Of a stretch of 32,924 nucleotides of DNA, positions 1 to 32,924 are shown piece by piece. The position numbers were made by a program, and so were the translations under genes. Under the pieces are notes generated by a model. The model saw only the letters and a list, made by a program, of their open reading frames with translations, had not been told where the DNA came from and made no database searches. Origin of the DNA: a virus; the IMG/VR virus record IMGVR_UViG_3300045120_000298, positions 1 through 32,924 of that record; one strand, 5' to 3'. How positions within the stretch are numbered: the first letter of the stretch is position 1; each line of letters starts with the position of its first letter.

Positions 1-498
1 AGAATCCCTCGAGGACACTCACACCGAATCTTGAAACGGCTTAGTGATGCGGGTTTCTGTGAGTTTATTGCTAGCGAACCGCTTGCGTATAGACAGAGGG
101 AGAAGGATAAAGAGAAAACCCCCCCCTCCCCCCCTTCCGCCGTTCCGGCGGTGTCGCCGACAAGCGGCGACGTGCATTTGGTGTGGGGCGAGTACCAAAA
201 GCTGCACCCCCAAGCGAAACTGTCCGCCGAACGCAAGCGGCTGATCGCGAGCCGACTCCGGCTCTACCCGGCCGACATGCTGATCGCGGCCATCCACGGC
301 AACCACGCCGACCCCTACTGCAACGGCGAGAACCCGACCGGCACGACTTACCACGATCTCGGTTTGATCATCCGAAACGCCGACAAGATCGAGAAGTACG
401 CCGCGCTCGCCACCAACGGCCATCGGCCAAACCGCAGCGACGAGGAGATCGAGGAATCGATCCGCCGCATCGAAGCCCAACGAGAAGGAGTGTCATGA
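1..498 (+). CDS. Replication-type helix-turn-helix protein, C-terminal part (5' end outside window)
   Basis: The reading frame is open from the first base of the window, so this is the C-terminal 165 residues of a longer protein. The TTG at 31 is only an internal possible start. The visible part ends a basic segment (HSHRILKRLSDAGFCEF) that looks like the wing of a winged-helix domain, then a Lys/Pro-rich linker, then a helical domain with WGEYQKLHPQAKLSAER and TTYHDLGLIIRNADKIEKY. This two-domain design and the DLGLIxRNADKIE motif recall phage helix-turn-helix replisome-loader proteins; that family assignment is from memory. The stop overlaps the next start (ATGA). The linker is coded by two C runs split by one T. 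Confidence 0.7.
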   Translation, partial: RIPRGHSHRILKRLSDAGFCEFIASEPLAYRQREKDKEKTPPSPPSAVPAVSPTSGDVHLVWGEYQKLHPQAKLSAERKRLIASRLRLYPADMLIAAIHGNHADPYCNGENPTGTTYHDLGLIIRNADKIEKYAALATNGHRPNRSDEEIEESIRRIEAQREGVS

Positions 499-869
499 CG
501 CCGGAACCGTCGAAGGTCACCAACGCCCACGGTGTGGACGAGCCGTGGTGCATCGCCTGTGGCAACACCGGCTACGTCCACCTCGCCGGAGGCACCGGCC
601 GCACCGGAGTGCCGGGCCGGCCGAAGCCGCGCCGGGAGGAGCCGCGCTACTCGACAGGGGGCGCCCCGTGTAAGTGGTGCACGCTTGGCCGCCGGCGCTA
701 CCTGCACGCCCTTGACACCAGCGGGTGGAAGCAGCCGCTGACCGATTTCGAGTGGGACGCGGTGATGCCGGTGGGTGAGCGCAACCCGCACATTTCCGAG
801 GAGACGCGCAAGAAGAACGCCAACCGCTTCCGCATCCTCGGTGCAGCTGTGGCAGGGCGGAAGCTGTGA
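495..869 (+). CDS. Small zinc-ribbon-like protein (124 aa)
   Basis: The ATG at 495 overlaps the upstream stop (ATGA), which fixes the start and implies translational coupling. The protein has two Cys pairs, CIACG at residues 19-23 and CKWC at 59-62, separated by a basic Gly/Pro/Arg-rich stretch. The CxxCGNTG pattern resembles DnaJ-type or ribbon zinc sites, so zinc binding is likely. The C-terminal half (FEWDAVMPVGERNPHISEETRKKNANRF) has no motif I recognise. It sits directly after the replication-type gene, which suggests an early function. No specific role can be assigned. Confidence 0.7.
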   Translation: MTPEPSKVTNAHGVDEPWCIACGNTGYVHLAGGTGRTGVPGRPKPRREEPRYSTGGAPCKWCTLGRRRYLHALDTSGWKQPLTDFEWDAVMPVGERNPHISEETRKKNANRFRILGAAVAGRKL

Positions 870-1156
870 GGGGCTTGTGGGAGGTGCCCAGTGGATGGCC
901 GGTAAAGTTGGTGGGGCAACTGGCCGAAGAACTGTCCGACCTGGACGCCCGCATCCAACGGCTCGAGGGCGGCAGGGTTACGCCGCCCGGCCACCAGGTT
1001 ACCCGTGCCGAGTGGCACACGCCCGGCAGGACGGAGTGGAGCCGTTGGGTGGTGTGCCCCAAGTGCGGCACGTTCCTGAGTGCCAAGCGCACCGATGGCA
1101 CAGTGCCTCCGTGGCCCGAACTCGACGGCTACCAGTGTAGGGCGGACGGGCTGTGA
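866..1156 (+). CDS. Small protein with CPKCG motif (96 aa)
   Basis: The GTG at 866 overlaps the previous stop (GTGA). The N-terminal 40 residues are helical (VGQLAEELSDLDARIQRLEGG), a possible short coiled coil. The C-terminal part has CPKCG at 64-68 and a further Cys at 91, an incomplete zinc knuckle unless it dimerises or uses His. Its own stop overlaps the next GTG in the same way. I do not recognise the family. Its place in a tight chain of coupled small genes supports it being real. Confidence 0.65.
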   Translation: MRGLWEVPSGWPVKLVGQLAEELSDLDARIQRLEGGRVTPPGHQVTRAEWHTPGRTEWSRWVVCPKCGTFLSAKRTDGTVPPWPELDGYQCRADGL

Positions 1157-1458
1157 AGGCCGACAAGGCGACCTACTGGCGGCACCGCGCCGAGGAGGCG
1201 GAGCGCAAGCTTGAGGACATCCACGTCGTGGCCCTGTGGCTGCCAATCGAGTACGTGGACGCGCTGGCCGCGGCGCTGCACATGGCCTACAACGGCACCG
1301 CCGGCGAAAAGACCGGCGGCCTGACGGCGTTCGAGTCGAAGGAACCGAAACGCGATCCCCACGCCGCGAAGGTGCTGACCGATGAGCGTACAGCCATCCT
1401 GAGACGCGCTGACGGGCTCATGACGGCCTTGGAGCATCGCAGGAAGGGTGCAGCATGA
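1153..1458 (+). CDS. Hypothetical helical protein (101 aa)
   Basis: It starts at GTG 1153 in a GTGA overlap and ends overlapping the ATG at 1455. The sequence begins with a charged helix (ATYWRHRAEEAERKLEDIHVVALWL), then a helix rich in Ala and Leu, and ends in an Arg/Lys-rich tail. It has no Cys motif and no membrane segment. Short phage proteins of this look are common between replication and structural genes, but no function is supported. Confidence 0.6.
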   Translation: MKADKATYWRHRAEEAERKLEDIHVVALWLPIEYVDALAAALHMAYNGTAGEKTGGLTAFESKEPKRDPHAAKVLTDERTAILRRADGLMTALEHRRKGAA

Positions 1459-1790
1459 CTGACGAGCCAGAAGGCCGCAGGATCGCTCTGAGCGTTTTGA
1501 GGGCGATGAACCAGGACGGCACCAGCGCGATCCTCAACAACCACGCCAACGTCCTGGACGATCACGAGTCGCGGCTGCAAAGGCTCGAGCAGTTGGCATC
1601 GGCGCCGCTGTACGTGATCCCGGCCCGAGTGCCGACCGACCACGAGCTTGAAAACCGCGAGCTTCGCCGCGAGCTTGGCGCTGCCCTGAAAGAGATCGAC
1701 AGCCTCAAAGAGGAGTTGACGGCGTCGCTCTCGGAAGTCCAGATGTTGCGCGACGTGATCGAACGTGAAGGCATCCAGATCATCGACTGA
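1455..1790 (+). CDS. Coiled-coil hypothetical protein (111 aa)
   Basis: The ATG at 1455 overlaps the preceding stop. Residues about 65-105 (ELENRELRRELGAALKEID and onward) show continuous heptad-like Leu/Ile spacing with charged flanks, which predicts a coiled coil. The N-terminal half carries another short helix (LDDHESRLQRLEQLAS). It could be an oligomerisation factor, but nothing in the sequence names a partner. Ten bases separate it from the next gene, including a GAGGAAG-type ribosome binding site. Confidence 0.6.
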   Translation: MTDEPEGRRIALSVLRAMNQDGTSAILNNHANVLDDHESRLQRLEQLASAPLYVIPARVPTDHELENRELRRELGAALKEIDSLKEELTASLSEVQMLRDVIEREGIQIID

Positions 1791-1799
1791 GGAGGAAGC

Positions 1800-2018
1800 A
1801 TGACGACTCACCTGGTGAACCCCACCCAGCACGACAAGTACCGCTCCCCCGCGGACGACCAGTGGGTGGGGGTGGGTGCCTGCCGCAAGAAGAACATCCC
1901 TTGGGAGGACATGACCCGAGATCCCACCGTCACCAGCTGCCCAGCCTGCCGCAAGACCAAGGCTTGGAAGATGGCGATGGAAGGCCGCCGCGACCTGTCG
2001 CGAGGGGTGGACGCTTGA
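1800..2018 (+). CDS. Small Cys-containing protein (72 aa)
   Basis: The start ATG at 1801 (annotated here with the preceding base position of the frame) follows a GAGGAAGC ribosome binding site. Cysteines at about residues 28, 47 and 50 (GACRKKN and SCPACRKTKAW) with an N-terminal His suggest a compact zinc site. The CPACRKTKAWKMA segment is basic and may contact nucleic acid. The stop overlaps the TTG of the next gene. The family is not recognised. Confidence 0.6.
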   Translation: MTTHLVNPTQHDKYRSPADDQWVGVGACRKKNIPWEDMTRDPTVTSCPACRKTKAWKMAMEGRRDLSRGVDA

Positions 2019-2362
2019 CCGGTCACTCTGGTACTCTCTCGTTTCGATGGGGTCGCTCGCCTGTAAACCGGCTGCAAGCGATCCGCATCGCCGGTGATCA
2101 AGGAGAGTGGTGGCGCACCGCGCTTCTGCTCTCCGATGCCTTTGACTGCCACGACTGGATCGTCATCGGCGGCTCGAAATCGGCCTACTGTCGCCAAATC
2201 CCGATGAACCGACAGCACGCCTATCGACTGGTCACGCTTGCCGGCGCCGGCCTCGCCCAGCCCGGCGTCACGATTCGACAGGCGCTCCTCGAGCTTGGAA
2301 GTTGCGAGCGTGAACGACACCTCTCGAAGCGGGTTTGTCAGGTGACTCCCTTGGCCTCATAA
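2015..2362 (+). CDS. Putative HTH-like protein (115 aa), last gene of left plus-strand unit
   Basis: The chosen start is the TTG at 2015, which overlaps the upstream stop (TTGA) and has a GAGGGGTGG purine-rich stretch just before it. A longer in-frame start would overlap the previous gene by more than 150 bases. Residues about 45-85 (DWIVIGGSKSAYCRQIPMNR, then QHAYRLVTLAGAGLAQPG) look like a helical DNA-binding or ParB-like specificity module: a conserved Trp, then AYRLV in a likely recognition helix. This is inference. The stop codon TAA lies inside the anticodon-like loop of the tRNA-Met-like structure at 2327-2397, so gene and RNA structure overlap. Confidence 0.5.
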   Translation: MTGHSGTLSFRWGRSPVNRLQAIRIAGDQGEWWRTALLLSDAFDCHDWIVIGGSKSAYCRQIPMNRQHAYRLVTLAGAGLAQPGVTIRQALLELGSCERERHLSKRVCQVTPLAS

Positions 2363-2397
2363 GCCAGGGGTGCGGTTCGAGTCCGCGCCCGCTCCTC
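2327..2397 (+). tRNA. tRNA-Met(CAU)-like structure with minimal D arm
   Basis: Acceptor strands 2328-2333 and 2388-2393 pair (AGCGGG/CCCGCT). A T arm at 2371-2387 has a perfect TTCGAGT loop. An arm at 2348-2370 has the seven-base loop CTCATAA, giving anticodon CAU. Odd points: the D arm is only GTC-AGGT-GAC, there are just three bases between the anticodon stem and T arm and these can extend the anticodon stem to 8 bp, the first acceptor pair is A-C, and no CCA is encoded (CTCA follows). It overlaps the end of the upstream coding sequence, whose TAA is in the loop. It could be an unusual phage tRNA, a decayed tRNA, or an attachment-site copy of a tRNA 3' half. Confidence 0.4.
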
Positions 2398-2456
2398 AAC
2401 CCGGCCTCGGAGCTAGGACTGGCCTCCCGGCTCACCGATCGGGGTCGGGTTGCACC

Positions 2457-2765
2457 TTACGAGCTTGGAAGTCGCGCCGCTGCCTCTTTGAGGCGCTTGG
2501 AAGTCTCGCGCTCACGGGCTCGGTTGGCGATGTTCATCACCCGGTTTCGGCCCAGCCCGAGGTGGCGGCCGATCGCGGCGTAGCCGTTGCCCTCTTGGTG
2601 CAGGCGAAGCACGGCCATCCCGAGAGCTTGGCGCACGTCCTCAAGATCGGATTCGAGCCGCCGCTGCTGGCGCTGCAGGTACTTGAGTTGCGCGGCCTCG
2701 CCGGGATTGACTGCGCCCTGTTTGCTGCCGCCCCGTCGCGGCTTGGAAGTCTTGAGAAGGGTCAT
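2457..2765 (-). CDS. Helix-turn-helix protein (102 aa)
   Basis: The basic N-terminus (KTSKPRRGGSK) is followed by a long charged helix (residues about 25-55) and then an HTH typical of resolvase or sigma-like proteins: GNGYAAIGRHLGLGRNRVMN. This gives a small DNA-binding protein with an oligomerisation helix. It is the last gene of the minus-strand region and converges on the plus-strand unit. A TATACT -10 box ends six bases before its ATG, with a hairpin upstream, so it probably has its own promoter and a leaderless mRNA. It may be a regulator of the surrounding region; its target is unknown. Confidence 0.75.
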   Translation of the reverse strand: MTLLKTSKPRRGGSKQGAVNPGEAAQLKYLQRQQRRLESDLEDVRQALGMAVLRLHQEGNGYAAIGRHLGLGRNRVMNIANRARERETSKRLKEAAARLPSS

Positions 2766-2771
2766 GTCACC

Positions 2772-2777
2772 AGTATA
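2772..2777 (-). promoter_or_regulatory. -10 box for leaderless transcription of the HTH gene
   Basis: On the minus strand TATACT is followed by exactly six bases and then the ATG at 2765, so a transcript starting 7 bases after the box would begin at the A of the start codon. No good -35 hexamer is visible. The same box and spacing occur at 7979-7984, upstream of the first minus-strand gene. Confidence 0.45.
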
Positions 2778-2783
2778 GAGGCA

Positions 2784-2813
2784 GAGCCCCCCAGGATCGC
2801 TCCCAGGGGGCTC
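2784..2813 (-). terminator. GC-rich hairpin between two minus-strand genes
   Basis: Perfect 8-bp arms (GAGCCCCC at one side, GGGGGCTC at the other) enclose a 14-base centre that can add a GGA/TCC stem. It lies 10 bases past the stop of the gene ending at 2824 and just upstream of the -10 box at 2772. There is no U run, so it is either a weak intrinsic terminator insulating the upstream genes or an mRNA 3'-end stabiliser. Confidence 0.45.
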
Positions 2814-2823
2814 AGACGCGGCT

Positions 2824-3084
2824 CTAGAAGCTCAGTCCCTCCCGGGTCGCACCGTAGGGGTGCTCAACCGGGGTTGCTGCCATCGCGTAGCCGTGCAGGA
2901 CGGCCGCGATCGTGCCCAGTGCCGACAAGTGCTCGGCCTCGGTTGTGGGGTTGACGACCTCCCACGCTTCCAGCCGCTCGTATCGGCGCTCAAGCTCGCC
3001 TCCGGCGTTGATTCGGAAGTGCGTCTCAAACTGGCCGTTCCAGCCGTAGTGGATGGTCATTGTGATGTTGGGGCGGTCGGTCAT
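2824..3084 (-). CDS. Hypothetical phage protein (86 aa)
   Basis: The ATG at 3084 overlaps the stop of the preceding gene (ATGA), which favours this start over longer upstream ones. The sequence is MTDRPNITMTIHYGWNGQFE..., an apparent alpha/beta fold with beta strands first (TIHYGW, FETHFRI) and a C-terminal helix (EHLSALGTIAAVLHGYAMAA). No catalytic or metal motif is visible. It is the fourth gene of a coupled set (3496 down to 2824). Function unknown. Confidence 0.65.
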   Translation of the reverse strand: MTDRPNITMTIHYGWNGQFETHFRINAGGELERRYERLEAWEVVNPTTEAEHLSALGTIAAVLHGYAMAATPVEHPYGATREGLSF

Positions 3085-3278
3085 AGCTCCTCCTCGGTGG
3101 CCTCGGCGATGCGTCCGGTTGGGCGCACGGTTACCTCGAATAGCTCGTGGGTGTCGGGGTGCTCGGCGATCAAGCGGCCCTCGCTGTCGTCGTGGAAGTA
3201 GACGATCCCATCGCCCGCATCGTTCTCCCAGAACAACCAGTGAATCTTCTCCCGGTTGGTTAGCTCGTTGTGAGTCAT
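3081..3278 (-). CDS. Hypothetical acidic protein (65 aa)
   Basis: This is a short protein coupled by four-base overlaps to both neighbours. It is strongly acidic and aromatic (EKIHWLFWENDAGDGIVYFH), ending in ATEEEL. Small acidic phage proteins are often host-protein inhibitors or DNA mimics, but that is only a general expectation; nothing specific is seen. The pattern of alternating strands suggests a small beta sheet. Confidence 0.6.
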   Translation of the reverse strand: MTHNELTNREKIHWLFWENDAGDGIVYFHDDSEGRLIAEHPDTHELFEVTVRPTGRIAEATEEEL

Positions 3279-3496
3279 GCGAAATCACTCCTCGAATAGC
3301 GGGTGCTGGCGTAGTGGCCGTGGCCCTTGGGATCGAGCTTCTGCATCGCCTCGTTGATCGCGTTGGCTTGGTCGATGCGCTCATCAAGCTCGGACCCTTC
3401 AAGGTGACCATCCGGGATGATGTAGGTGACGATTTCCTCCACCCACGCATCGGCGGCTTCGAGCACGATTCCTAGTGCTTCTGACTTGGTCATCAC
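3275..3496 (-). CDS. Hypothetical helical protein (73 aa)
   Basis: It starts at tandem ATG codons (3496 and 3493) after a strong GGAGGAG ribosome binding site. The protein is mainly helical and acidic (ALGIVLEAADAWVEEIVTYI, then DERIDQANAINEAMQKLD) with a polar C-terminal tail. It is first after tRNA-like element A (3512-3575), whose conserved CCTCC could pair with this ribosome binding site. No family is recognised. Confidence 0.65.
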   Translation of the reverse strand: MMTKSEALGIVLEAADAWVEEIVTYIIPDGHLEGSELDERIDQANAINEAMQKLDPKGHGHYASTRYSRSDFA

Positions 3497-3511
3497 TCCT
3501 CCTTCGATTGC

Positions 3512-3575
3512 CCGGCAGGATTGCCGGAGGCGGTGAGCCGGAATCGAACCGGCTCGGAAGTCACCAGACCACCGC
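3512..3575 (-). ncRNA. tRNA-like minihelix plus hairpin, copy A
   Basis: Read on the minus strand, GCGGT at 3575-3571 pairs with ACCGC at 3534-3530. The arm GAGCCGG/CCGGCTC carries a TTCGATT loop (3548-3542). Together they make 12 bp, the length of a tRNA acceptor plus T stem. The D and anticodon arms are replaced by 15 bases. After the stem comes CTCC, then the hairpin CCGGCAATCCTGCCGG (3527-3512). It fills the gap between the gene ending at 3582 and the gene starting at 3496. Confidence 0.55.
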
Positions 3576-3581
3576 GGCCGA

Positions 3582-4049
3582 TCACCAGCTGGACTGGTAG
3601 TAGTAATCCCCCTTCAAGTCGGGATCGGCTTCCAGGATCTCGGTCAGGATCGCCACGGTGCTTTGGATGTCCTCCATGTACCACTGGTCGATCTCGGTTG
3701 AGCCGAAGAAGAACCCGGACTGCGGCGGCAGGTGCTCGCCTCCCACGGCCACGGGGTCACGGGCTTCCAGCACCCGCTGGCACGTCCCTAGAAGCTCTCG
3801 CAGCTGCTCGGCGGACACCCACGCCTCTTGGCATTCGTCGCGGCCGTCCTGGACGTTTTGAACGAACCAGGCATGAATCGCGTTGGCCTTGCGCCAGTAG
3901 CCCATTTCCTCGGTGATCTCGCACACCTTGGAAGTGTCGATGCGGGTGGGCTTGCCGTCATCGCGGGTGACTGCGATCTCCCACCGGAACTCCCGGTGGT
4001 CCCAGTTCTTCACGTAGGTCTTTCGGTGCAAGTACATATCGAGTCCCAC
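3582..4049 (-). CDS. Conserved phage hypothetical protein (155 aa)
   Basis: The N-terminus MGLDMYLHRKTYVKNW and the motifs YWRKANAIHAWFV and GFFFGSTEIDQWYMEDI match a protein type I recall from many phages and some bacteria, always without known function. The protein is rich in Trp, Tyr and charged residues, has one Cys-containing loop (QDGRDECQEAW), and shows no membrane segment. The start ATG at 4049 is supported by the conserved MGLDMYL beginning and by an AAAGGAG ribosome binding site. It sits alone between tRNA-like elements B and A. Confidence 0.75.
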   Translation of the reverse strand: MGLDMYLHRKTYVKNWDHREFRWEIAVTRDDGKPTRIDTSKVCEITEEMGYWRKANAIHAWFVQNVQDGRDECQEAWVSAEQLRELLGTCQRVLEARDPVAVGGEHLPPQSGFFFGSTEIDQWYMEDIQSTVAILTEILEADPDLKGDYYYQSSW

Positions 4050-4069
4050 GGTTCACTCCTTTTCCATGT

Positions 4070-4129
4070 CCGGCGGTATTGCCGGAGGGGGCGCCCGGGA
4101 CTCGAACCCGGGCGAGATCCAATCGCCCC
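4070..4129 (-). ncRNA. tRNA-like minihelix plus hairpin, copy B
   Basis: On the minus strand GGGGC (4129-4125) pairs with GCCCC (4092-4088). The arm GCCCGGG/CCCGGGC holds a TTCGAGT loop. The total is 12 bp with an 11-base linker in place of the D and anticodon arms. CTCC follows, then the hairpin CCGGCAATACCGCCGG (4085-4070). It begins 7 bases after the stop of the RHH gene and precedes the gene starting at 4049. Confidence 0.55.
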
Positions 4130-4136
4130 GTCACCC

Positions 4137-4292
4137 TCACCGCGTGATCGATTGTGGGTCACTGGCGTACATGATCAGGACGAAGCGCACGAGTTCACCG
4201 ATCGTCATTTCTCGTGCTTCAGCGATCCGCGCGAGATCATCTTTGAGCTTAGGCCCGACGCGGATGTTGATCGTCTCGGTCTTGGTTGCCAT
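4137..4292 (-). CDS. Ribbon-helix-helix (CopG/Arc-type) regulator (51 aa)
   Basis: It was found by reading the minus strand and is too short for most ORF cut-offs. The protein MATKTETINIRVGPKLKDDL continues as an RHH fold: a beta strand (TETINIRV), helix 1 (PKLKDDLARIAEAR), a turn, and helix 2 (TIGELVRFVLIMYAS). RHH proteins bind DNA as dimers through the strand. The ribosome binding site GGAGGCG lies in the end of the upstream gene. It is the third gene of a unit that starts beside a 13-bp palindrome (4658-4670), so it may autoregulate that unit. Confidence 0.8.
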   Translation of the reverse strand: MATKTETINIRVGPKLKDDLARIAEAREMTIGELVRFVLIMYASDPQSITR

Positions 4293-4295
4293 CGG

Positions 4296-4502
4296 TCACG
4301 CCTCCAATGTGCCGTCAGCGATGTCGTCGCGTCGTGTTTGCGTGCCATCGGCGTATCCATCGCTGTACAGACCGTTCTCGCGGCTCGTGTCGAACGGTGT
4401 AGCAGCGGTGACTTCGGGACGCTTCGCGCGGTTGGCGTAGCCGTCTGCGAATCCAAGGTTGTAGCTGCGCTGGGATTCCTGCCATTCAGTGTCAGTCATC
4501 AT
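4296..4502 (-). CDS. Small hypothetical protein with internal repeat (68 aa)
   Basis: Starting at the first of two tandem ATGs (4502) makes an ATGA overlap with the preceding 44-aa gene. A longer frame to 4604 would overlap that gene fully, so it is less likely. The protein shows a duplicated aromatic-Gly-Asp motif, NLGFADGYANR near residue 15 and GLYSDGYADGTQ near residue 44. This looks like two copies of a short helix-turn unit. Function unknown. Confidence 0.6.
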   Translation of the reverse strand: MMTDTEWQESQRSYNLGFADGYANRAKRPEVTAATPFDTSRENGLYSDGYADGTQTRRDDIADGTLEA

Positions 4503-4633
4503 GGCTTGATTACTCGGGTTAGACCTTGGGGTGCTTTGAGGGTGGGCGTGGTGGTCGACGTATGGAGAGGGCATCGTTTTAGATGGCGCTTGTATGCGCC
4601 ACATTCAGGACACCATCCGGTTGGGCTGCTCAT
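4499..4633 (-). CDS. Tiny zinc-knuckle-like protein (44 aa)
   Basis: The ATG at 4633 follows a very good GAGGAGG ribosome binding site five bases away. The stop overlaps the next start (ATGA). The N-terminal half, WCPECGAYKRHLKRCPLH, has CxxC plus a later Cys and His, enough for one zinc knuckle. The C-terminal half is Thr/Pro-rich and probably disordered. It is the first gene after the palindrome at 4658-4670. The strong translation signal supports a real gene despite its size. Confidence 0.6.
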   Translation of the reverse strand: MSSPTGWCPECGAYKRHLKRCPLHTSTTTPTLKAPQGLTRVIKP

Positions 4634-4657
4634 GATCCTCCTCACGTTGGTAAACCC

Positions 4658-4670
4658 ATTGTATCACAAT
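4658..4670 (-). promoter_or_regulatory. Palindromic operator overlapping an extended -10 box
   Basis: ATTGT-GAT-ACAAT is a perfect 5+5 inverted repeat in an otherwise GC-rich region. On the minus strand it contains TGATACAAT, an extended -10 (TGnTACAAT), placed to start transcription near 4651, upstream of the gene at 4633. No -35 is seen. The three-gene unit it would drive ends with an RHH repressor-like protein. Confidence 0.45.
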
Positions 4671-4677
4671 CAGTCCA

Positions 4678-4734
4678 CGGCGGTATTGCCGGAGGGGGCG
4701 GCCGGGACTCGAACCCGGCTAGACCATTCGCCCC
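4678..4734 (-). ncRNA. tRNA-like minihelix plus hairpin, copy C
   Basis: On the minus strand GGGGCG (4734-4729) pairs with CGCCCC (4700-4695), and GCCGGG/CCCGGC carries a TTCGAGT loop. That is 6+6 bp with only a 9-base linker. CTCC follows, then a shortened hairpin with the same AATACC loop (4691-4678). It starts 5 bases after the stop of the gene ending at 4740. Confidence 0.55.
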
Positions 4735-4739
4735 GTCGC

Positions 4740-4901
4740 TCACCGCTCGCGGCTGTCGATCACCTCCCCGGTGTCGGCGTTGACCAGGCGCCAGTAGGCA
4801 CACCGCTCACGGGCGAGCTTGCGGGCTTCTTCTGGCGTGGTGAACGTCGGCCCCAGCACTCGCCAATCTCCCTCGGCGGTCTGGTATTCGATCTCGATCA
4901 T
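4740..4901 (-). CDS. Small hypothetical protein (53 aa)
   Basis: The ATG at 4901 makes an ATGA overlap with the gene upstream. The sequence reads as a compact beta-beta-alpha-beta fold: IEIEYQTAEGDWRVLGPTF, a helix TPEEARKLARERC, then YWRLVNADTGEVID. This pattern is common in small actinophage proteins that I know only as hypotheticals. No active-site motif is visible. Confidence 0.65.
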   Translation of the reverse strand: MIEIEYQTAEGDWRVLGPTFTTPEEARKLARERCAYWRLVNADTGEVIDSRER

Positions 4902-5134
4902 CGCTCGCCCTCCGTCTCGGCTCGGTGGTGTCCCTGCGCTCGTTCGAGTATGTCGTCCCACGACAAGCCGTTGTGATCGCAGAAGTGATGTAGGTCGCAG
5001 ATCAGATCGGCCACCGCGTACTCCGGTTCGAGTTGTCCGGCCTCGGTGTAGTCGATCGCGTCGGGGCTTCCCTCGATCGCCGCCGCGCCCCAAGCGGCTC
5101 GCTGCTCGTTGGTGGGCTCTGAGGGATCTCGCAT
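4898..5134 (-). CDS. Hypothetical acidic protein (78 aa)
   Basis: The ATG at 5134 follows the string GGAGGCGTGACCG, identical to the leader of the RHH gene. The protein is acidic and helical, with VADLICDLHHFCDHNGLSWD near the centre. This resembles small phage proteins with a Cys/His cluster (C, HH, C, H) that might bind a metal. The C-terminus is charged (RAQGHHRAETEGER). Function unknown. Confidence 0.65.
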   Translation of the reverse strand: MRDPSEPTNEQRAAWGAAAIEGSPDAIDYTEAGQLEPEYAVADLICDLHHFCDHNGLSWDDILERAQGHHRAETEGER

Positions 5135-5137
5135 CGG

Positions 5138-5599
5138 TCACGCCTCCTGGTTGTGGGTAAACCCTGCCATCGCCATCGCGACGGCCTCTAGCGTCCGCTC
5201 AAGCTCGTCACGATCCACCTCGGCCACCTCGGCCCGGTTGATTGCGACCTGTTCGCGCTCCTCGGCGTGGCGTAGCGCCGCCTCGGCCTCGTTGCGCTTG
5301 ACGTGCGCTCGTTGGTACATGCCATCCACCACGTCGAGATCGTGCCGCAATCCCTCGATCTCGGTCATGGCGTGGATGTGAACGAACCCCTTAAGACGAT
5401 CGATCTCGGCCACGTGGCGGTCGATCATTCCCTGCGATTCTTCCAGCTGCGACATCCGCACGTCTAGCTCGCGCTCAAGCTCGGCCCGCGCGGCCTCTAG
5501 CTCGTGGGCGTGCTGGAACCATGAAACCGCAGAATCCTGCCACCGCTTGCGGCTTGCAAGGATGATGGCGGGGTCAGTGTCAATGTCGAAATCGCTCAT
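5138..5599 (-). CDS. Long coiled-coil protein (153 aa)
   Basis: Nearly the whole protein after residue 30 is predicted coiled coil: HAHELEAARAELERELDVRM, then segments rich in Glu, Arg and Leu through residue 145, with few helix breakers. The likely role is structural or scaffolding, perhaps dimerising with another early protein; no partner is evident. The ATG at 5599 overlaps the upstream stop (ATGA). The upstream extension in the same frame is rejected because it overlaps the zinc-ribbon gene. Confidence 0.7.
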   Translation of the reverse strand: MSDFDIDTDPAIILASRKRWQDSAVSWFQHAHELEAARAELERELDVRMSQLEESQGMIDRHVAEIDRLKGFVHIHAMTEIEGLRHDLDVVDGMYQRAHVKRNEAEAALRHAEEREQVAINRAEVAEVDRDELERTLEAVAMAMAGFTHNQEA

Positions 5600-5787
5600 G
5601 CTGTCACTCCTTCGGTCGTGGTGGCACCGGCGCACGGCCGGCACTGGACGCGCTCACGAGTTTTGCCGGCCGCGAAGCCGAACTCGCCACACTTGCTGCA
5701 GGTGTAGAACCCCGCGTAACCCTTCGCCTTGGCAATCTCGAACCGGGCGATGCGGTCGCGCTTGCGGGCGGCTTGGCGGGCGGTCAT
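5596..5787 (-). CDS. Zinc-ribbon protein (63 aa)
   Basis: It has two clean Cys pairs, CSKC at residues 30-33 and CRPC at 49-52, with a basic helical N-terminus (TARQAARKRDRIARFEIAKA). This is a classic short zinc ribbon, likely to bind nucleic acid or a protein partner. The ATG at 5787 overlaps the stop of the membrane peptide gene, and its stop overlaps the coiled-coil gene, so all three are probably translated together. Confidence 0.7.
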   Translation of the reverse strand: MTARQAARKRDRIARFEIAKAKGYAGFYTCSKCGEFGFAAGKTRERVQCRPCAGATTTEGVTA

Positions 5788-5885
5788 CGCGGCGCCGCCT
5801 CGGCCAGGATCAGGACAAGCCCGAACCCAACCCAGAAGCCGCCGACCACGAGGCCGATCGCGACTAGAAGCTTGGAAGTAGTCAC
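5784..5885 (-). CDS. 33-aa single-span membrane peptide
   Basis: GTG at 5885 is preceded by GGAG at a good distance. The product starts MTTSKLL and continues with about 23 hydrophobic residues (VAIGLVVGGFWVGFGLVLIL), then ends AEAAPR. The positive N-terminus suggests it stays inside. A Gly-rich helix with GxxxG-like spacing could oligomerise. Possible roles are superinfection exclusion or membrane stress, but there is no direct evidence. It overlaps the next gene (ATGA) and follows element D. Confidence 0.55.
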   Translation of the reverse strand: MTTSKLLVAIGLVVGGFWVGFGLVLILAEAAPR

Positions 5886-5904
5886 ATTCACTCCGATCGT
5901 TCAC

Positions 5905-5964
5905 CCGGCAGGATTGCCGGAGGGGGCGGGCGGGGATCGAACCCACCCGGGAACCATTCGCCCC
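5905..5964 (-). ncRNA. tRNA-like minihelix plus hairpin, copy D
   Basis: On the minus strand GGGGC(G) (5964-5959) pairs with (C)GCCCC (5928-5923). The arm GGGTGGG/CCCGCCC (one G-U pair) carries a TTCGATC loop. This again gives about 12 bp, with a linker of about 11 bases. CTCC is followed by the hairpin CCGGCAATCCTGCCGG (5920-5905). It starts 4 bases after the stop of the gene ending at 5969. Confidence 0.55.
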
Positions 5965-5968
5965 GGTC

Positions 5969-6226
5969 CTAGTCGCTCATTCCTCCTCGCACGATTTCCG
6001 CCCACGCACGCACGCACGCACGGCGGGCGATTTCCAGGTCATGCTCTAGTGATTCGAGCTTCTCGTAATCCGATCGCTTGCGCTGTAGTTGGCGCCACTG
6101 GACGCCGGAGTCTCGGTCGATGCTGCGACCGAGATCCCGTCGCCGCCGCTTGCAGGCATCGGCCAGTAGCACGATTTCATCCAAGCTCAAGCGGACTTCG
6201 CGGGTTGGGATTCGCTCGGAAGTCAT
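5969..6226 (-). CDS. Hypothetical helical protein (85 aa)
   Basis: The ATG at 6226 overlaps the previous stop (ATGA). The protein is helical and highly charged: LSLDEIVLLADACKRRRRDL, a basic middle (VQWRQLQRKRSDYEKLE), and a C-terminal helix ending RACVRAWAEIVRGGMSD. Near the 3' end it contains a five-unit CGTG tetranucleotide tract (6003-6022); slippage there would change the last residues and could fuse past the stop. Function unknown. Confidence 0.65.
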   Translation of the reverse strand: MTSERIPTREVRLSLDEIVLLADACKRRRRDLGRSIDRDSGVQWRQLQRKRSDYEKLESLEHDLEIARRACVRAWAEIVRGGMSD

Positions 6227-6519
6227 GCCAGCACCAGCGCCACAATCACAGCCTCGAAATCATCGGCGAACCGAACCGCGACGCCGGAGAAGTAGGAGTC
6301 CGATCGGAACCCGTCCCACCGCTCGCGGGTAACGCTCGCGGGATTGTCCCACCGCTCAAACTCGGCCAGATCGTAGACCTCCCCGCGATACCGGAAGCCC
6401 GCGAAATCGGCCTCGCGATCGGCGGTGATGTAGTCAAGCTCGCGCCGGTCCTGATCGGTGAGTTCCCACCACGACAACACTTCCCGCTCGTGGTGGTTGG
6501 TGATAATCGTCAAGCTCAT
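6223..6519 (-). CDS. Hypothetical protein (98 aa)
   Basis: The ATG at 6519 follows a strong GGAGGG ribosome binding site; longer upstream starts would cross element F. The protein begins MSLTIITNHHEREVLSWWEL and includes ELDYITADREADFAGFRYRG and a C-terminal hydrophobic strand (DDFEAVIVALVLA). It resembles small phage or plasmid proteins found near antirestriction genes, often annotated only as hypothetical. It is immediately downstream of the ArdC-like gene, separated by element F. Confidence 0.65.
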   Translation of the reverse strand: MSLTIITNHHEREVLSWWELTDQDRRELDYITADREADFAGFRYRGEVYDLAEFERWDNPASVTRERWDGFRSDSYFSGVAVRFADDFEAVIVALVLA

Positions 6520-6542
6520 GTCATACCCTCCTAGATCGCCCG

Positions 6543-6614
6543 CTCGCGGGATTGCGAGTGCGGGGGAGGGGGAAGTGCGGTCGCGAGCCGCCGCCGCCGT
6601 GAGCGGGCTTCCCC
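6543..6614 (-). ncRNA. tRNA-like minihelix plus hairpin, diverged copy F
   Basis: On the minus strand GGGGAAG (6614-6608) pairs perfectly with CTTCCCC (6575-6569), a full 7-bp acceptor-like stem. The T-like arm is GCGG/CCGC with a seven-base CTCGCGA loop, so the T-loop consensus is lost. CTCC follows, as in the other copies, then the hairpin CTCGCAATCCCGCGAG (6558-6543), which keeps the AATCCC loop. The linker is 15 bases. The changed stem with kept pairing argues for selected structure. Confidence 0.45.
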
Positions 6615-6620
6615 GTGGTG

Positions 6621-7622
6621 CTACCGGCAGACCTCGCAGCCGCCGCCATCGACAATCCCGTCCCAACCGCACGCGCTACAACCGCCGTGGGATTCGGCCT
6701 CATCGATCATTCGGCTTGAGAGTTTCGCGATCCGTTCCAGCAACCGCCGAACCCGCTTGACATCGCCAGACCATCCCGCGATGTACGGGGCGGAATAGCC
6801 GGTAGTGTCGAACCCAAAATGAGCCGCCACCACGAACGCCGCACCTTCCGCGATCGCTTCGCAATCCTGGCGATCGTCGCCCGCGTCGCGATGTCCGGCG
6901 ATGCCGTGGGCGATCTCATGGGTGAGAGTCTTAAAACGAGCGGCGGCCGGTAGATCGGCGTTGACAACGATCTCCGGCGGATCGGTGAGCGTGCACCAAC
7001 CGGCCGGGCGACCGTCCGAACCGTTTCCGAGTTTCGGGTCCTGCCGAATGTCGATTTTGCAACCGAACGCTTCCCCCGTCGCCCGCATGCGATCCACGAG
7101 CTTCGCGGCCTCCGGCGAATCATCGGTGAGGGGGACTACTGCCGGAGGGCTCATCGGCGGTCCTTCCGTGTCGCGATCCGAGAATACGCTCACGGTTCGG
7201 AAGCCGATCACGCGGGATTCCTTCTCGCCCGGGTGGCGGTCGCTGTCAACCTTCGCGACGATCGGCGCCAAAATCCGGACTGCCATCGATCCGGGCTTCT
7301 CATCCGGGCGCCGCTTCCGAACCGGTCGCCCGAGTTCTTTCCACCGCTCGTAACCGGCAACCATTCGCGCGTCGGGGGCTTGAATCGCGATTAGGAGCCG
7401 GTTCCCCCAACTGTACGAGTGCATCGCGGCCGAAATCCGGAGGTACTCGCGGAAGCTTGAATCGTTGGCGATGATGTCGGCCACCGCGGCGTCAAGCTTC
7501 GCGAGATATTCATCGGCTCGCGCCTTGGAAGCTTCGCGAGATTCGGCCTTGGAAGCTCGCTTCTCGTCCGGCGTGAGATCCTTCCACCGCTTCGCCGGTC
7601 CGGTCATTGTGCCAGTAGCCAT
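6621..7622 (-). CDS. ArdC-like antirestriction protein with zinc-metallopeptidase motif (333 aa)
   Basis: Residues about 40-120 match the ArdC N-terminal ssDNA-binding domain (FREYLRISAAMHSYSWGNRL, with RMVAGYERWKELGRPV). The C-terminal half has the zinc-peptidase signature LTHEIAHGI, with H235, E236 and H239, and a third ligand likely at E255 or E259 (CEAIAEGAAFVV). ArdC proteins protect incoming DNA from restriction, and their protease-like domain is conserved. The last 20 residues add two Cys pairs (CSAC, CEVC), a possible zinc ribbon that I do not remember as standard in ArdC. The ATG at 7622 comes just after the upstream stop. The early position suits counter-defence. Confidence 0.88.
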   Translation of the reverse strand: MATGTMTGPAKRWKDLTPDEKRASKAESREASKARADEYLAKLDAAVADIIANDSSFREYLRISAAMHSYSWGNRLLIAIQAPDARMVAGYERWKELGRPVRKRRPDEKPGSMAVRILAPIVAKVDSDRHPGEKESRVIGFRTVSVFSDRDTEGPPMSPPAVVPLTDDSPEAAKLVDRMRATGEAFGCKIDIRQDPKLGNGSDGRPAGWCTLTDPPEIVVNADLPAAARFKTLTHEIAHGIAGHRDAGDDRQDCEAIAEGAAFVVAAHFGFDTTGYSAPYIAGWSGDVKRVRRLLERIAKLSSRMIDEAESHGGCSACGWDGIVDGGGCEVCR

Positions 7623-7624
7623 GT

Positions 7625-7819
7625 TTAGTACCCCGTTTCTCGGTCGAATGCGGCCGATTCGGCGAATCCCTGCAGGCGTCCAACCTTCCGGGCAAGCTCG
7701 CCCGCATCGGTCGCTGCGAGGATCGCGATCGCTTCTCGTTGGTCGCCGTCGGAAACGTTGACCTTGGAACCATCCTGGTAGATGCGAGCGACAATCGATA
7801 GTGCGTCTAGCGTGGTCAC
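7625..7819 (-). CDS. Hypothetical protein (64 aa)
   Basis: The start is GTG at 7819, three bases after the stop of the first gene in the unit. The protein MTTLDALSIVARIYQDGSKV continues with VSDGDQREAIAILAATDAGE and a helical C-terminus. It looks like a small globular alpha/beta protein. It directly precedes the ArdC-like gene with a two-base gap, so the two are almost certainly co-translated and may act together. Family not recognised. Confidence 0.6.
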   Translation of the reverse strand: MTTLDALSIVARIYQDGSKVNVSDGDQREAIAILAATDAGELARKVGRLQGFAESAAFDRETGY

Positions 7820-7822
7820 GGT

Positions 7823-7972
7823 CTAGACCTCCTCGCGATCGCCGCGGCAGTAGTAGAACCCTGCGCCGTGGTCGCATCGGTGATGTTCGGTCTGCCATCG
7901 GGCGAACCGCCGAACTAGTCGAAACACTGCCATCGGGAACCGTCCTTCCGTCTCGTGGTTGGTTACGCTCAT
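7823..7972 (-). CDS. First gene of minus-strand unit, small Cys/His protein (49 aa), probably leaderless
   Basis: The protein MSVTNHETEGRFPMAVFRLV continues to HHRCDHGAGFYYCRGDREEV. The Cys/His cluster (H, H, C, H, C) could bind one zinc. The ATG at 7972 has no ribosome binding site but lies exactly seven bases after a TATACT -10 box, so the mRNA would begin at the start codon. An alternative ATG at 7933 follows GGAAGG and would give 36 residues. Function unknown. Confidence 0.5.
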   Translation of the reverse strand: MSVTNHETEGRFPMAVFRLVRRFARWQTEHHRCDHGAGFYYCRGDREEV

Positions 7973-7978
7973 GGGTGG

Positions 7979-8008
7979 AGTATAAACACAATCGTCGCGA
8001 GCTTGCAA
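7979..8008 (-). promoter_or_regulatory. Promoter of the minus-strand unit
   Basis: On the minus strand TTGCAA (8008-8003) and TATACT (7984-7979) are separated by 18 bases. Transcription would start at about 7972, the A of the first ATG. The -10 matches 5 of 6 consensus positions, the -35 matches 4 of 6. It is the only clear two-box promoter that I see before this unit. Confidence 0.6.
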
Positions 8009-8508
8009 CCAACGTGGTGACAAGTCCCCCTTAAGAGGGGTCGAAATAGCAGCCGAACAACCCTCGGATCGCCCCCCCTGCAGACCGGACAGAAACAGCC
8101 GGTGAAAGCGGGCGATTTGAATCTAGAGGCCGGATTGCGGGCGATAGCCAACCACGCCACGGGGCGACCCTAGGGGTAGGGGGGGACTACAGGGGGGGTC
8201 TGTAAATCGTGGTTGGGTGATCGATGGGTTGGGGGTGAGCTTGCACCCATCTAGAGGGGTCATGAGTGCGTGCACGTTGGGGACAACACCTCAAACTCAC
8301 CCATTGGTATAGACCACACGCAATCCGATGCCCAGGCAGCCTAGGTGTGCCAAGGGGTACGGCGGGCCTTTCGCGCACCCCCACCGGCCGGCGGTTGGCG
8401 CCGTAGGTTGGGTATTCATCCCCACTCCAACACCACCCTGAGAATCCGAGTTACCTCGAGCCGAACGTCACACCCAGCCACCACCCCTGCCCGGAATCAG
8501 GAGGACGC
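8009..8508. other. Non-coding divergent region
   Basis: About 500 bases with no convincing gene separate the divergent minus and plus units. It holds G-rich tracts (8173-8198), an inverted repeat ATGGGT...ACCCAT with an inner GGGTG/CACCC stem near 8223-8250, two copies of AGAGGGGTC (about 8033 and 8252), a TGGTATAGA extended -10-like string near 8306, palindromes CCGGCCGG and GGCGCC near 8386-8402, and at its end the AGGAGG of the gene at 8509. Being just upstream of the terminase genes, it is a reasonable place for a cos/pac site, an origin, or the late promoter. None of these can be proven by eye. Confidence 0.5.
8173..8198 (+). other. G-quadruplex-forming tract
   Basis: The string contains GGGG, a two-base loop, seven G, a six-base loop ACTACA and seven G, satisfying the standard four-run G3+ N1-7 pattern on the plus strand. 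More G runs flank it (8161-8164 and after 8210). It lies in the divergent non-coding region. Confidence 0.55.
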
Positions 8509-8802
8509 ATGACAGTCACAGCTGCCCAGGCGCGGCGGGCTCGTAAGAAGGCTCGCAAGGCGGTCGCAGAGATCGATGCCATCTACCAGATGGGTGAGCG
8601 TGAGCGGATCGTGAGGGAGTGCCCGCTGTACTCGCCGGCGTTGAGTGCGATCGATAGCTACCACCACCGTCAGAGCTTGCGCCGCCAGGATGGCGATCGC
8701 ATGGATCTCGATGCCCAGCCTGATCCGGGGTCGGGGTTGGCGATGGCGCTTCGGTTCTTTCAGGGGATCGCTTCCCAGAGCATGGTGCTGGCCGATGGCT
8801 GA
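8509..8802 (+). CDS. First late-strand gene, hypothetical (97 aa)
   Basis: The ATG at 8509 has a strong CAGGAGGAC ribosome binding site. The protein starts with a very basic helix (TAAQARRARKKARKAVAEID), then AIYQMGERERIVRECPLYSP, and an uncharged C-terminal end. It could bind DNA, which would fit its place two genes before the terminase, but this is inference only. The stop overlaps the next gene by eight bases. Confidence 0.65.
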   Translation: MTVTAAQARRARKKARKAVAEIDAIYQMGERERIVRECPLYSPALSAIDSYHHRQSLRRQDGDRMDLDAQPDPGSGLAMALRFFQGIASQSMVLADG

Positions 8803-9037
8803 CTGGGACGATTGGGACGAGCGACACCACTGGGACTCCCAGCGCGAGCAGGAGATCCGCGGGTTGCTTGACCAGCCGCACATCGCCGATCCCCTACCCA
8901 GCCGGGTTGAGCCGTTGGGGACTATCCGCAGCAGGATGATCACCGTGCGCGAGGTGCAGGTGGCGCCGGGCGTGTGGATTCGCTACGAGGAGGTGGATCA
9001 CTTTGGCCGTGAAGCTGACACCCCAGCTGATCAATGA
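8795..9037 (+). CDS. Hypothetical acidic protein (80 aa)
   Basis: The ATG at 8795 lies in the end of the previous gene. The N-terminus is strikingly Trp/Asp-rich (MADWDDWDERHHWDSQREQE); the C-terminus has strands (MITVREVQVAPGVWIRYEEV). Its end overlaps the next gene by 35 bases, and it contains that gene's AGGAGG ribosome binding site. No family is recognised. The position suggests a packaging accessory or simply a late small gene. Confidence 0.6.
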   Translation: MADWDDWDERHHWDSQREQEIRGLLDQPHIADPLPSRVEPLGTIRSRMITVREVQVAPGVWIRYEEVDHFGREADTPADQ

Positions 9038-9452
9038 GGTGTGTACCCAGATCGAGCGGTTCGGCTATCTGCCTGAGCGCACCCTGGTGGCCGCCGGCGT
9101 GACGCGGCCGGTCGCGAAGGGCTGGCTGAAGCGCGGCCGACAGTTGCTCGAGTCAACTGAGCATGTGAATCCGGTGTCCGATGACGCCTTGCTGGTGATG
9201 CTGGCCGCTGAGGTGGACTTGGCCGAGGCCAAGGTGCAGAACATGTGGTCTGATGCGTGGACTGCGGCCTGCATCGTTGCGACCGAGTCGGGCAAGGCCG
9301 CCGGCGCGACTTCGTGGGCCAACCGCATTGAGAAGCGGTTCCCGGAGGACTTCCGCCACGTCGGGCCTTCCAAGCCGGCCGAGGCGCCGCGATCGTATGA
9401 CGACGTGGCCCGGGCCCGAGCGGAGAAGCAAAAGAAGGCTGACTCCGCTTGA
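9003..9452 (+). CDS. Terminase small subunit-like protein (149 aa)
   Basis: The start is TTG 9003, set by an AGGAGG about ten bases upstream; the GTG at 9009 is too far from it. Residues about 8-45 (QLINEVCTQIERFGYLPERT and VTRPVAKGWLKRGRQLL) form an HTH as in phage terminase small subunits that recognise the packaging site. The middle is helical, suited to ring formation (LLVMLAAEVDLAEAKVQNMW, then WANRIEKRFPEDFR). The C-terminus is basic and disordered. Gene order (directly before the large subunit, TTGA overlap) supports the call. Confidence 0.75.
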   Translation: MAVKLTPQLINEVCTQIERFGYLPERTLVAAGVTRPVAKGWLKRGRQLLESTEHVNPVSDDALLVMLAAEVDLAEAKVQNMWSDAWTAACIVATESGKAAGATSWANRIEKRFPEDFRHVGPSKPAEAPRSYDDVARARAEKQKKADSA

Positions 9453-11152
9453 GTGACTACGACGTGATCGCCTCTGGCGGCGGGCCGGTTGACATCGACC
9501 TGATGATGGAGGACTTCGAGTATTTCTGCGCCACGTGCCTGAAGGTGATCGACCTGGATCGCACCAAGGGCATCGTGCCGCTCGTGCTCAAACCCGTGCA
9601 GAAGCGCCTTGCACGGACGATCCTGCCCAAACTCTTGAAGGGCGATCCGGTCAGGATCATTATCCTCAAGGCCCGTCGTGAGGGTGTATCGACCGTCCTG
9701 CAGGCGATCTTCTTTTGGGTGGCCTGTACCAGAATCGATACCAGTGGGATGACCCTCTCCCACCACGACGACACCACCCAAGAACTGTTCGGCATGACCG
9801 AAATGTATTGGAAGCTGATGCCGGCTCAGGTGCGCCCCATGCGCGGCAAGTCGCGGCGGGGGCAGGTGCTCGAGCTTGCCAACCCGTCGGCCGACCCCGA
9901 CAAGGTGGCCGCCTCTCCCGGCATGAACTCGACCCTTCGCACGGTCACGTTCAAAAACGCCGGCGCCGGCCAGGCCGCAAACCTTGTCCACTGCTCCGAG
10001 GTGGCCTTGTGGGGGAACCTGGCGAAATCGACGCTGGGAACGCTCTTGCCGGTGGTGCCGTTCGGTGCCTGGACGATCATCGCGCTCGAGTCCACGGCGC
10101 GTGGTGTGGGAAACGAGTTTCACGTGCGCTGGGTGGAGGCCGAGGAGTCCGAAAAGCGCGGCGACCCCTACGGCTTCATCCCCTTCTTCATCCCCTGGTT
10201 CGAGGAGCCCGAGTACACCCTCACCCACTACCTACCGCTGGGCGCCCTGGACGCCGAGGAGGAGGACTTGCGGGTGATGGGGGTCAGTGACGATGCCCTG
10301 GCCTGGCGCCGCTACGTCGGCATCCCGGTGGTCTGCGGTGGCGACCTGGACTTGTTTCACCAGGAGTACCCAGCCACCCCCAAGCAGGCGTTTCTCAGTA
10401 CCGGCCGGCCGTTCTTTGACCTCGAGCTCGTGGATGAGCTTTTGGAGGAGATCGACTACCAGCCGGTGTTCCAGGGGAACGTCCACATCGACGCCGAATC
10501 GATGCGGGTGGTGGCGCTACCCGGCCACAAGGGGCCACTTCGGATCTGGCAGCCACCCCAGAAGGACACCGATTACCTCTTGGTGTGCGACCCGTCCGAG
10601 GGCCATGCCCACGGCGATCCCCAGTCGATCTACATCACCCCCCGCGATCGGCTCGAGATCGTCGCGGCCTGGCACGGATCGGTGCCCCGCGAGGACTTGG
10701 GCGATGTCATCTACATGCTGGCGTGGCTCTACTCAGAGGCGCTGGTGGTGGTGGAAATGTCAGGCGGTTGGGGCCACACCCCGATCGCCATCTTGCGGAA
10801 GCGCGGCTACACCCGCATCTACCGGCGCCGAGCGGTCGGCAAAAAGAAGATGAAGGCCAGCGATTTGCTGGGCTGGGACACCACCCAGACGCTTCGGCCG
10901 CTGGCGCTGGACAAGCTCTCCCAGGCGCTTCGCCACCGCGACCTCAAGGTCAACGACCGAGAACTGCTCGAGGAGTGCTTCCACTTCGTGTATGACGAGA
11001 AGGGAAAGCCGGCCGCCGAGCAGGGCCACCACGACGATCGTGTCTTGACCGCCGCTGTCATGTGCCACACGTGGCAGACCACCTCGAAGCGCACCAGCGT
11101 GCGCGACGACCCGGACGACTACCAGCCAACCGTGGGAATCACCGGGTACTAG
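9449..11152 (+). CDS. terL: Terminase large subunit (567 aa)
   Basis: This is the DNA-packaging motor. The N-terminal ATPase shows a variant Walker A (KARREGVST, residues 74-82), an acidic motif HCSEVALW (181-188, likely Walker B with E184), and a coupling motif ALESTARG (212-219). The C-terminal RNase H-like nuclease shows acidic residues at LLVCDPSEGHAHGD (D381 and nearby), VVVEMSGG (E436) and GHHDDRVL (D529/D530). The length is normal. TTG start overlaps the small subunit stop. It would cut concatemers and pump DNA through the portal coded at 12932. Confidence 0.93.
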   Translation: MSDYDVIASGGGPVDIDLMMEDFEYFCATCLKVIDLDRTKGIVPLVLKPVQKRLARTILPKLLKGDPVRIIILKARREGVSTVLQAIFFWVACTRIDTSGMTLSHHDDTTQELFGMTEMYWKLMPAQVRPMRGKSRRGQVLELANPSADPDKVAASPGMNSTLRTVTFKNAGAGQAANLVHCSEVALWGNLAKSTLGTLLPVVPFGAWTIIALESTARGVGNEFHVRWVEAEESEKRGDPYGFIPFFIPWFEEPEYTLTHYLPLGALDAEEEDLRVMGVSDDALAWRRYVGIPVVCGGDLDLFHQEYPATPKQAFLSTGRPFFDLELVDELLEEIDYQPVFQGNVHIDAESMRVVALPGHKGPLRIWQPPQKDTDYLLVCDPSEGHAHGDPQSIYITPRDRLEIVAAWHGSVPREDLGDVIYMLAWLYSEALVVVEMSGGWGHTPIAILRKRGYTRIYRRRAVGKKKMKASDLLGWDTTQTLRPLALDKLSQALRHRDLKVNDRELLEECFHFVYDEKGKPAAEQGHHDDRVLTAAVMCHTWQTTSKRTSVRDDPDDYQPTVGITGY

Positions 11153-11160
11153 GAGGGGTT

Positions 11161-11805
11161 ATGACACTGAAGGTATCGACGCAGGCGATTGCCGACATCG
11201 AGGCCCAACACGGGCCCGACTACACCATCCTCAACAAGGACGGAAACGCCTACATCGATCAGGGCCAGATGCTCAACCCCGCGGGTGTGCGCTACGCCAC
11301 GCTTTACCGGAACGTGGGCGCTGCCAACTCCGCCATGTACACCGGCGGCACCATCCACCTGACCCCCCTTTACGTGCCCGCCGGACTGATCATCCCGTCG
11401 ATCTCCTACGCCACCGGCGCCGGCACCTCGGCGGCCACCAACCAGTGGTTTGGAATCTGCGACTCAACTGCCACCCTGCGGGCGGTGACCACCGATGACC
11501 TGACCACCAACTGGGCCGCGCAGACCGTAAAGACGCTCAATATCAACCAGGTCGCCGGCCTCTCTCAGAGCTACTACAAGGTGCCCGGCGCGGTTGGCAC
11601 GATCCAGCAAATCTTCCTGGCCCTGGCGATTGCCGGCGCCTCGCCCACCATGCCCTGCGTGGCGGTTGCAAACACGCTGGCGGCCATGACCCCCAAGGTG
11701 GGAAACACCACCATGACCACCGCCACTGTGCCCCAGGCGACCGACGGATCGGTCACCTACACGTTCGTCGCGGCAAACCAGAACATCCCATACGCCTACG
11801 TCTAA
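11161..11805 (+). CDS. Putative structural protein, minor tail/head-fibre type (214 aa)
   Basis: The ATG at 11161 follows AGGAGGGG. After a short helical N-terminus the protein is Ala/Thr/Gly-rich and beta-structured: YNVG-type strands (RYATLYRNVGAANSAMYTGG), then NQWFGICDSTATLRAVTTDD and a C-terminal VTYTFVAANQNIPYAYV. The WFGICDSTATLRAVT segment resembles a motif in phage minor tail or decoration proteins that bind the capsid or tail. The two genes at 18670 and 19156 have the same general style but no clear sequence match. Structural role likely, exact role unknown. Confidence 0.6.
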   Translation: MTLKVSTQAIADIEAQHGPDYTILNKDGNAYIDQGQMLNPAGVRYATLYRNVGAANSAMYTGGTIHLTPLYVPAGLIIPSISYATGAGTSAATNQWFGICDSTATLRAVTTDDLTTNWAAQTVKTLNINQVAGLSQSYYKVPGAVGTIQQIFLALAIAGASPTMPCVAVANTLAAMTPKVGNTTMTTATVPQATDGSVTYTFVAANQNIPYAYV

Positions 11806-11821
11806 CCCCAAGGAGGGGACC

Positions 11822-12196
11822 ATGAGCGCAGCTGTCACCGAGTCGGGCCTGGTAGCAATCTCCACCCCCGAGGCCGGCACCTACTCCGAGGAGGAGGCTC
11901 TGAAGTTCGCAAAGGCGGTTGACGCCGCCGCCAAGAAGGCCGGCAAGGGCGCCGACGAGCGCACCGACCTGGATCGCGGCGAACAGTCGATCACCTACGC
12001 CTCGGCCACCCCCGACGGGCGCGTGGTGATCTCGATCCCGCTGGGAGACGACTTCACCTGGCACGAGGCCCACAAGGTGGCTTCCGACGTGCGAGCCGTG
12101 GTTGCCCAGATGGAAACCTCCAAGGCGCTCGAGGCCGCCCGCGTGGCCGATGAGGCCGCCGCACTGGGGCTCTCGCCTGACGCGATGGGTGGCTGA
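11822..12196 (+). CDS. Hypothetical structural-module protein (124 aa)
   Basis: The ATG at 11822 follows AAGGAGGGG. The protein has an acidic helical N-terminal half (SEEEALKFAKAVDAAAKKAG), a beta hairpin (GRVVISIPLGDDFTWHEAHK), and an Ala-rich C-terminal helix. It could be a small head protein or chaperone. It is directly followed, with no gap, by the next gene. Confidence 0.55.
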   Translation: MSAAVTESGLVAISTPEAGTYSEEEALKFAKAVDAAAKKAGKGADERTDLDRGEQSITYASATPDGRVVISIPLGDDFTWHEAHKVASDVRAVVAQMETSKALEAARVADEAAALGLSPDAMGG

Positions 12197-12487
12197 ATGG
12201 ACACCATCTACTCGACACTCAAGCCGCAGGCGAAGATCACCGTCGGCACCACCGCGACGCAGCTTCCCACGGTGTCGGGCTCGAAGATCATCATCACCCT
12301 GGACGATGCCAACTCCGGCAAAATCTTCTTCGGTGACGCGACCGTCACCACCGCCGGCGCCGGCAACGTGTTCCTGAAGCTGGGTGCGGCGTCAAACCCG
12401 ATCATCCTTCCGATCGGACAGGCAAACCTCCTGTGGGCTGTCGGTTCAGCCGCATCACAGGTGTTCTACGTTGGGATGATCGCATGA
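12197..12487 (+). CDS. Small beta-rich structural protein (96 aa)
   Basis: The ATG at 12197 follows the previous stop immediately. The product is almost all beta strand: KITVGTTATQLPTVSGSKII, then GKIFFGDATVTTAGAGNVFL and a hydrophobic end (LLWAVGSAASQVFYVGMIA). This matches small phage particle proteins such as decoration or stabilisation proteins that I know from similar positions before the portal. Its stop overlaps the next start. Confidence 0.55.
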   Translation: MDTIYSTLKPQAKITVGTTATQLPTVSGSKIIITLDDANSGKIFFGDATVTTAGAGNVFLKLGAASNPIILPIGQANLLWAVGSAASQVFYVGMIA

Positions 12488-12930
12488 GCGCAAACGACAC
12501 TTCCAAGGCCAAACAGACCGCCGATCACGGCCACGCCGTCGCCGGCGCCGGCCTGTCGATGGCCGCCAACGCTCTCTCCAAGATCCACGGTCAGATCATG
12601 TCGGCGCCCGACCCGAATCAGGGCGGCACCACCAACGACGATCTCCTCGGTGCGATTCAAGGGTTGGGCGGCGGGGGGTCCTCGGCGGATCAGGGTGGGG
12701 GAACGTCCGGGTTCCCATCACTCGACCCCGCCGTCCAGCAGCAGATGATCGGCTCAGGCGACCCCAACGCGGTGAACGCCTACATGCAGCTGTGCCAGGC
12801 CGACCTTCAGCACATGCAGGACCAGCAGAACGCCGTGATCCAGCAGTTCACCCAGGGAGCCGCTGCACCGCAGGGGCCGCCGGCGCCCGACCAGGCACCG
12901 CCCGGTGTCGGCGGCGAAGGCGTGATGTAG
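12484..12930 (+). CDS. Gly/Gln/Pro-rich low-complexity protein (148 aa)
   Basis: The ATG at 12484 overlaps the upstream stop. The sequence is mainly disordered: Gly runs near residue 60 (GLGGGGSSADQGGGTSG), Gln-rich helix (QADLQHMQDQQNAVIQQFTQ), and a Pro-rich end (APQGPPAPDQAPPGVGG). It immediately precedes the portal and may be a portal-associated or scaffold-like factor. Function not supported. Confidence 0.5.
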   Translation: MSANDTSKAKQTADHGHAVAGAGLSMAANALSKIHGQIMSAPDPNQGGTTNDDLLGAIQGLGGGGSSADQGGGTSGFPSLDPAVQQQMIGSGDPNAVNAYMQLCQADLQHMQDQQNAVIQQFTQGAAAPQGPPAPDQAPPGVGGEGVM

Positions 12931-12931
12931 C

Positions 12932-14869
12932 TTGGCAACCCCCGTCTACTCGAACATCCCCTCATATGGCGGCGATCCCCGCCAGAAGGGATCTCGCATC
13001 GTCACCGCGGGATCGAAGATCGACGTGGACGTGCCCCGCTGGATGGCAAACGAGCTTGACCCGTGGGAGACAGCCCTTCGGCCGCTCAACGATGAGTGGG
13101 ACAAGCTGTGGGAGAAGTGGTGGATCAAGCCGCTGCAAAAGACCGACACCCCGTTTCTCTCGAGGGTGCAGTCAAGCTACGGCCACCGCCTGGTGGAGAC
13201 GCTGGTGCCCACCATCCTCGGTGAAAACCCGAAGATCACCTACGTCAACTCCCAGTTTGAGGAGGACGACCTGCCGGCCGCCCTGAACACCGCGCTGGCA
13301 AAGGCCCAGCTGAAGCGGATGCGCTTCGACCACCACGCCCGCGACTACATCCGCCAGGGTGTGATCAAGGGCTACACCATCGGCAAGGTCGGCTGGATTC
13401 AGGAGAAGGCCCACCTCAAGGTCGATCAGACCGAGACGCACCGCCACGCCGGCGAGGACTTCCAGATCACGCTGGCCCAGCCGCAGATGGTCACGATCCG
13501 AAACGAGCCGTTCTTCGAGGTTGTGAACACGTGGGACTTCGTGTGGCCGCTTTGGGCGGAGTCGATCGAGCAGTGCGAGTGTGTGTGGCAGCGCCGCTGG
13601 GTGACGATGGAATACCTCCAGCAGATGCAGAAGCTGAAGGTCTACCAGAACGTTGACAAGGTGACTCCGATCGACTCGGGCAAGTTCCAGGAGTCCAGGA
13701 GTGGACAGTTTTCGGCGCAGAACCTGACGCTGCAGGGGCTGGATCAGTCGATCTCCGGCGACGACGCCTACGCCTACGGCATGGTGGAACTGTGGGAGCG
13801 GTGGGAGGACAACCGCTTGAGTGTGATCGCCAACCGCGAGATTTGCGTCAGAGACGATCCCAACCCCTTCAACCACAAGCGAAAGCCGTTCACCGATTGG
13901 GCGCCCATCCCCGCCCCCTTCCAGATGCACGGCATCGGCACCATGCGAGTGGTGCATGACGCCAACGAGCAGCTGGGAACGATGCGCCGCCAGATGCTGG
14001 ACGCGGTCACCTTCACGATCAACCCGATGTGGAAGGTGCCGGAGGGATTCGACCGCACCAAGATCATCTTCAAGCCCGGCGGCCTGGTCGAAATCGCGCC
14101 CGACATCGAGGACGTGGAGCCGTTCAACATCCCCCAGGTGGACATCGCCGGGATGCTTCAGGCCGACCAGATGCTGAAACAGGAAATGGAAGGCACCTCC
14201 GGCATCCAGCCGCTCTTTGGTGGCGCCTTCCAGCCCGGCGGGTCGCGCACCGCCACCGGTTGGCAGACGATCCAGAATGCCGCCGGCCTTCGCCCCACCG
14301 AAATGATCAAGCAGTTCGCCGATCGAACGATGGCGCCGTTCGCCAAGATGCTTTTGGAAATGAACGCCCAGTTCCAAGACGACGACATCATCCTGAATAT
14401 CAGCGATGACCCCGACGCGATGGAAGCCTGGCAGTCGTTTGTGAAGGTGGAAAACCCGCCCAAGGTGATCGAGGTGGAAGCCGTCATGCTGCGCCCCCGG
14501 GGCGAGCTTGAGCCGATCGCCGAGGTGGGAAACGACAAAGCCTCGTCAGACCAGGAGAAGCAGCAGAAGGCAACCGGCTTCATGGCCGCCATCACCCCCG
14601 TGATCGGGTCGCAGAACAACCCCCTGGACATGGCCGCGGTCGTGAAGTGGCTGGCCGAGCAGTACGACGTGCCCCACAAGGACGCTCAGGCGATGCTGCA
14701 GCAGCCGCCGGTGCAGGCCGCCCAGGCCGCCGCCGCAGCCGTCCCCAGTGGCGCCGGCGCTTCCGGGCCCGGCGGTGAGAACCTGCCAACAGGCGTACCC
14801 CCGGGTGGGGCTGGAATCTCCGGCCCCACCCAACCCCCTAGCCCGCCCGGCTTGGGCGCCGCGCAGTGA
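12932..14869 (+). CDS. Portal protein (645 aa)
   Basis: The start is TTG 12932, one base after the previous stop region. The protein has the size and layout of podovirus portal proteins of the P22/phiEco32 kind: N-terminal crown/wing (DPWETALRPLNDEWDKLWEK), a middle with EPFFEVVNTWDFVWPLWAES, the long stem/clip region (HDANEQLGTMRRQMLDAVTF, GTSGIQPLFGGAFQPGGSRT), and a flexible Ala/Pro/Gly tail after residue about 575. It forms the dodecameric ring for DNA entry and tail attachment. Gene order (terminase before, scaffold and capsid after) supports it. The exact family is inferred, not searched. Confidence 0.85.
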   Translation: MATPVYSNIPSYGGDPRQKGSRIVTAGSKIDVDVPRWMANELDPWETALRPLNDEWDKLWEKWWIKPLQKTDTPFLSRVQSSYGHRLVETLVPTILGENPKITYVNSQFEEDDLPAALNTALAKAQLKRMRFDHHARDYIRQGVIKGYTIGKVGWIQEKAHLKVDQTETHRHAGEDFQITLAQPQMVTIRNEPFFEVVNTWDFVWPLWAESIEQCECVWQRRWVTMEYLQQMQKLKVYQNVDKVTPIDSGKFQESRSGQFSAQNLTLQGLDQSISGDDAYAYGMVELWERWEDNRLSVIANREICVRDDPNPFNHKRKPFTDWAPIPAPFQMHGIGTMRVVHDANEQLGTMRRQMLDAVTFTINPMWKVPEGFDRTKIIFKPGGLVEIAPDIEDVEPFNIPQVDIAGMLQADQMLKQEMEGTSGIQPLFGGAFQPGGSRTATGWQTIQNAAGLRPTEMIKQFADRTMAPFAKMLLEMNAQFQDDDIILNISDDPDAMEAWQSFVKVENPPKVIEVEAVMLRPRGELEPIAEVGNDKASSDQEKQQKATGFMAAITPVIGSQNNPLDMAAVVKWLAEQYDVPHKDAQAMLQQPPVQAAQAAAAAVPSGAGASGPGGENLPTGVPPGGAGISGPTQPPSPPGLGAAQ

Positions 14870-15120
14870 GTACCTGGACACGCGAGCAGGTCGGCGACCT
14901 GGCCTACATGCTGGAAAACTCGGATGCGTGGATCGCGGTGCTCGAGGAGATCGCCGAGCGCCGCCAAAAGCTCACCCAGAACATTCTCGGCGGCGGCCTC
15001 GAGCCGCAGAAGTACGCCGCGATGTGCGGAGAACTGCGAGCACTCGACTACGTGTGCCAGCTGCCCGCACAGCTGCAACGGTCGGCGAAAAACGCCGCCG
15101 AAACCCCCGATAACCCCTAG
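14866..15120 (+). CDS. Hypothetical protein between portal and scaffold (84 aa)
   Basis: The GTG at 14866 overlaps the portal stop (GTGA). The protein is helical (REQVGDLAYMLENSDAWIAV, LEEIAERRQKLTQNILGG), with two Cys and a hydrophilic end. Small genes like this between portal and scaffold are common. No function can be read from it. Confidence 0.6.
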   Translation: MSTWTREQVGDLAYMLENSDAWIAVLEEIAERRQKLTQNILGGGLEPQKYAAMCGELRALDYVCQLPAQLQRSAKNAAETPDNP

Positions 15121-15135
15121 GAGGGGCCGGACAAT

Positions 15136-16047
15136 ATGACGATGTCAGACCCGTTGGAAGAACTCGAAGCCCTCGAGGCAGCCGAGGAGGCCGCAGAAGC
15201 GGCAGCCGCCGCCGCCGCCGGGGAGAACTCCGAGCCGCCGGCAGACCCACCGCCGGCAGATGAACTCATCTTGGGCAAGTTCAAGACCACCGAGGATGCG
15301 CTGACCGCGTACACCGAGTTGGAGCGAGCCCGCACCCAGGATCGACAGGAGTTGGCAGAGGCCCGGCGAATGGCCGCTGAGGCGATGGCAGCTGCAGAGG
15401 CTGTCCGCGCCCAGCAAAACCAGCCGCCGCCTGACCCCAACGAGCAGCAGTACCTCCCGAACGGCACCCCCTACTACTCGGATGCCCAGTTCGATGAGTG
15501 GACACAGCAGGCGATGGATAACCAGGACGGCCGGCTGATGCAGGCTGTCGTCGCGGCCCGCGCCGATCGTGACTTCCAACTGCAGCAGGCGAGCCTTCGT
15601 GAGGAGCTTCGCCGCGAGTTTGCCCCCACGCAAGCTCGCCAGGAGGAGCGAGACGCCCAGGAGACGCTGGACGAGATCAACCGGCTGGTCGGCCCTGAAG
15701 TGGTCAACCGACACGCCGACGAGGCACTGCGAGCGATGAAGCGATTCGGCACGGCGCTCGACGGTGCAACGCCGCAGGAAACGGCTCGCGAGGTGGCACG
15801 CTACATCCGCGGGCTGGATGCCGAAATGGGGACAACGCCGCCGGCGCCCCCCACCCCAACGCCAGAAGAAACTCGGCAGCGTGATCCGAGAACTGGTAAG
15901 TTCGTCACCGCCGACGATCGCACGGTGCACGTGGAGGGCGGCTCAGGGCCACAACCCACCCCCGTGAATCCTGACGATACCGAGGATGAGGACATCCGAG
16001 AGTTGCTGTCCTACCGAGAAGGTTCGGACGCTTTCGGCAAGCGATAG
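15136..16047 (+). CDS. Capsid scaffolding protein (303 aa)
   Basis: The ATG at 15136 follows GGAGGGG. The protein is acidic, Ala/Glu-rich and strongly helical: an N-terminal poly-Glu/Ala stretch, a linker with PPADELILGKFKTTEDALTA, a motif typical of phage scaffolds, then a long coiled coil (residues about 60-95 and 150-185), a Pro-rich segment, and a short C-terminal acidic part. Scaffold proteins guide capsid assembly and then leave. Placement directly before the capsid gene fits. No protease motif is seen. Confidence 0.83.
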   Translation: MTMSDPLEELEALEAAEEAAEAAAAAAAGENSEPPADPPPADELILGKFKTTEDALTAYTELERARTQDRQELAEARRMAAEAMAAAEAVRAQQNQPPPDPNEQQYLPNGTPYYSDAQFDEWTQQAMDNQDGRLMQAVVAARADRDFQLQQASLREELRREFAPTQARQEERDAQETLDEINRLVGPEVVNRHADEALRAMKRFGTALDGATPQETAREVARYIRGLDAEMGTTPPAPPTPTPEETRQRDPRTGKFVTADDRTVHVEGGSGPQPTPVNPDDTEDEDIRELLSYREGSDAFGKR

Positions 16048-16124
16048 AGAGACACCGCCCCCCCAATGGGGACAAGGCGCCCACCCTCTCCCAGAAGATG
16101 ACACTCTGAGAGAAAGGCTATGGG

Positions 16125-17303
16125 ATGCCAGCAGCACCCACCGTAACCACCGGCGTTCGCATCACCGGTGCAAACATCCAGCAGGCCCGGCGCGTTGTCG
16201 AAATGCTGGACAAGATTTACGACTACGACCCCAACTCGACACCGTTTCTGACGATCCTGTCGAAGCGAGCCCCGGGCATGGTCGCCGGGAACCCGAAGTA
16301 CCAGCACCTCGAGGATCAGCCGCTGCCGGTGTGGTCAACCCTGAACGGGTCGATCACCAACGTGGCGACCACGATCAACGTGGCTGCCGGCACCGGTGTG
16401 TACTTCCGCACCGGCGATCTGTTCGTGCTTCCCTCCTCGACGGGCTTTGCCCTGCCGGGCGAGGTTGGCAAGGTGGTCACGGTTGCCACCGACGCGCTCA
16501 CCGTGGTTCGCAACTACGACGGTGACCAGGTCACGGGTGGTGCCACCTCCTCGGGTGCCAACATCCAGATCATCGGCAACGTGAACGCAGAAAACGCGAG
16601 CATCCGCACGGTCAAGACCACCACTGAGGCGGTCCAGACCAACTACACGCAGATCATTCGCACTCCCTTCAACGCCTCCAACACGCTGCAGGCTTCGACC
16701 CTGTATGGCGGCAAGGAGCGGACGCGGCAGCGAGCCAAGTTCGCAACCCAGCACGCCTTCGAGATCGAGCGTGCGTTCCTGTTCGGAAAGCAGAAGGAAA
16801 CCCTGTCCACTGGTGAGCGTTCCACCGGTGGCATCCTGCAGACGATCGCGACCAACACGACCAACGCCAACGGCACCCTCACGGCTGCCACGGTGGAGGC
16901 GTTTTGCCAGTCGATCTTCCGCTACGGATCGGGCTCGAAGCTGTTCATGTGCAGCCGGCGGATCGCCTCGCAGCTGGACCTGATCGGCGAAGGCAAGCTC
17001 GAGACGATGCCGGCCGCGGAAACCTACGGCGTCGCCATCAAGCGGTACGTCACCGCCCACGGCGAACTCCTGGTGAACATTCACGATTTGTTCATCAACG
17101 ACTACGCCGGTCTGGGCATCGCTGTTGACATGGAGTACGTCAAGAAGCGATACCTGGCCGACGACCACGGCGCCCGCGACGGGCGGCTGCGGACTGACAT
17201 TCAGGCACCGGACGTTGACGGCTGGGCAGATGAGTATCTGTCCGAGGTTGGCCTTCACGTGCAGCTTGAGTCGGCCCACGGCTACCTGTACGGCGTCACC
17301 TAA
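16125..17303 (+). CDS. Major capsid protein, SU10/DUF5309-like (392 aa)
   Basis: The ATG at 16125 follows AGAGAAAGG. The N-terminal helix-loop (NIQQARRVVEMLDKIYDYDP, then STPFLTILSKRA), the strand pair around HLEDQPLPVWSTLN, and the middle segment NYTQIIRTPFNASNTLQAST with ERTRQRAKFATQHAFEIERA match the DUF5309 capsid family named from phage SU10. It has the HK97-type fold in that family. The end VGLHVQLESAHGYLYGVT is typical of it too. The length is normal. A 10-bp hairpin follows. The assignment is from memory of the family. Confidence 0.85.
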   Translation: MPAAPTVTTGVRITGANIQQARRVVEMLDKIYDYDPNSTPFLTILSKRAPGMVAGNPKYQHLEDQPLPVWSTLNGSITNVATTINVAAGTGVYFRTGDLFVLPSSTGFALPGEVGKVVTVATDALTVVRNYDGDQVTGGATSSGANIQIIGNVNAENASIRTVKTTTEAVQTNYTQIIRTPFNASNTLQASTLYGGKERTRQRAKFATQHAFEIERAFLFGKQKETLSTGERSTGGILQTIATNTTNANGTLTAATVEAFCQSIFRYGSGSKLFMCSRRIASQLDLIGEGKLETMPAAETYGVAIKRYVTAHGELLVNIHDLFINDYAGLGIAVDMEYVKKRYLADDHGARDGRLRTDIQAPDVDGWADEYLSEVGLHVQLESAHGYLYGVT

Positions 17304-17313
17304 GCCCTCCCCA

Positions 17314-17339
17314 GTGTGGGGGGGGCCAGCCCCCCACAC
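17314..17339 (+). terminator. Perfect GC-rich hairpin after the capsid gene
   Basis: GTGTGGGGGG and CCCCCCACAC form a perfect 10-bp stem around a six-base loop, 11 bases after the capsid stop and 10 bases before the next start. There is no U tract, so it probably attenuates transcription or protects the capsid mRNA 3' end rather than stopping everything. Confidence 0.6.
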
Positions 17340-17349
17340 GGAGGTACAA

Positions 17350-17976
17350 GTGCCAGACGCACCAGCACCCAACAAGGGTGGCCGCCCGACCAACGACGAG
17401 CGGTTCAAGAAGATCGAAAACCAGGTGTCAGAGATCGGATCGGCTGTCGCCGGCCTGGTGGAAATGTTCCAGGCCGATCGCCAGCAGCGAGCCGAGCAGG
17501 AAGCTCTGGCCGCCACCGCGCTCGAGGAGCATCCCCGCAGCGTGGTCAAGGTGGCCGAGCCGCCAGAGATCGGCTCGAGTCGCATCCCCAAGATCCAAGT
17601 GGCAGACCTGCCCGTCACCGCTGACGGGTTCGTCCGCTTCCGCGCAAACGGCCGCGGATCGCAGCATCAGCACCGCGTTCGGGCCGAGCAGAAGATCCTC
17701 GTCAACGGCGAGGTGGTGTACCGCGAGCCAAAGATCGTGGAGTTCGACAACTGGGAGCTTTACACCGACGACCTCGAGACGATCGAGTCGCTGATCACCT
17801 CCCAGGACTACAAGGACGGCATGATCATCGTGCTTCAGGGTGATACGCCCGTCCCCTACCGCGGGCCCACCATCCAGACCGGTGGCCGCACCACCGGTGG
17901 CGCCCCTGCGACCGGCAACCCGGCGGACTCCGAGGAGATTTCGGCGCCGCTGAAGGAAAGGACACCCGTTGGGTAA
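17350..17976 (+). CDS. Structural hypothetical protein downstream of capsid (208 aa)
   Basis: The GTG at 17350 follows GGAGGTACAA; the long in-frame extension into the capsid gene is rejected. The N-terminus is disordered and basic (APNKGGRPTNDERFKKIENQ), followed by a coiled coil (about 20-55) and a globular part with RVRAEQKILVNGEVVYREPK and EFDNWELYTDDLETIESLIT. Proteins with this plan occur next to capsid genes, as possible head-decoration or neck parts. Its stop overlaps the next gene's TTG start. Confidence 0.6.
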   Translation: MPDAPAPNKGGRPTNDERFKKIENQVSEIGSAVAGLVEMFQADRQQRAEQEALAATALEEHPRSVVKVAEPPEIGSSRIPKIQVADLPVTADGFVRFRANGRGSQHQHRVRAEQKILVNGEVVYREPKIVEFDNWELYTDDLETIESLITSQDYKDGMIIVLQGDTPVPYRGPTIQTGGRTTGGAPATGNPADSEEISAPLKERTPVG

Positions 17977-18316
17977 CACCGTAATCGCAGCCAGCGCCGG
18001 CACCCGCCAGGCGCAGCAGGAAGTCGTGATCGAGCACTCGCTTGCCCTGCACATGGCGATCATCAACGTCACGATGTCAAGCTCGTATGCCTCCGGTGGC
18101 GACGCATGCGACTTCCAAAACGCACTGGGACTGCTCAACCGGGCAAACCCCGTGTTTGTGATCGTCGCCCCCTCCGCCGGCTACGTGGCTGAGTGGGACT
18201 CGGTCAACAAGAAGATGCTCGTCTACCGGCAGTCGGCGGCCACCTCGGCGCTGACCGAGCCCACCGGCGTGAACCTGTCGGCGGTCACCTTCAAGTGCCT
18301 GGTGTTCCACCCCTAA
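17969..18316 (+). CDS. Small beta protein of the SYxSGG family, copy 1 (115 aa)
   Basis: TTG 17969 overlaps the upstream stop. Residues about 30-113 hold a beta-rich domain: MSSSYASGGDACDF, VFVIVAPSAGYVAEWDSVNK, KMLVYRQ, then GVNLSAVTFKCLVF. The same order of motifs occurs in the next gene and in the C-terminus of the protein coded at 20335. It is likely a structural particle protein with a beta-sandwich. The N-terminus has a basic helix (GTRQAQQEVVIEHSLALHMA). Confidence 0.6.
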   Translation: MGNTVIAASAGTRQAQQEVVIEHSLALHMAIINVTMSSSYASGGDACDFQNALGLLNRANPVFVIVAPSAGYVAEWDSVNKKMLVYRQSAATSALTEPTGVNLSAVTFKCLVFHP

Positions 18317-18317
18317 G

Positions 18318-18656
18318 GTGGGCACCCTGGTAGTCCAGCCGACCGAAACCGGCGGCAAGAACTACCCCCTGCGGTCAGGGGCTTCAGACATCCGCCTGAT
18401 CCCCGCCGCCTACACCTTCTCCTCGAGCTACACCACCGGGGGGGAGGCGTGCGACCCGGCCACCCAGTTCCCCGGAGTGGCCCGGTCGATCCTGGTGGTT
18501 CACCCGATGCCGGCCGCCGGCTACGTGTTCCAGTGGCTGGCCGGGAAGATCATCGCCTACCAAAACGGTGCCGAAGTGGCGCCTGGGACCAACCTCAACT
18601 CCCTGATCTCCACCCCCGTGATGATGTTTGTGATCGCGAGGCTGCGGGCCAGGTAA
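18318..18656 (+). CDS. Small beta protein of the SYxSGG family, copy 2 (112 aa)
   Basis: GTG 18318 is one base after the previous stop. Its core is a paralogue of copy 1: SSSYTTGGEACDPATQ, ILVVHPMPAAGYVFQWLAGK, IIAYQNGAEVAPGTNLNSL, VMMFVIARL. Compared with copy 1, the AGYVFQW-GK-AY-GTNL order is the same, with different loops. It is probably another structural subunit. The tandem copies suggest duplication within this genome or its ancestor. Confidence 0.6.
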   Translation: MGTLVVQPTETGGKNYPLRSGASDIRLIPAAYTFSSSYTTGGEACDPATQFPGVARSILVVHPMPAAGYVFQWLAGKIIAYQNGAEVAPGTNLNSLISTPVMMFVIARLRAR

Positions 18657-18669
18657 CCAAGGAGACAGC

Positions 18670-19149
18670 ATGGCAGCAGGATACGCATGCACCAGTGGCG
18701 CGGCGGCCTTCGCGGTCGCAGCTGGCGCAAAGACTCTGATCAACCTGATCGCGCCGGCCGCGGCAGCCCCACCCGTGCTGGTGGAGTTCGGTGTGTCGTT
18801 CGACGGCGTCACCGCCTCCGCAGTTCCGGTACTGGTGGAGCTTTGCACATCCACCCAGGGCGCAGCCGGCACCCCCGGCACCGGTGGTACTGTCAACCAG
18901 ATCCGTGGCTACCCGGCGGTCACTGCCGGTTCCACGGTGTCGGCTCAGTACACCGCCGAGCCCACCACCCTGAACGCCGTCAAGCAGTGGTTCATCCCGG
19001 CCTTCATGGGGTCACTGACGGTGCAGTTCCCGCTGGGTCGCGAGCCGATGCTTCTGGGCACGGCCGCCACCATCATGAAGGCGCTGGCCCTGCGCGTATC
19101 CGCTCCGGCAGCTGTCAACGCCCGCGGATACTTCGAGTGGGACGAGTAA
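18670..19149 (+). CDS. Putative particle protein, tandem paralogue 1 (159 aa)
   Basis: ATG 18670 follows AAGGAGACAGC. The protein is Ala/Thr/Val-rich and beta: EFGVSFDGVTASAVPVLVEL, CTSTQGAAGTPGTGGT, YTAEPTTLNAVKQWFIPAFM, FPLGREP, KALALRVSAP. The same blocks recur in the next gene. This protein type (GVSFDGVTA...PVxVEL, then FPLGREP) is one I associate with phage structural genes near capsids. Exact role unknown, perhaps decoration or head fibre. Confidence 0.65.
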   Translation: MAAGYACTSGAAAFAVAAGAKTLINLIAPAAAAPPVLVEFGVSFDGVTASAVPVLVELCTSTQGAAGTPGTGGTVNQIRGYPAVTAGSTVSAQYTAEPTTLNAVKQWFIPAFMGSLTVQFPLGREPMLLGTAATIMKALALRVSAPAAVNARGYFEWDE

Positions 19150-19155
19150 GCCGCG

Positions 19156-19632
19156 ATGGCTGACGCTGTCTATGTCGCCACGAACCTGACCTTCTCGGCG
19201 GCCACCGGCGCAAAGACGGTGCTGAACGTGATCGCCGGCGCCAACCAGCCGATCTCCCTGATCCAGTGGGGGATCTCGATGGACGGCGTCACCGCCACCG
19301 CGGTGCCGGCGGTAGTCGAACTGTGCCAGTCCACCCAGGCAACCGCCGGCACCTCGGCAGGCTCTGTGCCAACGATCCTGCAGCTGACCGGCCGGGCGGT
19401 CACGATCCAGCCCACCGCCGGCCACAACTACACCGCCGAACCGACCGCGCTCTCGATCATCGAGCAGTATTACGTGCCTCAGTACATGGGCGGCTTCGTG
19501 ATGCAATACCCGCTGGGCACGGAGCCGGAAACGGATCTCTCCGGTGGCACGGTCAAGGCACTCGCGATCCGCATCAACACGACGGCCACCGTCAACGTGA
19601 GGGCCTACATGCGCTTCTCGATTGGGGGATAG
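19156..19632 (+). CDS. Putative particle protein, tandem paralogue 2 (158 aa)
   Basis: ATG 19156 starts six bases after the stop of its paralogue. Matching blocks are WGISMDGVTATAVPAVVELC, QSTQATAGT, YTAEPTALSIIEQYYVPQYM, YPLGTEP and KALAIRINTTATVNVRAYMR, so the identity is clear and spread along the length. Both copies are intact and similar in length, so both are probably used, either as a heteromer or as alternative surface proteins. Confidence 0.65.
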   Translation: MADAVYVATNLTFSAATGAKTVLNVIAGANQPISLIQWGISMDGVTATAVPAVVELCQSTQATAGTSAGSVPTILQLTGRAVTIQPTAGHNYTAEPTALSIIEQYYVPQYMGGFVMQYPLGTEPETDLSGGTVKALAIRINTTATVNVRAYMRFSIGG

Positions 19633-19635
19633 CCC

Positions 19636-20334
19636 GTGGCGATCGTCCCAGTCCAGGCGCTCAAAAAGACGCAGGCGACCGCTGCTACGTCGGATACGTT
19701 CGTGTTGGCGACCCAGGGCGGCGCGAGCCCTGCGCTGGGAAACCTCCTGATCGTCGGGGTGGCGTTCATCACCAAGCCAACGACGCTCACGTCGGTCACC
19801 GACGATGGCTCAAACACGTGGCAGAACATTTCCGGCACCGGATCTTCGACCAGCGGCTCGGCGTGGCTGGCGGGAGCGTTCGCGCCACGAAACACCATGA
19901 CCCAGTTCACGATCAACGCGTCCGGATCGACCAAGTACCAGATCGCGTTCCTCGAGATCCCGGTGTACTCGCCCCAGGGCGATATTTCGACCAGCACTGA
20001 CGACACCGTCGCCACCACCAACCCAGCCTCGAGCATCATTCCCACCTTCAACTCGGATTTTTGCGTGGCCTTGCTGGGTGCTGTCGCAACCGCAACCAGT
20101 GTGGCCGGCGGCTTTACCCGCGCTACCGGCGCGGAGGGTGGAGGCGCCGGCCTGCAGTTGTCGGTCGCCTATAACGACACTGAGACGGGTGCCACCCTCA
20201 ACCCAGCCTGGACGCAGCCCAGCCAGATTGACTCCACCACGATCGCGACCATGCGCCTTGTGCGGCGGTTGCCGCGAAATCCGATCATGACCCAGGCGCG
20301 GCCGTGGCCGGTCAACCGGGCGAGTAGGTACTAG
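19636..20334 (+). CDS. Phage jelly-roll-type structural/adhesin protein (232 aa)
   Basis: GTG 19636, three bases after the previous stop. The protein MAIVPVQALKKTQATAATSD continues with alternating strands: GNLLIVGVAFITKP, SVTDDGSNTWQNI, AWLAGAFAPRNTMTQFTI, YQIAFLEIPVYS, FCVALLGAVATATSVAGGFTR. This is the common repeat-free sandwich module seen in the N-terminal domain coded at 26304 (which also starts MAIAFVQALMA). Such modules usually bind carbohydrate or join fibres. The end PWPVNRASRY has a basic tail. Confidence 0.6.
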   Translation: MAIVPVQALKKTQATAATSDTFVLATQGGASPALGNLLIVGVAFITKPTTLTSVTDDGSNTWQNISGTGSSTSGSAWLAGAFAPRNTMTQFTINASGSTKYQIAFLEIPVYSPQGDISTSTDDTVATTNPASSIIPTFNSDFCVALLGAVATATSVAGGFTRATGAEGGGAGLQLSVAYNDTETGATLNPAWTQPSQIDSTTIATMRLVRRLPRNPIMTQARPWPVNRASRY

Positions 20335-21705
20335 ATGCCCAGCCGCCCAGGACGAGCATTCCGCGACCCGTCAGTACAGCGGTGGCACGGGCCGATGCCG
20401 GCGACGACGGCGGTCACCACTCCGCCCCAGACAGTTTTCCTGGTCGATCCGATCGACCTGCGAGCAGAGCAGCGCACCCGCATGCGCTCCACCGTGATCG
20501 CGCCCTATGCGGCGCAGCGGGCCGCGGCGTCACTGATCCTCGAGGCAGCGGTGACGCCGCCCAAGACTCAGACGATCGTGAAAGCTGTCGTCAGGCCGGC
20601 GGTCCGCCCGAATGGCTCAGTGACCACGTCATACGACGCCGCCCGGGCGGGCGCCGGCGCATTCCTCACCAGCCTGGTCACGCCCCGCCAGCGCACCTTC
20701 GTAAACCAGGCCACGCCGGAGCGCCCCTCGAGGCGCCCGCGGGGCAAGGTCGCCGACAGCTACACGTCGGCCAGAGCAGCCGCCAGCGGCTTCCTCGAGA
20801 GCTTCGTGACGCCTCCCAAGGTGCAGACCTTGGTGCAGGCCGTCCGCAGCCCCAGGCGGCCCTCACGGCGCGTGCTGGCGCCCTACCCGCAGGGGTTGAT
20901 CTTCAGCCCCGTGGTGGTGTCGCCACCGCTGATCCAGCCGATCGTGGTCAAGGCCGCGATTGATCGCAAGGCGATCCGGCCCAAGCTGTACGACGCCGAC
21001 AACTATGCGAGCGCCCGGGCAGCTGCGTCGCTGATCCTCGAGGCGCTGGTCACCCCGCCCAAGGTTCAGAACATCGTGCAGGCTGCGCGTTCCCCCCGCC
21101 GGCCTGCACGGACCGTGTTCACGCTCCGTTCGCAGGGGCTGATCATCACGCCGCCGCCGCCATCGCAGCGGCTGATCCAGGCGATCGTGGTGGAGACGCA
21201 CGCCCGCGTCGCCAAGCGCGTCGGATCGGTGATCGCACCGTATGGGTCGCAGCGCGGATCGGCCGCCACCACGCTCTACGCGCTGGTCACACCGCCCCGG
21301 CCGACTCGTGTGCTTCAGGGTCGCCGGCCGCGGCAGCGCCCCCTTGTCGGGAGGGTGCGAGCGCCGCGGCCGACGTTCATCACCGGCGGCACCGGCCCCT
21401 CGGTCGGCACGCTGGTGCTGGTCGATCCCACGCCCTATAACCACGTCGTCGCGTCCACCATCGCCTTCGCCCAGATGCTGGTCGGCGATTGGAGCTTCAG
21501 CGCCTCCTACTCGAGCGGCGGCGAGACGTTCGTGGTGCCGGCCGTGAACGAGAACGTGGTCATTTCGATGCCGCCGGTGGGCGGATTCACGTTCCAGTAC
21601 AAGGCCGGAAAGATGCTCGCCTTCACCGGCGCCGGCACCGAAGTCGCGGGGGGCACCAACCTCTCCACCCTCGGCTCAATCCGTTGGTATGGCATGTTCC
21701 GATAG
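20335..21705 (+). CDS. Very basic repeat protein with C-terminal SYxSGG domain (456 aa)
   Basis: ATG 20335 directly follows the previous stop. Residues about 28-345 consist of about eight imperfect repeats of some 34-45 residues, each with VTPPKxQxIVQA (VTPPKTQTIVKA at 73, VTPPKVQTLVQA at 158, VTPPKVQNIVQA at 239, with diverged ones at 28, 115, 196, 273, 318), an Arg/Pro block (RSPRRPSR) and YxxARAAASxxLE. The net charge is strongly positive. Residues about 385-456 are a third copy of the domain coded at 17969 and 18318 (SASYSSGGE, GGFTFQYKAGK, GTNLSTLG). It could wrap DNA or bind acidic polymers at the surface, a guess only. Confidence 0.65.
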   Translation: MPSRPGRAFRDPSVQRWHGPMPATTAVTTPPQTVFLVDPIDLRAEQRTRMRSTVIAPYAAQRAAASLILEAAVTPPKTQTIVKAVVRPAVRPNGSVTTSYDAARAGAGAFLTSLVTPRQRTFVNQATPERPSRRPRGKVADSYTSARAAASGFLESFVTPPKVQTLVQAVRSPRRPSRRVLAPYPQGLIFSPVVVSPPLIQPIVVKAAIDRKAIRPKLYDADNYASARAAASLILEALVTPPKVQNIVQAARSPRRPARTVFTLRSQGLIITPPPPSQRLIQAIVVETHARVAKRVGSVIAPYGSQRGSAATTLYALVTPPRPTRVLQGRRPRQRPLVGRVRAPRPTFITGGTGPSVGTLVLVDPTPYNHVVASTIAFAQMLVGDWSFSASYSSGGETFVVPAVNENVVISMPPVGGFTFQYKAGKMLAFTGAGTEVAGGTNLSTLGSIRWYGMFR

Positions 21706-21714
21706 GAGCCCAGC

Positions 21715-24700
21715 TTGCCCGTCACCACCACACTGCTCGCCAGCGTCCAGTTCCCCCAGACTGACTGGTCATCGACCGACAAAGAGCGTGGCCGCATCGA
21801 CGCCATCGCCTATGACCCGGTCTACAACGTCATCTACCTCGGCGGGAACTTCCAGGGCACCAACCAGATCCAGAAGAAGGCCGGCGGAAACGTCACCCGA
21901 AACTTCATCCTGGCGATCGACGGCACCTCGCTCGAGGTGAATCTGAACTGGAACCCCAACGCCAACGGCCGTGTGTATGACATCAAGGTGAGCCCCGACG
22001 GCAACCAGGTGTACGTGGCCTATGCCGGCACCACCATCGGCGGCCAGACGCGCTCGCGGCTGGCCAGCCTGCAGCCCGCCACCGGCGCCAACACCGGCAC
22101 CGCCACCTCCAAGATTCCAGACCTCAGCTTGAATGCCGTCTGTCGTGACATCGCTGTCTCGGCGGACGGCCTTTTTGCGTGGGTGGGTGGCGACTTCACC
22201 AACGGCGGCGGCGGCACCCGGCTGATCAAGCTCAACCTTTCGGCAGCGGCGGCCACCGTCGTCACCGGATGGTCGCCCTCGGTCAACGGCCTTGTCCACG
22301 ACGTGCATGTCGATGAAGCCTCGGCCACGATCGTGGTGGGTGGCGACTTCACCGACGCCGCGGCGCCCTTCCTGGCGTCCTTTGACTCGGGCGGCTCGGG
22401 CGCTCGCAAGAGCTTCACCTACAAGCCCTCCGATCGCGTGCTTGGTCTGGACGGCGTCACCGGGTTTGTGTGGGCCGGCGAGGTTCACGACCGCACCCAG
22501 AAGGTCACGCTGCCCTCCGGCGCGGCCGGCGACTGGCAAGGCTGCGACGGAAACGTGCAGGCTGTCCTCTGCTACCAAAACCAGGTGATCTCCGGCCACC
22601 ACGGCGGCTGTGCTGCAAACGCGCTGGACAAGACCCAGGCCAATAAGTCGGGCGGCACGTGCCCCAATAACGGCCAGCTGTCAAACAAGATTTTCATGAA
22701 CGCCCAGGCCGACATGAGCCTCAACAACTCCTGGAACCCCGGCTTTTCTTCGAGCGCATCGCCGCTGGGAGTGTGGGCGCTTGGCACTGACGGGAAGCGC
22801 CTGTTCGTGGGCGGCGACTTCACCGGCTACAACGGCTCGAATAACTGCTATCGCTTCGCCGTCTTGGACGGCACGCCGCTTTCGGGCCCGCCCCCTCCGC
22901 CGCCCCCGCCGCCGCCGCCGCCGCCGACCGATACGCCGCCCACGGTGGCGATCCTCACCCCCTTGACGGGGTCAACGATCAAGGGCACGTCGATCGCGGT
23001 GCAGGCTCGAGCGGACATCACCACGCCCGGGGCCACCATCGCCGCGGCCGTGATGATCGTGAACTCAGACACCGACAACCCCATCCCGATGACGGTGTCG
23101 GGCTCGCCCTCGCCGATCCCCGACCCGACCCCGCCCACGGCGCCCACCAACCTGGTGAACGCCTTCGGCACCGACGGGTTGCCGAACCTCAGCTGGACGG
23201 CGGCCACCGATAACGTCGGCGTGACCGCCTACAACATCTTCCGAAACGGCTTCCAGTTGACCTCGCTGGCCGGCACCGCGCTCAGCTTCCACGACGGGCT
23301 GGCATCGCCGCAGACGAGCTACACCTACTACGTGGTGGCGGTGGACGCCGCCGGAAACGTCTCGCCGCAGTCCAACAGCCTCACCTTCACCACGCCGCCG
23401 GCGCCTACCGGCGGGGGGCAGGGAAACACCTTCTCCGGCATCCTCGCGACCGGCACGACCTCGGCCACGGCGGTGCCTCCGGCCGGCACGCTCTCCGGCG
23501 ATGGGATGCTGGCAGACGTGCAGGTAGTGGGAGCCGGGTCGATCTCGGCCGTCCCCTCGGGCTGGACGCTGCTCGCCACCCAGGCTGACGGCAGCCGGAT
23601 CGTAAAGGCGCTCTACCAGAAGTCGGCGGGATCGACCGAGACTGCCGGCTACACCTGGTCGGCCGCCGGCGCCACCTCGATCGACGTGACCATCACCACC
23701 TACCGAAACGTGACGGTCAACGCCGTTAGTGCGGCGGGGTCGGCGGGAACCTCGGCGGTGTCTCACTCGCTGCCGGCGATCTCCAACATGGGCGCAAACG
23801 ACATCGCCCTGGCCTTCATCGGCGCCGACTCGTCTCCCATCTTCCACGCCCGTGTCGGCACCACCATCGGCTGCATGCCCGACGGGTCGCTGTCGGATTG
23901 GGCCGACAACACGGCGCTGGCGGCGTTTGAGACGCTGATCGGACGAAAGGTTCACTACAGCCACTCGATGATCCCGCTGGACGTGGGCACCTCCGGCGGC
24001 CAGACATGGCCCGACCGGGCGCTTTCCACCGGCAACGCCAACATCATCGGCGACTTCGGCTTGAACCGGATCTCCTACGTCTCGTGGCCGCGGCCCCGCG
24101 GCGGCACCGGCGGCACCAACACCAGCTGGACATCCAAGTACGGCGCCAACGTCGATCCCAACACCGTGTTCGACTCGATCGTGGCCGGCGGCTGGGACTC
24201 CTACTTGACCAACCTGGCCAACCGCTTCAAGGCGTGGGAACACCTGACTGTGGTGCGCCTGTTCTGGGAGCCCAACAACGGCATGCCCTGGTCGATCGCG
24301 ACCTCCAAGGCAACTGCCCAGTACGCCACCAAGTACAAGGCCGCCTCGATCTACATCATGACCTTCGTGAACGCCATCACCAAGAACGTGTGGTGGCACT
24401 TCAACCCCCAGCAGTTCGAGAACACGCCCAGCGTGCCGGCCACCTCGATGTATTGGGGCGACAGCTACCCCGTGTACGTCGGTAACGAGTGGTACATGGT
24501 GCCCAAGACCGACACCTCGGGCGACACCTTCACCTCGAAGGAGCAGGCGTTCTACCAGAACTACCTCGGCCGCAATAACGCGCTTGGCCTGCCGATGCTG
24601 TTCGGCGCCGGCGAGGGCGCAGCCCAGCACCCCTCCGGCATGACCGCAAACGCCCAGAAGTTCTGTTACGACTCGGTGCGGCTGGCGCTGGTGCCGCAGG

Positions 24701-26304
24701 GATCGGCGCCCTCCAACTTCGCTCAGTGGAAGTTCCTGACCCAGTGGGACAACGTGGGTGGAAACGACGATCGGCTGGCCTCGGCGCAGGCGTCGGGGCT
24801 GACTGCCTATAAGACGCTGGTTGCCTCCCCCTACATGCAGCCGGCACTGCAGGACACGTGGGTCAATCCGGTGGCCGGCTGGAACGAGATTTACCAGCAT
24901 CGCCACCCCCTGGGGACGGCGCAGGCTCGCACCAACTATGGCGCCGGCATGCAGGGCCACGCGCTCTTGCAGCGGAATGCCAGCGCCCCCGCCCTGACGC
25001 TCACCGCCGGCGGCTACGGCCGCTGGGCGGGCTTCGTGGTGTGGCTCTCGGCGACCGGCTCGGGCGGCGGCGGATCGGACACGACCGGCCCCACCTTGAC
25101 GACCAACCCGTCATCCGACCAGACGCTGCCGGCGGGCACCGCGAGCCTTGCCCTGACCGGCACCGTCTCAGACGCCTCTGGTGTCGCATCGGTGACCGTC
25201 AACGGCTCGAGCCGGCCGATCACTGGCGGCGCCTTCTCGGCGACGATCTCGCTTCAGACCGGTGCCAACACGATCACGATCGTGGCGAAGGACTCCTCGG
25301 CCAACCAGAACACCACCACCCGCACGCTCACCATCACGGTGGCCCAGCCGGGTGGCGGTGGCGGTGCAACCAAGGTGGCATTCGCCGCCGACTTCGGCCC
25401 CGGCACCGTGCCCAAGAACGTGATCGCACAGATCCCCACCGATTCGACGCTGGCGTTCGTGATCGACGGTGGCGACAACTACGATCGCGGCGCAAACGAC
25501 GCGGCCACGCCCACCAACCTGACCTCCGAGATCGGCTTCTTCACCAGCCGCGGATTGACCTCGAGGCTGATCGGAACGCCCGGAAACCACGACTGGTGCA
25601 ACCGAAACATCGTCCCCTCAAGCGGCCACCCGACGTTCCAGGGCTTCCTTTACTGTTGGGGCAACGCTGGCGGGTTGGCGGCCGGAAACGCTGGACACGC
25701 CGGTGCTGGGATCGTCACCAAACAGGTGAACGGCTGGACGATCATCGTCGTCAACACCGTCATCACCGAAACCTCCACCACCCTGGATGCCCTGGTCAGT
25801 GACTCGGCCTGCGGTGTCGGCGCGACACAACTGGCAGCGATCAACGCTGCCCTGCCGACCTCCGGCAAGAAGGCGCTCGTCTTTGGTCACCACCCCGTGT
25901 GGAACGCTGATAGCTCCGATCACACCGACGGCACCAACGGCAAGGCCAACCAGATCGGAAACATGCGCGGCGCCGGGTCGGGCCCGGGCAACGCCAACTT
26001 CTGGCAGACGCTTCAGGGCCGGGCGATGGTGTACTGCGCCGGCCATGCCCACAACATGCAGATCCACCAGCCTCGGGACGCCAGCGGCAACGTGTCTGCG
26101 GGCGGCGTCACCCAGGTTGTCGCCGGCTCGGCGGGCGGGCTCAACTACTCGCTCAACTCGAGCTATGCCCCCGCGCCGGTGTGGACTGACGGCGGTGGCG
26201 TGCCCGGCTATGCGCTGTTCGATTGCCAGGTCAACTCGGTCACGATCTCGATGATCGGACAGACCGGCCAGGTCCTGAAGTCCGTCACGTTGGCGGCCAG
26301 CTGA
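21715..26304 (+). CDS. Giant multi-enzyme tail protein: beta-propeller, Ig/FN3, GH26-like glycosidase and PAP-like phosphoesterase (1529 aa)
   Basis: Start TTG 21715, after AGGAGCCCAGC. Domains: 1-385 a beta-propeller with repeated GGNF/GGDFT motifs; 389-406 poly-Pro linker; 406-465 Ig-like; 466-562 FN3 (LSWTAATDNVGVTAYNIFRN); 567-705 sandwich; 709-1112 a GH26-like domain with RLFWEPNNGMPWS (E852, likely acid/base) and FGAGEGAA (E967, possible nucleophile); 1124-1212 second Ig; 1220-1529 metallophosphoesterase with ADFGPG (D1226), GDNYD (D1254), GNHDW (N1291/H1292), FGHHPVW (H1392), GHAHNM (H1444/H1446), the motif order of purple acid phosphatases. The usual PAP Tyr (GDxxY) is D1257 here, Tyr is at 1256. 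Likely a tail fibre/spike degrading a phosphorylated surface glycan, inferred. Confidence 0.82.
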   Translation: MPVTTTLLASVQFPQTDWSSTDKERGRIDAIAYDPVYNVIYLGGNFQGTNQIQKKAGGNVTRNFILAIDGTSLEVNLNWNPNANGRVYDIKVSPDGNQVYVAYAGTTIGGQTRSRLASLQPATGANTGTATSKIPDLSLNAVCRDIAVSADGLFAWVGGDFTNGGGGTRLIKLNLSAAAATVVTGWSPSVNGLVHDVHVDEASATIVVGGDFTDAAAPFLASFDSGGSGARKSFTYKPSDRVLGLDGVTGFVWAGEVHDRTQKVTLPSGAAGDWQGCDGNVQAVLCYQNQVISGHHGGCAANALDKTQANKSGGTCPNNGQLSNKIFMNAQADMSLNNSWNPGFSSSASPLGVWALGTDGKRLFVGGDFTGYNGSNNCYRFAVLDGTPLSGPPPPPPPPPPPPPTDTPPTVAILTPLTGSTIKGTSIAVQARADITTPGATIAAAVMIVNSDTDNPIPMTVSGSPSPIPDPTPPTAPTNLVNAFGTDGLPNLSWTAATDNVGVTAYNIFRNGFQLTSLAGTALSFHDGLASPQTSYTYYVVAVDAAGNVSPQSNSLTFTTPPAPTGGGQGNTFSGILATGTTSATAVPPAGTLSGDGMLADVQVVGAGSISAVPSGWTLLATQADGSRIVKALYQKSAGSTETAGYTWSAAGATSIDVTITTYRNVTVNAVSAAGSAGTSAVSHSLPAISNMGANDIALAFIGADSSPIFHARVGTTIGCMPDGSLSDWADNTALAAFETLIGRKVHYSHSMIPLDVGTSGGQTWPDRALSTGNANIIGDFGLNRISYVSWPRPRGGTGGTNTSWTSKYGANVDPNTVFDSIVAGGWDSYLTNLANRFKAWEHLTVVRLFWEPNNGMPWSIATSKATAQYATKYKAASIYIMTFVNAITKNVWWHFNPQQFENTPSVPATSMYWGDSYPVYVGNEWYMVPKTDTSGDTFTSKEQAFYQNYLGRNNALGLPMLFGAGEGAAQHPSGMTANAQKFCYDSVRLALVPQGSAPSNFAQWKFLTQWDNVGGNDDRLASAQASGLTAYKTLVASPYMQPALQDTWVNPVAGWNEIYQHRHPLGTAQARTNYGAGMQGHALLQRNASAPALTLTAGGYGRWAGFVVWLSATGSGGGGSDTTGPTLTTNPSSDQTLPAGTASLALTGTVSDASGVASVTVNGSSRPITGGAFSATISLQTGANTITIVAKDSSANQNTTTRTLTITVAQPGGGGGATKVAFAADFGPGTVPKNVIAQIPTDSTLAFVIDGGDNYDRGANDAATPTNLTSEIGFFTSRGLTSRLIGTPGNHDWCNRNIVPSSGHPTFQGFLYCWGNAGGLAAGNAGHAGAGIVTKQVNGWTIIVVNTVITETSTTLDALVSDSACGVGATQLAAINAALPTSGKKALVFGHHPVWNADSSDHTDGTNGKANQIGNMRGAGSGPGNANFWQTLQGRAMVYCAGHAHNMQIHQPRDASGNVSAGGVTQVVAGSAGGLNYSLNSSYAPAPVWTDGGGVPGYALFDCQVNSVTISMIGQTGQVLKSVTLAAS

Positions 26305-28373
26305 TGGCAATCGCATTCGTCCAGGCATTGATGGCGGCGCCGGCCACCACCACCACCACCAATAACACCTTCACGATCACGACCACCAACGCCGTCTCGT
26401 CCGGCAACACAGTGCTGCTCGCCATCTGTTACCGCGATGCCACCGCGGGTAACCACCAGCTGGTCACCAACGTCTCGGGTGGCGGCGTCACCTGGTCAGT
26501 GGAGGCAACCATCGGCGGCCCCTCGGCCGGCGGCGTGGGGATTGCTCGAGCCTATTGCCCCACCGGGCTTCCGGTGAATACCAACATCACCATCACCGTC
26601 GGTGCCGGCCAGGCTCGTTGGGCGGTGCACGCCTTCGAGTACAGCGGTGTCGCAAACGCCGCGGCTGATAAGACCGCGACCGCCAGTGCCAATGCCAACC
26701 CGCCGGCCTGCGGCCCCACCGGCACGCTCGGCTTCGGCGGCGAGTTGATCTTCATGGCGCTGGCCCACTACACCAACGGATCAGACACCGGCACGCCCGA
26801 CTCCGGCTACACGGAGCGGATGGATCAGATGGTCGGGTCAAACACGTTCCTGCACGCCTACTGTGAGGACAAGATCCAGGGCGCCACCACGGCCGCATCG
26901 ACCGGCCCCACCGTTTCGATCACTTCCAACTACGCCTCGGCGATCGCGACCTTCGCGCCCTCCACGCCCGACACGACCGCGCCGACGGTGCCGGCCAACC
27001 TGGTCGCCACCGCCCAGACCGCGTCGCAGATTTCACTCAGCTGGGACGCGAGCACCGATAACGTGGCCGTGACCGGCTACAACATCTATCGCGGTGGGGT
27101 CAAGATCGCGCAGGTGGTGTCGCCGGGATTCAACGATTCGGGGCTGACGGCATCGACGCTCTACAACTACAAGGTGTCGGCGGTGGACGCCGCCGGCAAC
27201 GAGTCGGCTCAGTCAACCCAGGCAAGCGCCACCACGCTGGCCTCTCAGGGAGGGACGACCCCGCCAGTGCCACCAGGACTCACCACCGCATACGGAACCG
27301 CCACCGCGCCGCTTCAGGCAGACGTAGCCCCCGGCTTCCAGAACCAGATCGAAGTCAGGTTCACTGACACCAACGGCCAGACCGGGTCTGTCACGACGTT
27401 GGTGCGGGCGATCACCCAGACCGCCGACGTGACCGGCCCCACCGTGGCCTGGTCAAACGGCGGATCGAACGCCAACGTGGACGGCGCCAATGGGATCTCG
27501 GTGCTGCTGTCGGGCACCGTCTCTGACCCCAGCGGTGTCAAGTCTCTGGTGGTGACCCAGAATGCCGCCCAGATTTACAGCACCGGCAGCTTCCCCCAGG
27601 GCGCCTTCGCCTTCCCGGCAACGCTCGTGACCGGCGCCAACGCTTTCGTGTGCACGTTCACCGATGCCTCGGGGAACCTCAACACCACCATCGTCAACTT
27701 CACCCTGACGCTGGCGCTGGCCGGCGTGGACGTATCACCGCCCACGGTGGGGTGGCAGGCGCCGGGCGGATCGATCACCATCGCCGGGTCGGTCGGCCAG
27801 AGCTACACGGTGCGGGCAAACGTGGTCGATCCCTCGGGTATTCAGAGCGTGACTATCAACGGCACGGCGGTGACGCCGGATGCCTCGGGAAACGTGTCAC
27901 TGCCTGTGACGCTTGCTCTCGGTGCAAACGTGGTCACACTGGTGGCGGTGGACAACTCCGCGGCCCACAACTCCACCGGCTCGCTGACCCAGACGATCAC
28001 GCTGGTGGCGACGCTCGGGCCGACCCTGACGGTGACCACGCCGACGGCGCTTCAGTCAACCGTTTCGGGTGGTGACGGCACCCTGCAGGTATTCGAGGGC
28101 ACCGTCACCGCGGCCTCGGGGGTGACCCAGTTCACGATCAACGGCTCGCCCGTGCCGCTCGACACCAACGGCAACTTCTCCACCTTCGTGATCCTCCGCA
28201 CCGGTCAGAACACCATCGAGATCGTCGCGGTGGACGGCCAGCTGGTGGCCGCCTCCACCGTGCTTGACTACCTCGTGACCCTGGTGGACGGGCCTGCCCA
28301 GCCGGTGGACATCGAACTCTCAGAGGACCAGATCCGAACCGGCGCTCGCATCCACGAGAGGGGGCTCGAGTGA
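26304..28373 (+). CDS. Multi-domain adhesin: sandwich, FN3 and three Ig-like domains (689 aa)
   Basis: ATG 26304 overlaps the stop of the enzyme gene (TGATG), so the two are co-translated. Domains: 1-218 a beta sandwich starting MAIAFVQALMA, a relative of the product of 19636; 226-314 FN3 (LSWDASTDNVAVTGYNIYRG), closely similar to the FN3 in the 1529-aa protein; about 377-470, 473-570 and 570-665 Ig/cadherin-like repeats (GTVSDPSGVKSLVV, ANVVDPSGIQSVTINGTAV, GTVTAASGVTQFTINGSPV). A short charged tail ends it. It has no enzyme motif, so it probably forms the stalk or receptor-binding part of the tail complex. Confidence 0.75.
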   Translation: MAIAFVQALMAAPATTTTTNNTFTITTTNAVSSGNTVLLAICYRDATAGNHQLVTNVSGGGVTWSVEATIGGPSAGGVGIARAYCPTGLPVNTNITITVGAGQARWAVHAFEYSGVANAAADKTATASANANPPACGPTGTLGFGGELIFMALAHYTNGSDTGTPDSGYTERMDQMVGSNTFLHAYCEDKIQGATTAASTGPTVSITSNYASAIATFAPSTPDTTAPTVPANLVATAQTASQISLSWDASTDNVAVTGYNIYRGGVKIAQVVSPGFNDSGLTASTLYNYKVSAVDAAGNESAQSTQASATTLASQGGTTPPVPPGLTTAYGTATAPLQADVAPGFQNQIEVRFTDTNGQTGSVTTLVRAITQTADVTGPTVAWSNGGSNANVDGANGISVLLSGTVSDPSGVKSLVVTQNAAQIYSTGSFPQGAFAFPATLVTGANAFVCTFTDASGNLNTTIVNFTLTLALAGVDVSPPTVGWQAPGGSITIAGSVGQSYTVRANVVDPSGIQSVTINGTAVTPDASGNVSLPVTLALGANVVTLVAVDNSAAHNSTGSLTQTITLVATLGPTLTVTTPTALQSTVSGGDGTLQVFEGTVTAASGVTQFTINGSPVPLDTNGNFSTFVILRTGQNTIEIVAVDGQLVAASTVLDYLVTLVDGPAQPVDIELSEDQIRTGARIHERGLE

Positions 28374-28918
28374 CCTTCATCAGCCAAGACGCACTCGACT
28401 ACTCGAACGATGCCCAGATGCGCGTGGCCGTCGATACCCGCTCGCTGCAGCGGCGGATCACACTCACGCTGGTGGCCGGCACCGCAGAGTACGAGCTTGA
28501 CGATACGGTGGTGTCCGTGCTCAGTGTGCTGGATTCGGCCGGCGATCCGATCGCCCCGCTTCAGGCAGACGACGCGCTCACCCTGATCAGCGGCGGCGAC
28601 AATACCGGCGCGGTCACCATCACCGGCTACTACATGCTCGAGCCCGGCACGATCGGCTTCTACCCGGCGCCCGACACGGCCGACACCGTCCAGCTTTACT
28701 ACTACGCCAGGCCCGACGAGTTGACCTCGGCCTCAGCCTTTGAGATCAGCGGCGACGCCGAAGCCCTGATCGAACGGTTGGTGCTGGCCATGCGGATGGA
28801 CGACGACGGCCAGCTGGAATGGGCGGCCTACCAGGAATCGCTGTACGAGTCGGAAGCATCGCGGCTTCGGCGCCTGCGTGTGGATGAGCAGCCCTCGAGA
28901 TTTGCGGTGGCCCAGTGA
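28370..28918 (+). CDS. Head-to-tail adaptor-like protein (182 aa)
   Basis: GTG 28370 overlaps the previous stop (GTGA). The protein begins MTFISQDALDYSNDAQMRVA with a helical N-terminal stretch, then a beta-sheet region (YELDDTVVSVLSVLDSAGDP, TIGFYPAPDTADTVQLYYYA), then a helical end (AEALIERLVLAMRMDDDGQL, ASRLRRLRV). This helix-sheet-helix plan matches adaptor proteins such as P22 gp4 or the phiEco32/SU10 adaptors, here by gene plan and fold style rather than clear motifs. It is followed by a second adaptor-like gene. Confidence 0.6.
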   Translation: MTFISQDALDYSNDAQMRVAVDTRSLQRRITLTLVAGTAEYELDDTVVSVLSVLDSAGDPIAPLQADDALTLISGGDNTGAVTITGYYMLEPGTIGFYPAPDTADTVQLYYYARPDELTSASAFEISGDAEALIERLVLAMRMDDDGQLEWAAYQESLYESEASRLRRLRVDEQPSRFAVAQ

Positions 28919-29550
28919 GCGGCAACCAGCCCACCGGGTTCGTCCTGACCGTGACGCCACCGGTGCGCCACTGCATGAACCGGCTGCGGCTCGGGTTGGC
29001 CGACACCGCCAAATGGCCCGACTCGGAACTGCTCGAGTTGATCAATGAGGGCTACGCCTCGATGTGCACCAGCCTGCGCTACTTGCGGCGCGTCTCGAGC
29101 TTCCCGCTGATCGCCGGCCAGCGCGAGTACGGCCTGCCGGCCGGCACCGTCAGGGTGTTTCGGGTGTACGTGGACGGCATCCGGCTCGAGCCCGTGCCCT
29201 ACACCGAAGTGAACGACGGCGACACCGCCTCCTACTACCAGGAGGACGGAAACATCGGCTTTGTCACCACCCCCCAGGTCGATGGCGCGGCGTGGCTCTA
29301 CTACGCGATCTCGCCCACCCCCCTCGGCCTGGACGACACCCCCCTGATCCCACCGGAGTGCTACTACCTCTTGCGTCACTACGCGGCCTGGCGGATCATC
29401 ATGGTGCAGGGCGGCGCCCAGCGGATCGTGGAGGCCGAACGCCAGCACCGCATGTTCACCGACGGCATCAAGAAGCTCCGGCGTGAAATGACTCCGCAGG
29501 CTGAAGCGGCTGCTCAGAACTTTCAGGTTGCGTGGGAAAATGCCGTCTGA
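28915..29550 (+). CDS. Head-to-tail adaptor/connector-like protein (211 aa)
   Basis: GTG 28915 in a GTGA overlap. The N-terminal helical part (CMNRLRLGLADTAKWPDSEL, LELINEGYASMCTSLRYL) is the classic start of phage adaptor proteins (helical bundle that binds the portal). A beta-rich middle (EYGLPAGTVRVFRVYVDGIR) and a C-terminal helix with EAERQHRMFTDGIKKLRREM complete it. It should sit between portal and nozzle. Strong similarity in style to SU10-type adaptors is remembered, not searched. Confidence 0.72.
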   Translation: MSGNQPTGFVLTVTPPVRHCMNRLRLGLADTAKWPDSELLELINEGYASMCTSLRYLRRVSSFPLIAGQREYGLPAGTVRVFRVYVDGIRLEPVPYTEVNDGDTASYYQEDGNIGFVTTPQVDGAAWLYYAISPTPLGLDDTPLIPPECYYLLRHYAAWRIIMVQGGAQRIVEAERQHRMFTDGIKKLRREMTPQAEAAAQNFQVAWENAV

Positions 29551-31147
29551 CCAGGAGTTCGCCGTTCCCCTTGGCGGTCAAGGGTTGAACTTCCGTGACC
29601 AACCATCGATCGTCGGCTTTGCCGGCTTCATCGACGCTGTCAACTGGCGCCTGGATGAGGACGGCGCCCCCACCAAGCGGCTGGGTTATGACACCTACCG
29701 CGATCCGGGCGGATCGACCGTGGCGCTGCCGGCGGTGCCGCTCGAGCTTACCCCCTTCGCCCCCTACGGTGGCACCAACACGATCATCGCAGCCTGCGCC
29801 GACGGCAAAAGCTACACGTCGCCGGGAGACGGCACCTGGACACAGATCGCGACCGGCATGTCGGCATCGGCGCTGCCCGACTACGCCATGCTGAACGACG
29901 TTTTGTACTGGTCGAACGGCATCGACGCTGTGCAGTCGTGGACAGGCACGGTGCTGGCCGCGATCGGCGCCGCTCCCAAGGGCACGTTCCTGGCGGTGTG
30001 GCGTAACCGCTTGTGGGTGGCAGGCGTGGCCGGATTCCCCCATCGCGTGTACTGGTCGGCGATCGGCGATCCCACCTCGTGGCCGGCGCTCAACTTCGTG
30101 GACATCCACCCGCCCCGCGGCGATGCCATCACCGCACTCGCGCCGGCGCCCAACCTGGGGGCTCAGTTCGAGGGCTCAGACGGCATCCTGGTCTATACCA
30201 GTCGCTCGGTGCATCGCATCTATGACGACACCGATAACGCCACCGGTGCGATCGTGGGCGGCGGTAACAGCCTGATCGACGGCGCCAACGGCTGTGTCAA
30301 CCAGCGCACCCTGGTCTTGATCAACGGCCGGGTGTGGGGTGTGGCCAAGGACGGCATCTACTCCACCGACGGCCACCACCCCTTGCTGCTCGAGTCGGGG
30401 CGGCTCGGACGATTCTTTGAGAACCAGGCCAACCAGGCCCAGCGAGACAAGATGTGCGCGGTGGCGTGGCACGGTTCCTACCTCCTCAGCCTGACCAGGG
30501 CCGGCGAGGGCACAAACGGCCTCGTGCTCGAGGTTTACACCGCGCTCCCCCGGATGTCGGGGGACTCACAACACCCGATCATGGCGATGGACATTCCCGT
30601 GGCAGCGTGGGCGGCCTATCCGGCCACCACCGGTGACGTGTTGTACTTCGCTGACTCGAGCACGAGCCCTTCTGACAACCGCACCTACGTGCGCCGCTAC
30701 GGCCAGGGCGGGTGGGACACCGACAGCCTCTCCACCCAGCTGCCGATCACCGCCGACGCGCAGACCGGCGCCACCACCTTTGGGATTCCCCACCCCAAGC
30801 ACGTGCGGCGTATCCAGTTGGCCGGCCGCGGCAACGTCACCATCGGCGTGCAGGCCGACTTCGAGACTGGCGCCGGCGAGACTCAGAGCTTCGAGTTGAC
30901 CGGCACCGATGGCGGCGTGTGGGGCGTGGGAGTTTGGGGCACCGGCGTTTGGGGCGGTGCCGAAGATACCGGGGATGCCACCCGGTGGTACATCAAGCGG
31001 GGCAGGTTCTTCAGCCTGCACCTGACCGAGACGAGTGTGAGGAGCGGCACCGGACGCGCCACCCTCGGCGGTGTCTCGCCCCCCATCGGGGGGGCGAGCA
31101 TCTACAGCGCGATCGTGTGTGTCACACCCTTAGCTTCAGACTCGTAG
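29540..31147 (+). CDS. Tail nozzle/tube-like protein (535 aa)
   Basis: ATG 29540 overlaps the adaptor gene by 11 bases; the TTG at 29528 would add four residues. The protein starts MPSDQEFAVPLGGQGLNFRD, then DAVNWRLDEDGAPTKRLGYD, the beginning I know from podovirus nozzle and stopper proteins (P22 gp10-like). It is a beta-propeller-like body (NDVLYWSNGIDAVQSW, VHRIYDDTDNATGAIVGG, RVWGVAKDGIYSTDGHH), with a C-terminal sandwich. The length is usual for nozzles. It would close the tail channel after DNA packaging. Confidence 0.72.
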   Translation: MPSDQEFAVPLGGQGLNFRDQPSIVGFAGFIDAVNWRLDEDGAPTKRLGYDTYRDPGGSTVALPAVPLELTPFAPYGGTNTIIAACADGKSYTSPGDGTWTQIATGMSASALPDYAMLNDVLYWSNGIDAVQSWTGTVLAAIGAAPKGTFLAVWRNRLWVAGVAGFPHRVYWSAIGDPTSWPALNFVDIHPPRGDAITALAPAPNLGAQFEGSDGILVYTSRSVHRIYDDTDNATGAIVGGGNSLIDGANGCVNQRTLVLINGRVWGVAKDGIYSTDGHHPLLLESGRLGRFFENQANQAQRDKMCAVAWHGSYLLSLTRAGEGTNGLVLEVYTALPRMSGDSQHPIMAMDIPVAAWAAYPATTGDVLYFADSSTSPSDNRTYVRRYGQGGWDTDSLSTQLPITADAQTGATTFGIPHPKHVRRIQLAGRGNVTIGVQADFETGAGETQSFELTGTDGGVWGVGVWGTGVWGGAEDTGDATRWYIKRGRFFSLHLTETSVRSGTGRATLGGVSPPIGGASIYSAIVCVTPLASDS

Positions 31148-31156
31148 GAGGCCCAC

Positions 31157-32020
31157 GTGGGCGTCATTTTCCTTCCGTACACCATCGCCAACGGAAACCC
31201 GTTGGACGCATCCCAGGTGATGGCCGACTTCACCGAGATCCTGGCCGCGATCAACGGCGGCCTGGACGCCGACAACGTGATCTCGGCGGCGCCGTTCGCA
31301 CAGGACTCCGTCGGCGGACTCTCCGCCGGCTCGAGTAACGCCTTCGCGCTGGCCGATCACAAGCACATTCTGCGGGCGTTCGAGCAACTGCCCGGCGATC
31401 CCACCACCGGCAACTTCGTCTCTCGTGAGTATTACGACACCACCAACAACCGCAAGCGATTGTGCATCGCGGTGGACGGGTCGGGTGTGGGCACGTGGGT
31501 GACGAGCGGAAACGGCATCGCCGCCGACGTACCCAACCACTCGAGCCGGCACGCAACCGGCGGCGCTGACCCGCTGCCGACCGGGTCGGTCGATCAGACG
31601 ATGCTGAATCGCACGATCACCACCGGCACCCCCTCGGCAGACACCGCCTTGGGCACGGGCTCGTGGGCCGACATCATCACCGGCGTCTCGCCCACCGTCA
31701 GTGGCACCCAGCAGCTTTTGGTGGCACTGATCCAGCTTGGCTATGTCAACTCGCACGTCTCCAACAACCCGTCGGTGGCGTTCCGGTTGATCGACCAGAC
31801 CTCCACCGTGCTTTGGCAGTCCAAGGCAGAGAAACTGGCCGTGTCGGGTAACCCCGGAGCCTCTGCGACGCACGGCTACATGGTCGGGTGGGTGGCGACC
31901 TCGAGCCCCACGCTGAAGCTTCAGGGCTTCAGTGACCTCGGCACCGTCACCGCCAATAAGACCGGCACCTTCGGGTCATCGACGGGCAACACCACGCAGC
32001 TTCAGGTGGTGACCGGCTGA
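31157..32020 (+). CDS. Tail fibre protein (287 aa)
   Basis: GTG 31157 with GGAGGCCCAC upstream. The N-terminus (FLPYTIANGNPLDASQVMAD, then FTEILAAINGGLDADNVISA) is a common phage fibre anchor. A middle motif HSSRHATGGADPLPTGSVDQ is shared by many tail fibres and spikes of actinophages. The C-terminal part is a beta sandwich (TWADIITGVS style strands, MVGWVATSSPTLKLQGFSDL), probably the receptor-binding tip. No enzyme motif is seen. Its stop overlaps the next gene. Confidence 0.78.
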   Translation: MGVIFLPYTIANGNPLDASQVMADFTEILAAINGGLDADNVISAAPFAQDSVGGLSAGSSNAFALADHKHILRAFEQLPGDPTTGNFVSREYYDTTNNRKRLCIAVDGSGVGTWVTSGNGIAADVPNHSSRHATGGADPLPTGSVDQTMLNRTITTGTPSADTALGTGSWADIITGVSPTVSGTQQLLVALIQLGYVNSHVSNNPSVAFRLIDQTSTVLWQSKAEKLAVSGNPGASATHGYMVGWVATSSPTLKLQGFSDLGTVTANKTGTFGSSTGNTTQLQVVTG

Positions 32021-32924
32021 TGGCATACACACGAGAGATCGGCCAGCCCACACCACGGCATGGCATCACTGGACAGATCCATCGCGGCAAGGGCAACCCT
32101 CAGAACCAGCCGCGGGGCCGGGCCTCTCGAGCCAACCGCACCAAGATCGCAGAACGCGCCCTCGGCTCTGTCCGAAACTCGCTGATCGAGGGGGGCATGG
32201 ACCCGGGCATGGCGATGAAGTACGCCAAGCTCGCCCTCACCCAACCCCACGTCACGCTGGGGAAGGGCGGATCGATCTTCTACAAGGGCCGGCGCTTCAC
32301 CCCCGACGCATTCGCCAAGTCCCCCCTCGTCAACTACGTGACGGGGGCGAAGGCCGCCGCTCAGAACCAGGCCGCGATCACCGGGGACGCCGGCTACCAG
32401 GCCAGCCTGGCACAGTTGACCCTGGCCCGCGACCAGGGCGTGGCCGAGCTTGCCCGCCAGCGCCGCGACGCGCTGATCCAGTTCGGCGATCCCGCCTTCG
32501 TGAGCGGCGATCCGCTGACCGCCGGCGCCGCCGCTGCCAACCCCAACTCCACCGTGGCCCTGCTCGCCCTACAAAAGCAGCGGGCCGACGCCGCGGCCCA
32601 GCAGGCCGCCAACCGCGCCGGCACACTCTACGGTGGTGGCTACCAGGGTGGCTTGCAGGAGAACCAGCGCATCAACGTCGCCCAAAACCAGGACGCGATC
32701 ACCAAACTGCAGTCACTCCTGACCCAGCTTTCGATGGGTGAGGGTAACGCCAACCAGCAGTACACCGTCGGCCAGAACACCGCCTACCAGCAGGCGTATC
32801 AGGACATGCTGAAGGCCGGCACGCTGCACGCCGCCGGCCCGCCCAACCTCGCCGTCGGCGCCTACCACTACAACTTCCCACAGCCCAAGCCGGTGCAGAC
32901 CCCCGGCACCGGCGGGCCACGCGT
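32020..32924 (+). CDS. Virion-associated protein, N-terminal 301 aa (runs out of window)
   Basis: ATG 32020 overlaps the fibre stop (TGATG), and the frame is open to the window end. The N-terminus is basic (RHGITGQIHRGKGNPQNQPR), then a helical, Ala/Gln/Asn-rich body (AKAAAQNQAAITGDAGYQAS, LARQRRDALIQFG, NRAGTLYGGGYQGGLQENQR) and a Pro-rich stretch near the edge. This composition is typical of internal or ejection proteins and of minor tail proteins. The rest of the gene would be needed to decide. Confidence 0.55.
   Translation, partial: MAYTREIGQPTPRHGITGQIHRGKGNPQNQPRGRASRANRTKIAERALGSVRNSLIEGGMDPGMAMKYAKLALTQPHVTLGKGGSIFYKGRRFTPDAFAKSPLVNYVTGAKAAAQNQAAITGDAGYQASLAQLTLARDQGVAELARQRRDALIQFGDPAFVSGDPLTAGAAAANPNSTVALLALQKQRADAAAQQAANRAGTLYGGGYQGGLQENQRINVAQNQDAITKLQSLLTQLSMGEGNANQQYTVGQNTAYQQAYQDMLKAGTLHAAGPPNLAVGAYHYNFPQPKPVQTPGTGGPR

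Follow-up and report, generated by a model that had tools for sequence, protein, structure and literature searches.

Mini-tRNA elbows between the genes of phage early operons as candidate RNase P sites

The window, a whole stretch of 32,924 nucleotides of viral DNA (IMG/VR record IMGVR_UViG_3300045120_000298), contains a minus-strand gene unit with folds resembling the top half of a tRNA in five of its gaps. What are these elements, do other genomes carry them, and which cellular machinery could read them?

Layout of the copies in the window

The preliminary description had listed five tRNA top-half copies. Both the structural descriptor and the sequence bear this out for copies B-E, but copy A retains only the outer helix and the second hairpin. 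The features are as follows, with the basis of each in brackets.

7979..8008, minus strand: promoter-like TTGCAA-18-TATACT heading the unit that contains all five gaps; chance alone yields about one such site in the region (consensus scan)
6569..6614, minus strand: copy A, diverged, outer 7-bp helix GGGGAAG/CTTCCCC (sequence, fold)
6543..6558, minus strand: second hairpin of copy A, CTCGC-AATCCC-GCGAG (sequence, fold)
5923..5964, minus strand: copy B, GGGGCG-aatggttcccg-GGTGGG-TTCGATC-CCCGCC-CGCCCC, with 6 bp in both acceptor and T-stem, linker aatggttcccg and loop TTCGATC (sequence, descriptor)
5905..5920, minus strand: second hairpin of copy B, CCGGCAATCCTGCCGG (sequence, fold)
4695..4734, minus strand: copy C, GGGGCG-aatggtcta-GCCGGG-TTCGAGT-CCCGGC-CGCCCC, with 6 bp in both acceptor and T-stem, linker aatggtcta and loop TTCGAGT (sequence, descriptor)
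4678..4691, minus strand: second hairpin of copy C, CGGC-AATACC-GCCG (sequence, fold)
4088..4129, minus strand: copy D, GGGGCG-attggatctcg-CCCGGG-TTCGAGT-CCCGGG-CGCCCC, with 6 bp in both acceptor and T-stem, linker attggatctcg and loop TTCGAGT (sequence, descriptor)
4069..4086, minus strand: second hairpin of copy D, TCCGGC-AATACC-GCCGGA (sequence, fold)
3530..3575, minus strand: copy E, GCGGT-ggtctggtgacttcc-GAGCCGG-TTCGATT-CCGGCTC-ACCGC, with acceptor 5 bp (GCGGT/ACCGC), linker 15 nt, T-stem 7 bp and loop TTCGATT (sequence, descriptor)
3512..3527, minus strand: second hairpin of copy E, CCGGCAATCCTGCCGG (sequence, fold)

Copies B-E share a 12-bp acceptor-plus-T-arm helix, a TTCGA T-loop and a short linker bearing GG, and each follows the order stop codon, 4-7 nt, element, second hairpin with an AATNCN loop, ribosome-binding site. 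Copy A has an inner stem of 4 bp and a 7-nt loop, CTCGCGA, and the T-loop consensus is absent. The linker, originally put at 9-15 bases throughout, measures 9-11 nt in B-D and 15 nt in E.

In the window the descriptor matched exactly copies B-E, against 0.06 matches per dinucleotide-shuffled window. The covariance model R1 scored copy D at 52.8 bits (E 1.9e-9) and copy B at 42.3 bits (E 3.5e-7), both of which are included in the R1 alignment, and copy C, which is outside that alignment, at 42.1 bits (E 4e-7). Copy E scored weakly (14.7 bits, E 0.34) because of its long linker, and copy A was undetected by R1 in the window search. Folding energy was discarded as evidence, as the z values of +0.06 to -1.18 were non-significant in the GC-rich window DNA. 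The case therefore rests on covariation in relatives and not on stability.

Known families did not account for the elements. ARAGORN called no tRNA at the window elements, nor in L033-L035, and a cloverleaf cannot be formed because a 9-15 nt linker is too short for a D arm plus an anticodon arm. At the gathering threshold, Rfam 15 gave no family in the window or in five Streptomyces phage stretches. The top sub-threshold match for several elements was mascRNA-menRNA (RF01684) with the whole model aligned, at 23.5 and 22.1 bits compared with a gathering score of 42.5, so that the elements fall outside this family.

Covariation, placement and distribution in relatives

Covariation provides the decisive evidence for the structure. 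Patterns comprising only the linker and the T-loop, with the acceptor left unspecified, gave two sets of unique matches (n=39 and n=57). The acceptor helix was fully paired in 36/39 and 53/57 of them, compared with 9.9% and 6.3% when the arms were re-dealt, and it was built from 21 and 41 different acceptor combinations, respectively. Alignment A1 had a covariation score of 0.832, whereas shuffling gave 0.177 (0/500) and sliding at most 0.176; for alignment A2 the score was 0.839 versus 0.166.

Two further pairs, neither of which played a part in selecting the elements, covary as well. Within the linker, positions 2 and 8 alternate among C-G, G-C and A-T, and linker position 9 pairs with T-loop position 60 as A-T, G-C or C-G; each pair is formed in 90.9% of A1. 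Together these pairs indicate a tRNA elbow minus the anticodon arm. The linker GG is invariant in A1, as is the innermost G-C of the T-arm, and copies B-E all have a TTCRANN loop with G53:C61.

Among 55 elements, 52 lay inside annotated gaps, with a median of 10.5 nt from stop codon to element; the element mostly starts 4-19 nt past the stop codon, with the next start about 45 nt further on. In 32/39 and 41/57 pattern matches a long ORF stopped 2-20 nt ahead of the element, compared with 3-6 and 4-11 in shifted controls. No opposite-strand element was found in six one-direction stretches, and in ObLaDi, which has elements on both strands, they match the gene direction. With descriptor, acceptor pairing, placement and covariation in agreement, the proposals of selection on RNA structure, tRNA top-half identity and an intergenic array are strongly supported; covariation in homologues, named beforehand as the test of the idea, was clearly positive.

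The element fills most early-operon gaps in Streptomyces phages (Likavirus, Camvirus), in Mycobacterium phages (Papyrusvirus, Konstantinevirus, Predator) and likewise in Gordonia phages. Further phages carry it singly, as does halovirus HHTV-2, and only 3 of 148 actinomycete-class chromosomes had a match. The helix of 12 bp in the window is 11-12 bp in relatives; at 11 bp, their main class falls one short of the tRNA ruler, which counts against RNase P as the reader. A second hairpin with a stem of at least 6 follows 100% of the elements in Konstantine (11% shuffled) and 85% in Rope (16% shuffled).

A first IMG/VR pattern scan (T-loop plus CTCCGGCAAT) returned 28 mostly chance-like matches, among which only the L013/L030 pair was window-like. 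The first 8 kb of the window had no nucleotide match in phages, plasmid matches were weak and short only, and tblastn of the window phage gave distant matches at about 22% identity, which left the phage unplaced. A match in Vibrio phage PG07 was rejected as a genuine tRNA-Glu. In Sitrop and Amela, spurious tRNA calls overlie an element.

The preliminary description knew of no such intergenic array in phages. This agrees with Rfam 15 and with the open-access literature, in which no description of phage tRNA-like, T-arm, RNase P or punctuation elements was found; the array itself is present in other phages too. The start-associated sequences of cluster K mycobacteriophages (SAS/ESAS), conserved beside start codons, are described as repeats at the ribosome-binding site and not as tRNA-like folds.

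Cutting by RNase P and its rivals

As judged from sequence, the elements appear to be a previously undescribed cis-acting RNA family at which host RNase P probably cuts the operon mRNA. Each is transcribed as part of a polycistronic early mRNA, past one gene's stop codon and ahead of the next gene's ribosome-binding site, and its fold is a tRNA elbow with an acceptor stem and no anticodon arm. An acceptor of 5-6 bp stacks on a T-stem of 6 into a helix of 11-12 bp closed by a TTCRANN loop, on which the 9-15 nt linker, GG-bearing and in place of the D-loop, docks. Host RNase P would bind the elbow, gauge the helix length and cut directly 5' of the first G. The operon RNA would thus be split into gene-sized messages. 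Upstream of a cut, the message would finish a few nucleotides past the stop codon; downstream of it, the next message would have stable pairing at its 5' end, from the mini-tRNA and often the second hairpin as well, and this should slow 5'-end-dependent decay.

We infer RNase P as the reader from the features that it reads. The enzyme is known to cleave acceptor/T-arm model hairpins, to read the 12-bp distance, to stack on G+1:C72 and to pair with R73-C74-C75 (PMC11143913). The elements have this substrate geometry, namely a stacked acceptor/T-stem of about 12 bp, a T-loop and G+1:C72. G+1 is present in 131/137 (96%), R73 in 95% and C74 in 98%; in the two pattern sets R73-C74 was found in 37/39 and 43/57, its conservation being a trait of the actinophage elements. 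Window copies B-E and their kin L168, L171 and HHTV-2 have C73-T74 instead. The geometry, the G+1:C72 pair, R73-C74 and the elbow of T-loop and GG all correspond to features that RNase P reads, and its cutting of the polycistronic mRNA is thus the explanation we favour.

The 3' end is less canonical. C75 is rare (6/137, 4%; 3/39 and 4/57 in the pattern sets), 3' CCA is absent from the elements, and with it the 3' RCCA that would pair with the P15 loop; the earlier proposal of CCA-enzyme substrates is therefore unsupported. For small T-stem/acceptor substrates, E. coli RNase P reportedly requires the 3' CCA (PMC5723415). An apparent total avoidance of T at N-1 in class 1 stemmed in part from the helix limits set in the descriptor; a recount anchored on the linker found T there in 5/137. 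The conserved elbow would also suit RNase Z, the ribosomal L1 stalk, TruB or EF-Tu as readers.

The rarity of C75 and the absence of CCA would suit full excision, in which RNase P at the 5' side and RNase Z after N73 free a mini-tRNA of about 41 nt, perhaps a small RNA or decoy, as RNase Z accepts precursors that have no CCA and also reads the elbow (PMC4810234). C74, however, is kept at 98%, and RNase Z is not known to require it; we consider this reading unlikely. The elbow might instead act uncut as a translation device, contacting the ribosome (L1 stalk, E site) near the stop codon and aiding reinitiation or recycling at the following start codon. Its position relative to stop and start codons and the grip of the L1 stalk on the tRNA elbow (PMC4810234) speak for such a role, but the conserved G+1, R73 and C74 would go unexplained, the start codon is distant and overlapping phage genes (ATGA) have no need of an element, so that we regard it as likewise unlikely.

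A passive mRNA stabiliser is improbable; here a compact structure between genes would shield the message from exonucleases or RNase E/J, with no specific enzyme involved. The frequent second hairpin 3' of the element (above shuffled in Konstantine and Rope) would fit, but a plain hairpin would suffice, and the T-loop, GG and two extra pairs are conserved across unrelated phages. It is highly improbable that the elements are intrinsic terminators, or repeats that act as DNA at recombination boundaries or protein-binding sites: they are indeed palindromic, intergenic and repeated, but none coincides with a terminator-like site (GC hairpin plus T-run), and the gene-strand orientation and the pairing kept despite sequence change argue for selection at the RNA level.

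Known systems and significance

Cutting by RNase P at these elements would have several partial precedents. mascRNA, the top sub-threshold Rfam match, is a tRNA-like RNA cut by RNase P, which speaks for this enzyme here. Like the phage elements, mascRNA / MEN beta (RF01684) has a tRNA-like fold within a long transcript, but it occurs at eukaryotic lncRNA 3' ends and not in an array between genes. Mitochondrial tRNA punctuation places tRNA-like units at gene borders, and the phage units would likewise be cut by tRNA-processing enzymes; the mitochondrial ones are functional tRNAs, whereas those of phages have no anticodon arm and are unable to decode. The RNase P sites of the his operon, T4 gene 32 and the phage C4 and M3 RNAs are, to our knowledge, single and share no recurring multi-copy element. 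They do demonstrate that RNase P acts on mRNA and phage RNA (PMC11143913). The model substrates AT1 and pATSer also have an acceptor helix on a T-arm without an anticodon arm, and RNase P cleaves them where that helix begins on its 5' side (PMC11143913). These are synthetic, and their 3' end pairs with the GGU motif of the enzyme; the phage elements are natural, CCA-less and located in mRNAs, and unlike AT1 and pATSer they have a conserved D-loop-like linker. TYMV-type 3' tRNA-like structures of plant viruses are viral elbow mimics and RNase P substrates (PMC4810234), but 3'-terminal, pseudoknotted and one per RNA.

There is perhaps an even chance that the elements represent a widespread viral RNA class, from actinobacteriophages to a haloarchaeal virus, in which elbows punctuate early operons and RNase P cuts at gene borders, so that each message decays and is translated separately. 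If so, this would be the first natural tRNA-punctuation system made of mini-tRNAs that we know of. Confirmation would reveal an RNA family in many sequenced, lab-grown phages (Lannister, Konstantine, Predator) that is unannotated or mis-annotated as tRNA, explain gene-by-gene setting of expression in phages with long polycistronic early transcripts, and extend tRNA punctuation beyond organelles to viruses. It would also supply natural minimal substrates of RNase P, a question so far mainly studied on synthetic hairpins. For the evolution of tRNA from its acceptor/T-arm half, so small a natural elbow is of interest as well, and the idea is directly testable, as element-bearing phages are already in culture.

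Elements in the gaps of the minus-strand unit

The window is a virus record of IMG/VR, 32,924 bases long. Its minus-strand unit extends from about 8.0 to 2.8 kb, and the genes of this unit mostly overlap or abut, with five clear gaps among them.

Features of the window
8008-7979, minus: promoter-like site at the head of the minus-strand unit
6621-8012, minus: first gene of the unit, ArdC-like anti-restriction protein and metallopeptidase region (both slightly below Pfam cut-offs)
12932-14869, plus: portal protein, SU10 type (PF23899), with phage records matching at only about 22% identity

The window phage is distant from known phages. The preliminary description had placed a tRNA top-half look-alike in each of five gaps. 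These were exactly the five clear ones, and the full element was found in four of them (copies B to E). Copy A, in the remaining gap, keeps the outer helix and a second hairpin and lacks the T-loop. On the minus strand, the four elements start 4-7 nt past a stop codon. From 5' to 3', the first acceptor strand is followed by a short linker, the T-stem with its TTCGANN loop, and the second acceptor strand; the combined helix is 12 bp. Downstream of each lies a second hairpin, whose loop is AATNCN. A descriptor based on the T-loop and stacked helices matched exactly copies B-E in the window, compared with 0.06 matches per shuffled window.

Terminators and known Rfam families were rejected as explanations; no Rfam 15 family reached threshold in the window, and the closest model to the elements, mascRNA-menRNA, scored well below it. 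A tRNA was likewise rejected, as ARAGORN made no call on the window elements. It should also be noted that a 68-nt tRNA-Met-like gene (anticodon CAT, 2328-2395, plus) has a 3' half resembling the elements (GGTTCGAGTCC, flank CTC), and is a possible source or relative of them.

Covariation of the helices

As stems of descriptor hits are paired by construction, pairing was tested with two patterns fixing only the linker and T-loop. They gave 39 and 57 unique hits, of which 36 and 53 had a fully paired acceptor; random dealing of the 3' arms gave 9.9% and 6.3%. For the outer T-stem the values were 90% and 93%, against 13% and 7%. Two-sided changes occurred at 12/13 and 10/12 pairs of the two alignments, and the covariation scores were about five times the shuffled mean, collapsing upon a one-column slide. 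Mutual information also revealed two pairs not sought beforehand: one within the linker, between positions 2 and 8, and one joining linker position 9 to T-loop position 60. Together with the invariant GG of the class 1 linker (G18-G19 in a tRNA), these extra pairs describe a tRNA elbow, in which a turn resembling the D-loop docks on the T-loop.

Recurring classes
5+6 bp, 11-nt linker ACTGGCAGACA
6+6 bp, 10-nt linker ATGGTCGNAG

Copies B-D of the window combine the 6+6 helix and linkers of the AATGGTTC type; their nearest kin are in two other stretches, L168 and L171.

Candidate readers of the elbow

RNase P cleaves synthetic acceptor/T-arm hairpins. It binds the T-loop and measures a distance of ~12 bp, with stacking on G+1:C72 and pairing to R73-C74-C75 (PMC11143913). 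The elements keep the T-loop, the GG and a helix of 11-12 bp, as well as G+1 (131/137), R73 (130/137) and C74 (134/137), while C75 is not kept (6/137). This is the expected set for an RNase P target not destined to become a CCA-ended tRNA. In the probable mechanism, RNase P would cut a few nucleotides past each stop codon, so that the next message begins with a paired 5' end, often reinforced by the second hairpin. The window copies, L168, L171 and archaeal virus HHTV-2 keep C73-T74-C75-C76 instead of R73-C74; these would be read either by host RNase P without use of the RCC contact, or by a different elbow reader. The elbow is also read by RNase Z, the ribosomal L1 stalk and modification enzymes (PMC4810234), and the reader is therefore the least certain step of the proposed mechanism. 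Mimicry of tRNA and mRNA processing by RNase P are both known kinds. As a natural array of mini-tRNAs in the operons of phages, the element appears to be new; no description of it was found in the open-access papers searched.

Distribution and placement

Copy D (4088-4129) matched Streptomyces phages by blastn, in unannotated gaps. Inspection of gap sequences in Lannister, RedBear and Alsaber showed that most gaps of the early region contain the element, for example GGGTG-ACCGGCAGACA-CCAGGG-TTCGAGT-CCCTGG-CACCC-ACTG; other copies carry the acceptor arms GCGCG/CGCGC, GGGAG/CTCCC, GCGTG/CACGC or GCCTG/CAGGC. Searching with the GGGTG-ACCGGCAGACA-type sequence gave 874 places in 143 phage records, by host 113 Streptomyces, 22 Mycobacterium, 4 Gordonia, 3 Streptococcus (sequence match alone) and 1 Arthrobacter. 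The descriptor gave 13 copies for Rope (12 kb stretch), 8 for Konstantine and 6 for ObLaDi. Predator has 7 and MakoManhole 3; a single copy was present in each of the stretches read from Sheen, Dagobah, saliva phage D_HF2_7 and HHTV-2. In Lannister (50.0 of 50.2 kb covered), 7/7 copies lie within the leftward early operon at 43.8-48.9 kb. Of 148 genomes sampled from the class to which Nocardia belongs, only three gave a chromosomal match at E 1e-5, under strict filters by which weak matches can be lost; the element therefore looks like a phage feature rather than a common host gene.

In seven annotated stretches, 52/55 elements lie in gaps, and in one-direction operons always on the coding strand. 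The median distance from the preceding stop codon is 10.5 nt, and that to the following start 45 nt. Of the other three elements, two are beyond the genes entered and one is within an ORF annotated in Amela. Placement of the pattern hits, set against shifted controls, agrees with these stretches. ARAGORN tRNA calls in Streptomyces phage Sitrop (L036 6907-6989, annotated as tRNA-Arg) and Amela (L037 4209-4291) overlap an element and a coding-sequence end, and are probably false tRNAs.

Several variant forms were also observed. Four lower-GC contigs (L109, L123, L135, L143), whose hosts are probably not actinobacterial, carry GAACTG...CAGTTC-CTC and similar forms directly 5' of ATG; the leaders are A-rich and lack a clear Shine-Dalgarno. 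An intermediate form (L013 854-914, minus; L030 5196-5256, plus) shares the T-arm and the CTCCGGCAAT hairpin, but its linker is 30 nt long and contains a D-arm-like GGTCAGCTC. In one Lannister gap (L033 7971-8053), an acceptor of the same kind and the ACTG flank enclose the loop TGCAAGG in place of TTCGAGT; a T-loop-based search therefore misses variants. Finally, a tRNA-like sequence at L011 about 4065-4147, uncalled by ARAGORN, has D-arm-like and T-arm-like parts (CCGGAG...CTCCGG).
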